Under the pieces are notes generated by a model. That model did no database searches and had not been told where the DNA came from. It saw only the letters and a list, made by a program, of their open reading frames with translations. From Candidatus Krumholzibacteriota bacterium (GTDB lineage: Bacteria > Krumholzibacteriota > Krumholzibacteriia > Krumholzibacteriales > Krumholzibacteriaceae), in NCBI GenBank assembly GCA_016933255.1, contig JAFGBF010000003.1, positions 62,001-126,000 of the forward strand: 64,000 bases of DNA, written 5' to 3'. Made by a program: the position numbers and the translations under genes. Positions 1 through 64,000 of the stretch are shown in pieces. Position 1 is the stretch's first letter; each line of letters opens with the position of its first letter.

Positions 1-1
1 C

Positions 2-532
2 AGGGTATACAACGTCACCTGGGTCACTCAAAATCCGACTATCGGATTTTTATTGTTCGATTCTGATGACGAAGTCCTTGATCTCTCAAGCGACTGGGAT
101 GATTCAGAATATCAGACTACGCATACAACCCGGATAAACGATTTTGAATCGGAGGGAACATATTATTTCAGAGCAGTTTCTTACGATGAGGACAAGAATA
201 TGGTGATTTCCTCTGTAGATCTGCTTGAAGTCGTTGACGAAAACACCGTCCCTCCTTCAGCGGTTCAGGATCTGGCGATATACCCGGTTCCATACAATCC
301 GTTGTCAGGTCAGTTGACAATCGATGGGGTGCCTGTAGGAGGCTCGGTGGCGATCTATAATGACAGCGGGCTTGAAGTCTGGAGAAAAAATAATTCCGGA
401 TCAGGTTCGGTGTTGGATTGGGATGGTAATAACCTGCGGGGAAGCGCGGTTACAAGCGGCATCTATTATGTAGTCGCCAAATCTGAAAATGGAGAAGTAT
501 TCAGTAGAAACCCGATAATGATAGTGCATTAG
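2..532 (+). CDS. Secreted protein with FlgD-like C-terminal domain (5' partial)
   Basis: The reading frame is open from the left edge, so the gene begins outside the window; only about 176 residues are visible. The first part reads like the end of a fibronectin-III or Ig-like domain (EGTYYFRAVSYDED). It is followed by a FlgD-Ig-like C-terminal module that starts at LAIYPVPYNPLSG and ends in SGIYYVVAKSENGE. In the FCB group such modules end cell-surface and secreted proteins, often type IX substrates. The next gene, 17 bases downstream, encodes a PorV/PorQ-like barrel protein, the type of partner expected for such cargo. The catalytic or binding part lies upstream and cannot be judged. Confidence 0.75.
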   Translation, partial: RVYNVTWVTQNPTIGFLLFDSDDEVLDLSSDWDDSEYQTTHTTRINDFESEGTYYFRAVSYDEDKNMVISSVDLLEVVDENTVPPSAVQDLAIYPVPYNPLSGQLTIDGVPVGGSVAIYNDSGLEVWRKNNSGSGSVLDWDGNNLRGSAVTSGIYYVVAKSENGEVFSRNPIMIVH

Positions 533-549
533 AAAGTGACGGCATCCAA

Positions 550-1494
550 ATGGAACACACATCGAATACAACCAGGCGTTTTCTGTTTGCCGCGGGGTTA
601 CTACTTTTTTCAGCGGTTCCGTCTATGGTTCTCGCCATAGACGGTCCGGGGTGCACCGGTGCAAACTACCTGACATATACTGCTGGATCCAAATCGGTCG
701 CGATGGGAGAGGCTGTCGCCGCTCTCCAGGGTGATCATTTTACCTGGCTCTCTTCCCCGGGAGCGCTCCATTATATGAAAGGGAGCGGGGTAGGGATATC
801 GCATGCCGAATGGCTGGTTGATACCAGGTTCAACACCCTGTCATATTATAAAAGGACAAACGATATGTATATCTTCAGCGCAGGGGTGACATATACATAT
901 CGTCCCGAAATACAGGGGTATGATATCTACGGGATCGAGACAAAAGGACTTCAGAGTTATAATTACGTGGCTCAGGCGGGATTCGGCATTACTCCCGTAA
1001 AATCGTTTACCGCAGGGGTGAATCTCAAATACTTCAGAGAGAAACTCGATAGTTGGGCCGAGGGAGGGGCCTGTCTTGACCTGGGAGCTCTTTTAGTCAT
1101 CGAAAGCAGAAATATCGCCCTGGGTGTTGTGATGCAGAACCTTGGTCCTGATCTCGAATCAGACAGTATGAAAGAGCCGCTTCCTTTGACGATCCGCTTC
1201 GGGGCAAGCCATAACCTGGAGATCGTCAAGGACAAGCTGAAATACGCGATGGCATTCGATATTGTAGATCCAAAATATGAGGATATTTATTTAAGCGCCG
1301 GGGTCGAACTCGAGATGTATAATATCCTTTCCATAAGGGGAGGGTATCTGAGCCAGGAATCAAAAGTCGGAAATAATATGACGATGGGATGCGGGATCCG
1401 GATTCAGGAGAACCTGTCGATCGATTATGCCTGGGCCCCCTACGGGGATCTCGATTCGATTCATAAGGTGTCGGTCTTCTGGAGTCTTGAATGA
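550..1494 (+). CDS. PorV/PorQ-family outer-membrane protein
   Basis: This 314-residue protein has an N-terminal signal peptide (hydrophobic stretch about residues 10-28, ending near VLAIDGPG). The rest is rich in alternating, aromatic beta strands. The start of the mature part (YTAGSKSVAMGEA) and the loop WLSSPGALHY match the UPF0164/PorV-PorQ family of outer-membrane barrels. Relatives act as shuttle or anchor proteins for type IX secretion cargo. It directly follows a gene for a FlgD-tailed protein, so the two probably form one transcript and work together. The SD sequence before ATG is weak. No core PorK/L/M/N or Sov gene is in the window, so the secretion role is inferred from family and neighbour. 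Confidence 0.7.
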   Translation: MEHTSNTTRRFLFAAGLLLFSAVPSMVLAIDGPGCTGANYLTYTAGSKSVAMGEAVAALQGDHFTWLSSPGALHYMKGSGVGISHAEWLVDTRFNTLSYYKRTNDMYIFSAGVTYTYRPEIQGYDIYGIETKGLQSYNYVAQAGFGITPVKSFTAGVNLKYFREKLDSWAEGGACLDLGALLVIESRNIALGVVMQNLGPDLESDSMKEPLPLTIRFGASHNLEIVKDKLKYAMAFDIVDPKYEDIYLSAGVELEMYNILSIRGGYLSQESKVGNNMTMGCGIRIQENLSIDYAWAPYGDLDSIHKVSVFWSLE

Positions 1495-1534
1495 GCTTTT
1501 AGGCTGCAGGCAGAGAATGATACCTTGAGATCGA

Positions 1535-1565
1535 CAGGCGGTGTGAGGTCCCATCCTCACGCCTG
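1535..1565. repeat. Inverted repeat between convergent genes
   Basis: CAGGC and GTGAGG on the left pair with CCTCAC and GCCTG on the right, with a three-base bulge and a six-base loop. It lies between the end of the PorV-like gene and the end of the convergent glycosyltransferase gene, where terminators are expected. Neither side has a clear T-tract, so it is listed as a hairpin rather than a proven terminator. Confidence 0.4.
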
Positions 1566-1606
1566 CCAATATGTCGTTCTGCGAATCCCATTCTGTAAAA
1601 GGCTTT

Positions 1607-2770
1607 TCAGGCTAATCGTGCCTCAAACAGATCCACAACATCTTTGCTGACCTTTTGGTGGCTGTGCATTTTCGCTTTTTCCACGTCTAAAAGGCATTTC
1701 TTTTTTGCATATTCATAATTCTTATACAGATCCATAACAGATTTGAAATAAGCAAGAGGCGTAAACTCAACATAACGAAGGCATTTGAATCTCTTTTCCA
1801 AAGCCAGAGTCGCCTCCGTTTTATTAATAATAACAGGAGTTCCTGATGACATGGCATCAAACAATTTTACCGGTCTGACCGAAGTGCTGAATTCCAGATC
1901 TGGATTTACTGCAATAAGATATATATCAAGTGCTTTTGTAAAAGCCGGAGCGAGACTATAAGGTATTTCCCCTGTTAATATTAGCGGGGCCTTAAGTTCC
2001 TTTTTTAAAGAATTGAAATTCTCTTCCAGCTTTCCTTTCCCTCCGACCAAAAAACATATATTCTCGATTTTATCTTCAAGGGATTTAAACAAAGGGAAGA
2101 TGATTTCTTCGATACCCTTAAAGGGTGACATCGTTCCTAACCAGCCGATAACGAACTTGTCCTCAATACCATACTCTTTTCTTAAACTGTTTTTCTCTTT
2201 ACTTGTATTGAATCTTGTCGGATCAGTGCCCCATTCTGCAACATGAAGTTTTACGGGAGGTGCTCCATTCTTAATCAGCAGATTTTTGAGTTCACCGGTG
2301 ACTAAAAAAGTAATATCAGTCAACTTGTAAATACGGTTCATTATCCGGTTGAGGCTGGCTTTTTTCTCTGCTGAAAGATCATGTTCCATTGCGGACGTGT
2401 ATTCATATATAGGGTCGATCGGATCGTATATGACTTTCAAACCAAATATTTTTAAAATAAAACAAAAAAGCAGCAATGGATATGGATCCCTGTAGTTCCA
2501 TCCATTTAACCATACGATCTTTATTCTGTTGATAAACAGTGTGTAAGACAGATAGAGTGGATATATAAATCTGCTGCCCTTAAGCTTTATTTCATTCATC
2601 GATTTGATATTGATAGCAGGAATTTCCTGTGGAAAAATATGATTACCTTCCTTTTGGCTCTTGAACCACAGAACATTATGCCCTTTTCTCAACAATTCTG
2701 TGGAGATATGGTACTCCCTTAGATTCATGGGGATTTTTACAGGAGTATGAAAAAGAAAACCGACTCTCAT
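1607..2770 (-). CDS. Glycosyltransferase family 4
   Basis: This 387-residue protein has two Rossmann-like halves (GT-B fold). The N-terminus (MRVGFLFHTPVKIPMNLREY) is typical of a GT4 acceptor domain. The C-terminal half begins near residue 210 with FVIGWLGTMSPFKG, followed by PVKLFDAMSSGTPVI, the nucleotide-sugar binding region; this subgroup lacks a classical E-x7-E pair. It should transfer a sugar from a nucleotide donor during surface polysaccharide assembly at the inner face of the membrane. The gene is visibly richer in A+T than its neighbours, which fits the mosaic make-up of such loci. Donor and acceptor cannot be deduced. Confidence 0.8.
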   Translation of the reverse strand: MRVGFLFHTPVKIPMNLREYHISTELLRKGHNVLWFKSQKEGNHIFPQEIPAINIKSMNEIKLKGSRFIYPLYLSYTLFINRIKIVWLNGWNYRDPYPLLLFCFILKIFGLKVIYDPIDPIYEYTSAMEHDLSAEKKASLNRIMNRIYKLTDITFLVTGELKNLLIKNGAPPVKLHVAEWGTDPTRFNTSKEKNSLRKEYGIEDKFVIGWLGTMSPFKGIEEIIFPLFKSLEDKIENICFLVGGKGKLEENFNSLKKELKAPLILTGEIPYSLAPAFTKALDIYLIAVNPDLEFSTSVRPVKLFDAMSSGTPVIINKTEATLALEKRFKCLRYVEFTPLAYFKSVMDLYKNYEYAKKKCLLDVEKAKMHSHQKVSKDVVDLFEARLA

Positions 2771-2832
2771 ATTGTTTGATTTTTCCTTCTAAGGATATTC
2801 ATGAGAATAGTTCTGTTTATTATTGGTTCATT

Positions 2833-4032
2833 CTATTCAAGCAGGATCATTTTGCGCGTCTGCACGAACCGGCCTGATTGTAGACGGTATAAATAAACGC
2901 CCGAACTCACTCTCCGGCCGTTCATGTTCGTGCCATCCCACCACAAGGTATAAAAACCAGGGGCAGAATGACTGTCTACAAGTTTAGTAATCAGTTGACC
3001 ACGCACGTCATATATTCCGAGCGAGATCCGCATAGGAACTGACAGGCTATATTCGATGCAGGTGGACGGATTAAAAGGATTAGGGAAGTTCTGTCCGAGA
3101 GCTATAGCAGCGGGAGTTTCCTCATCTTCTGCCGCGTCAGCGGCGGTTGCATATCCACTCAGGCTGACCCACAAGTACCATGCGGCATAAGCCTTGCGAT
3201 TTGCATTCAGCGGTTCACTGTGAGCGGAGTTACAAAGATACCACTCCTCATTCTCGATATGCGACGACTGCCATTCCCTTGCCCAGTTGCCGAGGAGCTG
3301 ACCTGAGCTTGAGTAATAATCGCAGTTGTCATGGGGAAATGCAAAAAAAGTGCAATCAGGGTCGTAACTCTCGATGTCGGCAAAGTCGTACAGTATCTTG
3401 TTGTTGTTGAAACAGTAGGTACGGATCATATTATTGGCGGCTTTGATGTCGGCGTCTGCAAAATGGTCGACATGACCTGTCATGTAGACGAACATCACAT
3501 CTGGATAGTCGATCTCCAGCTGGCTCATGGGAGCGAGGTATTCGCTTTCAAGGGTACCGGCGGCGTATTTTTCGGCGGCTTGTCCGCACCACGACCAGAT
3601 GATGACGTTGGTCGCGGGGTGTATACTGATGTAATGCTCTGTCTCTTCCACCCATTGAGGATAATATCCAGCGTCTCCGACCATGGCATAATCGTGCAGG
3701 TGAAGGGCGCCGTCCGCTCCGCTGTTTTCCCACGCGAAAATATCTAACGGCAGATCCAGTCCCAGGCCTCCTCCGTTTGCAAAAACCACAAGCCCCGTCA
3801 TGCCGTCAGTGATCTGGCTTCCATGGGAGGTGTGCCCATAGGCTATGTGAAGTTCGGCTCTGGCCTGGTTGATTCCCGCTTCCGGAATGGTAGTGATGTC
3901 TGTACAGTTGTGATTGACGATCAGGGGTCTGGTTCGCTGAGCGGAAAGGGGCGAAGAAGCCGTCATCAGAATGACTGCCAGGCAGATATGCAAGAAACAC
4001 AACCGCGGAGATATATAGTCGATCTTGCTCAA
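2833..4032 (-). CDS. Secreted SGNH-like protein with FlgD/type IX-like C-terminal domain
   Basis: About 399 residues. There is a signal peptide (LCFLHICLAVILMTASSPLSA), a large globular domain, and a classic C-terminal sorting-type module beginning at ALGQNFPNPFNPS and ending in GVYLYRLQSGRF. The globular domain has AYGHTSHGSQ near its start, IIWSWCGQ in the middle and a late His in NSAHSEPLN. This order resembles SGNH hydrolases with a changed first block. A TTG start at 4032 is chosen because GGGGAT precedes it by four bases; a TTG at 4050 lacks an SD. A consensus-like promoter lies just upstream. I infer an extracellular esterase or deacylase of glycans; the substrate is unknown. Confidence 0.6.
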   Translation of the reverse strand: MSKIDYISPRLCFLHICLAVILMTASSPLSAQRTRPLIVNHNCTDITTIPEAGINQARAELHIAYGHTSHGSQITDGMTGLVVFANGGGLGLDLPLDIFAWENSGADGALHLHDYAMVGDAGYYPQWVEETEHYISIHPATNVIIWSWCGQAAEKYAAGTLESEYLAPMSQLEIDYPDVMFVYMTGHVDHFADADIKAANNMIRTYCFNNNKILYDFADIESYDPDCTFFAFPHDNCDYYSSSGQLLGNWAREWQSSHIENEEWYLCNSAHSEPLNANRKAYAAWYLWVSLSGYATAADAAEDEETPAAIALGQNFPNPFNPSTCIEYSLSVPMRISLGIYDVRGQLITKLVDSHSAPGFYTLWWDGTNMNGRRVSSGVYLYRLQSGRFVQTRKMILLE

Positions 4033-4088
4033 ATCATCCCCCGTACACAAATGAACGGTCTGTTGATATACGTTGAAGATAATGCCTG

Positions 4089-4117
4089 ATGATACTACAT
4101 ATTTTATGTTTTGTCAA
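4089..4117 (-). promoter_or_regulatory. Sigma-70 promoter for the leftward SGNH-like gene
   Basis: On the minus strand a perfect -35 TTGACA is followed after 17 bases by TATCAT. Transcription would start near 4082, leaving a 50-base leader before the TTG at 4032. Confidence 0.7.
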
Positions 4118-4204
4118 TATGTTACCAGATAAGGTCCTCTCCTCAGCTCCCCGGCAGCCGCAGTAAGCCCACCTTTCTGGAGAGAGAGAAAAGTGACGGC
4201 CAGA

Positions 4205-4248
4205 ACCGGCAGACAAGACCTTTCAGCTTGATATATTTACCTGCCGGT
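4205..4248. repeat. Inverted repeat framing a promoter
   Basis: ACCGGCAG (4205-4212) and CTGCCGGT (4241-4248) are exact 8-bp inverted copies, 28 bases apart, on either side of the -35 box TTGATA and touching the -10 region. The layout is like the repeat at 6003-6044 in front of the flippase gene. Confidence 0.55.
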
Positions 4249-4256
4249 ATTAATAA
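4228..4256 (+). promoter_or_regulatory. Sigma-70-like promoter for the SGNH lipoprotein gene
   Basis: TTGATA, a 17-base spacer and TAATAA. The start would be near 4263, giving a leader of about 125 bases that contains the 4273-4372 stem. Confidence 0.5.
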
Positions 4257-4272
4257 TCATTGAACGAAAAGC

Positions 4273-4372
4273 CAACGTATAATGGCAAAGCCGCAGTGAC
4301 CGTATACAAGGGGATTCATGTCTCTTATCGAGAGATTTTGTGAGAAGGCGTATCGCCGGCTGAATACGTTTT
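4273..4372 (+). promoter_or_regulatory. Candidate structured 5' leader
   Basis: AACGTAT (4273-4279) pairs exactly with ATACGTT (4366-4372), closing a domain of about 100 bases that ends just before the SD AGGAGG (4377-4382). Inside are two small perfect hairpins, TCTCT/AGAGA and GGCG/CGCC, and the purine-rich element GGCAAAGCCGCAG. This is a riboswitch-like layout, but I could not match it to a known class. Part of it recalls the GCAAAGCC segment of c-di-GMP-I aptamers without the rest of that consensus. Confidence 0.35.
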
Positions 4373-4389
4373 CAAAAGGAGGATCTATT

Positions 4390-5220
4390 ATGGCTTCCAT
4401 AGCGCCAAAAAAATTCGTTACCGTTTGTTTATCACTCTTTCTTCTGGGGTGCTCCCAAAACAGTGCTCCAGTACCGGAAGACCAGACCAGCCTGTCACTC
4501 GACCCCGGCATAGATCCGGGGAAACCATCTCAAAGACTTACAATGATTTGGCACCATCATAGTACCGGTCAGGCGATCCTGGACGGTGGGCTGTCGGATG
4601 CACTTAAGAAAAATAATATCGAATGTTACAGTATGTACTACGATCAGGCTGAGGTCGATGGCTATGTCATAGGTGATCATTCCGATCCACAGGACTTTCC
4701 CCGCAATTTCAATACACCCGAGTACTTCGAAACGATCAAAAGCTGGGGACTTTCAGGGGATAAACAGCAACACGACATCGTCATGTTCAAGAGCTGCTTT
4801 CCCGCCTCTAATATTAATTCCGATGCAATGCTGGATCAGTACAAGGAATATTACAACTCCCTTCTCAATACCTTTAAAAATAATCCGGAGATATTGTTCA
4901 TTGCAATGTCGACACCTCCACTTGTAAAAGCGGCGACCACACAGGAAAACGCAAAAAGAGCGCGCCAGTGGGCGAAGTGGATTACAGAGGAATACGCGCA
5001 GGGGATTCCAAATGTGAAGGTTTTCGACCTGTTCAACTCTCTTGCGATTATTGAGGGAAACCCGAACGAAAACACACTTGTCCCGCAGTTTGCCGAAAGC
5101 AAGACAGACTCTCATCCGGCGGCAGCCGGAGCAAAAGCCGTGACAAGGATGTTTATCCCGTGGTTAAACCGCGTTGTCAGGGAGCGGATCGTGGAAAAGC
5201 CAGGTAACGTTGATGGTTAA
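4390..5220 (+). CDS. SGNH-like lipoprotein
   Basis: This 276-residue lipoprotein has a lipobox at LSLFLLGC, so it should be processed by Lgt/LspA and anchored in a membrane. The ATG at 4390 is chosen because a perfect AGGAGG lies seven bases upstream. The globular domain shows a hydrolase-like series: HHHSTGQ near the start, DIVMFKSCFPASN in the middle, FIAMSTPP, and DSHPAAAGAKAV near the end, which resembles the Asp-x-x-His block V of SGNH hydrolases. It is divergent from another SGNH-like secreted protein. I infer an esterase acting on surface glycans; the family is recognised only by motif order. Confidence 0.6.
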   Translation: MASIAPKKFVTVCLSLFLLGCSQNSAPVPEDQTSLSLDPGIDPGKPSQRLTMIWHHHSTGQAILDGGLSDALKKNNIECYSMYYDQAEVDGYVIGDHSDPQDFPRNFNTPEYFETIKSWGLSGDKQQHDIVMFKSCFPASNINSDAMLDQYKEYYNSLLNTFKNNPEILFIAMSTPPLVKAATTQENAKRARQWAKWITEEYAQGIPNVKVFDLFNSLAIIEGNPNENTLVPQFAESKTDSHPAAAGAKAVTRMFIPWLNRVVRERIVEKPGNVDG

Positions 5221-5263
5221 CGCACATAAAGAAGGTCTGGCAGACAACAGGCTGGAAATATCC

Positions 5264-5914
5264 TCACAGATCAAAGAGTCCCAGTTCCTTTAATTCTTTC
5301 TCGTATCGGATTTTGAACATGGGTACAATTCGTTCCTCTATTCCTCCCTTTATCCTTATCGTCTGGAATTTCCCTTCTTCTTTACACCTGTAATAGTGAT
5401 CCTTGTTTCTGTATCCAATAATCTTTGAAGGATTTCCTATCACAATCGCCAATGGAGGGACGCTTTTCGAAACGACCGCGCCCATGCCGATTATTGCTCC
5501 TTCTCCTATCTCAACGCCGGGCAATATCATCACGCCGATACCGATCCAGACAAATTCACGAATGATCACTGGTTTTAAATCGGCACCGTTGTCAAAAGGG
5601 ATGGTCTTGGAATTCCTATATCGGTGGTTTCCAGTAAAGATCGTGCAATTGTACCCTATCCCGGAATTTTCTCCAACGTAAAGCCCCCCGCGCGAATTGA
5701 TAAGTGTGCCGGATGAAATAACGGCTCTGTCTTTGAGCACGACCCTATGCGGCATATTGATATACACGTCTCCGTCAATATGTACATCCGCCCCGTACTC
5801 CCTGAAATGTTCAGGCAGATATTTCTTATCTTGCTCTCTCTTAAAACTTCCCCAAAGCCACGAAGCAAACTTGTAGAGCTGCGTATTTTTTATGATTTTT
5901 GGTATAATGCCCAG
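5264..5914 (-). CDS. Hexapeptide-repeat O-acyltransferase
   Basis: This is a left-handed beta-helix acyltransferase of the maltose/galactoside acetyltransferase (WcaF/NodL-like) type. Hexapeptide repeats include VIIREFVWIGIGVMI and VEIGEGAIIGMGAVV, and a His-containing loop reads FTGNHRYRN. The first usual start, GTG at 5767, would cut into the family domain. The frame stays open upstream and encodes a fitting N-terminus (LYKFASWLWGSF, then GADVHIDGDVYIN). No ATG, GTG or TTG occurs there, but CTG at 5914 has GGGGAG six bases before it, giving 216 residues, the normal family length. It probably acetylates a sugar of the local polysaccharide. The start codon is the uncertain part. Confidence 0.7.
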   Translation of the reverse strand: MGIIPKIIKNTQLYKFASWLWGSFKREQDKKYLPEHFREYGADVHIDGDVYINMPHRVVLKDRAVISSGTLINSRGGLYVGENSGIGYNCTIFTGNHRYRNSKTIPFDNGADLKPVIIREFVWIGIGVMILPGVEIGEGAIIGMGAVVSKSVPPLAIVIGNPSKIIGYRNKDHYYRCKEEGKFQTIRIKGGIEERIVPMFKIRYEKELKELGLFDL

Positions 5915-6002
5915 GACGATCTCTCCCCGGTTACAGATTATAGAAGGTTAACAGGATGTCACGACGGATGATAAGAAATCCGGTTTTTTCTGTCAACGGC
6001 AA

Positions 6003-6044
6003 ACAGCAGGTTTATATATTTTGAAAAATTATCATACCTGCTGT
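6003..6044. repeat. Inverted repeat framing the flippase promoter
   Basis: ACAGCAGGT (6003-6011) and ACCTGCTGT (6036-6044) are exact 9-bp inverted copies spaced by 24 bases. The -35 box lies between them and the right arm runs into the -10 box, a position suited to repression or looping. Confidence 0.55.
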
Positions 6045-6049
6045 ATAAT
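6021..6049 (+). promoter_or_regulatory. Sigma-70 promoter of the flippase gene
   Basis: TTGAAA, a 17-base spacer and a perfect TATAAT. Transcription would start near 6056, leaving about 59 bases before the GTG at 6115. Confidence 0.7.
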
Positions 6050-6114
6050 CCCACATGTGAATCGCTTAGGTATTCTCATTGCAACCCTTGCTTTGGTTTG
6101 ACAGGAAGGAACCG

Positions 6115-7608
6115 GTGTCAGAGATTCTCGGAAAAATGGTCAAGGGTTCGCTGCTGCGGATACTCAATCTTGTTACAATAGTCATTGTAAGTTTTTTTAT
6201 GATGCCTTTTGTGATAAGGGCGCTCGGTGACAGGTGGTACGGGCTTTGGATCTTTGCCGCAAGTATAGTCGGATATTATGGTTTTCTTGATATTGGACTC
6301 TCATCTGCTGTTCAGCGTTTCATTTCCCAGGCTCTCGGGACCGAGGACGATGAGGAAGTCAAAAAGATCTTCAATACGGCACTGTTTCTATTCTTTCTGG
6401 CTGGAATCCTGGTTCTCATAATATCGACAATAATCGTTGGAGTGTGTCCCTTCTTTGTAAAAGATTCTGCCGACGTCAATATATTCAGAGTAGTGATCTT
6501 CATAATCGGATTGGATGTCGCGATATCATTTCCGGTAAGGGCCTACATAGGATTGCTATGTTCGAATTTAAGACAGGACGTGGTGTTTTTCCTGGACATA
6601 TCCAAGGTTATTCTCAGGATGGGACTGATCCTCTATTTTCTCAGCCGCGGATATGGGATCATGACCCTTGCGGCAATCAATCTTTTTGTAGACATAGCGC
6701 AATATATAGCCACTGTCATTTATGTCAGTCTTAAGTTCAAGAAACTTGAGCTGAAGATATCCTATATCAGCAGGGATAGGGTCAAAAAACTTTTTGGGTT
6801 CAGTGTTTTTTCTTTTTTGGCGGCAGTTTCGGACCGTATAAGATTTCATACGGACAATTTTGTTATTACTGCCTTTCTCAATCTGGGAATGGTGACCCAT
6901 TACAGCATTGGTGCCAGGATCGCCATGTACTATTCGCAGATGATCCAGTCGGGGACTTCCCTGATATTTCCCGTCTTCAGCAAGCTTGAAGGACAGAAGG
7001 ATTTTGAACAGATCCGAAATAAATATATACTGATGATAAAGTTGACATCGATATTCTCCGTATTTGGGGGAGGGCTTGGAATAATCTTCGGGAAGGCTTT
7101 TATTTTCAGGTGGATGGGGCCGAATTACGTGGATGCGTACCCTGTGCTTGTAATACTGATCACCGGTATGCTGTTCCATTCGATCCAGGGTGTGTCGGCA
7201 GCGATCCTTCTGAGTCATTCGTACGAGAAAAAATATTCGATTTTCGTTGCTTCAGAGGCCTTTTTGAATCTTGTATTGAGCGTGATACTTGTGCACAAAT
7301 ATGGTGTGATAGGAGTGGCTTTGGGTACAATGATGCCTCTATTGCTTACAAGCATGACTATAATCCCGTTCTATGCGTGCCGAGCGATCGATTTCAGTTA
7401 TTCAAAATATATAAAGACTATTGCCATTTCGGTTTTATTCGGTTCTGCTACCTATCTGGGGTGCTGGTTCTTTGTCAGGAATGCTCTGGAGAACGAATAT
7501 TCGAGCATTCTTACTTTAGGGGTCTCTTCGGCGGTTATATTCCTGTTATTGAATATTTTTGTCCTTTTGAACAGAGAAGAAAGAAAACTGTTCAAGATTC
7601 CGCTGTGA
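6115..7608 (+). CDS. Wzx/MATE-like polysaccharide flippase
   Basis: About 497 residues, almost entirely membrane-spanning, with 12-14 predicted helices. The start (GSLLRILNLVTIVIVSFFMM, then ALGDRWYGLW) and the DIGLSSAVQRFIS segment are typical of the oligosaccharide flippase family in the MOP superfamily. It should move lipid-linked repeat units across the inner membrane for polymerisation. GTG at 6115 is preferred because AGGAAGGA precedes it; a TTG at 6079 has no SD. A consensus-like promoter lies upstream and the next gene follows after 46 bases. Substrate specificity cannot be read from sequence. Confidence 0.85.
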   Translation: MSEILGKMVKGSLLRILNLVTIVIVSFFMMPFVIRALGDRWYGLWIFAASIVGYYGFLDIGLSSAVQRFISQALGTEDDEEVKKIFNTALFLFFLAGILVLIISTIIVGVCPFFVKDSADVNIFRVVIFIIGLDVAISFPVRAYIGLLCSNLRQDVVFFLDISKVILRMGLILYFLSRGYGIMTLAAINLFVDIAQYIATVIYVSLKFKKLELKISYISRDRVKKLFGFSVFSFLAAVSDRIRFHTDNFVITAFLNLGMVTHYSIGARIAMYYSQMIQSGTSLIFPVFSKLEGQKDFEQIRNKYILMIKLTSIFSVFGGGLGIIFGKAFIFRWMGPNYVDAYPVLVILITGMLFHSIQGVSAAILLSHSYEKKYSIFVASEAFLNLVLSVILVHKYGVIGVALGTMMPLLLTSMTIIPFYACRAIDFSYSKYIKTIAISVLFGSATYLGCWFFVRNALENEYSSILTLGVSSAVIFLLLNIFVLLNREERKLFKIPL

Positions 7609-7654
7609 TCTTTTTGAGTATTTCCCCTGGACCTTCTTTAAGGAAGCGATCGAT

Positions 7655-8821
7655 ATGTTAAAAGAAATCATAAAGGGCATGAGGATCCTTAATGCCAGAA
7701 TCGACCTTGAGGTCAAGAAAATCAGATTCAGGAAGATATACTGTTATCGACAGCCAACAGATTATGATCATCAGACACATATCACCGAGGCTGCTCAATG
7801 GTTGTGCAGGGCGCAGGACGCAGGACTGGATGATGGAGTGGCGTACGGCACTGATTTTGGAAAAGGTTTTCTTGCCAGTTATCCTGAAACTACCGGATAT
7901 ATTATCTGCACATTTCTGAAACTTGCTGATTATTTTCAAGATGATGAGTATTTCAAAAGGGCGAAAAGAATGGGCGACTGGGAAATTGATATTCTACTGG
8001 ACTCAGGGGCTGTCATGGGCGGAATGGCAGACTCGGAAAAGATCACCCCTGCCGTATTCAACACAGGACAGGTTCTGCTGGGGTGGAACTTTCTTTACAT
8101 AAAAGATCATGAAAAAAAATATTATGATGCCGCAGAGAAAGCGGCTGGATGGCTGCTGGAGATGCAGGATGAGAATGGTGGATGGAGCCGAGGAAACTCT
8201 CTTTTTTCAAGACCTGATGCGACGACCTATAATGCAAGAGTGGCCTGGGCTTTGTGTCAGTTCGGAGTAATATCTGGAGAAAACAAGTATATTAAAGCGG
8301 GAATCAAAAATGCGGAGTACTCAATGAATCACCAGATTGATAACGGCTGGTTCAGGGATTGCTGCCTGCTGAATCCGGAACATCCTCTGCTGCATACTAT
8401 CGCTTATACGATGAGAGGACTTCTGGAGGCCGGGATTATCTGCCGAAGGGATGAATTTATCGAGAGCGCTGATAGATCCGCACAAAGTCTGGTGAATATG
8501 ATAAGAGAAGACGGGTACCTCCCCGGCAAGATAGATTCCGAGTTTCATGCTGCCGCTGACTACGCGTGTTTAGCGGGAATCGCTCAGTTATCCATAGTCC
8601 TGTCGAAATTGTACAGGATAAAAAAAGAAGAGATATATAAACTTTCAGCTAAGAGATTGAATGAATACTTGATGAGGCACCATGATATTTCCTCAACCGA
8701 CGATAGCATCCGTGGCGGACTGGCGGGATCCTGGCCTGTCAGCGGTGAGTACGGCCGTTTCAGGATCCTCAACTGGGCAACAAAGTTTCTGATCGATGCT
8801 TTGCTCGAGGAGCCATCATAA
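7655..8821 (+). CDS. Alpha/alpha-toroid protein of the polysaccharide locus
   Basis: 388 residues without a signal peptide. It is made of repeated helical hairpins with motifs such as YPETTGYIICTFL, FNTGQVLLGWNFL and MQDENGGWSRG. This is the pattern of six-hairpin (alpha/alpha)6 toroids found in terpene cyclase-like proteins, glucuronyl epimerase C-terminal domains and several glycosidases. It follows the flippase on the same strand and its end overlaps the end of a convergent glycosyltransferase gene by six bases. I infer a cytoplasmic enzyme of sugar or lipid-sugar modification. No catalytic residue can be assigned, so it stays without a function. Confidence 0.65.
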   Translation: MLKEIIKGMRILNARIDLEVKKIRFRKIYCYRQPTDYDHQTHITEAAQWLCRAQDAGLDDGVAYGTDFGKGFLASYPETTGYIICTFLKLADYFQDDEYFKRAKRMGDWEIDILLDSGAVMGGMADSEKITPAVFNTGQVLLGWNFLYIKDHEKKYYDAAEKAAGWLLEMQDENGGWSRGNSLFSRPDATTYNARVAWALCQFGVISGENKYIKAGIKNAEYSMNHQIDNGWFRDCCLLNPEHPLLHTIAYTMRGLLEAGIICRRDEFIESADRSAQSLVNMIREDGYLPGKIDSEFHAAADYACLAGIAQLSIVLSKLYRIKKEEIYKLSAKRLNEYLMRHHDISSTDDSIRGGLAGSWPVSGEYGRFRILNWATKFLIDALLEEPS

Positions 8822-9919
8822 AGAATCTATCATCCTGGTGAACAGTTTTATATAAACAGGCCCGGATAGGTTTTCATCTACATATTTTTTTGCCTTGGCG
8901 CCCATTTCTCTTGCTACTGTCTCGTTTTCGAGAAGATACCTCATTTTTTCAGCAAGATCAGAAATGTTTTCTTTCTCAAAAAGAAATCCGGTTTCACCCT
9001 CTGCAACAAGTGATGGTATTCCGCCTGTATTCGACCCTATGACCGGTTTTCCGCTGGCCATTGATTCTATTATGACTCTTCCCATTGCCTCTGATCTCGA
9101 TGGAAGGACAAAACAGTAGCAGTTTTTCATCTCACTGATGATCTCTTCATAAAAAACCGGTTTTTGTATCTTAATCATTTTATTATTTCCAGCGAGAGCC
9201 AGGTAGTAGTCAGGATCCGGGCAATGACCTATTATTTTCAGTGAAAAATCGCTGTGATCCGCAGATATCATGTTGAATGCCTTGATAAGGATATCCACGC
9301 CCTTTAGAAAGAATGGATGACCGATAAAAAGCAGGTATTTGTCAAATCGCGGTTCTCCATCACTGAAAAGGTAGGTGGGAACGAAGTCAATGAATACTTC
9401 CGGATCGGAGATTCCCGCCAATCTGGAATATATTTGAGCATGTTGATGATTAAGAAATTTTACTTTATCCGCTTTTTTCAGAAGAAAGGCAGTAAGCCTG
9501 CTAATAAAATTTCTTTTCATTTTCCGAAGCCGTGTAAGTTCACCGAGAAATCCCGCATTCATTACATCCCCGTTAACTTCGATAACAAGTTTTGAACGAG
9601 TAAATATCCTTAGCAGACAAGCGCTGATCCCGCACATAAGCGGGTCGTAAGCCACGATTACGTCGATCTTCTTTTTTCCATGGGAGATCAGCCCGTAATA
9701 GAGAACTCCAAGAACAAAAACAATATGTTTAAGGATATTGATCTGGATTATCGGTATGGAGAAGAACTTGAAATTTCCAAATACGCATTTATTGTGTCGT
9801 CTGGGAGAAAAGGCGACTATATCACCGTGATATGAGTCAGAAAGGAGTTTATATTTATCGCTGAAATTCGGAAGTTCGGGCCGGTACTGAAGAACGTTTA
9901 TAAAAAAGATCTTTTTCAT
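8816..9919 (-). CDS. Glycosyltransferase family 4
   Basis: About 367 residues starting MKKIFFINVLQY. It has the GT-B fold with a clear nucleotide-sugar site in the C-terminal half: LFIGHPFFLKGVDILI, then SEAMGRVIIESMASGKPVI with the E-x7-E pair, and NTGGIPSLVAEGETGFLF. The ATG at 9919 is preferred over a TTG at 9961 that overlaps the upstream gene. It is the last gene of a three-gene leftward operon with the O-antigen ligase and the GT2 enzyme. It should add one sugar to the lipid-linked repeat unit. Donor and linkage are unknown. Confidence 0.85.
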   Translation of the reverse strand: MKKIFFINVLQYRPELPNFSDKYKLLSDSYHGDIVAFSPRRHNKCVFGNFKFFSIPIIQINILKHIVFVLGVLYYGLISHGKKKIDVIVAYDPLMCGISACLLRIFTRSKLVIEVNGDVMNAGFLGELTRLRKMKRNFISRLTAFLLKKADKVKFLNHQHAQIYSRLAGISDPEVFIDFVPTYLFSDGEPRFDKYLLFIGHPFFLKGVDILIKAFNMISADHSDFSLKIIGHCPDPDYYLALAGNNKMIKIQKPVFYEEIISEMKNCYCFVLPSRSEAMGRVIIESMASGKPVIGSNTGGIPSLVAEGETGFLFEKENISDLAEKMRYLLENETVAREMGAKAKKYVDENLSGPVYIKLFTRMIDSL

Positions 9920-9957
9920 ATCTGGCTGCCGCTTTCTCTCTGATTTGAATCGATCTG

Positions 9958-11331
9958 TCAATAAAGCATTGAAAGGACTTTAAAAGCGATTATCGACAAA
10001 AATTCAATAGCAATGATTATTATAAGTTCGTGTTTGTTGATGACCGGTGAAATTATTCCAAAATCATCCTTCAATTGCATTGTAAAGAGTGCTGCTATGG
10101 CAAAAAGAATATATATGATCGGGCTATAGGTCTGTGACAGGAAAAAAGCTGAGACAAGGAACCCGATAATTGAGACCTGAGTGATTCTTGAGTACAGGAC
10201 AACATTTGAATCGGACGATATCCTTTCGATCTTGATCAAATCCCTGAGGCTGGTGTATATCAGGGCGATCCAGACGAAATATCCGACAAGTCCCAGCTCT
10301 GCCATACATTTTATATATGCGCTGTGAGCTGCCCTGTCATGGAGGAATGTAAACTTGTGCATCCCGACGCCCAGGACAGGGTGTGATTTCAGCATGACCA
10401 GTCCTGATATCCAGGCAAATATCCTGCCGCTTTCAGATTGTCCGTACGGCGAGATGTTTGACATCCGGCCTGGAGATGCGACAATCATGATCAAAGCCAG
10501 CGTACAGCCGATGAAAAGCCCCTTCTTCAGTCCCCATCGTTTGACCGGGAATGCGAGCATGACGGCGATCAGGGCAATTTGTCCACCTCTGGAGTCTGTG
10601 TAATAGATCGCCAGCAGGAATATGCATAACAGGATCGAGAGGACGAATCGTCCAGAAGTTTTTGTTTTGGGCTCAAAGATGTGAAAGAGAAGGATTGGAA
10701 TCGTAGCGACAAGAGCCAGCGCAAAATCATTCGGGTCTCCGAAAGTGCCTACCCATCTTATCCTTCCGGCAACGGGAACCTGTCCGAAGAGATCAATTCC
10801 GTTATAGTGCTGCAGAAATCCGTTTAGAGACATAAAGAGAAGAGCGAAAACTGTACTCCAATAGAGGATGTTATATTTCTTTCCGGCTATCGTTGTGATC
10901 ATGACAAAGGCAAGATATATCGTCAGAAATTCATTAAAGGAGTTCCAGGCCGCGTCCAGCCTGAAGTTGGAGAGGTCGCTTAGCGGAACGATCAGAAAGA
11001 AGATGAACATCAGTATCTGCTGTCTTGTCAAAAAGAGTCCGAAATTCTCCTTTCTGACGATTTTATGCGCCAGAGCGAACCCGATTATTATAATCGCCAG
11101 ATTCAACATGATTCTCATCGGTGACAGAGCAGGGAGGAAGTCCTGGGGCCTGACATATATAAGTCCTATATACAGGGCCAGTCCGACAAAAGGGTTAAAG
11201 AAGACTGTTATGCCAATGATCAGTCCGGCGAGAAGGAGAAAAGCAATTTTTACCGAGATCAGAGTCACCGAGGCGATGATAGCTGCTGCTATCGTTATTA
11301 AAATCAGAATAATTGTATTTTGACTTTTCAT
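9958..11331 (-). CDS. O-antigen ligase/polymerase family protein
   Basis: This 457-residue integral membrane protein has about 10-12 helices. It has the Wzy_C-type core YYTDSRGGQIALI before a periplasmic loop. The early motif ALYIGLIYVRPQDFLPAL resembles the ligases associated with exosortase-A polysaccharide loci (O-glycosylation ligase type). Members join or polymerise undecaprenyl-linked glycans on the periplasmic face. Its ATG overlaps the stop of the upstream GT2 gene in an ATGA junction, so translation is probably coupled. Whether it acts as polymerase or as ligase cannot be told from sequence. Confidence 0.8.
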   Translation of the reverse strand: MKSQNTIILILITIAAAIIASVTLISVKIAFLLLAGLIIGITVFFNPFVGLALYIGLIYVRPQDFLPALSPMRIMLNLAIIIIGFALAHKIVRKENFGLFLTRQQILMFIFFLIVPLSDLSNFRLDAAWNSFNEFLTIYLAFVMITTIAGKKYNILYWSTVFALLFMSLNGFLQHYNGIDLFGQVPVAGRIRWVGTFGDPNDFALALVATIPILLFHIFEPKTKTSGRFVLSILLCIFLLAIYYTDSRGGQIALIAVMLAFPVKRWGLKKGLFIGCTLALIMIVASPGRMSNISPYGQSESGRIFAWISGLVMLKSHPVLGVGMHKFTFLHDRAAHSAYIKCMAELGLVGYFVWIALIYTSLRDLIKIERISSDSNVVLYSRITQVSIIGFLVSAFFLSQTYSPIIYILFAIAALFTMQLKDDFGIISPVINKHELIIIIAIEFLSIIAFKVLSMLY

Positions 11332-12479
11332 CGATTACCGGGCCCCGTATCCTTTTTCCATCTGGCATCAGGCTTAAAGAATAGATATCTGTATAATCCG
11401 ACCACTGCGGCCGTGTTTAATGATAAAAAAAGTGATACAAAATTCAACAATCTGATCTTTTTTAATCTGCCGCTCATAAGAGCGATCGATCCCGAAAAAT
11501 AAATTGCGATCTGGATCCAGAAAAGGACCGTATATATGGTTTGTGAGACTGACCCTGATGCTGTGACTGAAACGATCAAAGCATATGGACTGAGGAGACG
11601 AAACCATTTGTGCGATATCGATTGAAAGAATATCCTGTTTTTCAGCGGGTTAAATAACCATGGATTGTTGGCGAAGAGTTGAAAATTTCCGGTCAGTGTC
11701 CGTACTTTTCTCCTGAATTCGATCCCGATCCTTGATGATGCGTCGTCGTATGCGATCGCGGCAGGTTCAAAAATGACTCTGTATCCCTGTTTCAGGGCTT
11801 GCGCCGGAATTGCGACGTCATCAAGGATAGTATCATCAGGAATAGGGGAGATCAATCTTCGTCTGACTGCGTATATTGCTCCAGTTGCTCCCAGCGTGGA
11901 GTCGACCCTCGATTCGGCGACTCTCAGCATCTTTTCGTATTTCCAGTATAGCCCTATATTGGTTCCCGAATCGTTCTTTCCCGAAGACAGTACAAGTTCT
12001 CCGCTCACACATCCAACTTTGGGATCGTTAAAGTTTCTGACGAGCTTTATCAGCGAATCTTCTTTATATGTCTGACGTACGTCCGAGAATACGATAATGT
12101 CACTTACCGTCTTTTCTACTGCTTTGTTGATCTGATGCGGTTTGCCCCAATTTTCCGCGTCTTCAATAAAATAAATATCATTATCTTTTCCAAGGATATC
12201 GTTTGTTCCATCAGTCGATCCGTCTGACACGACGCATATTTCGAAAAGATCTTGAGGATAGTCCAGAGTCTTGCAGTTTTCGAGCTTGGACGCGATTTTA
12301 TTTTCTTCATTGTAAGCTACAATGATCATAGTTATGGAAGGAAGTCCCATATCATTATCATCGGTCAGTACAGGTTTATTTTTAATCCTGGCCAGGCTGA
12401 TGATGATAATGGGATAGACCAGATAAGTATATATGACAAATGCGGCTGATATCCAGAATAAATAAATACTCATTATCAA
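11328..12479 (-). CDS. Membrane glycosyltransferase family 2
   Basis: 383 residues with one N-terminal membrane helix, a GT-A domain and two to three C-terminal helices. The catalytic domain shows MIIVAYNEENKI, CVVSDGSTDGT (DxD-like), FSDVRQTY and DDVAIPAQALKQGYRVIF; the set matches processive or initiating GT2 enzymes of exopolysaccharide synthesis. It is the first gene of the leftward operon that continues into the ligase and a GT4 enzyme. A TTG at 12479 has GGAT six bases upstream, while an ATG at 12473 is two codons inside; either may be used. Confidence 0.8.
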   Translation of the reverse strand: MIMSIYLFWISAAFVIYTYLVYPIIIISLARIKNKPVLTDDNDMGLPSITMIIVAYNEENKIASKLENCKTLDYPQDLFEICVVSDGSTDGTNDILGKDNDIYFIEDAENWGKPHQINKAVEKTVSDIIVFSDVRQTYKEDSLIKLVRNFNDPKVGCVSGELVLSSGKNDSGTNIGLYWKYEKMLRVAESRVDSTLGATGAIYAVRRRLISPIPDDTILDDVAIPAQALKQGYRVIFEPAAIAYDDASSRIGIEFRRKVRTLTGNFQLFANNPWLFNPLKNRIFFQSISHKWFRLLSPYALIVSVTASGSVSQTIYTVLFWIQIAIYFSGSIALMSGRLKKIRLLNFVSLFLSLNTAAVVGLYRYLFFKPDARWKKDTGPGNR

Positions 12480-12541
12480 TTGTCATCCACTGTTAATGAA
12501 CATCTGATCCTATGGACGCTGATCTATTTCTGTCTCCAAGG

Positions 12542-12570
12542 ATATTATATTAGAAACAAGCATAGCGCAA
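12542..12570 (-). promoter_or_regulatory. Possible promoter of the GT2 operon
   Basis: The minus strand has TTGCGC and, after 17 bases, TAATAT, within an AT-rich stretch that also contains TATAAT. It lies 60-90 bases upstream of the GT2 start. The exact -10 is uncertain. Confidence 0.35.
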
Positions 12571-12682
12571 ATCATTGCACGAGGATATAGCTCTTTTTTT
12601 GTCCGGTGTGATGTGAAGGTTTTGCGGGAAAAGAATGACAAAATATGGGGTAATCCCGGGGAAACGCCATTTTTCTAATATC

Positions 12683-12711
12683 TTGACAGTGCGAGAGTAA
12701 GCGTGTTATCT
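12683..12711 (+). promoter_or_regulatory. Sigma-70 promoter of the FemAB-like gene
   Basis: Perfect TTGACA, a 17-base spacer and TTATCT. The start would be near 12718, giving a leader of about 38 bases. Confidence 0.6.
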
Positions 12712-12755
12712 AGTCGGTATTCGGATCGAATCCGGTCAGCAGAAGAGGTACCCGC

Positions 12756-13778
12756 TTGAAATTGCAGGTTTCAGATCATATCGACGCAGAGGAATGGGAC
12801 AGAATGGTATCCCTGCTGGGAGGGACCATTTTCCACTCAAGTGTCTGGGCGAGGTATTCCAGGGCTGTTCAGACAAATCTTACCGAATTGTATGTTACGT
12901 GCGTCAATGAGGAAGGCGCCGCCGTCGGGGCGGCTCTTGTGTTTGTTGAGAATTCAAGGAATAGGATCGTCAACTTATTTACAAAACGTATGCTGCTGTT
13001 CGCCGCACCCGCGGCAAACGATGATAATGCGGTGCTGCACGAAATCATCCTAAAGCTCGAAGAGTACTGCCGAAAAAAGGGTTTTGTACAACTGAGTATA
13101 TACAGCTACGCATCTGCCGATATATCGGAGCAGCTTATTAAAGGTGAATATGATCTTACGTCTCGATATGAGTTTATTCTTGATCTTGATCGATCTGAAG
13201 AACAATTGTGGATTGGAATGGAGAGAAAACTTCGTCAGAGTATTAATAAGGCAAAAAAAATCGGAGTGACTATCCATGAATTTCCGGATGAGGAAAGTAT
13301 CGCCGCGCTTGATCAGCTTCAGGATAGTACCGCTGACCGCATATTAAGCTCTAAAGGTATTGACATTCATCGATCGCGAACAAGAACAGCCGATCCTGTC
13401 GCAATTATTCTAGAAGCGGGGGCAGGGCGTATTTTTTCCGCTGTCGTCGATGAGGAAATAGTGAGTGCCAGTCTTTTTACGGTTTTTAACGGCAAGGTCT
13501 ATCATACGCTGTCAGGCGCAAATACCAAGGCGTTGAAGACGGAGGCCCCGAAGCTTCTGATCTGGGATGCGATAACAAAATTCAAGGCTTGTAAAGCCAG
13601 GAGTTTCAATCTTAGCGGGTGTAAAATGGATGCAAGAGATCCGGATTCTTCCGAGTATGGCGTATATAATTTCAAAAAGAAATTCGGCGCTGATATGGCA
13701 GAATGCGCCAGCGGGGAGAAGATCATTGGGGGGAAAAGGGCTGGATTGTTCAACCTTGTAAGATCTGTTACCAGATAA
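12756..13778 (+). CDS. FemAB/BioF2-like GNAT transferase
   Basis: 340 residues with a double-GNAT layout typical of FemABX proteins and of the FemAB family linked to exosortase-A systems. Visible features are EEWDRMVSLLGGTIFHSSVW at the start, KLRQSINKAKKIGVTI (the conserved R..i.kAkk.gv motif) and, near the end, LSGCKMDARDPDSSEYGVYNFKKKFGA (residues about 285-312). Family members transfer aminoacyl or acyl groups to cell-envelope precursors. TTG at 12756 follows AGAAGAGG by seven bases. It has its own promoter and stands alone between two leftward operons. The acceptor is unknown; modification of the nearby polysaccharide is an inference. Confidence 0.7.
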   Translation: MKLQVSDHIDAEEWDRMVSLLGGTIFHSSVWARYSRAVQTNLTELYVTCVNEEGAAVGAALVFVENSRNRIVNLFTKRMLLFAAPAANDDNAVLHEIILKLEEYCRKKGFVQLSIYSYASADISEQLIKGEYDLTSRYEFILDLDRSEEQLWIGMERKLRQSINKAKKIGVTIHEFPDEESIAALDQLQDSTADRILSSKGIDIHRSRTRTADPVAIILEAGAGRIFSAVVDEEIVSASLFTVFNGKVYHTLSGANTKALKTEAPKLLIWDAITKFKACKARSFNLSGCKMDARDPDSSEYGVYNFKKKFGADMAECASGEKIIGGKRAGLFNLVRSVTR

Positions 13779-13824
13779 CAGGCGGGGCCGTTCCCTGCCG
13801 TTGAGATCCCGGTTTGATGAACTG

Positions 13825-14823
13825 TTAGATCGCGCTATCAAGTTTCTTTTTTACCATAGCGATTATATCCGGATCTGTCTTTTCATCGAGCCTTGCTATC
13901 GCTTCGTCACGTTCCATATAACCAGCTCTTACCAGTCCGGCCAGCTCAAAGGCGTAGGGATGGAAGCCGAAGCGTTTTTGATGAATATCGATCCCCATAG
14001 CGTTAAGAAGACAATTCGTTGAATTCGGATCTGTATCGTCAGGTTTTTCCCAACCGAGGAGTTTGATATATTCAAGTATCTTATCTTCATCGTATTCGAG
14101 AAAAGCGAGCGGACTGATATTGTAAGGGAATCTTTCCGGCATATTGAAATGTTTTTCAGTAAGAAAGTAGTTGTCGACCTCATCACCCACGATCTTTTTC
14201 ATCGGAACAGTAAACTGAGCCTGCATCGTTTTGATCATCTCGGGATTATTGCGGAATATGGAAGCCTCAACAGGGGCCTGACCGGGGGACCAGCCGTATA
14301 TGATCAGCGGTATACTGCTTTCTATAGCATATCTGAGCGCGACGAATTTCACCAGTCCCATACATGTTGTGCAGATAGAACTGGCTCTTTCGAGCCCTTT
14401 TCGGGAGTAGATATCCTCTTTTGCGCTGTGAAGGAAGAGCCTGCCCAGGGTGTCCATCCTGGGTTTGTAGATGATATGGTCCACGCCCAGTCCCTCGACG
14501 ACGTTTCGGATGTTGTCCAGAGATTTTGGAGATATGAACCCGTTGTCAAGAGTCAGGGCGAGAAAAGAGATATCGTATTCCTTTTTTAATACCGCCATGG
14601 TGAAGGTAGAATCTTTTCCTCCACTGTAAGCCATTACAGCGTCATATTCTCCCACCCTCTTGTTTTCAGCGAGAATTTTTTCGAAACGGACGCGGTATTT
14701 TTTAATAGACTGCTGGAGACGTTCGACTCCTTTGAACCTTCCGCAGAAATTACAGACGCCGTCCTCGTCAAAGCGTATGCCAGGGTACGTCTCCGGGAGT
14801 ACACATCTTGTACAGCGTTTCAT
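13825..14823 (-). CDS. N-acetyl sugar amidotransferase (WbpG/PseA-like)
   Basis: This 332-residue protein has an N-terminal pair of CxxC motifs (Cys4, Cys7, Cys24, Cys27) and an ATP pyrophosphatase loop SGGKDS at residues 67-72. A further ICTTC pair lies near residue 150. This matches the N-acetyl sugar amidotransferase family, which uses ammonia from a HisH-type glutaminase to turn an N-acetyl group into an acetamidino group on surface sugars. No hisH/hisF-like partner is in the window. It is the last gene of the leftward four-gene operon and overlaps the stop of the NadE-like gene by four bases, so the two are probably co-translated. Confidence 0.8.
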   Translation of the reverse strand: MKRCTRCVLPETYPGIRFDEDGVCNFCGRFKGVERLQQSIKKYRVRFEKILAENKRVGEYDAVMAYSGGKDSTFTMAVLKKEYDISFLALTLDNGFISPKSLDNIRNVVEGLGVDHIIYKPRMDTLGRLFLHSAKEDIYSRKGLERASSICTTCMGLVKFVALRYAIESSIPLIIYGWSPGQAPVEASIFRNNPEMIKTMQAQFTVPMKKIVGDEVDNYFLTEKHFNMPERFPYNISPLAFLEYDEDKILEYIKLLGWEKPDDTDPNSTNCLLNAMGIDIHQKRFGFHPYAFELAGLVRAGYMERDEAIARLDEKTDPDIIAMVKKKLDSAI

Positions 14824-15797
14824 GATAACGACCTTTCAGGAGAAGGCGGAAGCATCCTGAGCGTCTCGGTTGTCTTCTTTTTTCTGTCGAGATCTTTCCA
14901 TGCTCGTTCAATCTGCTCGACGGTAAGTCCTATTGATGCCGCCGCTATGTCGGCCGGGATACCATTCAGAGCCGCATACAAAACCAGATCAAAAGTGTTG
15001 TATGGCATACAAAAATAGAAATCCTCGTCGCTTACCGGGAGGCTGTAAGTGTCCGGAGTCGGCGTACGCTGAATGATCTCGTTTGGAACTCCCAGATATT
15101 TTCCAAGATCGAACACCTGTTTCTTGTAAAGGTTGGCCAAAGGTTCTATATCAACGCCTCCATCACCGTATTTCACGAAGAACCCCTGAATCGTCTCTGG
15201 AAGGTTGGTTGTACCGCAGACTATATAATATCTTTTGTCTGCCTCGTAATACATCTGCGTCATCCGAACCCTTTGTTTTATGACATTGGCGGCCATCATC
15301 TTCAGATAATCCTTGTGAGCAAGTCGTATTGACTCTATTTTTCCGTCCTTTTTCTCAATATCGAGATGATACGCGCTGATCCTGTCCCTTTCCAAAAGGT
15401 CCTGGGGGAGAGTAAGCCTGAATTTCATCTCTCCATCGTAATCAGGAAAATACTTTTTAACTATGGAATTTCTTTTCGCGTAAACGCCGAATCCCGTAAG
15501 CATAGGTGTTATTTCGACAGTATTGTAGCCTATTCCAAGCGAATCTGCGCAGAGGCGGCCAAATCTGCTGCTGTCCGGGCTTGAATCCTTTTCCGGCAGG
15601 ATCACGCCGAAGACACGATCCGGGCCGAGAGCCCTGACCGAGAGGGCGGCTGCTACAGATGAATCTATTCCACCGCTCAGGCCGATAATTATTCCTTTTC
15701 TATGAAAGACATTCTTCACTTGATCTCTAATAAATCCGACCAGATCGTTAGTAAGTTTTTCAGCTTCGATATCGAGGACGCTATTCGTGAATTCCAT
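14820..15797 (-). CDS. NAD synthetase-like ammonia-dependent amide ligase
   Basis: 325 residues of the NadE family. It has the ATP pyrophosphatase loop LSGGIDSS (about residues 40-47), NVIKQRVRMTQMYYEADKR and FFVKYGDGGVDIEPLANLYK. Two usual NadE signatures differ: GTGNKSE is here GTTNLPE, and the segment after it reads TPTPDTYSLPVSDEDFYF instead of the usual glycine-tryptophan-rich loop. No glutaminase domain is present, so free or channelled ammonia is needed. It lies between an AMP ligase and a sugar amidotransferase in one operon. It may be the housekeeping NAD synthase, but the context suggests a paralogue that amidates another carboxylate. Confidence 0.7.
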   Translation of the reverse strand: MEFTNSVLDIEAEKLTNDLVGFIRDQVKNVFHRKGIIIGLSGGIDSSVAAALSVRALGPDRVFGVILPEKDSSPDSSRFGRLCADSLGIGYNTVEITPMLTGFGVYAKRNSIVKKYFPDYDGEMKFRLTLPQDLLERDRISAYHLDIEKKDGKIESIRLAHKDYLKMMAANVIKQRVRMTQMYYEADKRYYIVCGTTNLPETIQGFFVKYGDGGVDIEPLANLYKKQVFDLGKYLGVPNEIIQRTPTPDTYSLPVSDEDFYFCMPYNTFDLVLYAALNGIPADIAAASIGLTVEQIERAWKDLDRKKKTTETLRMLPPSPERSLS

Positions 15798-15850
15798 TAA
15801 TCGGTGCCTCCAGAGGTCGAGTGAATTTCTATTCTTTATCAGCCGGCTGT

Positions 15851-17401
15851 TTATTCAAGCCCTTTTACCGTAATTTTCCCTGTCGAAGTCTTTGGAAGAG
15901 ACTTTCTTAACTCAATATATTTTGGAACCATGAAGTCTTCAAGGTTCTTCGCGCAATGAGCGAGGATGATATTCTCCGTAAGCCCTGAACCTTCCCTGAT
16001 CACGACAAAAGCTTTGATTGCTTCGCCGAACAGGTCATCAGGGACTCCGATAACGGCAGCTTCAACGACTCCCTCAAGAGAATATATAGCGTTTTCTACT
16101 TCTTTCGGGCTGACTTTTTCCCCCCGGCTCTTGATAATATCGTCCATCCTGGACACAAAATATAGAAACCCTTCATCATCTTTCCTGAACAGGTCTCCTG
16201 TATAGAGCGATTTTTCCCATGGATGGAGTCCGGGCCTGAGCCGCTCTGCAGTCTCCTCCGGAAGTTCCCAATATCCTTTCATTACATTCGGTCCCCGTAC
16301 GACGAGTTCTCCGACCTTTCCGGCTTCGTCGATTATCCCGTCTTCTTCATCTACGAGATAAACCTGAACGTTCGGCATTTCCTTTCCGACAGAACCAGGC
16401 CTGCGGGGCAGTTCGTCTGGCGGGAGGTATGAGACTCTTTTACATTCAGTAAGTCCGTACATCGAATAAATCGCTGCCGAAGGGAATATTTTCCGGAGCC
16501 CTTCGATGTGGCTGACCGGTAAAGCTGCGGCCGTATTGGTAATATAGCGAAGAAACGAAAAATCTTCTTTTCCAAGATCTTTCATCTGCAGAAGCAGAGA
16601 GGAGATAGTCGGGACTATGGGAAAACCCGTCACCTTCTCGTCCTTCATCTTTTTTATTACGGCATAGGGATACGTGAAGGATCTTTCAAGAACGACCGTT
16701 CCTCCGAATTGAGCAGCCATGAGTATCTGGTAGAGGCCGTAATCGAAGGAGAAGGGGAGGACGTTCAATATGATATCGTCTTCTCGGTTTTCAAGATAGC
16801 TGGTTATCGATGTAGACGCGGATATTATGTTGTAATGGGTCAGCATCACGCCTTTCGGATTTCCGGTCGTGCCTGAAGTATAGATCAGGGCGGCCAGATC
16901 AATATCGATCGTTCTGATCGATGGCGGAGTCTCGCCGCTGTTTCCCATTGCTTCGTCCCACGAAAAAAACCGGATATTATCAGGAAGAGACCCTATCGAG
17001 TCTTCGGCCGGGAAGCCCGTGGATATTACAGTCCGCAAAGACGAAATATCAGAAAGAATATCACCGGCAGCGTTCCATCTGGAGCTGCTCGTTATAAGGC
17101 AGGATGTCCTGCAGTCGTTGAGTATATATTTGATCTTTTGTGATTTTGTGGAAGGATTTAATACGATAAAGACACCGCCGGCTTTCAAGATGCCCCAGAT
17201 GCTTATAACCGTTTCGATCGAGTTATCAATGAAGACGGCTGCTCTCTCCCCATATTCGAATCCGGAAGACCGCAGACTGACAGCAAGGCTGTTTGCGGCC
17301 TTTTCAATATCGTAAAATGTATAGCGGTCCTCCCCCTTAATAACGGCGGCCTTATCAGCGAGGCGTTGAGCGCTGTTTTCAAGGAAATTTTGAACAAGCA
17401 T
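15851..17401 (-). CDS. AMP-forming acyl-CoA/acyl-ACP ligase (exosortase-A-locus type)
   Basis: 516 residues of the ANL superfamily. The P-loop LIYTSGTTGNPKG spans about residues 172-184. Other motifs are YSMYGLTECKR, YTGDLFRKDDEGFLYF and the catalytic lysine in KTSTGKITVKG at the very end. The N-terminus (MLVQNFLENSAQRLADKAAV) resembles the acyl-CoA ligase subfamily found in exosortase-A exopolysaccharide loci. It would activate a carboxylic acid as an adenylate and load it on the acyl carrier protein encoded 38 bases upstream. The natural acid is unknown. Confidence 0.8.
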   Translation of the reverse strand: MLVQNFLENSAQRLADKAAVIKGEDRYTFYDIEKAANSLAVSLRSSGFEYGERAAVFIDNSIETVISIWGILKAGGVFIVLNPSTKSQKIKYILNDCRTSCLITSSSRWNAAGDILSDISSLRTVISTGFPAEDSIGSLPDNIRFFSWDEAMGNSGETPPSIRTIDIDLAALIYTSGTTGNPKGVMLTHYNIISASTSITSYLENREDDIILNVLPFSFDYGLYQILMAAQFGGTVVLERSFTYPYAVIKKMKDEKVTGFPIVPTISSLLLQMKDLGKEDFSFLRYITNTAAALPVSHIEGLRKIFPSAAIYSMYGLTECKRVSYLPPDELPRRPGSVGKEMPNVQVYLVDEEDGIIDEAGKVGELVVRGPNVMKGYWELPEETAERLRPGLHPWEKSLYTGDLFRKDDEGFLYFVSRMDDIIKSRGEKVSPKEVENAIYSLEGVVEAAVIGVPDDLFGEAIKAFVVIREGSGLTENIILAHCAKNLEDFMVPKYIELRKSLPKTSTGKITVKGLE

Positions 17402-17439
17402 AATATTTATTGATGAAAGGTGATGGGAGAACCCCCTGG

Positions 17440-17685
17440 TTACTCCTGTTTCCTGCCGACATATGAGACCAGCCGGTCGAGCGAATCAAAATTGTCCGGC
17501 ACGAGCTCATCGTCAGTTACTTCGATATTGAATTCATCCTCGACAAATCCTACAAGTTCAAGGATTCCTGTGGAATCAATTATCCCGGATTCGAGAAATG
17601 AATCACTATCGCCCAGCGAAGCATCGTCTAACCCGAAAAGAAAGTTTTCTATGACAAACCCCTTGAGCTGTTCCCTGATCTCCAA
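17440..17685 (-). CDS. Acyl carrier protein
   Basis: 81 residues, acidic and helical, with the phosphopantetheine serine in GIIDSTGILELV (Ser38). The start is TTG at 17685 because AGGAGG (17692-17697) precedes it by exactly six bases; longer frames would add a non-conserved extension. It is the first gene of an operon with an AMP ligase, a NadE-like synthetase and a sugar amidotransferase, so it probably carries a dedicated acyl or aminoacyl group for surface polysaccharide modification rather than serving bulk fatty-acid synthesis. Confidence 0.85.
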   Translation of the reverse strand: MEIREQLKGFVIENFLFGLDDASLGDSDSFLESGIIDSTGILELVGFVEDEFNIEVTDDELVPDNFDSLDRLVSYVGRKQE

Positions 17686-17754
17686 GAAGAGCCTCCTAAA
17701 AATAGTGAGATCCAATCTGCTCTCTACAGATTTTGTCAAAAAAAGAATAATTAC

Positions 17755-17782
17755 ATTCTACACAAGTGTTCATAAGAAGCAA
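17755..17782 (-). promoter_or_regulatory. Promoter of the ACP operon
   Basis: Minus strand TTGCTT, a 16-base spacer and TAGAAT, in an AT-rich stretch; transcription would start near 17748, about 63 bases before the ACP start. Confidence 0.5.
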
Positions 17783-17878
17783 GAAAAAGTCCAAATCTAA
17801 TGAAAAACAAGATGATTAACGAATATATCGTTTTTCAGGCCCAATCGGTACAGATTCTTCTTCGATCCCTGGATATCG

Positions 17879-18526
17879 TTATATAAGTCCATTCAGAAAA
17901 GGGTTTTGAGCCTTTTCAACCGCGATCGATGTCGAGGGACCATGTCCGCAGAATACGATCGTTTTATCAGGAAGAGAGAACAGATTCGTCCTGATCGATT
18001 CCAGAAGCGTATTCATATCTCCGCCGAAGAAGTCGGTCCTGCCTATTGACCGGGCAAAAAGTGTATCTCCTACGAACACCACGCCGTCGATATATAGACT
18101 TATTCCACCAAGAGTATGGCCCGGAGTGTCGATGATTCTTCCCTCCAGATCGCCGAATTTGATGGTATTATCCGAAGAAAGGGTCATTACCGAATCGGGG
18201 GCCTCGATATTTCCAAGTCCCCACATAGGGGCATCTTCAATCGATTTTTTCATCGTTTCCACATCTTTTTCGTGGATATAGATATCAATTCCGTACGATC
18301 GCGAGAGTTCCGCGGCGGCTGCCATATGGTCGCTGTGCCCGTGGGTAAGCAGGATCTTGACTGGAAGGATCTTCTCGGCAGAGATGTGGTCTGTGATCTT
18401 TCCGGCGTCTCCACCCGGATCGATGATGACCGTTTTCATCGTCTTCCTGCAGGAGAGCAGGTAACAGTTTGTCGCAAGCGGCCCCACGACCATCTCGCCG
18501 ATCCTTACAGTGCTATCCTTATCCAT
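17879..18526 (-). CDS. MBL-fold metallo-hydrolase (glyoxalase II-like)
   Basis: 215 residues with the complete metallo-beta-lactamase signature: THGHSDH (His62, His64, Asp66, His67), DTPGHTLGGISLY, FVGDTLFARSIGRTDFFGG and FCGHGPSTS. These bind two metal ions. The length and layout match small glyoxalase-II-like hydrolases that cleave thioesters. It is the last gene of the leftward group with the barrel protein, the flavoprotein and the ferredoxin, 38 bases after the ferredoxin. The physiological substrate is unknown. Confidence 0.85.
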   Translation of the reverse strand: MDKDSTVRIGEMVVGPLATNCYLLSCRKTMKTVIIDPGGDAGKITDHISAEKILPVKILLTHGHSDHMAAAAELSRSYGIDIYIHEKDVETMKKSIEDAPMWGLGNIEAPDSVMTLSSDNTIKFGDLEGRIIDTPGHTLGGISLYIDGVVFVGDTLFARSIGRTDFFGGDMNTLLESIRTNLFSLPDKTIVFCGHGPSTSIAVEKAQNPFLNGLI

Positions 18527-18564
18527 ATATCCAACCTTTGAATCGGTATAAACCCCGGATCCTT

Positions 18565-18771
18565 CTACTTAAAATCAGGGCAGATCAACGCACCCACAGG
18601 GCATACAAGCGCCGCCTGCCCGCAGGGGCGGCATCGCCCGGGAAATGACCTCAAGACCATCCCCTCGATAATGAGCGCTTCACTCGGGCAGACGGCAGAA
18701 CAAGCGCCGCACGCCGTACAGAGCGCGCGGTCGATCCTTATCTCATGATTTTTACTGCTATCGTCAGACAT
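18565..18771 (-). CDS. Dicluster-type ferredoxin with an incomplete second motif
   Basis: 68 residues from the ATG at 18771. The first motif, CTACGACSAVCP, has all four cysteines (18, 21, 24, 28). The second, CRPCGQAALVCP, has alanine where the third cysteine of a 4Fe-4S motif is expected; Cys64 in ICPDFK might compensate. It may therefore bind one 4Fe-4S cluster and one altered cluster. It lies 87 bases after the geranylgeranyl-reductase-like gene and probably delivers electrons to that flavoprotein, as ferredoxins do for some archaeal homologues. That partnership is an inference from position. Confidence 0.75.
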   Translation of the reverse strand: MSDDSSKNHEIRIDRALCTACGACSAVCPSEALIIEGMVLRSFPGRCRPCGQAALVCPVGALICPDFK

Positions 18772-18858
18772 CCGGATTATAACCTTTTTCCATTTCTTTT
18801 TCAATCACAGGTTCAGGGATCTCCATCTGTCTCCTCTTGGCATTTTCATCATTTTCTG

Positions 18859-20079
18859 TCAGTTCTTTCCTGCGTTGTTCTTTTCTTTCAGTATTGAGAG
18901 GATGATCCCGAACGCAAGGGATGGACTGGACAGGAGCAGGGATCTTACGATCCTCGCGGGATCAGCTCCCAGACTGCTGAGTAATCCCGGTTCTCTGCTG
19001 AGTTTTTTCAGGGCTTTCTCCATTTTTCGATCGTTAAGGCTGTAGAATACCTGTGCCGCTTTGTAAAACAGGTCATTTCTTGTCCCCTCTGATCTTTTCC
19101 AGTTTTCCGAGTACCTGTTGAGTATTTCATAGGAGCCTGTTCCGGCTTCAACCGCTTCTGCCACGCTCTCAGCTGCCGTATCGGCTGCAATCAGCGCTGA
19201 AAGAATACCTCCGCCTGATAACGGGTTGTTTTGATTTGCGGCTTCTCCGACAACGACATAGCCGTCGACCGCGAGGGAAGGAAGTTCTTTTGCCACTTCG
19301 CAGGCGCCGATCACCTGTCTCTGACGCTTTCCTCCCGGGGAGCGATATTCAAGAAAATCATTCAGATACTCTAAAGCAGTCTTATTGCCTGCCTTCAAGG
19401 GAGAGATCCCTACTCCGAGATTGGCGCTGCTCGAAGTCTTCGGGAAGACCCATGCGTAACCCCCCGGAGCCCGGTCATATCCCAGGTGGAACTCTATAAA
19501 TTTCTTTTCGACATCTATCCCTTCGATCGTTTCCTGGGCGCAGACCAGCATATCTGATGTAGTGAGGTTCTGTTTCAACCCCGCCCAGCGCGGAGAAAGG
19601 GATTCAACCCCATCGGCGCCTATAACCACAAAAGATACTGCTGAATATCGAGCGCCTGAAGAAAGGTCGATAATTTTTACCCCCGAGATCTTTTCCCCTT
19701 TTCGGATCAGACCGACCGCCTGATGAGAAGTTCGCAGGACGGCACCGGCTTTTACGGCGGAGGCTGCCAGGTGTTCGTCAAATTTTGTGCGGTCCAGAAT
19801 CATTCCGACCCGAGGCATTCTGGCGTCGAAACTGCGGCCTTTCGGCGATACGACAGTTATTCCGTTGACAACAGAGGAGACAAAGGCCTTATCTATCTCC
19901 ATCAGCTCTTCAAGCTGGGAAACAGGTCCGATCGCCTCAGCACACCTTACCGGGGTACCGATCTTTCCCCTTTTTTCTATAAGAAGGACGGAATGTCCCC
20001 GGGAAGCAACACGCTCAGCCGCCCTTGACCCTGCCGGGCCTGCACCGATAACTATTACGTCAAAGGTTTCAGGTCTCAT
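18859..20079 (-). CDS. Geranylgeranyl reductase family flavoprotein
   Basis: 406 residues. The FAD-binding Rossmann motif VIVIGAGPAGSRAAERVASR begins the protein, and the PHBH-type set continues with VIGADGVESLSPRWAG and the late FAD motif VVVGEAANQNNPLSGGGI. The motif RAPGGYAWVFPK is characteristic of the geranylgeranyl/digeranylgeranyl reductase family, which saturates double bonds of polyprenyl chains. The ATG overlaps the stop of the upstream barrel gene by one base (TAATG), and a ferredoxin gene follows. Likely substrates are a polyprenyl quinone or lipid carrier; a halogenase or hydroxylase role is less likely. Confidence 0.75.
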   Translation of the reverse strand: MRPETFDVIVIGAGPAGSRAAERVASRGHSVLLIEKRGKIGTPVRCAEAIGPVSQLEELMEIDKAFVSSVVNGITVVSPKGRSFDARMPRVGMILDRTKFDEHLAASAVKAGAVLRTSHQAVGLIRKGEKISGVKIIDLSSGARYSAVSFVVIGADGVESLSPRWAGLKQNLTTSDMLVCAQETIEGIDVEKKFIEFHLGYDRAPGGYAWVFPKTSSSANLGVGISPLKAGNKTALEYLNDFLEYRSPGGKRQRQVIGACEVAKELPSLAVDGYVVVGEAANQNNPLSGGGILSALIAADTAAESVAEAVEAGTGSYEILNRYSENWKRSEGTRNDLFYKAAQVFYSLNDRKMEKALKKLSREPGLLSSLGADPARIVRSLLLSSPSLAFGIILSILKEKNNAGKN

Positions 20080-20831
20080 TAGAAGTGATAGAAAAAATTG
20101 AGAGCAAGGGACAAACCTGCGAAATCAACGTCAAAGTTAGAGTTATGTATCCTAAGCTTGCTCTGCGCCATCTGATAGCGTCCTTCCAGTCCTGCGGCGT
20201 ACCTGTTTGTTATAAAATATTTCATCCCGAATTCCATATGCAGCCCCGTCTCAAAGCTGTTCTGCGAGATGTTTTCATCCGGTGCACTGAAGCTGGTTCC
20301 ATCATCAAGAAAAGCATCGGTTTCCAGCTTCATTATCGGGAAAACTGCCGAAAAACCGCCGGAGAAGTACGGTATCAGAGTACGAACCTCCGGTTCGACC
20401 ATGTAGTAAGCTAAACCAAGGTCAAGTGAGAGATAGTGGGCTTTAAATATGCGATCGACATTTATATGCTCTATCGGATCGGTCTGAGTATAATAGTCTC
20501 CGGATCCTTCAGATTTCATGTAGGAATAGGATAATACGGCTCTGAGAAAGTGAAATGGCGAAATCATCTTTTCGTATCCTGCCGAAGCGTACGCGACTGT
20601 AGTAAAATCATCGTAAACGTAGGTCCCGCCTCTTTGCCCTGCCCACCAGCTCAGATGTTCATTCACGTAATCTGCGTTCGGTCCGTCAATAAAACCTATG
20701 CTGAAATTGAAATTTTGCGGAGAAATGGGACCAAAATATTTCCTTTGTTTATATACGGGAGGAGAGGCAGTAACGGTTGTTGAAATGAAGCAGGCAAGTA
20801 CGACCAGCGAGATGACTACTGTTTTCTTCAT
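20079..20831 (-). CDS. Outer-membrane beta-barrel protein
   Basis: 250 residues with a signal peptide (MKKTVVISLVVLACFISTTV, cleavage near TASPP). The mature protein is rich in Gly/Tyr/Phe beta strands such as YASAGYEKM and YFSGGFSAVFP and ends in NFFYHF, a C-terminal phenylalanine typical of BAM-assembled barrels. It begins the leftward group with the flavoprotein, ferredoxin and hydrolase, and has a good sigma-70 promoter. No specific family is recognisable; OmpW/OmpA-like eight-stranded barrels are of similar size. Confidence 0.7.
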   Translation of the reverse strand: MKKTVVISLVVLACFISTTVTASPPVYKQRKYFGPISPQNFNFSIGFIDGPNADYVNEHLSWWAGQRGGTYVYDDFTTVAYASAGYEKMISPFHFLRAVLSYSYMKSEGSGDYYTQTDPIEHINVDRIFKAHYLSLDLGLAYYMVEPEVRTLIPYFSGGFSAVFPIMKLETDAFLDDGTSFSAPDENISQNSFETGLHMEFGMKYFITNRYAAGLEGRYQMAQSKLRIHNSNFDVDFAGLSLALNFFYHF

Positions 20832-20883
20832 TAAATACTCCGATCTCCAGACAGAAAGAGAGCCTGAACCATAATCCCATTAA

Positions 20884-20912
20884 AAGTTAATTACTGAAGG
20901 GGGGTTTGTCAA
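20884..20912 (-). promoter_or_regulatory. Sigma-70 promoter of the barrel/flavoprotein operon
   Basis: Minus strand TTGACA, a 17-base spacer and TAACTT; transcription would start near 20877, giving a leader of about 46 bases before the barrel gene. Confidence 0.6.
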
Positions 20913-20984
20913 TTCCAACCTGCGCCGTTACCCCGCTGCCGGAAAGTACGGTATCCCGTTCTCATCGGGGGAAACAGTAAGCAA

Positions 20985-21332
20985 TCAATCATTGGGGACG
21001 AGGCAGAGAAACCGCATCCTTCCTTCCCCGGTGTTTATGAATGAATGCTTCTTTCCACCAGGAACAAATATAAAATCCCCCGAAGAAAAAGTATTTTTTT
21101 CCCCTTCGAAGATCAGCATTCCTTCACCTTCAATGATATATACTTCATGTTCCCATGAGTGACTATGAAGCGGAGAGTGTCCGCCACGGCTTATATCAAA
21201 CATCCTCATCGAGAAATTCGGTGCGCCGTCATCCTTTGAAATAAGCCATCTTATCGTCACTTTTTCCGCCCCATCGATAGTGACTTCGTTTTCCGCGACG
21301 TCCTCTGCTTTCATCAGTATAAGATCCGGCAT
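20985..21332 (-). CDS. Cupin-domain protein
   Basis: 115 residues from ATG 21332, which has GAGAGGAC seven bases upstream. A single conserved beta-barrel carries the two cupin motifs: HSPLHSHSWEHEVYIIEG (metal ligands His, His, Glu, His) and SGDFIFVPGGKKHSFIN. Small cupins of this kind bind metal and act as sugar or phenolic isomerases, dioxygenases or sensors; sequence alone does not tell which. It sits alone between the leftward barrel operon and a rightward glycosyltransferase gene. Confidence 0.8.
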   Translation of the reverse strand: MPDLILMKAEDVAENEVTIDGAEKVTIRWLISKDDGAPNFSMRMFDISRGGHSPLHSHSWEHEVYIIEGEGMLIFEGEKNTFSSGDFIFVPGGKKHSFINTGEGRMRFLCLVPND

Positions 21333-21519
21333 TTTTTGTCCTCTCATCATGAGTCAATATGTTCATAGCGATACGAATGATCGGCAGCCTGCCCTCTGGT
21401 GCAAAAGATCTCAGATCATCCATTAGTGATTGAAATCATATGCGGTAATAATATAAACTCGGGCCCGACTAGATTGCAATTATAGAATATTATCTTAGTT
21501 ACAGGTGAACCTGATAAAG

Positions 21520-22872
21520 ATGCCCGGAAAGATTCTTATCATTTCATATCATTTCCCCCCTGACCTCTCGGTGGGCGCGGTGCGTCCCCGGAAATTTGCT
21601 GAATATCTGCCTCGGTCAGGATGGGACCCGATCATATTGACTGTCCATGAAAGGCACCATGATAATATAGACAGTTCCGGTTCCTGCTGCGGTCCGGAAG
21701 CAAAAATATTCAAGGCTGTAAAGATCCCCGGGGTTCGCTCATTCTTTCTTTCGGTCAAAAAGAAATATCTCTCTCTAACGAAAGACGAAGATATAAAGCA
21801 GCATATGGATGAATGGAATCCACCGGAACAGAGATCGAAGGAGCCGATAGGAGAAAAGTTAAAGCGGTACTTCTTTTCACTGTTTGTGTTTCTGCCTGAT
21901 GACAGGGCAGGCTGGATCTTTCCTGCGGTCGTCAAGGGTATCTGGCTGATCCTCAGATACAGGATAGACGTCATTTATACGACAAGCCCGCCAAGTTCAT
22001 CTCTTGTGGCCGGGCTGATTCTGAAGACAGTGACAGGCAAAAGATGGGTGACCGATTTCAGAGATCCCTGGATCGGGGAGATGAAACCGTTTTTCGTGAG
22101 ATCCCGGCTTTCTGACAAGATCGAACTATGGCTCGAGAAGAAGGTGATAGAAAAGAGCGATCATATCGTCTCGGTGACTCCCGAGATGACAGAGAGACTC
22201 AGGCAGAGGTATCCTCGCCTTGAGGCTGATAAATTCTCGACTATATGGAACGGATATGATTCCAGTGAACTTTCCGAATTCATTGGACTGGAAAAACGCG
22301 ATGAATTTACATTTACATACGCAGGCTCGTTTTACCTCGGGCGCAGCCCCAGGGTCTTTCTGATCGCTTTGGCCAATCTGATGCAGGGGAGCGGGAGGAT
22401 AGGCAATGAACAGATCAGGGTGCGGTTTATCGGTGACTGCCACTATTCGGACGGCATATCTATCCCTGCAATGACTGAAGAGCTTGGATTGACCGATATT
22501 GTCACGTTCATTCCGCAGATCTCCAGAGATGAGGCTATGATAGAGATGGCCCGTTCGCATATTCTGCTTTTGCTTGCGCCTGATCAACCTTTGCAGATAC
22601 CTGGAAAAGTGTATGATTATTTCGGGCTTAAAGCATATATTCTTGCTGTATGCGGCCCTGGCGCTTCGGCAAATATTCTGAATGACTATGACAGGGTCGT
22701 CGTAGTGCCGCCGGGTGATGTCAGGAAGATGGAAAATGGCATTATCGAAGTAATCGATCTGTATCGCCGGGCCCCGGAAATATGTGAAGTTGACAGCGTG
22801 CTTGAAAAATATGAAAGATCCCTTCTGACTGAAGAACTGGTCAGGAAGATCGATTCCGCAGATAGTGTCTGA
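21520..22872 (+). CDS. Glycosyltransferase family 4
   Basis: About 450 residues starting MPGKILIISYHFPPDLSVGA, a typical opening of GT4 enzymes in exopolysaccharide loci. Further motifs are IDVIYTTSPPSSSLVAGL, WVTDFRDPW, FTYAGSFYLGRSPRVFL and IPGKVYDYFGLKAYILA, covering acceptor and donor domains. ATG 21520 is chosen; a GTG at 21505 would overlap the only SD-like sequence (AGGTGA). The gene is followed after 50 bases by a low-molecular-weight phosphatase, which fits a capsule or polysaccharide unit. Confidence 0.8.
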   Translation: MPGKILIISYHFPPDLSVGAVRPRKFAEYLPRSGWDPIILTVHERHHDNIDSSGSCCGPEAKIFKAVKIPGVRSFFLSVKKKYLSLTKDEDIKQHMDEWNPPEQRSKEPIGEKLKRYFFSLFVFLPDDRAGWIFPAVVKGIWLILRYRIDVIYTTSPPSSSLVAGLILKTVTGKRWVTDFRDPWIGEMKPFFVRSRLSDKIELWLEKKVIEKSDHIVSVTPEMTERLRQRYPRLEADKFSTIWNGYDSSELSEFIGLEKRDEFTFTYAGSFYLGRSPRVFLIALANLMQGSGRIGNEQIRVRFIGDCHYSDGISIPAMTEELGLTDIVTFIPQISRDEAMIEMARSHILLLLAPDQPLQIPGKVYDYFGLKAYILAVCGPGASANILNDYDRVVVVPPGDVRKMENGIIEVIDLYRRAPEICEVDSVLEKYERSLLTEELVRKIDSADSV

Positions 22873-22922
22873 TCGTCCGCTGAAATTTTCGAAAGCCGGG
22901 GCCCAACGCTGGAGTCTTCGTG

Positions 22923-23402
22923 ATGAAAAAAGTGATCTTTGTCTGTACCGGCAATACATGCAGAAGTCCTATGGCTGAAGCGCTTGCAAAAGTCATGGCC
23001 GGTGAAAAATGGAAAGAAGAGGTCGAGTTCTCATCTGCCGGGTGCAGCGCCTTCAACGGGCTGCCAGCGACAGATTACGCGATCGCGTCTGTTGCTGAAA
23101 GGGGCGGCAGTCTCGAGGGCCACGCGTCTGCGCTGCTGACCGGGGAGATGATCGTTGAGGCAGATCTGCTTGTTGCGATGACAGGTGCTCATCTGGATCA
23201 TATCCTCAGGCTTGTCCCGGGAGCAGGCTCAAAGACGATATTGCTCGGTTCATTCGGCAGGTCGGAAGAAGACCATGAGATCGCTGATCCTGCCGGAGGG
23301 GACAGAGCCGTTTACGACAGGACGAGAACGAAGATCGAAGAGCTTCTTGAAAAGTTGATCGGTCATATCTCTGAAAGGTTCGGGTTTGATCTGGAAGAAT
23401 AG
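22923..23402 (+). CDS. Low-molecular-weight protein tyrosine phosphatase family
   Basis: 159 residues. The active-site loop VCTGNTCRSPMAEA near the N-terminus supplies the nucleophile Cys8 and Arg14 (C-x5-R-S), and IADPAGGDRAVYD provides the general acid aspartate. In capsule systems such Wzb-like enzymes dephosphorylate a tyrosine autokinase (Wzc); no such kinase is in the window. Arsenate reductases share the fold, but the DP loop favours a phosphatase. It is probably co-transcribed with the preceding glycosyltransferase gene. Confidence 0.8.
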   Translation: MKKVIFVCTGNTCRSPMAEALAKVMAGEKWKEEVEFSSAGCSAFNGLPATDYAIASVAERGGSLEGHASALLTGEMIVEADLLVAMTGAHLDHILRLVPGAGSKTILLGSFGRSEEDHEIADPAGGDRAVYDRTRTKIEELLEKLIGHISERFGFDLEE

Positions 23403-23563
23403 CAGGCGTCAGTTTTTCGAGGCGAAAGCTGCGGAATACTGCACTGGAGAAGGTTCAGCGCGGGGTGGTTCCCGAATAACCTGATACATGATAAAAGGTT
23501 ACATTTGTACGGAAAGCTGTTTTCCGATATTTTGGAAAATTCGGCACAAAACGCAATTTCTGG

Positions 23564-23592
23564 TTGCCGAGCTTCCCCCGTATCAGTATAAT
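23564..23592 (+). promoter_or_regulatory. Sigma-70 promoter upstream of ilvE
   Basis: TTGCCG, a 17-base spacer and a perfect TATAAT. The start would be near 23599, leaving a leader of about 86 bases. It opens the long rightward housekeeping run. Confidence 0.65.
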
Positions 23593-23684
23593 TGTGCAGG
23601 TTGTTAGTATGACAGGTATCTTTGAGCTTTTCCGAAAGCCGTTGTTCCCGCTAGACTTTAGCATAATCGAAAAGGAGAAGGAAT

Positions 23685-24605
23685 ATGACGCTGCCAAAAT
23701 CAGCGAAGATATGGATGGATGGCAAGATGGTAGACTGGGATGACGCGAATATTCATGTTTGTTCCCATGTCATTCATTACGGCTCATGCCTTTTTGAAGG
23801 GATACGGTGCTACAAGACAAAAAAAGGATCAGCGATATTCCGGCTCGAGCCGCATATCAAACGCCTCTATAATTCCGCGAAGATGTACAGGATGGAACCT
23901 CAGATCCCGATGAAGGATTTCATGGAAGCGTGCAAAGAGACTGTCCGGGTCAACAAGATGGAAGCGTGCTACATAAGGCCTGTCGTCTATAGAGGTTATG
24001 ATTCCCTGGGAGTGAATCCTTTTCCCAATCCGGTAAATGCCTTTATCGTCGTCTGGGAATGGGGCAAGTACCTTGGCCCCGAGGCGCTTGAGCAGGGCGT
24101 AGATGTATGCGTATCTTCCTGGGACCGGATCGCACCGAATACTTTTCCGGCTCTTGCCAAAGCCGGAGCGAATTATATGAACTCGCAGCTTATCAAGATG
24201 GAAGCTATCGTCAACGGGTACGCGGAAGGGATTGCCCTCGATACCAACGGATATGTCAGCGAGGGAAGCGGAGAAAATATCTTCCTGATCATGGACAAAG
24301 TAATCTATACGCCGCCTCTGGGAGCAAGCGTACTGCCGGGGATCACCCGGAATGCGGTCATGGATCTCGCGAGAGATCTCGGATACAAAGTCGCCGAACA
24401 GCTTATTCCGAGAGAGATGCTGTATATCGCTGATGAGGTATTCTTTACGGGAACAGCGGCAGAGATATCTCCTATCCGGAGTATTGACAAGATAAAGATC
24501 GGCGAAGGAAAGAGGGGTCCGATCACAAAGGAACTTCAGGATCTTTTCTTCAGGGTACTCGACGCTGATGTCAAGGGCCGGATGGACTGGCTCGATTTTA
24601 TCTAA
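23685..24605 (+). CDS. ilvE: Branched-chain amino acid aminotransferase
   Basis: 306 residues, the normal length for class IV (fold type IV) PLP aminotransferases. The catalytic lysine is in ALAKAGANYMNSQL. Other marks are FEGIRCYKT near the start, EGSGENIFLI and VFFTGTAAEISPI. It interconverts Leu, Ile and Val with their 2-oxo acids using glutamate/2-oxoglutarate. The start ATG has AAAGGAGAAGG just upstream. It begins a rightward set of central-metabolism genes. A D-amino-acid or aminodeoxychorismate-lyase role is less likely given the length and motif set. Confidence 0.92.
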   Translation: MTLPKSAKIWMDGKMVDWDDANIHVCSHVIHYGSCLFEGIRCYKTKKGSAIFRLEPHIKRLYNSAKMYRMEPQIPMKDFMEACKETVRVNKMEACYIRPVVYRGYDSLGVNPFPNPVNAFIVVWEWGKYLGPEALEQGVDVCVSSWDRIAPNTFPALAKAGANYMNSQLIKMEAIVNGYAEGIALDTNGYVSEGSGENIFLIMDKVIYTPPLGASVLPGITRNAVMDLARDLGYKVAEQLIPREMLYIADEVFFTGTAAEISPIRSIDKIKIGEGKRGPITKELQDLFFRVLDADVKGRMDWLDFI

Positions 24606-24643
24606 GCCTTTTTTATACTGCTCGCTGGTAAAAGGAGGGTGTT

Positions 24644-25087
24644 TTGAAGGTTGCTGTCGGATCGGATCATCGAGGCTATCCCCTGAAGGAACGGATAAAG
24701 TCTTTGCTGGCCGGGGAGGGGCATCAGGTAACCGACCTTGGGACATATAGTACAGAATCTGTTGATTACCCCGATTATGGGATCCCTGTAGGCGAGAGTG
24801 TGGCACGGGGAGAGGTCGATCGGGGTATTGTCATATGCGGAAGCGGTATCGGTATCTCGATAGCTGCGAACAAAGTCACAGGAGTCCGGGCCGCGTTATG
24901 CCGCACGGTCGATGACGCAAGGATGACCCGTCTCCATAATGATTCCAATGTGCTGGCGTTGGCGGAAAAAAGCATGGAAGACCCCGATGTGGAACAGCTA
25001 GTCAGGGTCTGGATGAAAACAGAGTTTGAAGGAGGCCGCCATCAGGCGCGGATCGATAAGATAACAGACTACGAGGAGAGCCGGTGA
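24644..25087 (+). CDS. rpiB: Ribose-5-phosphate isomerase B
   Basis: 147 residues of the RpiB/LacAB family. It has AVGSDHRGYPLKERI, the active-site cysteine in VICGSGIGISIAANK, and the conserved HNDSNVLAL segment. It interconverts ribose 5-phosphate and ribulose 5-phosphate in the pentose phosphate pathway. The start is TTG at 24644, six bases after AGGAGG. In many bacteria rpiB lies next to glyA, as here. Confidence 0.92.
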   Translation: MKVAVGSDHRGYPLKERIKSLLAGEGHQVTDLGTYSTESVDYPDYGIPVGESVARGEVDRGIVICGSGIGISIAANKVTGVRAALCRTVDDARMTRLHNDSNVLALAEKSMEDPDVEQLVRVWMKTEFEGGRHQARIDKITDYEESR

Positions 25088-25120
25088 GACAGCGGCTTTT
25101 CACTTTGAAGAGGTGTAACG

Positions 25121-26374
25121 ATGTTTGAAGAGAATCTATTCAGCTATCTGGAAAAAACTGACCCGGAGATCATGGAAACGATGAGATCCGAGCTGAACAG
25201 GCAGCAGACTACGCTGGAGCTGATCGCCAGCGAAAATTTTGCCAGCAGGGCCGTTCTGGCCGCTCTGAGCAATCCGATGCAGAATAAATACGCCGAAGGG
25301 TATCCAAGAAGAAGGTATTACAGGGGTTGTCAATTCGTAGACAAAGCTGAAGATCTTGCCAGAGAGAGGGCTATGGAGCTGTTCGGCGCAGAGTATGCCA
25401 ATGTACAGCCTCATTCTGGAACACAGGCTAATATCACCGCGTATCTTTCCCTGATAGAGCCGGGTTCGAAGATCATGGGCCTCAGCCTTTCACATGGCGG
25501 TCATCTCTCGCACGGACATCCTGTGAACTTTTCAGGGCTTTTCTTTGACGTAGTACACTATGAAGTCGATCCCGAGACAAAGGTCCTCAATTACGATACG
25601 CTTGAGAAACAGGCGAAGGATGAGAGGCCCAGACTGATCGTGGCCGGCGCGAGCGCCTATCCGCGCTTCTGGGATTGGGAAAGGTTAAGATCGATCTGCG
25701 ACAGTATCGGCGCTTTCTTAATGGTGGATATAGCTCATATCGCGGGGCTTATTGCGGCAGGAGTCCATCCCAGCCCGGTACCGTACGCTGATATCGTCAC
25801 TTCGACTACCCATAAGACTCTTCGAGGGCCCCGGGGCGGCCTTATTCTGGCCCCCGAGAAATACGCCAAAGCTATCGACAAATACAATTTCCCCGGCACG
25901 CAGGGAGGGCCCTTCATGCATTGTATCGCGGCTAAGGCGGTCTGCTTCAAAGAGGCGATGTCGGATGAGTTCAAATCGTATCAGAAACAGGTGATAGCAA
26001 ACGCGAGCAGGCTTGCCTCGGTGATGGTCGAAAAAGGCTTTGATGTCGTAAGCGGAGGAACCGACAATCATCTCTTTCTTCTGGATCTGTCCAGACAGGG
26101 GCTTACCGGAAAAGAAACGGCAAAAAGGCTGCATAAGGCAGGAATAACAGTGAACAAGAATACGGTCCCATTCGACAAAGAGTCTCCCTTTGTGACATCA
26201 GGTATCCGTGTCGGGACTCCAGCCCTTACGACGAGGGGGATGAAAGAGCCTGAGATGGATGAAGTCGGGGATATGATGGCGTCGGTGATGAATAATATCG
26301 AAGATGACAGTGTAATAGATGTTGTCAGGGGCCGGGCAGAGGGACTAGCAAAAAGATTTCCTCTTTATGAATAG
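25121..26374 (+). CDS. glyA: Serine hydroxymethyltransferase
   Basis: 417 residues, full length. Marks are [34 protein letters not shown], the PLP lysine in [13 protein letters not shown], and the C-terminal [16 protein letters not shown]. It converts serine and tetrahydrofolate to glycine and 5,10-methylene-tetrahydrofolate, feeding thymidylate and purine synthesis. It lies in one transcript with rpiB, a dCMP deaminase and nrdR, a group that links one-carbon and nucleotide metabolism. Confidence 0.96.
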
Positions 26375-26418
26375 ATTTTGAAAGCAGTGCCCGGCGATCT
26401 TAATCGGGGAGAGAACGG

Positions 26419-26895
26419 ATGATGGAAAGACCCTCATGGGATGAATACTTTATGAAGATCGCCGATCTGGTAGCCGAAAGGTCTACCTGTCTGAGGCGCC
26501 ATGTCGGGGCTGTCATCGTAAAAGACAAGAAGATCATTTCCACAGGGTATAATGGTGCTCCCAAGGGATTGAGACATTGCCTCGAACTCGGCTGCCTTCG
26601 CGAGCAGATGGGCACGCCCTCTGGGGAGAGGCATGAGCTGTGCCGCGGAGCCCACGCGGAACAGAACGCAATAATCCAGGCCGCCGGGGGAGGGACTTCT
26701 CTCGATGGCGCCACCATGTATTGTACAAACTCACCATGTTCGACATGCACGAAGATGATAATAAATGCCGGTATTTCGAGACTGGTTCTCGGCGCCACAT
26801 ATCCGGATAAGCTCGGTGAAGAGATGATAGAGGAGTCAGGAATAGAAACGGTATATCTGTCATTGGCTTCTTCGGTCGAACGACCGGAGGAATGA
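26419..26895 (+). CDS. dCMP deaminase (ComEB-like)
   Basis: 158 residues with the zinc-dependent cytidine/deoxycytidylate deaminase motif: GAHAEQNAI (zinc ligand His and catalytic Glu) and [11 protein letters not shown] (zinc cysteines). An N-terminal extra histidine/cysteine set ([17 protein letters not shown]) is usual in dCMP deaminases. It should convert dCMP to dUMP for thymidylate synthesis. It lies 16 bases ahead of nrdR and after glyA, an arrangement common in several phyla. Confidence 0.9.
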
Positions 26896-26911
26896 AGTAA
26901 GGGGGCATATC

Positions 26912-27370
26912 TTGCGTTGTCCCGCGTGTGGTCATGAGGAAGACAAGGTAGTAGACAGTCGTTCGACAAAGGAAAACTCCGCTATAAGAAGACGCAGGGA
27001 ATGTATAGCCTGCGCTCATAGATTCACAACATATGAATATGTCGAACACAGGCCTGTAATGGTCGTCAAGAAGGATGGTCGCAGGGAGCATTATTCCCGG
27101 GACAAGATCCTCAACGGCCTGTTAAGGGCGTGTGAAAAACGTCCGGTCTCGATGGAGACCCTGGAAAAACTGATAGATGAAGTGGAAAAACTTGTTTCCA
27201 GCAGGGTTCGGGACGAGATTCCCACCAAAGAACTCGGGAACGAAGTGATGCTTAAGCTTGCCATGATAGACCAGGTGGCGTATGTCCGTTTTGCCTCGGT
27301 TTACAGGGATTTCAAGGATATATCTCAGTTTCTTTCAGAATTGAAAAATTTGCAGGAGAAGAGCGATTAA
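26912..27370 (+). CDS. nrdR: Ribonucleotide reductase repressor NrdR
   Basis: 152 residues. An N-terminal zinc ribbon (CPACGHEEDKVVDSR and RRECIACAHRFTTYE) is followed by an ATP-cone beginning at VVKKDGRREHYSRDKI. NrdR senses ATP/dATP and represses ribonucleotide reductase genes through NrdR boxes. The start is TTG at 26912 with AAGGGGG upstream. No nrd gene is in the window. Confidence 0.95.
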   Translation: MRCPACGHEEDKVVDSRSTKENSAIRRRRECIACAHRFTTYEYVEHRPVMVVKKDGRREHYSRDKILNGLLRACEKRPVSMETLEKLIDEVEKLVSSRVRDEIPTKELGNEVMLKLAMIDQVAYVRFASVYRDFKDISQFLSELKNLQEKSD

Positions 27371-27382
27371 AGGGAGGGAATA

Positions 27383-28324
27383 ATGAGAACTTTTTTAGGG
27401 ATTCCCGCTGAGATCCTCATCAGGCGTGTCCTTATTGCCGGCCTGATATCGGCAGCCACTGTTTACGGCGGCGCAGCTGCAGGGGCGGATAAAGAGGAAA
27501 CGACCCTGAGATTTTCTCTTAGAGAGGGAGAGATCTTAGAATACAAGAGTTCCAGGCGGATCGAGATGAACTGGCACGGAATACAGTTTGCCAGGGTCAG
27601 TAATATCAAATCGGAGCTGTCACTCGATAAGCAGTTGGAAGAGGGCCTGCAGAGGGTCGCATTAAAATTTACGGAACGTACCGACAGGATGCAAAGGGGA
27701 TCGGGCGAATTTGAGGATTTTGACGGTCCCGTCAAACCGGAAGGCAAGACGGTCAGGGTCGACATCTATGAAAACGGAAAAGTCAAGGATGCTATCGGTT
27801 TTATAATCGGCGTAAAAAAAGGCGATCCCCTTAAAGACTATGTCGAGAGATGGTTTTTCAGGCTCCCCGACGGGCCGGTCACGAAAGGTTCTGTCTGGAC
27901 AAGGACTATCCCCGAAGACGATACCGAAAAAGCGGCAGATGGAGAACAAACTCCGGAAAACAAGGGAGAAACACCGGAAGGGAAGCAGGCGGATGCGGAA
28001 AGTGGAGAAGAAACAGAGTCGTATATGAGGGGTACGATCAATTACGAGCTGGAAAAATTTGAAAAAAAAGACGGTATCATGGTAGCCGTAATCAAATATA
28101 AGGCAGAACTCGAAGCCCGCCAGATAATGGATGGCGCAGTCACTGAATCTGATATAAAATCCGAAGGTGAGGCAAAGGTCGCTGTCGATGGAGGGTACGT
28201 CGTCGAATCAAAGCTTTCTGTGGAGATGAAAGGCGATGTCATCAATATCGACGATTTCACCGGGAAAGAGACAAGAGAAGCTTTCGTACAGACTCTTTAC
28301 ACTGAAATAAAACTTGAAAAGTAG
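27383..28324 (+). CDS. Exported DUF6263-like protein
   Basis: 313 residues with a signal peptide (VLIAGLISAATVYGGAAAGA). The mature part begins with RFSLREGEILEYKSSRRIEM and contains two similar beta-rich segments separated by a low-complexity Glu/Lys/Gly/Gln linker at about residues 185-215. The layout resembles DUF6263 proteins, for which no function is known. The start follows GGGAGG by five bases. It lies between nrdR and tatC and may simply share the transcript; export before folding by Sec is expected. Confidence 0.6.
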   Translation: MRTFLGIPAEILIRRVLIAGLISAATVYGGAAAGADKEETTLRFSLREGEILEYKSSRRIEMNWHGIQFARVSNIKSELSLDKQLEEGLQRVALKFTERTDRMQRGSGEFEDFDGPVKPEGKTVRVDIYENGKVKDAIGFIIGVKKGDPLKDYVERWFFRLPDGPVTKGSVWTRTIPEDDTEKAADGEQTPENKGETPEGKQADAESGEETESYMRGTINYELEKFEKKDGIMVAVIKYKAELEARQIMDGAVTESDIKSEGEAKVAVDGGYVVESKLSVEMKGDVINIDDFTGKETREAFVQTLYTEIKLEK

Positions 28325-28337
28325 ATTTGGATCCGGA

Positions 28338-29081
28338 GTGGCCGAAAAAGACAGAGAAGAACTTAAAGAAATGGGGTTTTTGGGCCATCTGGATGAACTC
28401 AGATCGATGCTGATCGCTTCTCTTGTAGCCTGGACAGGATCTTCGATCATCCTGTGGTTCTTCTCCGGATACACTCTGGACTTCCTGCTGGCGGGGATCC
28501 CTGTAGAAAGTCTTTATTTCCACGCGCCTGTCGACGCGTTCATGGTCCGCCTCAAACTCAGCTTTATGACCGGGTTCCTTCTCTCTTTTCCATATATCCT
28601 TTTTCGTGTGTGGGCGTTTGTCTCTCCAGGACTTTTCAAAAGTGAAAAGAAAGTCATTCTGCCTCTTATTGTCCCGGCCACTCTGCTGTTTTATGCGGGT
28701 GCCGCCTTTGCCTACTGGATCATGATACCTGTCGTTCTGGAATTTCTCATTGATTTTGGAACCGAGATGCTTTCCCCACTGATCTCTGTGGACAAGTATT
28801 TCGGGTTTGTAGCGCGCCTTTGTTTCGCATTCGGGATCGTTTTCCAACTTCCGCTTGTAATAATATCCCTTACAAGTCTCGGAGTCATCTCGCCGAGCGC
28901 GTTGTTGCGGCAGTGGAGGTGGGTCATTCTCCTGATTTTCGTAACTGGAGCCGTTTTGACCCCTCCTGATCCAGCTTCACAACTGCTGATGGCTTTGCCC
29001 CTTGTTCTTCTATATCTTGTAAGCGCGACACTTTCTCTGCTTATCGAAAGGAGAAAGAAGAGAGACCGGCTGGAATCTTGA
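28338..29081 (+). CDS. tatC: Twin-arginine translocase subunit TatC
   Basis: About 247 residues with six membrane helices. The family marks are MGFLGHLDELRSML before the first helix, FHAPVDAFMVRLKLSF, and SPGLFKSEKK. TatC binds twin-arginine signal peptides and starts translocation of folded proteins. The start is uncertain: GTG at 28338 is preferred, but a TTG at 28314 overlapping the upstream stop is possible. No tatA/B gene is in the window. Confidence 0.9.
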   Translation: MAEKDREELKEMGFLGHLDELRSMLIASLVAWTGSSIILWFFSGYTLDFLLAGIPVESLYFHAPVDAFMVRLKLSFMTGFLLSFPYILFRVWAFVSPGLFKSEKKVILPLIVPATLLFYAGAAFAYWIMIPVVLEFLIDFGTEMLSPLISVDKYFGFVARLCFAFGIVFQLPLVIISLTSLGVISPSALLRQWRWVILLIFVTGAVLTPPDPASQLLMALPLVLLYLVSATLSLLIERRKKRDRLES

Positions 29082-29221
29082 CTTTAAGGACAGTTAGTGC
29101 TAGCTTGCATTGTTCGGAAAGTTTTTTGCCGCTGTTTTTTCATCCAGTTCAGATCCGCCGGAACGGCTGCAAGCGGTTTTTCCGGTGAATCACAGATCCG
29201 AAAGAGGTCGGACACGCAGTG

Positions 29222-30232
29222 ATGATATTTAACGAAAGCAAATACAGGGACAAGTTTCAGCTTCCCGTCAAAAAGGAACTCGCCTTCCTTGAAGAGATGC
29301 TGCGTCTGGCGCTTCACTCGGATGTCCCTCTGATCGAAGAGATTTGCGGTCACATAAGGGCGACATCGGGTAAAAGGCTTCGTCCGAACATCCTTTTTCT
29401 CGCTTCAAAGAGTGTCGGAGGGACTTCGGAAGCCCCGATGATCGCGGGTATGGCTGTCGAACTTATCCACACAGCCACACTTATCCACGATGATATCATC
29501 GACGGTCATCTGTTTCGCCGCGGGGAAGAAACCGTATTTGCCAGGTGGGGGAATAATGTCGCTACTATTATGGGCGACTTTCTTTACTCAAAGGCTTTTG
29601 CCAGCCTGGGTGAAGCCGGCCTGCATGAGATCATGGAGATCCTTGCCAGGACTACGAATATCATGAGTGTCGGTGAGATGATGCAGTTTCAACAGGCGAA
29701 GAATATAGATATAAGTGAAGCGGGATATATGGATATGATATACAGCAAGACAGCATCGTTATTTTCGGCATCGAGCGAGTGCGGGGCGGTCATTGGGAGC
29801 GGGGGAAGCCCGAACGGATTCAGAAAACCGTATGCCTCTTTTGGAAGGAATATAGGCCTGGCCTTCCAGATAACCGATGATCTGATAGATTATCTGGCGA
29901 TCGATGACTTTATCGGCAAGCCGACCGCTTCGGATTTTTCCGATGGCCGGGTGACCCTCCCGTTCATAAAGGCTTTCAAGAATGCTCCCTCAGAGAAGAA
30001 GAAAAGGATTAGGGAGTTCTTCCACTACGGTTTCGACAGGGACGAGGACTGGCACGAGATCATATCTTTTGTGCAGAGCTATGGAGGAGTGGAATATTCT
30101 TTCAGAAGAGCGAAAGAATTCGGGAAACAGGCAAAAGCCTCACTTGAGCCGATAGCTCCCTCGCTCGAAAGGGATGCTCTCTGTTATGCCGCTGATTACG
30201 TGACCGACAGAGTCGATCCTCTTTCGGCGTGA
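29222..30232 (+). CDS. Polyprenyl diphosphate synthase
   Basis: About 336 residues, trans-isoprenyl diphosphate synthase fold. The first aspartate-rich motif is HDDIIDG (about residues 90-94) and the second is TDDLIDY; GKRLRPNILFL and QITDDL are further marks. It condenses isopentenyl diphosphate onto an allylic diphosphate to make a long chain for quinones or lipid carriers. The chain length cannot be predicted safely; bulky residues before the first motif are absent (ELIHTATL), which favours a long product. ATG 29222 is preferred over the adjacent GTG at 29219. Confidence 0.88.
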   Translation: MIFNESKYRDKFQLPVKKELAFLEEMLRLALHSDVPLIEEICGHIRATSGKRLRPNILFLASKSVGGTSEAPMIAGMAVELIHTATLIHDDIIDGHLFRRGEETVFARWGNNVATIMGDFLYSKAFASLGEAGLHEIMEILARTTNIMSVGEMMQFQQAKNIDISEAGYMDMIYSKTASLFSASSECGAVIGSGGSPNGFRKPYASFGRNIGLAFQITDDLIDYLAIDDFIGKPTASDFSDGRVTLPFIKAFKNAPSEKKKRIREFFHYGFDRDEDWHEIISFVQSYGGVEYSFRRAKEFGKQAKASLEPIAPSLERDALCYAADYVTDRVDPLSA

Positions 30233-30299
30233 GGGCAGGGGCCGGCCGTCAGGACATATATTCCGAAATGGTGATCGATCTTTCAGTGGTGGTCAGGTA

Positions 30300-31292
30300 A
30301 TGGATGATGTCGAAGCTCTTTATTATGAGAAGCTTGACGGGTCTCGCGTTAGATGCAGCCTGTGTCCGAACAATTGTCTTATCGACCCCGGGGGAACAGG
30401 CAGATGCCGGCAGAGAAAGAATACTGAAGGTAAGCTTCTCGCAATATCATACGGCAGGACTGTGACTACCGCTCTCGATCCTATAGAAAAGAAACCTCTC
30501 TTTCATTTCATGCCTGGAAGCAGGATCCTCTCCGTTGGCCCGAATGGATGTACTTTGACCTGTGCACATTGCCAGAACTGGGAGATCTCACAAAAAACAA
30601 CCGCTACGAGGTATATCTCACCTGAACAGATCGCTGATCTTGCGTCTGAAGAAGGATCCGTCGGGGTTGCTTTCACCTATACGGAGCCTTTGGTCTGGTA
30701 TGAATATATACTTGATACGGCTGTTATTCTGAGGGAGCGAGGGCTAAAGTCGGTACTTGTCACGAATGGATATCTAAACGAGGAGCCGGCGCGCCGGATC
30801 GCCCCTCTGATCGATGCCTTCAATATCGATCTGAAAAGTTTTGATGACCGGTTTTACAGAGAGCTTTGCGGAGGATCTGTCGGACCTGTTAAAAGGTTTA
30901 TCGAGATAGCCTCATCAGCATCTCACATCGAGATCACCAATCTGGTGATCCCGGGCCTGAACGATTCGCCCCGTTCCATCGAAGATATGGCGAAATGGAT
31001 CTCCGGGATCTCAAGTGAGATCCCTCTTCATTTTTCACGGTTCTTTCCGAAGTATAAGATGGAGAAACTCGAGGCTACTCCAGCAGCGACACTCAGCACG
31101 GCATACGGCATCGCGAGAAGATTCCTTGATTATGTATATATTGGTAATATATTCATCGAAGGTACGGAGAATACTGTTTGTCCTGATTGCAGCGAACCGG
31201 TTATAAAAAGGTCAGGATACAATACCGAAATACTAGCCCCGGACGGAGTGTGTCTCCGCTGCGGGAAGGGAATCAAGGGGGTCTGGAAGTAA
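30300..31292 (+). CDS. amrS: Radical SAM protein of the AmmeMemoRadiSam system
   Basis: 330 residues. The radical SAM motif CTLTCAHC supplies Cys84, Cys88 and Cys91. An N-terminal CSLCPNNCLI motif and a C-terminal CPDCSEPV...CLRCGKG pair add further metal sites; this set is typical of AmrS, also called PflA-like. The usual partners AMMECR1 and Memo are not in the window, so the system would be completed elsewhere or the enzyme acts alone. Its biochemical substrate is not established for the family. It ends directly at the start of rsfS. Confidence 0.8.
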   Translation: MDDVEALYYEKLDGSRVRCSLCPNNCLIDPGGTGRCRQRKNTEGKLLAISYGRTVTTALDPIEKKPLFHFMPGSRILSVGPNGCTLTCAHCQNWEISQKTTATRYISPEQIADLASEEGSVGVAFTYTEPLVWYEYILDTAVILRERGLKSVLVTNGYLNEEPARRIAPLIDAFNIDLKSFDDRFYRELCGGSVGPVKRFIEIASSASHIEITNLVIPGLNDSPRSIEDMAKWISGISSEIPLHFSRFFPKYKMEKLEATPAATLSTAYGIARRFLDYVYIGNIFIEGTENTVCPDCSEPVIKRSGYNTEILAPDGVCLRCGKGIKGVWK

Positions 31293-31649
31293 TTGATCAA
31301 GATAGCACCGAAGGCGCTGGCCAGGAAAATAATAAAGGCAGCATGGGATAAAAAGGCTGAAGAAATCGTTCTTCTGAACCTGAAGAAGATCTCGGGGGTA
31401 ACGGATTATTTCGTAATTGCCTCTGCCGGAAGCGATGTTCAGGCTCGAGTGATCGCCGATCATATCGTTGACCTTCTGAAAGGAAAAGAACTCCTGCTGC
31501 ATGTCGAAGGATATGACTCGGGGAACTGGATCCTCATAGACTGTTTTTCGGTAATCGTACATATATTCAGGCCTGCAGCAAGAGAGTATTACGGGTTGGA
31601 AAAATTCTGGGGAGACGCTCCGCGAGAGGAATATCCTGATGGAAAATAA
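31293..31649 (+). CDS. rsfS: Ribosome silencing factor
   Basis: 118 residues of the RsfS/Iojap family. It shows VTDYFVIASAGSDVQARVIA, GNWILIDCFSVIVHIF and AREYYGLEKFWGDAP, all strongly conserved. RsfS binds ribosomal protein uL14 and blocks subunit joining when nutrients are scarce. The TTG start immediately follows the stop of amrS, and the end overlaps argS by 11 bases, so the three genes are translationally linked. Confidence 0.93.
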   Translation: MIKIAPKALARKIIKAAWDKKAEEIVLLNLKKISGVTDYFVIASAGSDVQARVIADHIVDLLKGKELLLHVEGYDSGNWILIDCFSVIVHIFRPAAREYYGLEKFWGDAPREEYPDGK

Positions 31650-33324
31650 CAGGTCTGAGAAAACTGTCATATCCGCCAGGAGCCGGGTGGTCGATGAGAT
31701 ATCCAGGACGATGACCTCTCTCGGTTACGACATTCAGGGGACAGAAATATATCTGGAGCGGCCGAACAACCCGGATCATGGGGACCTGAGCTGTAATCTG
31801 GCGATGGTCGTCGCCAAGAAACTCGGGATGGATCCGAAAAAGCTTGCTGAAAGCATTGTATCGGAGCTGTCGTTCGAAGAGGATTTCATAGACAAGGTGG
31901 AGGTTGCGGGACACGCTTTCATAAACCTCACCTTTTCAAAGGCTTACTTAAAGGACCAGGTAGCGCTGATCAACAGGATCGGTTCTTCTTACGGTGATTC
32001 CGAGATAGGCAGAGGCAGGAAGGTCCAGGTTGAATATGTCTCCGCCAACCCGACAGGGCCTCTGGTGATCGTTTCGGCCAGAGCCGCAGCTGTGGGAACC
32101 TCGCTGGCCCAGATACTGCGGAAGACAGGACATGACGTCGAGACTGAATACTACCTCAACGACGCCGGCAACCAGGTAAAAAAACTTGGGATATCACTTC
32201 ATACCAGATTCAGGCAGAGGATGGGGGAAGAACTGGAATTTCCGGATGACGGTTATCCGGGAGAGTATCTTGTCGATATAGCTGAAACGATAGATGAGAA
32301 TACCGGGAAAGAGTGGCTTTCCCTGGAAGAGGATGAGACCGCTAACGCCTTCGGCGGATACGCTGTATCCAGGATCACCGACGGGATAGTCGCCGATCTC
32401 GAACGATTCGGGGTCACTTTTGATAAATACTTCAAAGAATCGACTTTGTTCAGGGACGGGGGAGAGACGGGCGAGACGCTTGAGATCTTCAGGGAAAAAG
32501 AGGTCGTTTACGAAAAAGAGGGGGCGCTCTGGTTCCGCTCCACGGATTACGGGGACGAGAAGGACAGGGTCCTTATAAGGAGTGACGGTACTCCGACATA
32601 TTTTCTAGCAGATGCTGCGTATCATCTTAATAAATTCAAACGCGGGTTCGATCATGTCATAGACATATTCGGACCGGATCATCATGGGCATATAGCCAGG
32701 CTGAACGCCGCTGCCGCTGTATTCGGCGCTCCGGATAACTGGCTCGATATCCTTACTGTCCAGTGGGTACGGTTGATAGAAGATGGAAAACAGATCAAGA
32801 TGTCAAAGAGAGGCGGGGAATTTGAGACGCTGTCGGATCTTGTAGCTGATATCGGCAGCGACGCCTCAAAGTTTTTTTTCCTTATGAGGAAAACGAACGC
32901 CCATCTTGATTTTAATCTGACGCTTGCCCGGACAGAATCTGACGAGAACCCCGTTTACTATGTCCAGTATGCGCACGCCAGGATATGCAGCGTCATATCA
33001 TATGCGGAAACAGAAGGGGTTTCTTTTCCGGACGAATTATCCTGCATAGGGAAACTCGGCGAGGAAGAGGAGATGGAACTGATCAGAAACCTTGTTATTT
33101 TTCCCTACCTGATCGAGGGAGCGGCGATATCTGCCGAACCTCATCGGCTTTCGGGATATGCGCAGCAGCTCGCGGCATCGTTCCACCGCTTCTATCACGT
33201 GTGCAGGATAATTTCAAACGACAAAGATCTCAGCCAGGCAAGGCTGCTTCTTGCCGAGGCGACAAGGATAGTGCTTGCAGAGACACTTCACCTGCTCGGC
33301 ATATCGGCCCCTGAGAGGATGTAA
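31639..33324 (+). CDS. argS: Arginyl-tRNA synthetase
   Basis: 561 residues, class I aminoacyl-tRNA synthetase. The conserved SANPTGPL segment is present, but the following HIGH signature reads VIVSAR (residues 143-148) instead of the usual H-x-G-H-G-R. The second signature, KMSKRGGEFETL, is intact, as are YLNDAGNQ and the DALR-type anticodon domain at the C-terminus (SFHRFYHVCRI). The protein is full length and in frame, so I regard it as a functional member of a subclass with a variant first motif. It overlaps rsfS by 11 bases. Confidence 0.93.
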   Translation: MENNRSEKTVISARSRVVDEISRTMTSLGYDIQGTEIYLERPNNPDHGDLSCNLAMVVAKKLGMDPKKLAESIVSELSFEEDFIDKVEVAGHAFINLTFSKAYLKDQVALINRIGSSYGDSEIGRGRKVQVEYVSANPTGPLVIVSARAAAVGTSLAQILRKTGHDVETEYYLNDAGNQVKKLGISLHTRFRQRMGEELEFPDDGYPGEYLVDIAETIDENTGKEWLSLEEDETANAFGGYAVSRITDGIVADLERFGVTFDKYFKESTLFRDGGETGETLEIFREKEVVYEKEGALWFRSTDYGDEKDRVLIRSDGTPTYFLADAAYHLNKFKRGFDHVIDIFGPDHHGHIARLNAAAAVFGAPDNWLDILTVQWVRLIEDGKQIKMSKRGGEFETLSDLVADIGSDASKFFFLMRKTNAHLDFNLTLARTESDENPVYYVQYAHARICSVISYAETEGVSFPDELSCIGKLGEEEEMELIRNLVIFPYLIEGAAISAEPHRLSGYAQQLAASFHRFYHVCRIISNDKDLSQARLLLAEATRIVLAETLHLLGISAPERM

Positions 33325-33395
33325 CTGGGGGTCTGCCCGGGGCAAGCTGTCAGGGTATGAGCGGGAAACCGCGGGTTTTGATATGGGAGGATCGA

Positions 33396-34298
33396 ATGGG
33401 TCTGGTAATAGTCGGTTCGGTAGCTTTTGATACTATAGAAACGCCGGTCGAGAGAGTAGAAAGGGTCCTTGGCGGATCGGCTGTCTATTCATCGATGATA
33501 GCGTCGTATTTCTCTCCGGTTCAGCTTGTAGGTGTGGTCGGCGAGGATTTTACCGGGCAATACAGGTCTATTCTCGAATCAAAAGGTATAGGACTGGAAG
33601 GTCTTGAGACTGTTGCCGGAGGCAAGACGTTTTTCTGGGAAGGGCGCTACGGGGAAGATCCCAACGACAGGGAGACGCTTGTCCTTGAGTTGAATGTGTT
33701 CGAACAGTTCAAACCTCTGCTTCCAGAAGGGGCGAGGAAATCAGAGTGGGTCTTTCTCGGGAATATCGATCCTGAGATCCAGATAGATCTTCTTGACCAG
33801 ATAGAAGGGGATGCGCATATCGGGTGCGACACGATGGATTTCTGGATCAAAAACAAACCTGAAAAACTGCGTGAACTTCTAAAAAGGGTCGATACGCTTT
33901 TTATCAACGACAGTGAAGCAAGGTTGCTGAGTTCAGAGCCTAATCTGGTGAAAGCGGGAAAAAAGATCCTCACGATGGGCCCTTCGATAGCAGTCATCAA
34001 GAAAGGCGAGCATGGAGCGCTGCTGATTTCGGGAGACACAGTCTTTTTGACGCCCGCTTATCCGATTGAAGAGGTGAAAGATCCTACCGGGGCAGGGGAC
34101 AGTTTTGCCGGCGGGTTCATGGGATATCTTGCTTCCAGGGGCAACTCTGATCAAAAAACCCTGAAAAAAGCGATGATGATCGCAACAGTCTGCGCCAGTT
34201 TCACCTGCGAAAAGTTTTCAGTAGAATCTCTTGAGGATCTCTCCAGGGAGGATATTGAAAAACGCTTTGAGAGGTTTTCAGCGATGGTATCCCTCTGA
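33396..34298 (+). CDS. PfkB-family carbohydrate kinase
   Basis: 300 residues from ATG 33396, which has GGGAGGA six bases upstream. The ribokinase-like fold is marked by GSVAFDTIETP, LGGSAVYSSMIAS, the IKKGEHGAL strand and the ATP/catalytic motif DPTGAGDSFAGGF, whose aspartate is the base. It phosphorylates a sugar or nucleoside. It follows argS by 71 bases on the same strand. Substrate motifs do not identify the sugar. Confidence 0.85.
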   Translation: MGLVIVGSVAFDTIETPVERVERVLGGSAVYSSMIASYFSPVQLVGVVGEDFTGQYRSILESKGIGLEGLETVAGGKTFFWEGRYGEDPNDRETLVLELNVFEQFKPLLPEGARKSEWVFLGNIDPEIQIDLLDQIEGDAHIGCDTMDFWIKNKPEKLRELLKRVDTLFINDSEARLLSSEPNLVKAGKKILTMGPSIAVIKKGEHGALLISGDTVFLTPAYPIEEVKDPTGAGDSFAGGFMGYLASRGNSDQKTLKKAMMIATVCASFTCEKFSVESLEDLSREDIEKRFERFSAMVSL

Positions 34299-34391
34299 TC
34301 GCTCCCCAGACTTCGAAGCCGGTACCGGCCACGATGCCTCTTTGAAAGTTAAGTATAATCAACTATTTTGCAGTATTTTAAGTTAAGCGGG

Positions 34392-34420
34392 TTGAGTTTT
34401 ATAATGATTTATGTTACAAT
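34392..34420 (+). promoter_or_regulatory. Sigma-70 promoter
   Basis: TTGAGT, a 17-base spacer and TACAAT. Transcription would start near 34427, just before a GTG at 34430; this favours the internal GTG at 34466 as the translation start of the next gene. Confidence 0.6.
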
Positions 34421-34465
34421 TGGTTACCTGTGTTGCTATTTGTGTTAAAAGGGAATGGTTTAAGC

Positions 34466-35290
34466 GTGTTCGAAGAGTTTCCGGACAAAGATGTAATAGA
34501 TAAAGCTGAAGATCTGATCATGCATCTGCGCGATATCCGGTCGTGCCGTATTGCAACGGACGAATCGGGGAGAATAACCGAGATACATGTCGTAGCCGCG
34601 ACGAACAGGCCTCCGAAGTTGATAGCCCGTGATGTCGAGACCTGTCTCAAAGCCCAGCTCGGCATTGCCGTCGATTACAGGAAGATCGGAGTCGTTCTTA
34701 TCGATCTCGTGGATGAGGAAGAATTGACGGAGGAAGCCGAAGAGCTTGATGAAAACTCATTTTCAGTAGATGAGCTTGTGGAGAGGGGGTTTTCCGAGAG
34801 GAAGCAATTTCCTGGCAAAGAGGGAGAAAAACCCCTTGAGCAGGATACTTCAGCGCATCTTGAGTTCCTGGAAGACGATTCCAGGGTCCAGTTCAGGGGA
34901 TTGAGCCTCAGTATCGACGAATCCAGGATCGATGTCGAGGTCAAGCTTGAACGCAGCGGTATCGAGGTGGTCGGTCGTTTTGGTGCTCCAAGAAAATCGG
35001 GTCCGGCTTATGACACTGTTGCAGTAGCCACGATAGTTGCCCTTTCGGAACTGCTTGACGAGAAATTCGATCTGTGTTTATCTGGAATTGAAGAAATAGA
35101 ATTTTCAGGTAACAAAGCTCTTGTTGCGGCGGTGGAATTGATCGAAGGACGGACGCTGAGGAGTTTTTCAGGTTGCGCGTTTATGGGTAGAGACTCCAAT
35201 GAGGCCTCAGTCATGGCTGTCCTCGATGCGGTCAACCGCCCGTTAGGAAGATGGAAATCACGCAGGGAAATACACTACAGGATCAAATAG
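34466..35290 (+). CDS. Conserved hypothetical protein
   Basis: About 274 residues, soluble and acidic, without a signal peptide. The N-terminal 80 residues form an alpha/beta domain with SCRIATDESGRITEIHVVA and RPPKLIARDVETCLKAQLG. I have seen this pattern in uncharacterised bacterial proteins but cannot name it. A Glu-rich linker follows (about residues 85-125), then a second alpha/beta domain containing ATIVALSELLDEKF and AVLDAVNRPLGRW. The start is uncertain: GTG 34466 has AAGGGA upstream; GTG 34430 would be almost leaderless. It precedes an HD-GYP gene, but no role can be assigned. Confidence 0.7.
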   Translation: MFEEFPDKDVIDKAEDLIMHLRDIRSCRIATDESGRITEIHVVAATNRPPKLIARDVETCLKAQLGIAVDYRKIGVVLIDLVDEEELTEEAEELDENSFSVDELVERGFSERKQFPGKEGEKPLEQDTSAHLEFLEDDSRVQFRGLSLSIDESRIDVEVKLERSGIEVVGRFGAPRKSGPAYDTVAVATIVALSELLDEKFDLCLSGIEEIEFSGNKALVAAVELIEGRTLRSFSGCAFMGRDSNEASVMAVLDAVNRPLGRWKSRREIHYRIK

Positions 35291-35460
35291 CACCCACCGA
35301 TCTTTCCCTGATGTGAATGATTCCCGAGATAGCTGATCTGTATAGCCCTGGCCGGGGCGGAGCGCGCTGGTCTGCCGCAGATACGCATTGCAGCCGGTGC
35401 TTCAAGCGAAGAATGTGGCGATAGTCGGAATATAGGATATTTCCGGGGTGCAGGTAAAAA

Positions 35461-36777
35461 TTGGTTGTGAATAAAGAGAAATCAGGGGTCGGGTTCAGGT
35501 TCTTCTACGCGATCTTTGTAATAACAGGATTCTTTTTTCTGGCGTATTTTATCAGGGATCTGCCGCAGGACCGCTGGCGGGATATTCTGCTTTTCCTCGT
35601 ACTGATAATAATTGCCGATTCGGCGCAGATATCCCTTCCTAAAGGTGGAGCTTCGATCTATGCGTCTTCACCGATCGATCTTGCCGGCATCGTTTTGTTC
35701 GGGCCGGCTGTAATGGCAGTGATCGAAGCTGTCGCTACCCTTGTGACGGAGGGGGTCTTCCAGCGGCGTCCTATCATCAAGCTGTTATTCAATATTCCGC
35801 TTCTGGTGATGACGGTAGGAGTGTCGGGGTTCGTATACAGATCTTTCGGCAGTCTCGCTGATATGAGTTCACCTCTTTTTCTGATCCCTCTTTTTGCGGC
35901 TGGGGTCGTATATTATCTTTTCAACACATGGTCTGTCAGTTTCATCATTTCATTTGATTCAAAAAGAAACCCGCTTGTAGTCTGGAAGCAGAACTATATG
36001 TGGAACTTCTTCCACATACTTGCCCTTTTCCCTGTTGCCGCGGTCATCGCGCTTCTATACCGGAATTCCGGTGTCTGGACTATCGCTCTTTTTATCATTC
36101 CTCTTTTTCTCGCGCGCTATTCGTTCCAGCTCTATCTCGATATGCGCGAGACGCATATCAATACCGTTGCGGCTTTGACTTCGGCTATTGAAGCTTCCGA
36201 TCCGTTTACCCATGGACATTCATTCAGGGTATCACGATATGCATTGAGGATAGCCCGCGAGATGGGTATGACGACAAAAGATATGGAGATGCTTGAATAC
36301 GCCGCCCTGCTGCACGATATAGGCAAGATCGCCGTAAAGAACGAAGTCCTTTTAAAGGTGGGTCCCCTTACTGACGAAGAGTGGAGATCTTTGCGGGCTC
36401 ATCCGGGGATTGGAGCTGAAATAGTAGATAAACTGAAATTTCTCAATGAGGCAGGAAAAGTCGTCCGGGCGCATCATGAACGGCCCGATGGGACTGGATA
36501 TCCGAACGGGCTGATGGGAGATCAGATCCCGATAGCCGCGCATATTCTTAATGTCGTGGATGCTTTTGACGCGATGACATCTGATCGTCCATATCGTAAA
36601 GCTCTGCCAGTTGAAAGAGTGCTCGAAGAGCTTGAGACATACAAGGGGAGGCAATTCCATACAGAAGTGACAGATCTGCTTCTCAGCCTTTACAACAGGG
36701 GTGTATTTCCGTTAATAGTCGAGGCTGACGCTACCACGGAGATATATAATTCTCTCGTCGAGCACGTCCAGCTCTGA
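35461..36777 (+). CDS. Membrane-bound HD-GYP domain protein
   Basis: 438 residues. Residues 10-220 form about seven or eight membrane helices of a MASE-like sensor. Residues 235-430 are an HD-GYP domain with HGHSFRVSRY, the metal site LLHDIGKIA (His285, Asp286), HHERPDGTGYP (the GYP triad at 346-348) and DAFDAMTSDRPYR. All key residues are present, so c-di-GMP phosphodiesterase activity is expected; the membrane part would sense an unknown signal. It is probably not in an operon with purM, which follows after 107 bases. Confidence 0.88.
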   Translation: MVVNKEKSGVGFRFFYAIFVITGFFFLAYFIRDLPQDRWRDILLFLVLIIIADSAQISLPKGGASIYASSPIDLAGIVLFGPAVMAVIEAVATLVTEGVFQRRPIIKLLFNIPLLVMTVGVSGFVYRSFGSLADMSSPLFLIPLFAAGVVYYLFNTWSVSFIISFDSKRNPLVVWKQNYMWNFFHILALFPVAAVIALLYRNSGVWTIALFIIPLFLARYSFQLYLDMRETHINTVAALTSAIEASDPFTHGHSFRVSRYALRIAREMGMTTKDMEMLEYAALLHDIGKIAVKNEVLLKVGPLTDEEWRSLRAHPGIGAEIVDKLKFLNEAGKVVRAHHERPDGTGYPNGLMGDQIPIAAHILNVVDAFDAMTSDRPYRKALPVERVLEELETYKGRQFHTEVTDLLLSLYNRGVFPLIVEADATTEIYNSLVEHVQL

Positions 36778-36884
36778 CAGAATCGTTTTCAGTATATTTT
36801 ATCATTCAAATATGGTTATATTGATCATCCGGCCGTGGACAAACGGCTGAAAAACAGGATGCAGATCAAGGAAGGACAGTAATA

Positions 36885-37904
36885 TTGAGTTCAAAATACA
36901 GCGAATCAGGTGTCGATATAGATGCGGCTGCCGCTGCGCTAAAGGGGATAGGCAACCTTATTAGAAGCACATGGGGCAGGGAGGTCCTGTCTGAAGTAGG
37001 AAATTTCGGAGGGCTTTTTGAGATTTCTTCAAAATACCGGGAACCTGTGCTTGTATCGAGCGTGGACGGGGTAGGCACCAAACTCCGCGTCGCCTTCATC
37101 TCCGGCAGGCATGATACCGTAGGAGAGGATCTCGTTAACCACTGTGTAAACGATATCCTTGTACAGGGAGCCGAACCTCTCTTTTTTCTTGATTACTTCG
37201 GCTGCGGCAGGCTCGAGAGAGGGATAATAGAAGATGTCGTAAAAGGGCTGGCGAGAGGCTGCAAAGCCAACGGATGCGCCCTGATCGGCGGAGAGACGGC
37301 CGAGATGCCGGGATTTTATGCTGACGGCGAGTATGATCTGGCTGGGTCGATCGTCGGAGTCGTCGAACGCGGCAGCCTGATCGACGGCGGCAGGATCACA
37401 GAGGGAGACAGTGTATGGGCTTTCCCCTCCGCAGGTCTCCACACGAACGGTTATTCTCTGGCAAGGAAGATAATATTCGAGGATGCGGGACTGGGTGTAG
37501 ATGATGATATCCCCGGAACCGGCAGGAGTGTCGCGGATAACCTCCTCGAAGTCCACAGAAGCTACCTTCCCGAAATAAGGGTACTCAGAAAGCTTGTCGA
37601 TATCAGGGGACTGGCCCATATTACCGGCGGCGGACTGCTCGATAATATACCTCGTATCCTCCCGGACCGATGCAGTGTAGAAATAGAGAGGCAAAAATGG
37701 GATACTCCTCCTCTTTTTTCCTATCTTGGGGATAAAGGGGGAGTCGATGATGAAGAAATGCATCGTGTCTTCAATATGGGGATCGGCATGATCATGATCA
37801 TTCCCGCCTCGGATGAAAAAAAACTTGTGACCGAGGGCCTTCGATGGAAACCATTTCCTGTCGGAACCGTAATAAAGGGTGAGAGAAAGGTTGTACTCAA
37901 GTGA
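36885..37904 (+). CDS. purM: Phosphoribosylformylglycinamidine cyclo-ligase
   Basis: 339 residues, full length for PurM (AIR synthase). It starts with SESGVDIDAAAAALKGI and contains VSSVDGVGTKLRVAF, VNDILVQGAEPLFFLDYF, GGETAEMPGFY and GLHTNGYSLAR. It makes aminoimidazole ribonucleotide in the fifth step of purine synthesis. The start is TTG at 36885 with AAGGAAGGA upstream. No other pur gene is nearby. Confidence 0.95.
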   Translation: MSSKYSESGVDIDAAAAALKGIGNLIRSTWGREVLSEVGNFGGLFEISSKYREPVLVSSVDGVGTKLRVAFISGRHDTVGEDLVNHCVNDILVQGAEPLFFLDYFGCGRLERGIIEDVVKGLARGCKANGCALIGGETAEMPGFYADGEYDLAGSIVGVVERGSLIDGGRITEGDSVWAFPSAGLHTNGYSLARKIIFEDAGLGVDDDIPGTGRSVADNLLEVHRSYLPEIRVLRKLVDIRGLAHITGGGLLDNIPRILPDRCSVEIERQKWDTPPLFSYLGDKGGVDDEEMHRVFNMGIGMIMIIPASDEKKLVTEGLRWKPFPVGTVIKGERKVVLK

Positions 37905-37927
37905 TCCGCGCGGCTACTACACTCTCC

Positions 37928-37956
37928 TTGACATCGAAAAGAGTCGGTGATACGAT
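37928..37956 (+). promoter_or_regulatory. Sigma-70 promoter of the STAS pair
   Basis: Perfect TTGACA, a 17-base spacer and TACGAT. Transcription would start near 37963, about 100 bases before the first STAS gene. The same -35/-10 pair occurs in front of the pqqD-like gene. Confidence 0.7.
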
Positions 37957-38066
37957 CTGCCTCGGACAGATTTCGTTTGTCCAGCTGGTAGTCAGATAGT
38001 AATATGTAGACATTGGATGGAAATTACGGTGATAATTATACAAATAGTAAAAGAGAGGAGCCGGAT

Positions 38067-38408
38067 ATGTTGAACATATCGAACAGGGATGCTGGCGGTG
38101 TGATGGTATTTGCTCTTGAGGGGCAGATCGATGGAGGCCCCAAATCTCAGCGGATCCACGAGATGATCAAGGAAGAAATAGAAGAGGGAAAAAAGAAATT
38201 TGTCCTTAATCTCAAGGATATCAAATGGCTTAATTCCCTGGGTGCGGGGGTCCTTATCGCTGCATATGCGTCAGCGAAGAGGGAAGAGGCCAGTGTCAAA
38301 CTTACAAACATTTCTGACAGGGTGGGTCTGGTGCTCAGGACATGCGGACTTATTCCGGAAGTGTTCGAAGTATTTGAAAATGAAGAAGATGCACTTGCAA
38401 GTTTCTAG
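38067..38408 (+). CDS. STAS-domain anti-sigma factor antagonist (first of a pair)
   Basis: 113 residues from ATG 38067, which has GAGAGGAG upstream. It is a single STAS domain of the SpoIIAA/RsbV type, with FALEGQIDGGPKSQRI and LKDIKWLNSLGAGVLIAA. The serine in LNSLGAG is at the position phosphorylated by anti-sigma kinases. Such proteins release a sigma factor or act in partner-switching modules. A second STAS gene follows 45 bases later. No RsbW-type kinase or PP2C phosphatase is in the window. Confidence 0.88.
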   Translation: MLNISNRDAGGVMVFALEGQIDGGPKSQRIHEMIKEEIEEGKKKFVLNLKDIKWLNSLGAGVLIAAYASAKREEASVKLTNISDRVGLVLRTCGLIPEVFEVFENEEDALASF

Positions 38409-38453
38409 ACGGGCCGGTTGAAATACTGAAATTGGTTAGGAGAGATATTCAAT

Positions 38454-38798
38454 ATGAAGATCAAAAAGAAAGAAGTGGACGGGATAACTGTTCTGGAACT
38501 TTCCGGCGAGATGTACGGAGGGCCGGACAATATGAAGCTTATTGACGTCGTTACAGAACTGATAGAGGAGAAAAAATTTGATCTGGTGGTCAGCCTTGCG
38601 AAGGTGAAATGGATATCCAGTACAGGACTGGGGATACTTGTCTCGGCGCGTTCACGGTACGCTAAAGAGGGTGGAAAAATAAAACTATGCCAGCCTAATG
38701 ACAGGGTACTTGGGATACTGCAGGTCACCAGGCTGAATCTCATATTTGATGTCTTTGACAAAGAGGCTGAAGCGATAGAATCGCTTAGAAACGGATGA
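38454..38798 (+). CDS. STAS-domain anti-sigma factor antagonist (second of a pair)
   Basis: 114 residues, paralogous to the preceding protein. It has VLELSGEMYGGPDNMKLI and VKWISSTGLGILVSAR; the phosphorylatable site is SST. The SD TTAGGAGAG precedes the ATG. The two STAS proteins share a promoter and a downstream bidirectional terminator, forming a compact bicistronic unit. They may heterodimerise or compete for the same kinase; this is inference. Confidence 0.88.
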   Translation: MKIKKKEVDGITVLELSGEMYGGPDNMKLIDVVTELIEEKKFDLVVSLAKVKWISSTGLGILVSARSRYAKEGGKIKLCQPNDRVLGILQVTRLNLIFDVFDKEAEAIESLRNG

Positions 38799-38877
38799 TC
38801 TTTTCAGGCTCCCGGCCTTCAGCCCATTCACGGGCCAGAATCGCCGGAGCTCCCGGAATAATCAGTGATAAAACCGC

Positions 38878-38906
38878 AAAGATGCCCGGGCATACCGGGC
38901 ATCTTT
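38878..38906. terminator. Bidirectional intrinsic terminator
   Basis: A perfect 12-bp stem, AAAGATGCCCGG with CCGGGCATCTTT, around a 5-base loop. It lies between the end of the STAS pair and the end of the convergent lipoprotein gene, whose stop codon begins at its right edge. T-rich sequence follows on both strands. Confidence 0.85.
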
Positions 38907-40213
38907 CAGTTTCTCAGTAACAGTAGAGGTCTGGGCGCGACCGCGATCCCGTATCGCTCGCTATAAGAATAAGGCATTGAGAATACGTCACTTTCAGTTT
39001 CGTCGAGCCACTGGCCGTCAGTTCCTATGACCACCAGCCTATCGTTAAATTTATCAATGAGATACAGTTTGTTATCTGATCGGGCGATATCGCCCCACCG
39101 TCCGGCATCGGCGCTGTTTCCCCCAAAATATGCGTAGAAATCGAAGAAATCGGTGTCGACAGTGCCGGTTTTAGTGTCGACTCGGGCTATCCCGCGCTGG
39201 TCATCGTCGTCGTCGATCGTGATGTAGAAAATGCCTTGGCCACCCGAACATATCCCTTTTGGAATCCACGGCCCCGTGTCGAGTATTATAGGATCGTTGA
39301 GTTCCCCGAAATCCGAACGCCCGTCCCAGGAGACCGATCTCAGCGCGAAGGTCGGCGGTACGCCGGTGATAAACAGAAGATCTCGTCTATCCGGATCGGC
39401 AACGAGGCACTCGGGACTTATATTGCTGTACGATAACTCCGCTGAAAGCTCAGATTCAGGGCAGAATATTCCTCTTAGCTCTGTCGAGGACGCGCAGGCG
39501 AGCACACTTCCGAAGTTTGGTTCGATCTCGCGTACAGCACTGGAAGAAAAAGTATAGAATGTCTCGAGTTCATACGTTACCGGGGTCACCTTGAAGATCG
39601 CTTCTGTCGACGTGAGAAAGAGTTCTCCGTGCGGAGAGAAAGCAAGATCGATTATCGTGTGGGTTGTTTCAAGTATTTTTGTGGTCTCTTCTGTTCCAGG
39701 GTGGAACTCTATCAGTACAGAACCGGATCCCTCTATATAAGATGAACTCGTGGTGGTTATAAAGACATTACCCTGTGTCCAGACGGGTTCCAGGACGGGG
39801 TTTTCCTCCGGACATTCGTTCTCCGCGGCGGTCGCGGTGAATATATCGGTGTCTTCCTCTATCGATGCGGCTATCTGATATTGACCCGCGTCGGGGCCAA
39901 GAGTGACAATACAGGAAACAAAACCGTCGCTGTCGGAGGTTGCCGTTGGATAGAAGATGATGACCCCCGGGTCATCGGAGGTGAAGCTGACTTCGATTTC
40001 CGGCCTCGGTTTTCCGGAGATATAGGTAACGCGGGCGACGAGAGGTTCGGGAAGAGTGGCGTTCACCCTTTCGGTCTGATCATTTCCGGAGTAGATGGCC
40101 AGTATGCTCGGCTCATTGAAACCCTCGTTGCCGTCGCAGGAGATATGCAATAAGTGGGTCGATATAAGTAACAGGGTCAATATCGCCGGAGTCGCGATCT
40201 TGAACATCTTCAT
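38906..40213 (-). CDS. Ig-like/beta-propeller lipoprotein
   Basis: About 435 residues. The start ATG 40213 has GGAGGA seven bases upstream. The hydrophobic N-terminus ends in LLHISCDGNEG, a probable lipobox although the residues before Cys are not ideal. Residues about 30-130 form a Big_1-like Ig domain (LVARVTYISGKPRPEIEVSF). The rest repeats strands such as HGELFLTSTEAIF, GIFYITIDDDDD and NKLYLIDKFNDRLVVIG, as in beta-propeller proteins. A surface-exposed binding role is likely. No catalytic motif is visible. Confidence 0.7.
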   Translation of the reverse strand: MKMFKIATPAILTLLLISTHLLHISCDGNEGFNEPSILAIYSGNDQTERVNATLPEPLVARVTYISGKPRPEIEVSFTSDDPGVIIFYPTATSDSDGFVSCIVTLGPDAGQYQIAASIEEDTDIFTATAAENECPEENPVLEPVWTQGNVFITTTSSSYIEGSGSVLIEFHPGTEETTKILETTHTIIDLAFSPHGELFLTSTEAIFKVTPVTYELETFYTFSSSAVREIEPNFGSVLACASSTELRGIFCPESELSAELSYSNISPECLVADPDRRDLLFITGVPPTFALRSVSWDGRSDFGELNDPIILDTGPWIPKGICSGGQGIFYITIDDDDDQRGIARVDTKTGTVDTDFFDFYAYFGGNSADAGRWGDIARSDNKLYLIDKFNDRLVVIGTDGQWLDETESDVFSMPYSYSERYGIAVAPRPLLLLRN

Positions 40214-40275
40214 AACGACTTCCTCCATGTTGATTGCAAGGGCCAGAATAATGAATAATATTTTGTACTTTAATG

Positions 40276-40304
40276 ACTCTATGTGATAAATCTAATTCAG
40301 TCAA
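40276..40304 (-). promoter_or_regulatory. Probable promoter of the leftward lipoprotein gene
   Basis: Minus strand TTGACT, a 17-base spacer and TAGAGT; transcription would start near 40269, giving a leader of about 56 bases. Confidence 0.45.
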
Positions 40305-40384
40305 CGGATGAAACACTGCGGCAGATAATTTGATCCATGGCATCAGTAATATCGATTTCAGAGACAGGTCTGAAAGGAGATCAG

Positions 40385-41953
40385 ATGGATGGAGAATTCA
40401 GATACCCATGGATGGTAAAAAGGGATATCGACGGGTTTTTCGGGTTGGCTATAGACAACCTGATACAGTTTCTGGTCATCGCGATGCTCTGCCCTGTCAT
40501 CGCCGGGATCCCGTCCGATTTTGTGTTTACACGGATACTTCCCGGGGCGGCAGTCTCGGTCATCGTCGGAAACCTCTTTTATTCCTGGCAGGCCCGCAAG
40601 CTGGCGCTCAGGCTTAAGCGAGCCGATGTTACAGCGCTGCCTTACGGGATCAACACAGTCAGCCTCTTTGCCTATCTGATCTTCATAATGGGGCCGGTCT
40701 ACAGGGAGACTGGAAGCTATGATATCGCATGGAAAGTCGGGCTGCTTGCCTGTTTCTTTAGCGGAATCATTGAATTTGGAAGCGCCTTCTGTATCGATTT
40801 CTTAAGAAGAATAACTCCACGCGCGGCTCTTCTTTCCACACTTGCCGGTATAGCGATCACATTTATTTCAATGGATTTCGCTTTTCAGACTTTTGAGAAA
40901 CCGCTGATCGCCATGCTGCCCCTCGCTATAATCCTGATCCAGTACTTCTCGAAGGTCAGATTTCCTTTCGGCCTTCCCGGGGGATTAGTTGCGCTTATAT
41001 GCGGGACAGTGCTGGCATGGTCTTTCGGAACGATGGATACCTCAGCAGTCTCATCAGCATTTTCCGACACAGGGTTTTACCCGCCCATCTTTTCAGGCTC
41101 GGAAATCCTTGAAGTCATGAAAGGCCCATATCTCTGGAAGTATTTCTCTATCATTATCCCGATGGGGCTCTTCAATGTGCTCGGGTCGCTTCAGAACCTT
41201 GAGAGCGCCGAGGCTGCCGGTGACAGGTATGAGACTATGCCTTCCCTTGCGGTCAACGGTGCCGGTTCATTACTCGGGGCTTTTTTCGGTTCATGCTTTC
41301 CGACCACGATCTATATTGGGCATCCCGGATGGAAAGAGCTAGGAGCGAGATCCGGTTATTCCACCCTGAACGGGATATTCTTTACCGTCATTTCGGTGTT
41401 CGGAATAGTAAGATTGATAAACTCGGTCATCCCTGTAGAAGCCGGTATGGCGATAGTATTATGGATCGGGATAATAATATCTGCGCAGGCTTTTCAGGCA
41501 ACGCCTCGAAAGCACGCTCCTGCCGTTGTAGTCGGGCTTTTCCCCGCCTTCGCGGCCTGGGGGATAAATATTCTCAAGCTGGGATACCAGGGAGCGGGGA
41601 CCCTTCTTTCGGCCCAGGCTGAGTCGGGAGTTCCGATCAACGGTTTTTATGGGCTTCTGGCGCTCGAGAAAGGGTTTATATTTTCTTCGATGATACTGGC
41701 GGCTATCAGCGTCTTTCTTATTGAAAGAGAGTTTTTGAAGGCTTCGCTCTGGTCGGCAGCGGCGCTGCTGCTCTCTTTCTTCGGTATCATCCATACGTTT
41801 GAATTTTCCGGAAATGAGACGGTAAGTGTGATCGGGTGGAACGCCGGAGGGGAATATGCGTTTGGATATTTAACCTTTGCAGTAGTATTTCTGATATTCC
41901 ATCTCTGGAAGGGAGGGGATGAGAGCGGCGAAGTGACCTCTGGCCGACCTTAA
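40385..41953 (+). CDS. NCS2-family (AzgA-like) permease
   Basis: About 522 residues with 12-14 membrane helices. The family marks include LPYGINTVSLFAYLIF, NLESAEAAGDRYETMPSL and GSCFPTTIYIGHPGWKELGA. Relatives transport purines such as hypoxanthine, adenine or guanine with protons. ATG 40385 is chosen because AGGAG lies five bases upstream; longer frames would add an extension without an SD. The substrate is not certain because this branch is distant from AzgA. No purine riboswitch is evident upstream. Confidence 0.82.
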   Translation: MDGEFRYPWMVKRDIDGFFGLAIDNLIQFLVIAMLCPVIAGIPSDFVFTRILPGAAVSVIVGNLFYSWQARKLALRLKRADVTALPYGINTVSLFAYLIFIMGPVYRETGSYDIAWKVGLLACFFSGIIEFGSAFCIDFLRRITPRAALLSTLAGIAITFISMDFAFQTFEKPLIAMLPLAIILIQYFSKVRFPFGLPGGLVALICGTVLAWSFGTMDTSAVSSAFSDTGFYPPIFSGSEILEVMKGPYLWKYFSIIIPMGLFNVLGSLQNLESAEAAGDRYETMPSLAVNGAGSLLGAFFGSCFPTTIYIGHPGWKELGARSGYSTLNGIFFTVISVFGIVRLINSVIPVEAGMAIVLWIGIIISAQAFQATPRKHAPAVVVGLFPAFAAWGINILKLGYQGAGTLLSAQAESGVPINGFYGLLALEKGFIFSSMILAAISVFLIEREFLKASLWSAAALLLSFFGIIHTFEFSGNETVSVIGWNAGGEYAFGYLTFAVVFLIFHLWKGGDESGEVTSGRP

Positions 41954-42001
41954 ATAGGAGATTCCACCATCCAAATCATACATTCGATGAGATCGGCCGA
42001 T

Positions 42002-42030
42002 TTGACATAAATCAGATTTGGTGATATAAT
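42002..42030 (+). promoter_or_regulatory. Consensus sigma-70 promoter of the first activator gene
   Basis: A full-consensus promoter: TTGACA, a 17-base spacer and TATAAT. Transcription would start near 42037, leaving about 40 bases before ATG 42078. This predicts strong constitutive expression unless repressed. Confidence 0.8.
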
Positions 42031-42077
42031 CTGTCCAAATATATTCCGGCAAGCCTTTGAAGATCAGGAAGGAAGAT

Positions 42078-44096
42078 ATGTGCGTGGTTCCACCTGAATT
42101 TGAGGGGCAGTATCACCGGTTTCTGGAAGGCAGGGGGGCCGTAGTCAGCTCCCTTGTTTTGTATTTAAAGGGGAAAAGGCTTATCGGGAGCGATTCCGGC
42201 GCCTGGGCTGCTTTTCTCATTTCGCGGATTTATACAGTTAAGGGCAGACTTCTTCTTGCCAGCTCATATCTGAGATTATCCTGCAGCCTCTTTCTCATCG
42301 GCGATTCAAAAAAAATCCCTCTTGGCCTGTGGATCAACAGGGCAGTAATCCTGAAAATGCGGGGAAAGTATCGTGAGGCGATCGGGCTTCTGCGCCGGAT
42401 TTTCAGACTTTCCCTTGAGAAGGGCGAAATATACGTTTCAGCCAAAGCAGCCCTGAATCTGGCTCTGATCCTTGCGAGGAGTTCGGATTTCAGGGAAGCT
42501 CAGACCTATCTGGAATATGCGTCTCTCAACTATTCTATCCTTGGACGCAGTGATGAGATCGCTCGCGTTGAACTGGCCAGGTCATTCGTTGAATCCAGAA
42601 GAGGCAGCAGGCCTGAAACAATTGACCGGCTTCAGGATCAGTTGTCACATAAGAAGGAATCTGCACTGACCAGAGAGAGCCTTTTCAGCAGGCTTCTTCT
42701 CGCCGAGATACTGTTAAAAGAAGGGGAATATGATAAAGCGAAAATATTTCTTGAAGAAATAAAATATGAAAGTGAGGCGCTGAACCGCTTCAGGCCGATT
42801 AAAATCAGGTGGCTTATTCTAAAGACAAGGCTGGAAGAAGCCGTCGGAAAGCAAATTAATGCGGATTATTTCAAAAAAACGCTGAAGTCCGAATGCAGGC
42901 TGAATGGTATTTTTGATCCTGAAGCTGAACCGGAGAACAGGACTCACGGCCACAATCAGATGACTTTGAAAACCGGAAGAAACAGGAATCTTCCTTTCGC
43001 GGGGAAAGATTCTTGTTCGGTGGCTGAAGAGTCTGTTTCCGCGCGGGAATCGATCAGGGTCAAAAACAAAGATGATTTATTCGCGAATCCTGAGTTTATA
43101 TCGAACGATATGGGAATGAACCTTATTCTTGAGGAGATAAAAAGATTTTCTCCTTTCCCTTTTCCAATTCTGCTCGCAGGGGAATCAGGGACGGGAAAGG
43201 AGGTCATCGCAAGATTGATCCACCATTGGAGTAACCGAAGCGGATCTCCCTTTCTTCCCGTCAATACGGCAGCAGTTCCCCCTGATCTTTTTGAAGCTCA
43301 ACTGTTCGGCCATAAAAAAGGATCGTTTACAGGGGCTGTCTCTGATCGAGCGGGGCTGATCGACTCGGCCGGACGAGGAACGATATTTCTCGATGAGATA
43401 GGTGAACTTACAACCCAGTTACAGGCGAAACTGTTGAGATTGCTGGAGAACGGTGAATATATCCGTGTCGGCGATTCCAGGGTCAGGATGAACGAAGCAA
43501 GAATCATAGCCGCAACAAATAAGGATTTGAGCCTTTTGGCCGAGAGAGGACAGTTTAGAAAAGATTTTTACTATCGTATGGCGGCTTTTGCTGTTCAGAT
43601 TCCGCCCCTGAGAGAAAGAAGCTCCGATCTGGCTTTGCTTAGTGAATATTTTCTTGAGGATCTTTCAGAAAGGTTCAACCTGGGGCCGTTCTATTTGAGC
43701 AATATGCTCGAAATGCTGTTCATTTCATATTCCTGGCCCGGGAATGTCAGGGAGCTTAAGAATGAACTGACATCCGCTGCAATAAGGCGAAAAAGCGGAA
43801 AATTGAGAGTCTGTGATCTTTCAACCCGGTTTATTTCCCGGATCATCGGATCTATACGATCCGATGGAAGGGATGCTTGTAATGGGGAGGAACCTCTGAA
43901 AGGCAAGGATATGTTTTCGATCTGTCCGCCTGCTCCAGAGACGTTTGGACTTAGGATGCGGGCGATCGAGAAAAAAGAATTGCTTTCAGCCCTCAGCACG
44001 GCTGGAGGCAACAAGACTAAGGCCGCGATGATGCTTGGGCTGAAAAGAACGACATTTATATACCGGTTGAAGCGGTCCGGCCTGGACCTCGATTAA
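42078..44096 (+). CDS. Sigma-54 activator with N-terminal TPR-like sensor
   Basis: About 672 residues. The first 280 are helical repeats of TPR type (REAIGLLRRIF, AALNLALILARSSDFREA). The AAA+ sigma-54 interaction domain, about residues 345-570, has Walker A GESGTGKE, the sigma-54 contact loop KKGSFTGA, Walker B GTIFLDEIGEL and the arginine-finger region. A Fis-type helix-turn-helix ends the protein (NKTKAAMMLGLKRTTFIYRL). It should act on sigma-54 promoters in response to a protein or peptide signal held by the TPR part. ATG 42078 follows AGGAAGGA. It has a consensus sigma-70 promoter. Targets are unknown. Confidence 0.88.
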   Translation: MCVVPPEFEGQYHRFLEGRGAVVSSLVLYLKGKRLIGSDSGAWAAFLISRIYTVKGRLLLASSYLRLSCSLFLIGDSKKIPLGLWINRAVILKMRGKYREAIGLLRRIFRLSLEKGEIYVSAKAALNLALILARSSDFREAQTYLEYASLNYSILGRSDEIARVELARSFVESRRGSRPETIDRLQDQLSHKKESALTRESLFSRLLLAEILLKEGEYDKAKIFLEEIKYESEALNRFRPIKIRWLILKTRLEEAVGKQINADYFKKTLKSECRLNGIFDPEAEPENRTHGHNQMTLKTGRNRNLPFAGKDSCSVAEESVSARESIRVKNKDDLFANPEFISNDMGMNLILEEIKRFSPFPFPILLAGESGTGKEVIARLIHHWSNRSGSPFLPVNTAAVPPDLFEAQLFGHKKGSFTGAVSDRAGLIDSAGRGTIFLDEIGELTTQLQAKLLRLLENGEYIRVGDSRVRMNEARIIAATNKDLSLLAERGQFRKDFYYRMAAFAVQIPPLRERSSDLALLSEYFLEDLSERFNLGPFYLSNMLEMLFISYSWPGNVRELKNELTSAAIRRKSGKLRVCDLSTRFISRIIGSIRSDGRDACNGEEPLKGKDMFSICPPAPETFGLRMRAIEKKELLSALSTAGGNKTKAAMMLGLKRTTFIYRLKRSGLDLD

Positions 44097-44160
44097 AATA
44101 ATCCTATTCAGAGCGGCGGTTCGGCCTGCTGAAATTCTTTAATATCCGATTAACTGCCGC

Positions 44161-44643
44161 CTACAATTTGTAACCGAATTTTCTCAGAAGCTCATGTCTC
44201 CAGTTTTTTCCCTTTTCATCTTCTATTCCGGCTGGTTTTTCGCCATCGATGACGCCGACTATTCCCCTTCCGCGGCTGTTTTCTGCGATAATGACGTCTA
44301 CCTGATTGGCGGTGGCGCAGAAGATCCCGCATACTTCGGGGATTAGCCTGATTGCGTTCAGAAGATTGATTGGAAATGCGTCGCGCATAAAGATTATAAA
44401 GGAATGCCCGGCTCCGATCGAGGACGCATTTTTTTTAGAAAGTTCGATCATCTCAGCGTCGTTGCCAGAATAACGGATCAGACAATCACCTGAGGCTTCG
44501 CAGAAGGCGACACCGAATTTGATCCCAGGAACCGATCCGACGGCGGCCTCATGGATATCTTCAACAGTCTTTATGAAATGAGATTGTCCAAGTATAAAAT
44601 TTATATCCGATGGTTTTTCAATACTTACACTAAGGAACTCCAT
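44161..44643 (-). CDS. Adenosine-specific kinase-like protein (DUF355)
   Basis: 160 residues from ATG 44643 with AGGGGGAA upstream. It matches the small Adenosine_kin (DUF355) family: VEDIHEAAVGSVPGIKFGVA, FCEASGDCLIRYSGND, GAGHSFIIFMRDAFPINLL and VDVIIAENSRGRGIVGVIDG. An archaeal member was reported to bind and phosphorylate adenosine; bacterial function is little studied. It lies 23 bases after the GAF activator gene on the same strand and is probably co-transcribed with it. Confidence 0.82.
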   Translation of the reverse strand: MEFLSVSIEKPSDINFILGQSHFIKTVEDIHEAAVGSVPGIKFGVAFCEASGDCLIRYSGNDAEMIELSKKNASSIGAGHSFIIFMRDAFPINLLNAIRLIPEVCGIFCATANQVDVIIAENSRGRGIVGVIDGEKPAGIEDEKGKNWRHELLRKFGYKL

Positions 44644-44666
44644 TGTTCCCCCTTTTGTCACCGATA

Positions 44667-46310
44667 CTATCGTCTCTTGATCCCATGGAACTTGATTCTG
44701 TTGTGCAAATGCTGACGCGTGACATCAAGGATCTTCGCCGCGTGCGTCACCTTTCCATCCGTTTCTTCCAGTATATCAGTTATTATCTGCTTTTCAACCG
44801 CGGAAAGTTTTTGTTTGAGTGATCCGTGTTTGCTGATTTCGCCTGAAAATCCCGGATCATCACTGAATTGAGGAAAGAAATCTTTAGAGAGCAGCTTTGA
44901 ATCTCCGCAGAGAGCCAGAGCCCTCTCAATGGTATTTTCAAGCTCCCTGATATTTCCGGGCCATTTGTTTGTGATAAGCAGCTTCATTGTCTCCGGAACG
45001 ATCCGGACCTCTTCTTTGCCCATCACTGCAGAATATTTCTTTAAAAAGTATTCGGTGAGCGGGAGGATATCATCTTTGCGGTCGCGAAGGGGCGGGATAT
45101 TGACAGGAACTACGTTAAGCCTGTAGAAAAGATCCTGACGAAAAAGCCCCTTGTTTATATCATCAGTCAGATCCCTGTTTGTTGCGGCAATGATCCTGAC
45201 ATCGACCTTTCTGGTCACGTTTTCTCCAATTCTTCTTATCTCTCCCTCCTGGAGCGTTCGAAGAAGCTTAACCTGCAGCTGGATCGGCATATCGCCTATC
45301 TCATCAAGAAAGATGCTGCCTCCGTGTGCTGTTTCAAAGAGTCCTGGCTTGTCAGATGTAGCACCGGTAAAAGAGCCTTTTTTATGTCCGAAAAGCTCGC
45401 TTTCAAGGAGTTCTGCGGGCATTGCTCCGCAGTTGATCGTGACCATCTGCTTTTCTTTGCGTGGGCCGTTGAAATGGATCGCTTTCGCGATAAGCTCTTT
45501 TCCTGTCCCTGTCTCTCCCCGGATGAGGACAGTAGTTTCAAGAGGCGCTATCTTGCTTATCATACTGAAAATATCCTGCATAGGTTTGCTTTTGCCTATA
45601 ATCCCGGAAAACTCATATTTTTCGGAAAGTTCATGTCTCAGAATACGGTTTTCGTTAGCGAGATTCTCTCTTGAAAGGATCAGTTCTCCGTGCAGTCTCG
45701 CATTCTCAATTGCAATCGCGGCCTGCGATGCGAATGCGGTAATGATAGGGACGTCTTTTTCTGATAATTCATTTGTGAGCCTGATCGAATCGGTGTATAT
45801 GACCCCTATTATTCTTTCTTCAAGTTTCAGTGGTACGCATACGGCGGTCAACAGCCTCAGATCGATCACGCTTTTCTGGTTTTTAAACTGTTCGTTTTCG
45901 GAGACATTCGATATGAATAATGGATCTCCTTTCCTGAAAACATCACTTATGATGCTGTGGCTGACTTCAAAATCTTTTTGATTCAGCGACTGTTCTTTCA
46001 TATCCCTGGCAATACGGAACTGAAGCTCGTTTTCCTTATCAGCCAGCATCAGAAATCCTCGATCCGCATCGGCAAGCTTAATAACCGAATCGACAATATC
46101 TGAGAGGAGAGCATTGAGATTGAGAGTCGAATTAAGACTTTTTGTAATATCGGAGAGCATTTCGAACTTGCCGAGCCTGTGCATCGCCTTTTTCAGTTCT
46201 TTTTCCAGAGACAATGCTTTTTTTGCAGAACCGGTCTGTTCGAGGTTTCCCAGATCTTCCTCGACATCAACAAAGAAATCGTCCGATCTTCCGGATCCTT
46301 CCTTTTTCAT
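44667..46310 (-). CDS. Sigma-54 activator with GAF sensor
   Basis: 547 residues. A short coiled-coil leads to a GAF domain at about residues 55-200 (LLSDIVDSVIKLADADRGFL...ENARLHGEL). The AAA+ domain has GETGTGKE, KKGSFTGA, GSIFLDEIGDM and FYRLNVVPVNIPPLRDR. A Fis-type helix-turn-helix reads VTHAAKILDVTRQHLHNRI. All residues for sigma-54 contact and ATP hydrolysis are present. The GAF domain suggests control by a small ligand. It heads a leftward pair with the DUF355 gene and has a promoter at 46365-46394. Confidence 0.9.
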   Translation of the reverse strand: MKKEGSGRSDDFFVDVEEDLGNLEQTGSAKKALSLEKELKKAMHRLGKFEMLSDITKSLNSTLNLNALLSDIVDSVIKLADADRGFLMLADKENELQFRIARDMKEQSLNQKDFEVSHSIISDVFRKGDPLFISNVSENEQFKNQKSVIDLRLLTAVCVPLKLEERIIGVIYTDSIRLTNELSEKDVPIITAFASQAAIAIENARLHGELILSRENLANENRILRHELSEKYEFSGIIGKSKPMQDIFSMISKIAPLETTVLIRGETGTGKELIAKAIHFNGPRKEKQMVTINCGAMPAELLESELFGHKKGSFTGATSDKPGLFETAHGGSIFLDEIGDMPIQLQVKLLRTLQEGEIRRIGENVTRKVDVRIIAATNRDLTDDINKGLFRQDLFYRLNVVPVNIPPLRDRKDDILPLTEYFLKKYSAVMGKEEVRIVPETMKLLITNKWPGNIRELENTIERALALCGDSKLLSKDFFPQFSDDPGFSGEISKHGSLKQKLSAVEKQIITDILEETDGKVTHAAKILDVTRQHLHNRIKFHGIKRR

Positions 46311-46364
46311 ATCTTTCGATCCTCTCTTCCACGAGCATCGGCTGTGCAGGAACGCTTTCAGCCC

Positions 46365-46394
46365 ATGCTACAGATGAAAACAGATGCAGGTCAA
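46365..46394 (-). promoter_or_regulatory. Promoter of the GAF activator gene
   Basis: Minus strand TTGACC, an 18-base spacer and TAGCAT. Transcription would start near 46358, about 48 bases before the ATG at 46310. Confidence 0.5.
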
Positions 46395-46679
46395 ACCAAA
46401 ATCGAATTTATCCATCACAATACATAAAACAGCCCGTTTCAGTGGATATCCGTACCGGCCGCAGCCGACATCTGCTGAACATATGTTCTTTCCAGGTTGA
46501 ACTGCTGAACAAACATCGCCCGATACATCTCGGATCATTCTGCCCGGATCCCCCCGATATAAGCTTCGCAACGGCACTTGCTTGAATTTCATCCTCCTGC
46601 CACCTGATAGGTACGATCCTTGTTGTACAGATCTCCTAAAGGAGGTTTGCCCATTATTTTCTTATCCGGCGACCCTGAT

Positions 46680-46728
46680 GATCTGTTTGTCTTCCATCCC
46701 GAAGGCCTTGACACTCAGCAAACAGATC
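46680..46728. repeat. Far-spaced inverted repeat
   Basis: GATCTGTTTG (46680-46689) and CAAACAGATC (46719-46728) are exact 10-bp inverted copies around 29 bases that can form an inner CTTC/GAAG stem. A nested hairpin of this kind could be a structured RNA or an operator pair. It is unrelated to any coding frame. Confidence 0.4.
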
Positions 46729-46875
46729 CATTTTCCTGACTGATCCTCCTCGGACTCAATCCGTCAGTAAGAATTTACACTTGCCAAAAACGATGTACTA
46801 CGCCCTAATATGCGTTGCAAACGATGAGCCAGAACTTCAGTGGGCGCCGGTGGTCTCGTAATGTATAATAAATCA

Positions 46876-47099
46876 ACGTGTTACCTCGCAAATTCGATGG
46901 TAATGATTTTGTCCCCTTCATCGGAAATAGGATTACAGTAAATGACTGTTTACACAAATTACAGGCACTATCTAGTAATTCATTGCCACACAAACAATTA
47001 TATAACAGTAAACAAAATATTGCAACTGTAAAATATATTTTCCACTTTTCTCTGGTCCCGTTTTTTGAGATTCAAACAGGACCTTTTTTTGTTATTTTT
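46876..47099 (+). ncRNA. Candidate small RNA ending at a strong terminator
   Basis: A TATAAT box at 46864-46869 would start RNA near 46876, though no good -35 is seen. The stretch then runs through AT-rich, non-coding sequence to a textbook terminator at 47054-47099. The total is about 210 bases. The terminator faces away from any upstream rightward gene, which is the main reason to suspect an RNA gene. No Rfam family is recognised. Confidence 0.3.
47054..47099 (+). terminator. Strong intrinsic terminator
   Basis: GGTCC...GGACC with an inner GTTT/AAAC pairing forms the stem (47054-47083). Seven T and then a run of further T follow. It is oriented to stop rightward transcription, although the nearest annotated rightward gene upstream ends near 44.1 kb. 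Confidence 0.75.
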
Positions 47100-47250
47100 T
47101 TTATCAGCAAGGTAATGAGGCAGGGACCGGGAGTGTCGGGAGCGCACAAAGATGGAGCGTGAATTCTATCTGCGAGATGGGATCTCACAGTCTCAAATTT
47201 TCAAATGATTTCATAACTTGCTATAATCAAATCAGATACAGGGCGAGTAC

Positions 47251-47279
47251 TTGACAATATAAAAAGAATATGGTAGAAT
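47251..47279 (+). promoter_or_regulatory. Near-consensus sigma-70 promoter
   Basis: Perfect TTGACA, a 17-base spacer and TAGAAT. Transcription would start near 47286, about 93 bases before the small secreted-protein gene. A second TATAAT 25 bases upstream (47222-47227) could be another start. Confidence 0.75.
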
Positions 47280-47378
47280 CGACAAAAGCGATCTGTTAAC
47301 GCGACTGACAAGCTAGGGTAAATCCGAAGATGTACACTTTCTCATTGGCTGTGATCTGCAATGAGAGATGAGGTGTCT

Positions 47379-47744
47379 ATGAAGCACTTTTTTGAAAAGT
47401 GTGGAAGCTTACTCTTGCTGGCTTTGGCCGCCGTTATTCTTCTGTTCGCTTTCTCTCCGGCCGCCGATGCCGCCTCCACGAGATATAGCGATTATTCCCT
47501 GATTTATACAAGGGTCGATGCTGATCCAGGGGAAGATCCGCACCTTAAAGTTATTTCCGGAATAGAAGATTACTCTGTCATCAATTATCAGGAACTGAGT
47601 TCGGAATCTCTTTCGAGTGGAGATCGACAAGAAATGCTCCGGGGGCATGGCAGCGGTGATAGTGGCGCTGTCAGGTGGCATTCCCGTGTCAATCCTAAAT
47701 TAACGGTCATAATGCAGGCGTTTTTCCTGACACTGCGACGCTAG
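47379..47744 (+). CDS. Small secreted protein of unknown function
   Basis: 121 residues from ATG 47379, which follows GAGGTGTCT. A clear signal peptide (LLLLALAAVILLFAFSPAADA) leaves a mature protein of about 85-90 residues that begins STRYSDYSLIYTRVD. It is rich in Ser, Asp and Gly, has no cysteine and no transmembrane segment. I do not recognise a family. It lies 19 bases upstream of a TPR-type sigma-54 activator and shares its promoter, so it may be a signal or sensor component for that regulator. This link is positional only. Confidence 0.6.
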   Translation: MKHFFEKCGSLLLLALAAVILLFAFSPAADAASTRYSDYSLIYTRVDADPGEDPHLKVISGIEDYSVINYQELSSESLSSGDRQEMLRGHGSGDSGAVRWHSRVNPKLTVIMQAFFLTLRR

Positions 47745-47763
47745 TTATTCGGGAACCGGAGAA

Positions 47764-50346
47764 ATGCAAGTTCAAAGACTCGCTATACAACAGCTTATAG
47801 TTGAAACATCGCAATTTCATCAGCAGGGAGAGTATCGCCAGGCTTATCAGGTTGCCAGGGACGCAGTGGCTCTGGCCGGTGAATCGTTTTCCAGAGATGA
47901 ACTGTATTGCAGAGCTCTTGTTTCAGCGGCAAAAAGCGCTTATTATCTCTCACTTTTTGATCAGGCCGTTGAATACCTGGATCTTATCCCTTCTCAACGG
48001 ACAAATGAGATATTGAGCAGTGACCGGGTGACCGGTGAACGCTTTGAAGCGGGGAATTCACCAGCTGGATCTGAACAAGATAAAAACTCCACCCCGATTT
48101 TGATCGAAGCTTCCCTGGTCAGGGCGAATGTGATGAGGCGTATCGGTCGATACGAAGAAGCGATCTCCCTTATCTCGACTGTTGATCTTGATTCCTGCAG
48201 CAAGTCGGAGCCGAGGCTTGTTATTGAAAAACTTCTCATAAAGGGAGCATGCGGATATTATCTCGGCCGACTTGAAAATGCCCGTGAAGATCTGGAATCT
48301 GCGCTTGGACTGGCCATTTTCAATGACGACAAACGGGCAAGGTCGAAGATACTGATTATGCTCGGGCTTGTGGCCCGTTCGATGGGATTCATTTCTAAAG
48401 CAGAGGATTACTTTTCGAGGGGTAGGGATATCTGCAGGGTCGGGGGCGATTCGTATGGAGAAGCTGCCGCATCATTGAACCTTGCTTTGACTTATTATCA
48501 CAGGGGATTATTGAATAAAGCAGAGGAAGCCGCAAAAAAAGCGAGATTCCTTTTCGTCAAGACAGAATGGGATCTGGGAGTTTGTCGTTCCCTGCTCGTG
48601 TATGGAAATATTCGGAGAGAACAGGGTGAATATGAGGCTGCTAGAAAATTGTATTCCAGAGCCTGCAAGCTTGCTCAAAGAGGCGGGTTTAAAAGAGAAA
48701 AAGCTCTTGCCGCGGGGCTCACTGGAGTGATTTTTCTGGCAAGAAGAGATCTCAGACGAGCGATCAAGATTTTTTCAGAGAGTCTGCGAACAGCAAACGA
48801 GATAGCTCCAAATGGAGATCTCTCAATAGAGATGAGAAGAAGGCTTGGAGAAGCATTTCTCTGCGAAGGAAAGTATATCGAAGCTTCAAAGTATCTTGAA
48901 GATGCTTTGTCTCTGGTGAGAATATCCGGAGATATGCTTGAAGAAGGTCTTATCCTCAGGGGATTGGCGCTGACTGAGACGGTAAGTGAAAATACCGGGA
49001 GAGTAGAAGAATATTTTGCGGCCTCGATAGATTGTCTGCGCGACAGCGGATCGTTGTATGAGCTCGCCAGGACCCATCTGATCTATGCGAAATATCTCAC
49101 GGGGGATATCCTGGTTGAAATCGTTCAGTCCTTCATTCATCCGGGGGGCGGTTTCGGGAATGGAAAATGTAAAGAGGGAAATGCTATTGAGTCGACGAAT
49201 ATTGACAACGCCATTCGGCTGTTACTGGAAGCAGGGCATCTTTTTGCAGGTACAGATGATGACCAGATGAAGCTGATTACGGACAGGGCTACTGAGAAAC
49301 TGATCGGGATCAGGAAAAGAAATGGGCTGCTTCATCGTGGTGCGGGAATGACTGAGAATATCATCACAGTAGGCTACTCGGACGAATATATGATAACGGA
49401 TAGTTTTGCGGCTATTTCTGAACAGATGTTCGAAGTGTGGAGCAAGATCCAGTTCTCGGCGACATTTTCAAAACCTGTTTTGATTACTGGAGAGACCGGG
49501 ACAGGCAAGGAACTTGTCGCGAAACTGATCCATGATTCAAGCGACCGATCTGAAAAGCCGTTTATTGCCGTCAACTGCGCCGCAATCCCGGATCATCTGT
49601 TTGAAAGTGAATTTTTCGGCCACAGGAAGGGGTGTTTCACCGGTGCTTGCTCAGACAGGCTCGGTATCTTTGAGGAAGCGGATGGAGGAAGCATCTTCCT
49701 CGACGAGGTGGGGGAGCTCTCTGCTCTGCAGCAGGTCAAATTGCTTCGAGTCCTGCAGGAACGCAAAGTAAAAAGGGTCGGTGAAAATGTTGAACGATTG
49801 GTAGATGTAAGGGTCATATCAGCGACAAACAGGAATCTGGGGCAAATGATAGAGGATTCGACATTCAGGGACGATTTCTATTACAGGATCAATACAGAAA
49901 CGATCCATATAGAACCTTTAAGAAACAGGCCTGAAGATATTATTCCGCTGCTTGCCTGGCGCCTGTGCGGAAACGGGAACGGGAACCATTCCAGCAATGA
50001 AATCAGGATTGAATCTTCCGCCCTGAAAGTCCTGCAAAAATATCACTGGCCGGGGAATGTGAGAGAATTGATCTCCGTCATCGACAGAGTAGGTCATTTG
50101 GCTTCTGGCGGGACTATTCTGACGAATATGCTTCCAGAGCGGATCAGAAAAGGGAAGGATTTTCATCATTGCCATGAAGATTTCACTGAAGGACTTACCG
50201 ATGACGGTGACATGAAGATCAAACTGAACAAGGTCCTCAATATCTGCAGAGGAAACAAATCCGCAGCGGCAAAATGGCTCGGTGTCTCTCGGGGAACTTT
50301 TTACAAACAACTCAGGCAAGCCGGCCTCAGCCACTTTATCAGGTGA
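47764..50346 (+). CDS. Sigma-54 activator with long TPR sensor
   Basis: 860 residues. Residues 1-480 contain about ten TPR-like helical repeats (GEYRQAYQVARDAVALAG, SFSRDELYCRALVSAAK, GEYEAARKLYSRACKLA). The AAA+ domain at about 535-770 has GETGTGKE, a sigma-54 loop with a cysteine (RKGCFTGA), GSIFLDEVGEL and the WPGNVREL segment. A Fis-type helix-turn-helix ends it (NKSAAAKWLGVSRGTFYKQL). The alanine-to-cysteine change in the GAFTGA loop is unusual but keeps the T and G. It is co-transcribed with a small secreted protein. Its architecture parallels the TPR activator at 42 kb. Confidence 0.88.
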   Translation: MQVQRLAIQQLIVETSQFHQQGEYRQAYQVARDAVALAGESFSRDELYCRALVSAAKSAYYLSLFDQAVEYLDLIPSQRTNEILSSDRVTGERFEAGNSPAGSEQDKNSTPILIEASLVRANVMRRIGRYEEAISLISTVDLDSCSKSEPRLVIEKLLIKGACGYYLGRLENAREDLESALGLAIFNDDKRARSKILIMLGLVARSMGFISKAEDYFSRGRDICRVGGDSYGEAAASLNLALTYYHRGLLNKAEEAAKKARFLFVKTEWDLGVCRSLLVYGNIRREQGEYEAARKLYSRACKLAQRGGFKREKALAAGLTGVIFLARRDLRRAIKIFSESLRTANEIAPNGDLSIEMRRRLGEAFLCEGKYIEASKYLEDALSLVRISGDMLEEGLILRGLALTETVSENTGRVEEYFAASIDCLRDSGSLYELARTHLIYAKYLTGDILVEIVQSFIHPGGGFGNGKCKEGNAIESTNIDNAIRLLLEAGHLFAGTDDDQMKLITDRATEKLIGIRKRNGLLHRGAGMTENIITVGYSDEYMITDSFAAISEQMFEVWSKIQFSATFSKPVLITGETGTGKELVAKLIHDSSDRSEKPFIAVNCAAIPDHLFESEFFGHRKGCFTGACSDRLGIFEEADGGSIFLDEVGELSALQQVKLLRVLQERKVKRVGENVERLVDVRVISATNRNLGQMIEDSTFRDDFYYRINTETIHIEPLRNRPEDIIPLLAWRLCGNGNGNHSSNEIRIESSALKVLQKYHWPGNVRELISVIDRVGHLASGGTILTNMLPERIRKGKDFHHCHEDFTEGLTDDGDMKIKLNKVLNICRGNKSAAAKWLGVSRGTFYKQLRQAGLSHFIR

Positions 50347-50420
50347 CCTTTTATTCCTGCAATATATCGGTGAATGGGCTTCTGAAGACAGAGACATGGG
50401 TCGTTTTGTCCGGTAGGGCT

Positions 50421-50444
50421 GTTCACAGTGTATATGACGTGAAC
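50421..50444. repeat. Inverted repeat with GTGTATATGAC core (copy 1)
   Basis: GTTCAC and GTGAAC are exact inverted arms around a 12-base centre that includes most of GTGTATATGAC (50428-50438). It is 79 bases from a second copy of the same core. Confidence 0.5.
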
Positions 50445-50500
50445 AGATTGAAATGTTTCTGAAAGGATAAGTATTCTAATATGTTAGATCGATTGACTGT

Positions 50501-50523
50501 TACAGGGTGTATATGACCCGTAC
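50501..50523. repeat. Inverted repeat with GTGTATATGAC core (copy 2)
   Basis: The 11-base core GTGTATATGAC recurs exactly at 50507-50517. The flanks TAC-A-GGGT and ACCC-GTA form imperfect inverted arms. Conservation of the core with changed arms suggests a protein-binding site rather than a simple hairpin. Confidence 0.45.
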
Positions 50524-50879
50524 ATCCGTATTAGTGACAACTAAACCAGGTTTGAATCGAAAGCCGATTTTTCCCCAGTCCTGTGATCTTACAACCTATT
50601 GTCTGATATATAGATGTGACTTCTATCCCCGCCCTGGCAACCCCCACAAAGATGAAGATCGATTCTGGCACATAACGTGATATTGCTATAAGGCGTCAGC
50701 CGATTAACAGTCAGCTTTTTGAAATACATGTTCCTTGAAAAGTATTTCAGATTAGAACCATCTAGCAGCTACGGTGCCGCTCCGAGCCCCCCCATCGCGC
50801 AACCAATACCGTGGCCCAGGGTGGTTCTTTTTATTTATCGAGCTGATAGATTCGGGGTCAGGGAAAGTGTCTGTCCCGA

Positions 50880-51944
50880 TTATAACCATTTTTTTCTTCT
50901 GAAATGCCCGAGAAGTCCAAAGCCAACGATCGCCATCAATCCCATCAGAGTAAAGTATCCCCATTTCCACTTAAGCTCAGGCATAAACTCAAAATTCATA
51001 CCGTAGATCCCTGCCATGAATGTCAGAGGGATAAAGATCGCGGCAAATATAGTCAATACTTTCATTATTTCATTCATTCTGTTACTTACGCTGGACATAT
51101 AAATATCAAGTATTCCCGAGATCATATCGCGATATGTCTCAATCGTATCTATCGCCTGAATGGCATGATCATACAAGTCACGCAAGAATATGACTGTATG
51201 TTTCTTGATAAACTTGGATTCTCCCCTCTCCAGGCTGTTTACGACTTCCCGCAGGGGCCATATTGCTTTTCGCAAAGATATCGAATCCCTTTTCAGATTG
51301 TGGATAGCCTGTAAAATTTGAGGCTTGGGATTAGTGACCAGCTCTTCTTCCAGATCCTCGATAACGTCTCCCATTTTTTCCAAAACAAAAAAGTAGTGAT
51401 CCACAACTGCATCCAAAAGGCTGTAGGCAAGATAATCAGAACCCATCTTCCTGATCCTTCCCTTGGAATTCCGGATACGCTCGCGGATAGGTTCGAACAC
51501 ATCACCTTTTCTCTCCTGGAAGGAGATAACGAAATTTGAGCCGACTATCAGACTTACCTGTTCGGATACAATTGCCTTCTTGGCCTCGTCAAACATCACC
51601 ATTTTGAGGACTATAAAAAGATATTTGTCAAAATCTTCATATTTGGGGCGTTGGCCGGTATTAACGATGTCCTCGAGGGTCAAGGGGTGCATCTCGAAAT
51701 AATTCCCGATTTCTTCAATGATCTTTAACTCATGCAGCCCATTAATATTGACCCAGGTGACTGTAGGAGTCTCCTTGAATGGAAAAGTATCCTTAATGTC
51801 AGTTATTTCTTTTTCCTGGAAATTGTTTTCATCGTAATCCAATACGGAGATATTTGCTTTATCTATTTTGATCTCCCCGATATGGACCAGTTCTCCGGGA
51901 ATATTCCCGGCAGTCCTTGAGATCCTTTTATGACTCGCGGCCAT
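50880..51944 (-). CDS. corA: CorA-family magnesium/cobalt channel
   Basis: 354 residues, full length. A large cytoplasmic alpha/beta domain is followed by long helices and two C-terminal membrane helices joined by the signature YGMNFEFMPEL (GMN motif) before KWGYFTLMGLM. It should form a pentameric Mg2+ channel. The ATG at 51944 has AGGAGG just upstream. It begins only 40 bases after the large kinase gene on the same strand, so the two are probably one operon, which is an unusual pairing. Confidence 0.93.
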   Translation of the reverse strand: MAASHKRISRTAGNIPGELVHIGEIKIDKANISVLDYDENNFQEKEITDIKDTFPFKETPTVTWVNINGLHELKIIEEIGNYFEMHPLTLEDIVNTGQRPKYEDFDKYLFIVLKMVMFDEAKKAIVSEQVSLIVGSNFVISFQERKGDVFEPIRERIRNSKGRIRKMGSDYLAYSLLDAVVDHYFFVLEKMGDVIEDLEEELVTNPKPQILQAIHNLKRDSISLRKAIWPLREVVNSLERGESKFIKKHTVIFLRDLYDHAIQAIDTIETYRDMISGILDIYMSSVSNRMNEIMKVLTIFAAIFIPLTFMAGIYGMNFEFMPELKWKWGYFTLMGLMAIVGFGLLGHFRRKKWL

Positions 51945-51984
51945 CTTTCACCTCCTGATCAACATGGCGACTATATACTATATG

Positions 51985-54900
51985 CTATGGATCTTCACTA
52001 CTTTTCAGAGACTTGATCTCTTCAAAAACACGTTTCCTGAAAGGGAGTGAGAGATACGACCTCTTGATCTCCTCGCCGGGGACCGATTCAGTGATCTGTT
52101 TTATCGTCTCTATAGTCTCTCTATACATAGAGACAGCTTTATTAATATTGCCTGACCTGAAATGGTAGAGCGCCAGCTGCCTCTGGATCTGCCAGGTGTT
52201 TTCTCGGGTCCCCATCTTCAGACTGATTTTTAATGCTTCAGTAAGGATCCTTTCCGCTTGAGGATCTTCAGTAATTGCCGCCAGTGAACCTTCGGCAAAG
52301 AGGAGGAAGGGTCTTAAATACTCGCAGTGTATTTCGTCGAATATTTCACGGGCTTCACTGATATGTGATGCTGCGTCACTGAAATTTTCTTTTTCAAGTT
52401 CATATATACACAGGTGCGCCAGAGTCTCGACAATATCGTCCCTGTCTGCAGTCTTACGGAAGTATTCAAGTGCCTTCGATGCCTGGCTGATAGCCCTTGA
52501 GAGCGTGAGGTTCTGGTAATAATAGATCGATTTTAGGAGGCTGCCATGCCCCAGCATTATCAAATTCTTTCTTTTTTTCGCTTTTCTCTGAAAGCTGGAT
52601 GAGAGTGGTTTATATTTAGCAGTGAAATATTCCCCCAACCTGACATAAATCGTCTGGGGTTTAAGCAGAACATTCAATTCCGAGTTACCTTTTAACATGT
52701 TTTCGATCATAACCCCAGCTTCATCGATAAGAGCCAGGGCGGAGTCGTATTTGGCAAGATCTCTGTATGCCCCCGCAAGATTAGAAACTGCGAATATAGC
52801 ACCTGAATGGTCGTTGTATTTTTTTGATAAGGATATTACTTTTTCAAGTGTACTGATTAGGTTCTGATATTCACCCTGGATATAGTAATATCCACCCAGA
52901 GTCGATAAATAATATATATTATCGATCTCGTTAAATGTTGTGCGGGCGATCTCTATTAATTGAGTGATATAATAATGGTAGTTCTTATAATCTCCATGAT
53001 AGAAGTATGCTAAACTAAGGGTGCGAAGAACCTTCCTTTTAATATGGATCTCTATTTCTCTGTTATTTAGTAAATGTAACAAGTTATCTATGGCCATATT
53101 CATTTCATCGATCTTTCCCGAAAGCCTATGTGCATAAATGAGTTTCGACAATGCAAAAGCGTAGAGATTATAATCATTCTCTCTCGCCAGTTCAGATGCA
53201 GAGATTAATAGATCAATATCAGGGGTTTCCCCGCAAATGCTCTTTAATATCATGATTTCTATGATCAAATTTGTATTGTTTGATTTTTTTTCCAGTTCCA
53301 GAGCATCCGAGTACAATCTATAAGCAAACTTCTTGTCATAAAAATAGGCGTCCATTAATTTTCCGAGTTCAGTCATATAGCAGGATTTTTTGCCAGGGTC
53401 TGAAGTATGCTCGATCAGATATTCAAAATGTTCAGCCGCTTCTGCAATCAGGCCGACCTTGATCTCTATACTGACGAGCTGTTCAAGTATTTGATTCTGC
53501 CTCGATATCGAACCTTTTCTCTTTGCAAGGGATGATATCTCTGATAACAGTTCATACGCATCGTAGTATGCATATTCTGAGATATACTCTTCAATAGCCT
53601 GCAGTCCGTACTCGATGCTTTCATCGAGATCCTGTGCCGCGATACAATGACGGGTTATACGAGCCGGATTTGATCGTGTGTCATTTTGAAGATGCCTGGC
53701 AATCTTTCGGTTGTTTTTAACCCTCCGGCTGTATGAAGTTATTTTTAATATCTGAACCTTGTATGACGGGTTTGCGAAATCAACAATGTCATTATTTAGC
53801 GAGAGTATCCCGCTGATGATGATCGAGGTGATAGTTACGAGCAGTTCACTCTCCGGGATATTTAGAAGGATAGAAAGGTCGGAGATTCTGATCGATCGAT
53901 CCCATGATGCGATCATCTGAAGGATCGAAAGCTGATCTTTGTCAAGATCTGAAAAGACAAATTCTACTATCTCGGAGAGAGTATCTGGGATATCAAAGCT
54001 GCTGAAGAGTTTTCTGTCTAGGAGCCAGTTGCCACCGTCTTTATAGATGACAGATGAACTTATTGCATATTCGATGATTCTTTCTATATAGAGAGGTATG
54101 CCTCCCGATTTCTCGAGAAGATAGTCCAATTCTTTATTGTTGAGAAGGATATCGCCGAATCGTTCCCGCAGCAACTCCGTCAATTCATCGACTGTAAAAG
54201 GTTCAATATTATGGTGCAGGAGATTTCTTGAATCGGACAACAGGTTAAATTGGCCGGATTTGATCTTTGCGGCAGAGGTGTCGGTGTTTCGCGAGATGAT
54301 TATCTTTACATTCGATCCAAGGATATCCGTTTCATAGATCATATGGTTTATAAAACGTATAAAGTCAGGTCCGAATCTCATGATATCTGGGATAGAGATC
54401 AGGATATCATTGTCTTTGGACAGTTCGTGGAGGAACTGGACGATATTATCATATATGACAGGTGTCATATCCTGTTCTTTTGAAGGCAGCGCGGAATCTC
54501 TGTTCAGGCTGAATGATTCCAGAATATCGTTATGTCTCTTTCTAAGCTTCTCTTTTGAATATCCCGGGAGATGGGTCCCCAGGGTGCTGATGAATCGATT
54601 AAAAGAGTTAGAGTTGAATTTAGTATCTGATGTGTCGATCGTCGTATACCCTTTGAGTTGAGCGATAGTCAAAGCCTGCTGAATCAGGGATTTTTTCCCT
54701 ATCCCTGTCTTGCCAAGGAGGAGGAGAGTGTTCTTATCACGATTCTTCGGTTCAAGAAAAGCATCTACAAAAGCAAGATCCTTCTTTCTCCCGACGAAAT
54801 TCTGCCTCTGATTTGCCGAATGCCCTTTTTCCCCAAGCTTAAATAGCCTCGATAAATATTGAAGGCAATCGTCTGCGCTTTCCGGCCTCTGGTCAGACTC

Positions 54901-55638
54901 AAGACGGCAGAGGGAGATAATAAAACTTGAAAGGGAAGAGGGGTTTGTTAAACCTGCTAGGCTGAATTCTTTATTTAATGCTGAGTAGGCACTTTTATAA
55001 AAATCATCAGTTATCTTATGCGCAACAGGGATCTTTATATCGGTAAGAGAGTCGATTATCGAGATCCCCAGGGCATACAGGTCTGATTTTGCTGAATATT
55101 TCGATTCCGTCAGTATCTCCGGTGCAAGATAGTGCAGCGTCCCCGAAACCGTCTTTTGACCGGAAGGATCTCTTATCGCGAGTCCAAAGTCCATAAGAGT
55201 GGTTGTAATTTCACCGGAGGATGATACGGAGATCATTATATTCTCAGGCTTGATGTCGCCGTGCAGGATATCTCTGGAATGCAGATATTCAAGGGCAGAA
55301 AAGATAGATATAAGGATTTCTCTGATATTGGTAGAGTTGTTCTTTAAATAGTATCGAAGGTCGTCCCCCTGTATATAGTCCATTGTAAAATACGGAATAT
55401 TACTGGCGGTAGATCCGAAATCATGGACCTTAACAAGATTGGGGTGATTCAGCCTCGACAGTATCTCAAATTCTTTCTTTAATGCTTGGTATGCATCGGG
55501 GTCTGCTTCGATGAGGATCTTGAGGGATATGACCTTACCCAAAACAGAATCAGATACCTTGTAAACCTGTCCTGTTCCTCCTTCGCCGAGCTGTTGCAGG
55601 ATCTTATATCTGCCGGGGAGGTCGTCAGTCTTTCTCAT
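51985..55638 (-). CDS. Ser/Thr protein kinase-ATPase-TPR signalling protein
   Basis: 1217 residues. Residues about 10-270 are a Hanks-type kinase: glycine loop GEGGTGQVYKV, Lys40, catalytic loop HGDIKPEN (His126, Asp128; the usual Arg of HRD is Gly), DFG at 150-152 and LAPEIL. Residues about 285-620 are an AAA/STAND-type ATPase with LLLLGKTGIGKKSL. The remainder is a TPR superhelix (YHGDYKNYHYYITQL, SGNINKAVSMYRETI). The layout resembles PknK-like multidomain kinases that integrate protein signals. It is richer in A+T than its neighbours. No membrane helix is present. It is transcribed with corA. Confidence 0.9.
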   Translation of the reverse strand: MRKTDDLPGRYKILQQLGEGGTGQVYKVSDSVLGKVISLKILIEADPDAYQALKKEFEILSRLNHPNLVKVHDFGSTASNIPYFTMDYIQGDDLRYYLKNNSTNIREILISIFSALEYLHSRDILHGDIKPENIMISVSSSGEITTTLMDFGLAIRDPSGQKTVSGTLHYLAPEILTESKYSAKSDLYALGISIIDSLTDIKIPVAHKITDDFYKSAYSALNKEFSLAGLTNPSSLSSFIISLCRLESDQRPESADDCLQYLSRLFKLGEKGHSANQRQNFVGRKKDLAFVDAFLEPKNRDKNTLLLLGKTGIGKKSLIQQALTIAQLKGYTTIDTSDTKFNSNSFNRFISTLGTHLPGYSKEKLRKRHNDILESFSLNRDSALPSKEQDMTPVIYDNIVQFLHELSKDNDILISIPDIMRFGPDFIRFINHMIYETDILGSNVKIIISRNTDTSAAKIKSGQFNLLSDSRNLLHHNIEPFTVDELTELLRERFGDILLNNKELDYLLEKSGGIPLYIERIIEYAISSSVIYKDGGNWLLDRKLFSSFDIPDTLSEIVEFVFSDLDKDQLSILQMIASWDRSIRISDLSILLNIPESELLVTITSIIISGILSLNNDIVDFANPSYKVQILKITSYSRRVKNNRKIARHLQNDTRSNPARITRHCIAAQDLDESIEYGLQAIEEYISEYAYYDAYELLSEISSLAKRKGSISRQNQILEQLVSIEIKVGLIAEAAEHFEYLIEHTSDPGKKSCYMTELGKLMDAYFYDKKFAYRLYSDALELEKKSNNTNLIIEIMILKSICGETPDIDLLISASELARENDYNLYAFALSKLIYAHRLSGKIDEMNMAIDNLLHLLNNREIEIHIKRKVLRTLSLAYFYHGDYKNYHYYITQLIEIARTTFNEIDNIYYLSTLGGYYYIQGEYQNLISTLEKVISLSKKYNDHSGAIFAVSNLAGAYRDLAKYDSALALIDEAGVMIENMLKGNSELNVLLKPQTIYVRLGEYFTAKYKPLSSSFQRKAKKRKNLIMLGHGSLLKSIYYYQNLTLSRAISQASKALEYFRKTADRDDIVETLAHLCIYELEKENFSDAASHISEAREIFDEIHCEYLRPFLLFAEGSLAAITEDPQAERILTEALKISLKMGTRENTWQIQRQLALYHFRSGNINKAVSMYRETIETIKQITESVPGEEIKRSYLSLPFRKRVFEEIKSLKSSEDP

Positions 55639-55676
55639 AGATTGAAATACTATAGGGAATACTTAAAATTACCAAT

Positions 55677-55710
55677 AAAAAAAGCCCCCCCGGAAGCGGG
55701 AGGGCTTTTT
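55677..55710 (-). terminator. Intrinsic terminator of the lipoprotein gene
   Basis: AAAAAGCCC pairs with GGGCTTTTT, with an inner CCC/GGG after one mismatch. On the minus strand it is followed by a run of seven T. It sits just downstream of the sigma-54-controlled lipoprotein gene and before the kinase gene, so these are separate transcripts. The symmetric A/T arms would also allow rightward termination. Confidence 0.85.
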
Positions 55711-55720
55711 AACACTAATT

Positions 55721-56260
55721 TTAAAGTTTCTCTGGAGCGTGACCATATTCACTAAAGTGCTCAAGCGCTACAGTCGTGGACTGGTCTGAAGTTTCCCCGC
55801 CGATATTCTCCCAGAGGCCTGAGTCTTCATTGAACCAGTAGACGATGAAGCTGTCGACATCGGAATCGACCATATCGTGCGAGAGAGACATCGTTACCGG
55901 CTTGTTGAACTGTATCCCGTGCGGGCCAAGTTCGACCACTGCCTCTGGGAATCTGGGCATCTCTATAGTGATCTCAGTATCTTCGTCGAGGGCGCCTGGA
56001 GGGAAGTACAGGGTGTAGTAACCGTTTGTTACGATCCCTCCCTTTTCGGCCGAGACTATCGTCCCTGGTGAAGAAGCGAGTAAATCCAAAGAGGAAGAGC
56101 CCGAGGAAGCGGTCAGCTGAACGAAAAGCGGATTCTCGACACCGGGCAGTGTGTCATCCTGCGAGGGGGTAACAGGCGAATTCGTTCCACAGCCCATGGC
56201 AGCCAGTACACTGAGGAAGGTAATCGAAGTGAGGAATATCTGGGCTTTGGATCTTCTCAT
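55721..56260 (-). CDS. ZU5-like lipoprotein under sigma-54 control
   Basis: 179 residues from ATG 56260, which has AAAGGAGG eight bases upstream. A lipobox (FLSVLAAMGC) marks it as a lipoprotein; Lnt is encoded at 60.5 kb. After a Ser/Thr/Pro-rich linker comes one beta domain: GGIVTNGYYTLYFPPGALDE followed by DTEITIEMP, a ZU5-like pattern common in extracellular proteins of this group, ending in ALEHFSEYGHAPEKL. No catalytic residues are visible. A canonical -24/-12 promoter and iterated upstream motifs precede it, and the activator gene lies directly upstream. It is the best candidate target of that activator. Confidence 0.8.
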   Translation of the reverse strand: MRRSKAQIFLTSITFLSVLAAMGCGTNSPVTPSQDDTLPGVENPLFVQLTASSGSSSLDLLASSPGTIVSAEKGGIVTNGYYTLYFPPGALDEDTEITIEMPRFPEAVVELGPHGIQFNKPVTMSLSHDMVDSDVDSFIVYWFNEDSGLWENIGGETSDQSTTVALEHFSEYGHAPEKL

Positions 56261-56323
56261 GCTGCTCGCCTCCTTTATCGGACTCTGTTGAAGGTCATCA
56301 CATCTAAACTCTACCCTTGCTAA

Positions 56324-56340
56324 GGCAACTCGGGTGCCAT
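56324..56340 (-). promoter_or_regulatory. Sigma-54 (-24/-12) promoter of the lipoprotein gene
   Basis: The minus strand reads TGGCAC-CCGAG-TTGCC, matching the TGGCAC-N5-TTGC consensus with GG and GC exactly ten bases apart. The start would be near 56313, giving a leader of about 53 bases. Confidence 0.8.
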
Positions 56341-56445
56341 CTGTCGATATGCGGGATTCAGACGGGGGAGATCTTAGTGAAGAAGGGGTCGGATCTCGGG
56401 TTTTCCCGATTTTGAAAAACAGGCTAACCATAGTTATACCAGCGT

Positions 56446-56537
56446 ATTAGGTACAAGCCTGGGCTGTGTTTCAGGGGTACGGGAATAATTGCTAAGTGGT
56501 GATCTTTTCAGGTACAACCGGTCTTTTCAGAAGTACA
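56446..56537. promoter_or_regulatory. Iterated TTTCAG/GTAC motifs, possible enhancer sites
   Basis: Read on the plus strand: TTAGGTACAAG (56448-56458), TTTCAGGGGTACGGG (about 56469-56483), CTTTTCAGGTACAACC (about 56504-56519) and CTTTTCAGAAGTACAGG (56523-56539). The common element is TTTCAG, zero to two bases, GTAC. They lie upstream of a sigma-54 promoter at a distance typical of activator sites. A similar site, TTTTGCAGGAGTAC, occurs at 58152-58165 before the activator's own sigma-54 promoter. Confidence 0.5.
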
Positions 56538-56613
56538 GGTTTGGGAATATTTCTATAGTATTTCAGGGAAAAATTTGAACATTCAGGGTATGGCGATGTA
56601 AAAGATTGTTTTA

Positions 56614-58068
56614 TTAGCTGGTTACGCTGATTGGCTTATATTTGCCGGTTCCGTTTTTTTGCTCATGCTCAGCAGCTTTGATTCCATATTTTTTCATCTT
56701 GTATCTTAATGTTCCGCGTTCGACCTTAAGAAGTCCGGCCGCTCGGGTGATATTCCCTCCGGTCTGTTCGAGGGTCGCCAGTATCAACCCCTTCTCGACA
56801 CCTTCGAGAGACACTCCTTCAGAAGGGATATTGATCTTCAGAGTTTCTTCACCTTCCTCGATGTTCAGTGTCGTTTCCTTGATTTCTTTTTGTATCGGCA
56901 GATCTTCGGGATTAATCTCACCATCGGTGTCAAGGAGGACTGCCCGCTCGATCAGGTTTATCAGTTCACGGATATTTCCAGGCCAACTGTATTCTTCAAG
57001 CGATCTACACGCTTCTTCCGATAACCTGGGTTTTCCTTTCTTAAGGTTTGCCGCAAATTTCTCCGTGTATTTTAGCGCTATAGGCCGTATATCCTCGACT
57101 CTGTCTCTAAGCGGCGGCAGTGTGATCTCTATGACATTCAGCCTGTAGAATAGATCGATCCTGAATCTGCTGGAATCTATAAGATCTTTTAGATCTCTGT
57201 TAGTTGCCGAGATAATATTCACATCGACCGGAAGAAACTGGGTCCCGCTGACGCGCCTTATTGTCCTCGAATCAAGAAACTTCAACAATTTGGCCTGGAG
57301 GGCGTAATCAATCTCTCCTATCTCATCGAGAAAGATCGTTCCTCCGTTCGCAAGTTCAAAAAGGCCCATTTTCCTTTCCTTAGCGTCGGTAAAAGCCCCT
57401 TTTTCGTGTCCGAAAAATTCACTTTCAAGAAGATTTTTCGGGATAGCGGCACAGTTCACTTCTATAAACGGTTCAGATGCCCGCGAACTTATCTGATGGA
57501 TCGCCTTTGCAAGAGCTCCCTTTCCCGTTCCATTCTCTCCCGTTATCATCAGTGAAGTGAATTCACTCTTTCCCACCTTCTTCGCCAGTTGAAGCACTTC
57601 CTGGATCTTTTTGCTCTCTCCGACTATCTCATCGAATCCTTCCGGCCTGCGGAGGTGCATATTTATAGCGTCGATCTGCTTGCGTTTCCCGAGGCCCCGG
57701 GCGATCTTCGATAAAATCCCGGTCAAATCCTTGCTTTCGTAGGGAGAGAAAAGGGAATGCCTTGCTCCGAGCTTAAGAGCGAACCGGTCTGCGGCCTGAT
57801 GACCTTTTGGAGCAATCAGGATGATCTGTGTATGGGGATTCTCTGCGTGCCATTCTTTCAATCGGCTTATTTCGTCTTCAGTTTTTATCTTGCTCCATTT
57901 CATAGGAAGGGAAAGAATGATCAGGGGAGGAGGAGAAGTGTCGACGCCTGAGAGGAACTCTTCGACCGATGAATAGACATTCGTCACCCATCCAGCTTCC
58001 TTGCAATCCGTCAGGATTGGTCCGCCTGTATCTGAATCGCATAGAATCAGGTCGAGTCTCATTTCCAT
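56614..58068 (-). CDS. Sigma-54 activator with pseudo-receiver domain
   Basis: About 484 residues. Residues 1-125 have a receiver-like fold (LDLILCDSD at the start), but the phosphoacceptor strand reads LIILSLPM with Ser/Leu where Asp is needed, and the conserved Lys region reads FSPYES. It is therefore probably not phosphorylated. The AAA+ domain has GENGTGKG, the loop EKGAFTDA (Asp for the second Gly of GAFTGA, seen in many natural activators), GTIFLDEIGEI and WPGNIRELINL. A Fis-type helix ends it (NITRAAGLLKVERGTLRYKM). ATG 58068 is chosen. It has its own sigma-54 promoter and lies upstream of a sigma-54-controlled lipoprotein gene. Confidence 0.88.
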   Translation of the reverse strand: MEMRLDLILCDSDTGGPILTDCKEAGWVTNVYSSVEEFLSGVDTSPPPLIILSLPMKWSKIKTEDEISRLKEWHAENPHTQIILIAPKGHQAADRFALKLGARHSLFSPYESKDLTGILSKIARGLGKRKQIDAINMHLRRPEGFDEIVGESKKIQEVLQLAKKVGKSEFTSLMITGENGTGKGALAKAIHQISSRASEPFIEVNCAAIPKNLLESEFFGHEKGAFTDAKERKMGLFELANGGTIFLDEIGEIDYALQAKLLKFLDSRTIRRVSGTQFLPVDVNIISATNRDLKDLIDSSRFRIDLFYRLNVIEITLPPLRDRVEDIRPIALKYTEKFAANLKKGKPRLSEEACRSLEEYSWPGNIRELINLIERAVLLDTDGEINPEDLPIQKEIKETTLNIEEGEETLKINIPSEGVSLEGVEKGLILATLEQTGGNITRAAGLLKVERGTLRYKMKKYGIKAAEHEQKNGTGKYKPISVTS

Positions 58069-58126
58069 CCGATCTTTTCGGTTAAGGAGTCGATTTAGTG
58101 TACAAAACTGTAATACCGGCTTTAAC

Positions 58127-58142
58127 TGCAAAATATATGCCG
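58127..58142 (-). promoter_or_regulatory. Sigma-54 (-24/-12) promoter of the pseudo-receiver activator gene
   Basis: The minus strand reads CGGCAT-ATATT-TTGCA, with GG and GC ten bases apart; only the first base differs from the consensus. The start would be near 58116, about 48 bases before the ATG. A TTTTGCAGGAGTAC motif lies ten bases upstream (58152-58165). Confidence 0.7.
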
Positions 58143-58275
58143 GGTTATTGGTTTTGCAGGAGTACTTCGGCGAGGTCATGACCCGATCTGTCGGATCCGG
58201 GCCATATCGGGCATCTGATACAGATCATAGAAGAGGTTATAAATATGTCCTGTCAGGGGGTCAGATCTGATCGAA

Positions 58276-58659
58276 TCAGCTGTCTGAAGCTGTTCTTATC
58301 TGGTCGAGGTTCTTGTATCGTATATATTTTTCATATTCCAGTTTCGTCATAAAAATGCCGAGCCTGTCATAACATGGTTCGATAGCATTACCGAATTTTT
58401 CTCTCATCGTCTCTCCGATCTTTCTTACATCTTTCTTGCCGTCGATAGATGACCAGGTTCCGCTACCGATCTCATCCAGCCGGATCTTCACAAATCTTTT
58501 TGATGGAGTTCTTTTGTTGAGCTTTTTCAACAACCGATTATTATATCTTGGAACAAGGAGAGTAATGATTCCATCATCGTCGATTTCGTCGTCGACAAGT
58601 TTTTCAGGGATCAGTTCCAGGAGGTTTACCTCCTCTGTCTCTCTGTTTTTCTTTTTCAT
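58276..58659 (-). CDS. Stand-alone PqqD-like protein
   Basis: 127 residues, no signal peptide. The core IRLDEIGSGTWSSIDGKKDV followed by IGETMREKFGNAIEPCYDRLG matches the winged-helix PqqD family, also known as the RiPP recognition element. An acidic, variable N-terminus precedes it. PqqD domains bind leader peptides of ribosomally made natural products, and some stand-alone versions serve in polysaccharide or signalling loci. No radical SAM maturase or precursor peptide is adjacent. The gene is divergent from a sigma-54 activator and has a promoter flanked by two palindromes, so it seems tightly regulated. Confidence 0.78.
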   Translation of the reverse strand: MKKKNRETEEVNLLELIPEKLVDDEIDDDGIITLLVPRYNNRLLKKLNKRTPSKRFVKIRLDEIGSGTWSSIDGKKDVRKIGETMREKFGNAIEPCYDRLGIFMTKLEYEKYIRYKNLDQIRTASDS

Positions 58660-58703
58660 TCTCTTATTCCCCGAAGCGGATATAAATCGGATTCACTCTA
58701 TAC

Positions 58704-58719
58704 TGTCAGGATCCTGACA
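58704..58719. promoter_or_regulatory. Palindromic operator, copy 1
   Basis: TGTCAGGATCCTGACA is a perfect 16-base palindrome. It lies at about +15 to +30 of the predicted pqqD-like transcript. Confidence 0.65.
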
Positions 58720-58740
58720 TACGCATAATCAGGTTTGAGG

Positions 58741-58769
58741 ATCGTATCCAGTAAGATCCGGGATGTCAA
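58741..58769 (-). promoter_or_regulatory. Sigma-70 promoter of the pqqD-like gene
   Basis: Minus strand TTGACA, a 17-base spacer and TACGAT, the same boxes as in the STAS promoter. The start would be near 58734. It sits between two TGTCA-N6-TGACA palindromes. Confidence 0.7.
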
Positions 58770-58780
58770 GGAGATCATCG

Positions 58781-58796
58781 TGTCAAGGATCTGACA
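58781..58796. promoter_or_regulatory. Palindromic operator, copy 2
   Basis: TGTCAAGGATCTGACA repeats the TGTCA-N6-TGACA layout of copy 1 and shares its GGATC centre. The centres are 77 bases apart, and this copy lies about 50 bases upstream of the pqqD-like start site, between it and the divergent activator gene. Confidence 0.6.
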
Positions 58797-58915
58797 CCAG
58801 AGCAGCGTGCTTTCAGAATCAATAAATTCGGAATCGACAGTATTTCAACAGAATAAAACGCTTACTGCAGACGGGAACGAATAATGCCTTACACTAAAGC
58901 CATTGACTGGAAGGG

Positions 58916-60433
58916 ATGATCTTGTTCTCGCTGATCGATGAATATCTGAGTCTTCTTTGTGAATCTTGCGAGTTTCACTCCGCTCATCTTCTGGTCTTTG
59001 CGCCGGCAGGTGAAAAGCAGATCAAGATCATCGATCGCACGCATTTTGCCGGCAAGTACAAAGGTGATCGGCGTGATATTTCAAGTGCGCAAATACCTTT
59101 CTTGTTTCATGAGGATTGCCGGAAGAGAGATATCGATTCCGGGATTGGGGATGAAAGGAAGTTTTCGATTGCGGAATCAGCTCAGATTGAAATGCAGTTT
59201 AAATCTATACCGTGCCGTGAAGGATGGGATCTCAGTAGTTCCGGACAGCTTGAATGGTCTTTTAAAGGTGCGGTAAATGGATTAGCAGCTGAATTAAGGG
59301 TGTCATGTAATAGAATAACAGGCGGATCGATAATTCACAGTCTGTACCTTGCCGAAAGATTCCTGGATCTTCTTGAAAGCGTCATATCAGTGGCCGGGAT
59401 CGAACATACATTTGATAACAAGGACTTGCACTGTGCATCCTCCTTGGAAAAGAAATATTCCAGCAAAAATTTTAATCCTCCTCTCTATGGAGGGTCACAG
59501 GTAATAAAGGTCTTGAAAAGCCAGATAAAGAATGTCGCTTCCAGCAGTATACCGGTACTGATAGAAGGTGAAAACGGGACCGGAAAGGAGATCGTGGCCC
59601 GCAACATCCATCATCTCAGGCCGGGGAGGCCGGGGCCGCTTGTAATAATCAATTGTATGGAGCTGCCGCCTTCTCTGCTGCAGAGTGAGCTTTTTGGACA
59701 TGTCAAAGGGTCATTTACCGGCGCCATGAATGACAGAAAGGGACTTATTGAGAGTGCCGAGGGAGGGACTTTTTTCCTGGATGAAATAGGGGAGATGCCC
59801 CTTCACCTTCAGGCCGCCTTACTTCGAGTCATCCAGGAAAAAGAGATCAGAAGGGTGGGAGAGAGTCAAAGGAGGGTTGTAGATGTCAGATTTGTTTTCG
59901 CCACCAATAGAGACCTGGCCGATTTTGTGAAGAGGGGCAAATTCAGAGAAGATCTGTATTACAGGATAAAAGGAGTCAGGATCCATCTTCCGCCTCTTAG
60001 AAAACGAAAAGAAGATATAATAATATTAACAAAGCTGTTCCTCGATTCATCCAGCAGGAAACTGAGCAGGAAGGTTCCAAGGATCTCTGCTGGTGCTGCC
60101 CGGGAACTTCTTGCCTATGACTGGCCTGGAAACGTAAGAGAGTTGAAAAACGAAATTGAAAGAGTGATGGCGCTTTATCCTGATATTCCGGTTATATTCC
60201 CTGATATGTTTTCCAGTGCCATCAGGAATGACCGTTTTGATCTGCGAGGCGGACTTGATCCCGAAGGAGAAACGCTTCCAGAGGCAGTGAGGCGTTTGGA
60301 GCTGAAGATGATCGAGAAAACTCTCAAACATTTTTCCGGAAACAGGACCAGATCGGCCGCAGTCCTTGGTATTACAAGACAAGGCCTTTTAAAGAAGATG
60401 AAACGTTATGAGCTGGCAGAAACGGTTTTTTGA
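58916..60433 (+). CDS. Sigma-54 activator with unassigned N-terminal sensor
   Basis: 505 residues. The first 160 form an alpha/beta region ([20 protein letters not shown] and [17 protein letters not shown]) that may be a diverged GAF-like domain; I cannot name it. The AAA+ domain has [27 protein letters not shown] and [15 protein letters not shown] Fis-type helix reads [23 protein letters not shown] 58916 directly abuts GGAAGGG; a TTG at 58922 has better spacing and may be the true start. It is divergent from the pqqD-like gene. Confidence 0.87.
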
Positions 60434-60480
60434 GATACGAAGATGCAGGTCTGCCTGATATCATTTATGTCAAATTAGTA

Positions 60481-60509
60481 TTGGTCTAGTGAGCAGTTTT
60501 CTATTATAC
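60481..60509 (+). promoter_or_regulatory. Possible promoter of lnt
   Basis: TTGGTC, 17 bases, TTATAC, overlapping TATTAT. Both boxes are imperfect. Confidence 0.3.
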
Positions 60510-60541
60510 TCCACCGCGATCAGCAGGTTGAAAGGTGATAT

Positions 60542-62113
60542 TTGAGAAAAAAGACGTTTTTATTCAACTGGAAAGATGAGATCCTCGCCGGAGTTTCAGG
60601 CGGTCTTCTCATGGCTGCTTCGTTTCCTCCTTATCCGACAAGGGTTCTCTCTCTTGTCGCTCTTGTTCCGCTGATAAGATATTTTCTGATCGTATTTCCG
60701 GAATTAGCCGAGCGTAAAAATTCTTTAAAGAAAGGGTTCTGGACAGGGTATTTTTTCGGCATGGCATTTTTTTCAGTACTTCTCTTCTGGATCGCATATC
60801 TGATACCTGAATCCCCTATCAACATGTCATGGATCCTTATTCCAGCAGTGGTATTGTTTGTGCTATACCTTTCCTGTTTTACAGGCCTTTTCACTCTGGC
60901 GCTTTCATGGCTCGTAAAGCGGTTTGGAAAGAAGGCTCTTTTTACCGCCCCGGCGATCTGGGCATTGATTGAATTTATCCGAAGCAAAGGAGAACTTGCT
61001 TTTTCCTGGGGATTGATCTCCAGTTCGCTTGCTCCATATCCAATGGCTCTTCAAGGTCTGTCGATATATGGCCCTTTTGGCCTTTCGATGGTCATAGTGC
61101 TGATCAACGTGCTGGCTGGATTTATATTATTTTCCCGGGTGAAAAAGCATAAAGTCTGGGCATTGATTCTTTTGATCGCTGTTATATCATCTCACCTTGT
61201 TTATGGGAGCGCCCGGATGGCTGAAGTTGACAGGGGTATGGATGAAACGCATTCCAGCAAGAAAATAGCGATCGTACAACCTAACGTGGATCTGGGAGAT
61301 AAGTGGGAACCTGTTTTTCGTGATTCGATATTTGTTCAGATAGAATCGCTCACAAAAAAAGCAGCCGCACTGGGGGCTGATCTGGTGATTTTCCCCGAGA
61401 CAGCGGCTCCGGTTTCAATCAGCCACTCGGCCAAATACAGGAACTGGCTGAAGAAGATATCGAGTGTATCCGGAGTCGATCTTTTGATCGGTTACATAAA
61501 TCACGTCAAAGAAAATGGAAGATGGAGAAGTCTTAACGGCTGCGGACTGTTTGATGACAGAGGGGTGTTAAAGGCTCAATATGAAAAGATAAAGCTGCTT
61601 CCTTTTGGGGAGAAGGTTCCTTTTAGCCAATATTTTAGCGTGCTCGAGAAGATCGATTTTGGGCAGGCCAATTTCAAACAGGGCGAGGATATGACCATCT
61701 TCGATTCCTCTGCGGGCAAATTCGGGGCATTGATCTGTTTTGAATCGACTTTTACCGGTTATACCAGAAGATATATTAAAGAGGGAGCACAGTTTTTAGT
61801 CAATATTACCAATGATGGATGGTTTGGAAGTCCCAGGGGCGCGCTGCAGCACGCCGAGACGACGGTTCTAAGAGCTGTAGAGAACGGCGTGTTTCTTGTC
61901 AGAGCCGCCAACACAGGCATTTCCATGTCGGTAGATCCTGCCGGAAGAATAGTCGAGTCGGTCGGATTCAACAGGGAAAGTATAATCGTCACTCCTGTCA
62001 CGGTTGCGAGAAAGATGACTTTCTACTGCAGGCACGGGCAATTATCCTTTTTACTTATGTTTATTGGAAACCTCCTTATAATTCTTCTTCCCGCTCTTTT
62101 TCAGAAACATTGA
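60542..62113 (+). CDS. lnt: Apolipoprotein N-acyltransferase
   Basis: 523 residues. About seven membrane helices (residues 12-220) precede a periplasmic nitrilase-like domain. The catalytic triad is visible: Glu286 in FPETAAP, a Lys in YEKIKLLPFGEKVPF and Cys399 in LICFEST. WFGSPRGALQHAETTVLRAV is also conserved. Lnt adds the third acyl chain to lipoproteins in the inner membrane, here presumably including the lipoproteins at 4.4, 38.9 and 55.7 kb. The start is TTG at 60542 with AAAGGTGA upstream. Confidence 0.93.
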   Translation: MRKKTFLFNWKDEILAGVSGGLLMAASFPPYPTRVLSLVALVPLIRYFLIVFPELAERKNSLKKGFWTGYFFGMAFFSVLLFWIAYLIPESPINMSWILIPAVVLFVLYLSCFTGLFTLALSWLVKRFGKKALFTAPAIWALIEFIRSKGELAFSWGLISSSLAPYPMALQGLSIYGPFGLSMVIVLINVLAGFILFSRVKKHKVWALILLIAVISSHLVYGSARMAEVDRGMDETHSSKKIAIVQPNVDLGDKWEPVFRDSIFVQIESLTKKAAALGADLVIFPETAAPVSISHSAKYRNWLKKISSVSGVDLLIGYINHVKENGRWRSLNGCGLFDDRGVLKAQYEKIKLLPFGEKVPFSQYFSVLEKIDFGQANFKQGEDMTIFDSSAGKFGALICFESTFTGYTRRYIKEGAQFLVNITNDGWFGSPRGALQHAETTVLRAVENGVFLVRAANTGISMSVDPAGRIVESVGFNRESIIVTPVTVARKMTFYCRHGQLSFLLMFIGNLLIILLPALFQKH

Positions 62114-62217
62114 TTATTCTTTCTCTATAAATATACAGGTTGTAGCTTTTTGTGACTTAGGATATTATTTCCCCGTGCGAATGTTCTGGTTTGAAATCGG
62201 ATGGGTGTGATATCTAT

Positions 62218-62742
62218 ATGGGACTTTACTGGTCGATATTTATTGCTTTCCTGAAAGTCGGGACATTTGGTTATGGCGGCGGTCCCTCGTTGATCCCCCT
62301 GATTGAAAAAGAAGTTGTGACCAATTACGGATGGTTGACCGCGGAGGAGTTTATCGATGCCAACGCCATGGCAAACACTTTGCCGGGCCCGATTGCGACA
62401 AAACTGGCCATCTGTATCGGGATGAGAACGGCAGGCCCGCTTGGAGCTGCCTCAGCTCTTGTTGCCATGCTCCTGCCTTCCAGCATCTTTATAATCATAC
62501 TAACGATGCTGTACTATAAATACAGGAGTCTACCATCGGTTCAGGGAATGATTCGCGGTGTAAGGCCCGTCGTTATAGCTCTGCTTATGGTAACAGTTGC
62601 TCATCTTGGCCCGAAATCCGTCGTTGGCTGGGATACTTTTATTATCGCCCTTATCGCGTTTATCGTCGTATTCTATCTTAATATTCACCCTGTATATACC
62701 ATACTGAGCGCTGCTTTTATCGGGTTTATGTTCTACCGCTGA
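62218..62742 (+). CDS. Single-domain chromate transporter (ChrA family)
   Basis: 174 residues with five or six membrane helices. The ChrA signatures are FLKVGTFGYGGGPSLIPLIE, AMANTLPGPIATKLA and the LLPSSIFIIIL helix. ChrA proteins export chromate or a related oxyanion; short versions usually work as pairs encoded by adjacent genes, but the next gene is unrelated. The ATG at 62218 is preferred over an upstream TTG at 62191. Resistance to chromate is not proven by family alone. Confidence 0.85.
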   Translation: MGLYWSIFIAFLKVGTFGYGGGPSLIPLIEKEVVTNYGWLTAEEFIDANAMANTLPGPIATKLAICIGMRTAGPLGAASALVAMLLPSSIFIIILTMLYYKYRSLPSVQGMIRGVRPVVIALLMVTVAHLGPKSVVGWDTFIIALIAFIVVFYLNIHPVYTILSAAFIGFMFYR

Positions 62743-62781
62743 TCGATATCCTTCCCGAACCTTCTTAAAAGGCGGAGTCTG

Positions 62782-64000
62782 ATGGACTATAACGAAAGAG
62801 GATACGTTTCTGAACCAGACAGGTTTGACTTCAGCGCGAAAGTAGTGAAGTCAGAGGATGCCGGCGATGGAAATACGCGCGTATGGCTTGAGAAGACTTT
62901 CTTCTATCCTTTTTCCGGTGGACAGCCAGATGACAGAGGAACTCTGAACGGGATCGAAGTCACTGAAGTGAGCGAAGACGAAAACGGAGTATGTCATCTT
63001 GTCGGAGGCATTATCGGAGAGGGTGATATAGTCGAAGGGAGAGTCGATCCCGAAAGACGAAGGGATCATATGTGCCAGCACTCAGGGCAGCATCTGCTTT
63101 CCCGCATCTTCCTGGAAAAGGCAGGATTTTCTACCGTTGGGTTTCATATGGGAGAAAGGATCTCAACGATCGATCTTGATAATGACAATGTGACCGATGA
63201 TCTGATCGAAGAGGTCGAGATCAGCGTGAATCGACTTGTACTTAAAAACATCCCTTTTTCCAGCAGAATAATAACTATCGGAGAATATACCGAATTGATT
63301 GAAAACCGTAATGACTCTGGAATCAAGGGAGGGATCAGGTCGAGGATTCCAGAAGGCACCGAAATGGTAAGAATAGTCGAGATAGATGGAATCGACAGTT
63401 CGACATGCTGCGGAACACATGTTCAAGCCACAGGCGAAATCGGATCTGTAAAGATCCTTGGAAGGGAGAAAGTAAAGAACGGGACACGCCTGCAATTTGT
63501 CTGCGGTCTTAGAGCAGCGGCAGATTACAGGGGAAAGCACGACATGATCGATTCTCTCGCGAGAAAATTCAGTACGGATTGGAGCAATATAGAAAAGTCG
63601 ATCGAAAAGCTCTACGACGAGAATAGAACTCTTCGCAAGGAGGCGGCCGCCCTTAACCATGAATTGGCTGAATTCAGGGTCAGAGAGATCGAAGATCCCA
63701 CAGATCATATTGGTGACTATGGGGTCATCCGGAAGATCTTCGATCAGATGGAACCCGGAGTCTTAAGGGACATAGCGGGAAATATCAGGGAGAAGAGTGG
63801 AATGATCGTCCTGTTTGGATACAGAAAACCGTCCCCTGGGCTGATTTTTGCCTCTTCAGCCGGGATTGATATTGATATGGGAGAGATATTGAAAACTTCG
63901 GCGGGAATTATGGGAGCAAGAGGCGGAGGAAGCAAAAACTTCGCGCAGGGGGGTGGTGGGGATGAGGAAAAAGTAGAAGGAGCGGTCGATGAGGCATTCA
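62782..64000 (+). CDS. AlaX-L-type alanyl-tRNA editing protein (3' partial)
   Basis: The frame is open from ATG 62782 (GGCGGAG upstream) to the window edge: 406 residues visible. An N-terminal barrel-like part (FFYPFSGGQPDDRGTL) leads into the editing domain with the zinc site HSGQHLL (His100, His104) and CCGTHV (Cys209, His213). A coiled coil and a C-terminal DHHA1-type domain with GARGGGSKNFAQGGG follow. It lacks the aminoacylation core of AlaRS. It would hydrolyse Ser- or Gly-tRNA(Ala) in trans. It lies 39 bases after the chromate transporter gene. Confidence 0.88.
   Translation, partial: MDYNERGYVSEPDRFDFSAKVVKSEDAGDGNTRVWLEKTFFYPFSGGQPDDRGTLNGIEVTEVSEDENGVCHLVGGIIGEGDIVEGRVDPERRRDHMCQHSGQHLLSRIFLEKAGFSTVGFHMGERISTIDLDNDNVTDDLIEEVEISVNRLVLKNIPFSSRIITIGEYTELIENRNDSGIKGGIRSRIPEGTEMVRIVEIDGIDSSTCCGTHVQATGEIGSVKILGREKVKNGTRLQFVCGLRAAADYRGKHDMIDSLARKFSTDWSNIEKSIEKLYDENRTLRKEAAALNHELAEFRVREIEDPTDHIGDYGVIRKIFDQMEPGVLRDIAGNIREKSGMIVLFGYRKPSPGLIFASSAGIDIDMGEILKTSAGIMGARGGGSKNFAQGGGGDEEKVEGAVDEAF

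Follow-up and report, generated by a model that had tools for sequence, protein, structure and literature searches.

Among the described systems closest to the locus analysed here is an operon on pSymB of S. meliloti with the composition AsnB-ACP-LIG-NadE, i.e., an AsnB-type amidotransferase, an ACP, an AMP-forming ligase and a NadE-like protein. It is annotated in strain RCAM1115 (L092), and the DNA of strain 1021 is 99.3% the same (H67). From the replicon (NC_003078) and the gene pair, we infer that the 1021 ligase and ACP are SMb20650/SMb20651. Acylation of the ACP by this ligase has been reported (PMC7232532), and a 2017 paper (PMC5686131) still calls the function of SMb20651 open. The XrtA/PEP-CTERM exopolysaccharide genes share enzyme classes with such operons (TIGR03098 ligase, TIGR03108 amidotransferase, TIGR03019 FemAB), but the XrtA family names include no NadE partner. 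WbuX/PseA-type N-acetyl sugar amidotransferases are represented by TIGR03573 and ammonia-dependent NadE enzymes by TIGR00552. The PRK00876 subfamily (NF002048) carries the NCBIfam name "NAD(+) synthase", and we found no assay of any of its members in the open-access literature. The Thermus two-subunit NADS as an assayed member was not supported: among 14 control genomes, the only one with a PRK00876 match at E 1e-80 was that of Methanosarcina acetivorans.

In the window, which is the whole stretch of 64,000 nucleotides that was analysed, four minus-strand ORFs form the operon:

17440..17685, minus strand: ACP of about 81 aa, TTG start after AGGAGG, phosphopantetheine Ser within GIIDSTG
15851..17401, minus strand: AMP-forming ligase (LIG), 516 aa, PF00501/PF13193, predicted acid loader of the ACP
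14820..15797, minus strand: NadE-like, PRK00876-type ATP pyrophosphatase, 325 aa, predicted carboxamide-forming enzyme
13825..14823, minus strand: WbuX-like N-acetyl-sugar-amidotransferase-type PP-loop protein, 332 aa, with CxxC...CxxC and SGGKDS

The initial annotation had called this a tightly spaced, partly overlapping operon, and the distances agree: 38 nt between ACP and LIG, 53 nt between LIG and NadE, and a 4-nt overlap of NadE and WbuX. The full ACP ORF covers 17440-17739. Because the TTG at 17685 lies six bases past AGGAGG (17697-17692), it is the likelier start, and it coincides with the end coordinate given earlier. The grouping of these genes is more than chance. Outside the window, 13 fetched loci combine NadE with WbuX, and 10 of these also have ACP and LIG.

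Three of the proteins fall short of the cut-offs of curated families. The ACP scores 25.3 bits with PF00550, and its closest NCBIfam model, NF052616 (ACP for OlsHI), gives 50 bits, under the cut-off of 130; the DS motif is present in all 35 linked ACPs that were called. The ligase scores 286 bits with PF00501 and 478 bits with TIGR03098, below the cut-off of 592, and its best whole-length single-enzyme relative in the PDB is 3wvn (238 bits). The WbuX-like protein shares the N-terminal Cys motif, the SGGKDS of the PP-loop and a whole-length alignment with TIGR03573, but its score of 150.3 bits is below the cut-off of 203.2. Of 18 linked homologues, all have SGGKDS and 13 have the Cys pattern. 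Matches of the module to the XrtA/PEP-CTERM families were likewise all under the curated cut-offs, including that of the AsnB at locus L056 to TIGR03108 (382 bits).

The NadE-like protein, on the other hand, is a full member of PRK00876 (403 bits; cut-off 313), a subfamily that forms a single clade with a support of 99. It also scores 167 bits with PF02540 and 158.6 bits with TIGR00552, above the cut-off of 63.65, and its AlphaFold2 model (pLDDT 93.6) has the NAD-synthetase fold. Family profile searches found no glutaminase domain, in line with the initial annotation. With ammonia-dependent NadE it shares the PP-loop SGGIDS, the Thr196/Glu201/Lys225 columns and the overall fold. It differs in its genomic company and in three regions, all on the minus strand:

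15300..15455 (approximate, borders estimated), minus strand: about 50 extra residues between SGGIDS and RVRM, protein residues ~115-166
15012..15062, minus strand: rewritten active-site loop, residues 246-262, PTPDTYSLPVSDEDFYF
14856..14870, minus strand: C-terminal TETLR (residues 310-314) in place of the canonical [HFY]K

In the AlphaFold2 model, the extra residues form three short strands. The span from SGG to RxRM is 134-142 residues in 83 PRK00876-type rows of the alignment and 80-93 in 40 of 44 canonical rows. In place of the canonical A-x-[LM]-W..Q..DE, the loop has Thr at position 250 in 84/84 PRK00876-type rows, a set that counts one genome twice (L100, L050) and includes a second paralogue in two genomes (L059, L080), whereas Leu, Met or Ile is found in 44 of 45 canonical rows. 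The loop Asp-Glu of canonical enzymes (43/45 and 42/45) is replaced as well. The C-terminal lysine, which we take to bind deamido-NAD in canonical NadE, is present in 41 of 45 canonical rows and in none of the 84 PRK00876-type rows (2 gaps). GTTNLPE and TYSLPVSDEDF, the altered signatures in the initial annotation, are indeed present, but they are signatures of the whole subfamily and not peculiar to this gene. R176, K209 and D216 are kept in the PRK00876-type proteins. These positions are presumably used by canonical ammonia-type enzymes near the reacting end. The NadE-like enzyme could therefore have retained NaAD as a substrate, and this counts against the pathway proposed below.

Linkage to carrier-protein genes separates the subfamily from canonical nadE. 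Among the best 80 of at least 566 relatives, taken from named genomes, a partner (ACP, ligase, AsnB or WbuX) lies within 6 kb at 34 of 37 PRK00876-type loci and at 1 of 43 canonical nadE loci, with loci classed by similarity to the window protein, partners called by tblastn at bit cut-offs of our own, and loci on truncated contigs included. The exceptions are L100 (Gemmatimonadota), L117 (candidate division KSB1) and L125. At the 37 loci, the partners were LIG (27), ACP (27), AsnB (26) and WbuX (2). A lineage-specific curiosity can be rejected, since the PRK00876-type loci among these best 80 span Planctomycetota, Zixiibacteriota, Myxococcota, Ignavibacteriota, Gemmatimonadota, Pseudomonadota, Spirochaetota, Actinomycetota, Nitrospirota, Acidobacteriota, Bacteroidota and KSB1, as well as the archaeal phylum Methanobacteriota. 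The AsnB/ACP/LIG/NadE quartet occurs in nine same-strand orders (gene calling left some fetched loci without a called NadE), which argues that the linkage is not merely one inherited arrangement. The sugar amidotransferase that had been proposed as partner corresponds to the window's WbuX version, found mainly in its relatives; across phyla, the core role falls to an amidotransferase of the AsnB type. We found no paper on the association of PRK00876 with the carrier module in the open-access literature.

The operon has the following neighbours:

12756..13778, plus strand: FemAB/GNAT-type acyltransferase, divergent and adjacent, candidate user of acyl-ACP
6079..12479, no single strand: glycan context overall, comprising the next four genes
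6079-7608, plus strand: flippase-like
8816-9961, minus strand: GT4 glycosyltransferase
9958-11331, minus strand: O-ligase-like, TIGR03097 117 bits, under the cut-off of 188
11328-12479, minus strand: GT2 glycosyltransferase
17879..20079, minus strand: MBL-fold GloB-like hydrolase, ferredoxin-like and geranylgeranyl-reductase-family genes, upstream, kept in close relatives

The FemAB/GNAT-type protein matches PF02388 (67 bits) and PF13480 (32 bits), and its 27.8 bits with TIGR03019 are under the cut-off of 260. The one exosortase match of the genome is on another contig. In the window and in 8 fetched loci, the module has the MBL gene as a neighbour; a link of the three upstream neighbours to the module is unproven. 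Across relatives, the top neighbour families are hexapeptide transferases and glycosyltransferases, with polysaccharide deacetylases also present, in a tally of 131 ORFs that were hand-picked, mostly as the nearest of 267 found, and that therefore gives no rates. Several relatives have a HemK/PrmC-type methyltransferase within the operon (NPPY in 6/6), and known members of this family methylate glutamine amides, according to NCBIfam names.

We consider it about 50% probable that the operon represents, in its WbuX version, a carrier-protein module of wide distribution, in which a substrate-shifted NadE, and not a housekeeping NAD synthetase, makes an amide. The usual company of PRK00876, acid-loading and nitrogen-adding genes, makes a role in an uncharacterised amide-forming pathway probable, one that often acts on surface sugars, and it is plausible that a carrier-linked NadE-like protein with a second nitrogen-inserting enzyme is an unrecognised amidation route, as the initial annotation suggested. 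In the first step, the ligase would adenylate a small acid, probably an amino- or dicarboxylic acid, and load it onto the ACP, for which the reported acylation in S. meliloti (PMC7232532) gives support. The PRK00876 enzyme would then adenylate a carboxylate of the acid, free or ACP-bound, and attack by ammonia would give a primary amide; the HemK/PrmC-type methyltransferase in relatives' operons is consistent with amide chemistry. AsnB, or the WbuX-like protein in the window, may insert a second nitrogen or serve an alternative nitrogen step. Finally, an acyltransferase of the FemAB/GNAT or hexapeptide type could transfer the group to an acceptor. Transfer is suggested by the neighbouring hexapeptide transferases and glycosyltransferases and by analogy to the FemAB-related VimA, which transfers Ser/Gly onto an amino sugar (PMC7468200). 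The last three steps, all substrates and the order of steps are inferred. In the window, the most likely acceptor would be an amino sugar from the neighbouring glycan locus, on which the WbuX-like protein could make an amidine. An amino-acid specificity of the ligase was not upheld: only 16 of 37 linked ligases carry Asp at the pocket position that matches the NRPS amino-group aspartate, which gives no support to a single amino-acid substrate shared by all.

The glycan context also bears on an unlikely alternative, in which the substrate of the NadE-like enzyme is a nucleotide-linked uronic acid, e.g., UDP-hexuronate amidated to the uronamide, and the ACP and ligase decorate the same sugar separately. 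NaAD and UDP-uronate share a nucleotide-pyrophosphate-sugar-carboxylate layout, so the substrate shift would be small, and the Arg, Lys and Asp conserved at canonical-site positions fit this, as do the glycosyltransferases, hexapeptide transferases and polysaccharide deacetylases. A precedent is provided by the uronamides of P. gingivalis, which an AsnB-type enzyme, WbpS, makes (PMC7468200). With AsnB already at 26 of the 37 loci among the best 80 of at least 566 relatives, a second uronamide-forming enzyme would be redundant. Furthermore, the 9-kb annotated flanks of the S. meliloti operon (L092) contain no glycan genes. The surface glycan proposed in the initial annotation is likely for the window, where glycan genes and FemAB adjoin, but a glycan setting does not suit every locus, and the S. 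meliloti flanks also count against the amide-forming pathway.

It is improbable, too, that the protein is a second ammonia-dependent NAD synthetase for local or special-condition supply, with gene order reflecting co-regulation, although its family name, TIGR00552 score and modelled fold favour this. The second, canonical nadE that the initial annotation proposed to look for is present at G000:C6:42478-43227, is glutaminase-fused (glutamine-dependent) and scores 723 bits with NF010588 (cut-off 479). The NadE-like gene is therefore not the genome's only nadE but a paralogue, as had been supposed, of a sequence-distinct subfamily and in a carrier-pathway neighbourhood. In a set of 78 genomes, a separate canonical nadE accompanies PRK00876 in 43 of 50 bearers, and NAD synthesis offers no evident reason for the linkage at 34 of the 37 loci. 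The loop, the insert and the lysine at the C-terminus are changed, too. On the other side, no separate strong canonical nadE was seen in 7 of the 50 bearers, among them G079 with a completeness of 96%, and this counts against the amide pathway as well.

Ligase and PRK00876 co-occur in this set (35/50 bearers vs 3/28 non-bearers, Fisher p 3e-7 with kinship ignored), and no genome (0/78) reaches the TIGR03098 cut-off. In bearers fetched for having a ligase remote from the NadE-like gene, by distance or on another contig, the AsnB-ACP-LIG triad was found at that ligase in 11 of 11, G033 excepted. Three observations count against the pathway: at E 1e-110, a ligase is missing from 15 of the 50 bearers; many genomes of the window's class have PRK00876 on its own, next to Rrf2/pta/ackA genes; and two draft genomes (G055 and G069) have AsnB-ACP-LIG without a PRK00876 match.

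An NMN synthetase (NaMN amidation) is very improbable: 3fiu, so titled, ranks first by VIA-align (Z 29.9) but NAD synthetases are tied (29.8 and 29.4), and the Francisella NadE homologue whose shift to NMN synthesis is described in PMC3376133 retains the canonical loop PSAGLWQGQTDE, which PRK00876 lacks, with the ACP-module linkage left unexplained.

More tentatively than for the window, we suggest that ACP, AMP-ligase, AsnB or WbuX, and PRK00876 make up a portable pathway in at least 12 named phyla, one of them archaeal, where an enzyme descended from NadE would turn an acid bound to the carrier into its carboxamide; the name NAD synthase would then be wrong for the whole of PRK00876. If true, a subfamily annotated as making an essential cofactor has another function, with consequences for metabolic models and for annotation across many phyla. 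SMb20651, the ACP of S. meliloti, would also gain a concrete partner set, in a laboratory organism where the pathway idea can be tested at once.

Open reading frame calls bore out the four closely spaced genes that the initial annotation had described at 13825-17685, and domain searches placed their products in the following families.

17440-17685, minus strand: ACP, starting with TTG at 17685, preceded by AGGAGG
15851-17401, minus strand: AMP-binding ligase
14820-15797, minus strand: NadE-like protein (NAD_synthase)
13825-14823, minus strand: WbuX-like PP-loop protein

The ligase and the WbuX-like protein score under the TIGR03098 and TIGR03573 cut-offs, respectively, which makes them relatives of those families, not members. 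Just upstream (17879-20079, minus strand) lie genes for an MBL-fold GloB-like hydrolase, a ferredoxin-like protein and a geranylgeranyl-reductase-family protein. These are retained in close relatives, and the MBL gene adjoins the module (ACP, ligase, NadE-like gene and AsnB or WbuX) in eight fetched loci.

The NadE-like protein belongs to PRK00876 (NF002048). The aligned rows numbered 84 of PRK00876 type and 45 canonical, and a quick maximum-likelihood tree placed the 84 in a single clade (SH-aLRT 99). Between the PP-loop Ser and the RxRM Arg, 83 PRK00876-type rows span 134-142 residues, compared with 80-93 in 40 of 44 canonical rows (three at 119, one at 134). A C-terminal-motif Lys, presumably at the far, adenosine end, occurs in 41/45 canonical but 0/84 PRK00876-type rows (two gaps). 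The canonical loop Asp-Glu pair (43/45 and 42/45) is gone from PRK00876-type rows, one Asp excepted, and Thr250 (84/84) occupies a column that is Leu, Met or Ile in 44/45 canonical rows. The catalytic-site columns Arg176, Thr196, Glu201 and Lys225 are invariant across the 84 rows, with Lys209 retained in 82 and Asp216 in all; Arg176, Lys209 and Asp216 we take to be equivalents of deamido-NAD contacts in B. subtilis NadE. The AlphaFold2 model (pLDDT 93.6) has the NAD-synthetase fold; its top match is 3fiu, the NMN synthetase of Francisella, at Z 29.9, level with 2e18 (29.8) and 1xng (29.4). The genomes of the window's class take in the MAG of L100, named Gemmatimonadales, whose row in the tree is identical to that of G060:C41; we infer Gemmatimonadota.

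The window's genome spans 2.58 Mb in 31 contigs and is about 91% complete. A search there for a second, canonical nadE found a glutaminase-fused NAD synthetase at C6:42478-43227 (NF010588, 723 bits, cut-off 479). Among 78 genomes of the phylum, 50 bear PRK00876, and in 43 of these a strong nadE match (E < 1e-50) lies apart from it; none at that threshold was found in G011, G023, G025, G027, G029, G043 (whose canonical match, on a short contig, is truncated) and G079 (96% complete). Six of eight named genomes reached via loci carry a canonical nadE distinct from the PRK00876 gene and scoring over 190 bits; the Nocardioides genome has only a 60-bit match inside a 728-aa frame, and none was found in the Flavobacteriaceae MAG.

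Gene neighbourhoods also separate the two types. Among named-genome loci (best 80 of at least 566 relatives), 34/37 PRK00876-type versus 1/43 canonical loci have a partner gene within 6 kb (LIG, the ligase, 27; ACP 27; AsnB 26; WbuX 2), and 20/37 combine LIG with AsnB or WbuX. The AsnB quartet occurs in nine same-strand gene orders. A Methanomicrobiaceae archaeon has the WbuX version, with WbuX on the strand opposite NadE, and a Sedimentisphaerales locus has both AsnB and WbuX. Plasmid matches comprise 122 records, chiefly Sinorhizobium, Azospirillum and Ensifer, and AsnB-ACP-LIG-NadE stands in annotated plasmid records of Nitratireductor, S. meliloti and Shinella.

Within the window's phylum the ACP-LIG-NadE-WbuX order is repeated, all four genes occurring in ten fetched loci. 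Loci from other families of the class read AsnB-ACP-LIG-(PrmC-like)-NadE, or contain NadE alone adjoining Rrf2, phosphotransacetylase and acetate kinase genes; at L048 and similar loci of many relatives in the class, adenosine deaminase lies on the opposite side of this last arrangement. One locus (L059:8107-12023) reads NadE-ACP-LIG-NadE, a single ACP-ligase pair between two divergent PRK00876 paralogues from separate parts of the tree. The ligase is present in 35/50 bearers but in 3/28 of the remaining genomes (Fisher p 3e-7, with no correction for kinship). At 15 loci where it lies apart from the NadE-like gene, AsnB-ACP-LIG was found in 13 (one cut by a contig end), 11 in bearers and two in drafts without a PRK00876 match (G055, G069); the G032 and G033 loci have the ligase, with AsnB and ACP absent.

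According to PMC7232532, the S. meliloti genes for ligase SMb20650 and ACP SMb20651 are cotranscribed; the ligase acylates this ACP in E. coli, and it does not substitute for FadD. PMC7646526 describes a third Azospirillum brasilense NadE isoform without glutaminase domain, seen by proteomics and not pulled down by GlnZ. We infer that this isoform is the L093 plasmid gene, which accompanies ACP, ligase and AsnB and scores 468 bits to PRK00876.

The ligase would acylate ACP, as PMC7232532 reports for the S. meliloti pair. The ligase pocket varies from module to module, and therefore the loaded acid may vary too. The NadE-like enzyme would form an amide by ATP-dependent amidation, because this is the family chemistry, because it keeps company with AsnB or WbuX, and because a HemK/PrmC-type methyltransferase with NPPY accompanies it within the module in several relatives (L056, 7220-8110; L043, L045, L052, L101), hinting at N-methylation of an amide. 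Acyl transfer, frequently in glycan loci, is suggested by FemAB in the window and, close to other modules, by hexapeptide-type and weak GNAT-like proteins. In PMC7468200, VimA, a TIGR03019 (FemAB family) match, determines the amino acid placed on an amino sugar, a uronamide is made by the AsnB-type WbpS, and the authors speculate about exosortase systems with amino-acid-modified sugars. A single exosortase (EpsH, 231 bits, C22:107498-108262) is encoded in the window's genome, along with 42 Por_Secre_tail matches, with a weak tail of the same kind on window 2833-4050. Between a flippase-like gene and glycosyltransferases, the 7655-8821 (plus strand) product has weak squalene-hopene-cyclase, pectate-lyase and GH88/GH76 matches, which indicate an alpha-toroid fold.

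The initial annotation had proposed a paralogue making an amide for a surface glycan rather than NAD, possibly by an unrecognised route; its core idea holds better than the glycan detail. The ordinary-looking nadE annotation conceals a distinct subfamily, of putative function, that is tied to a carrier-protein pathway.
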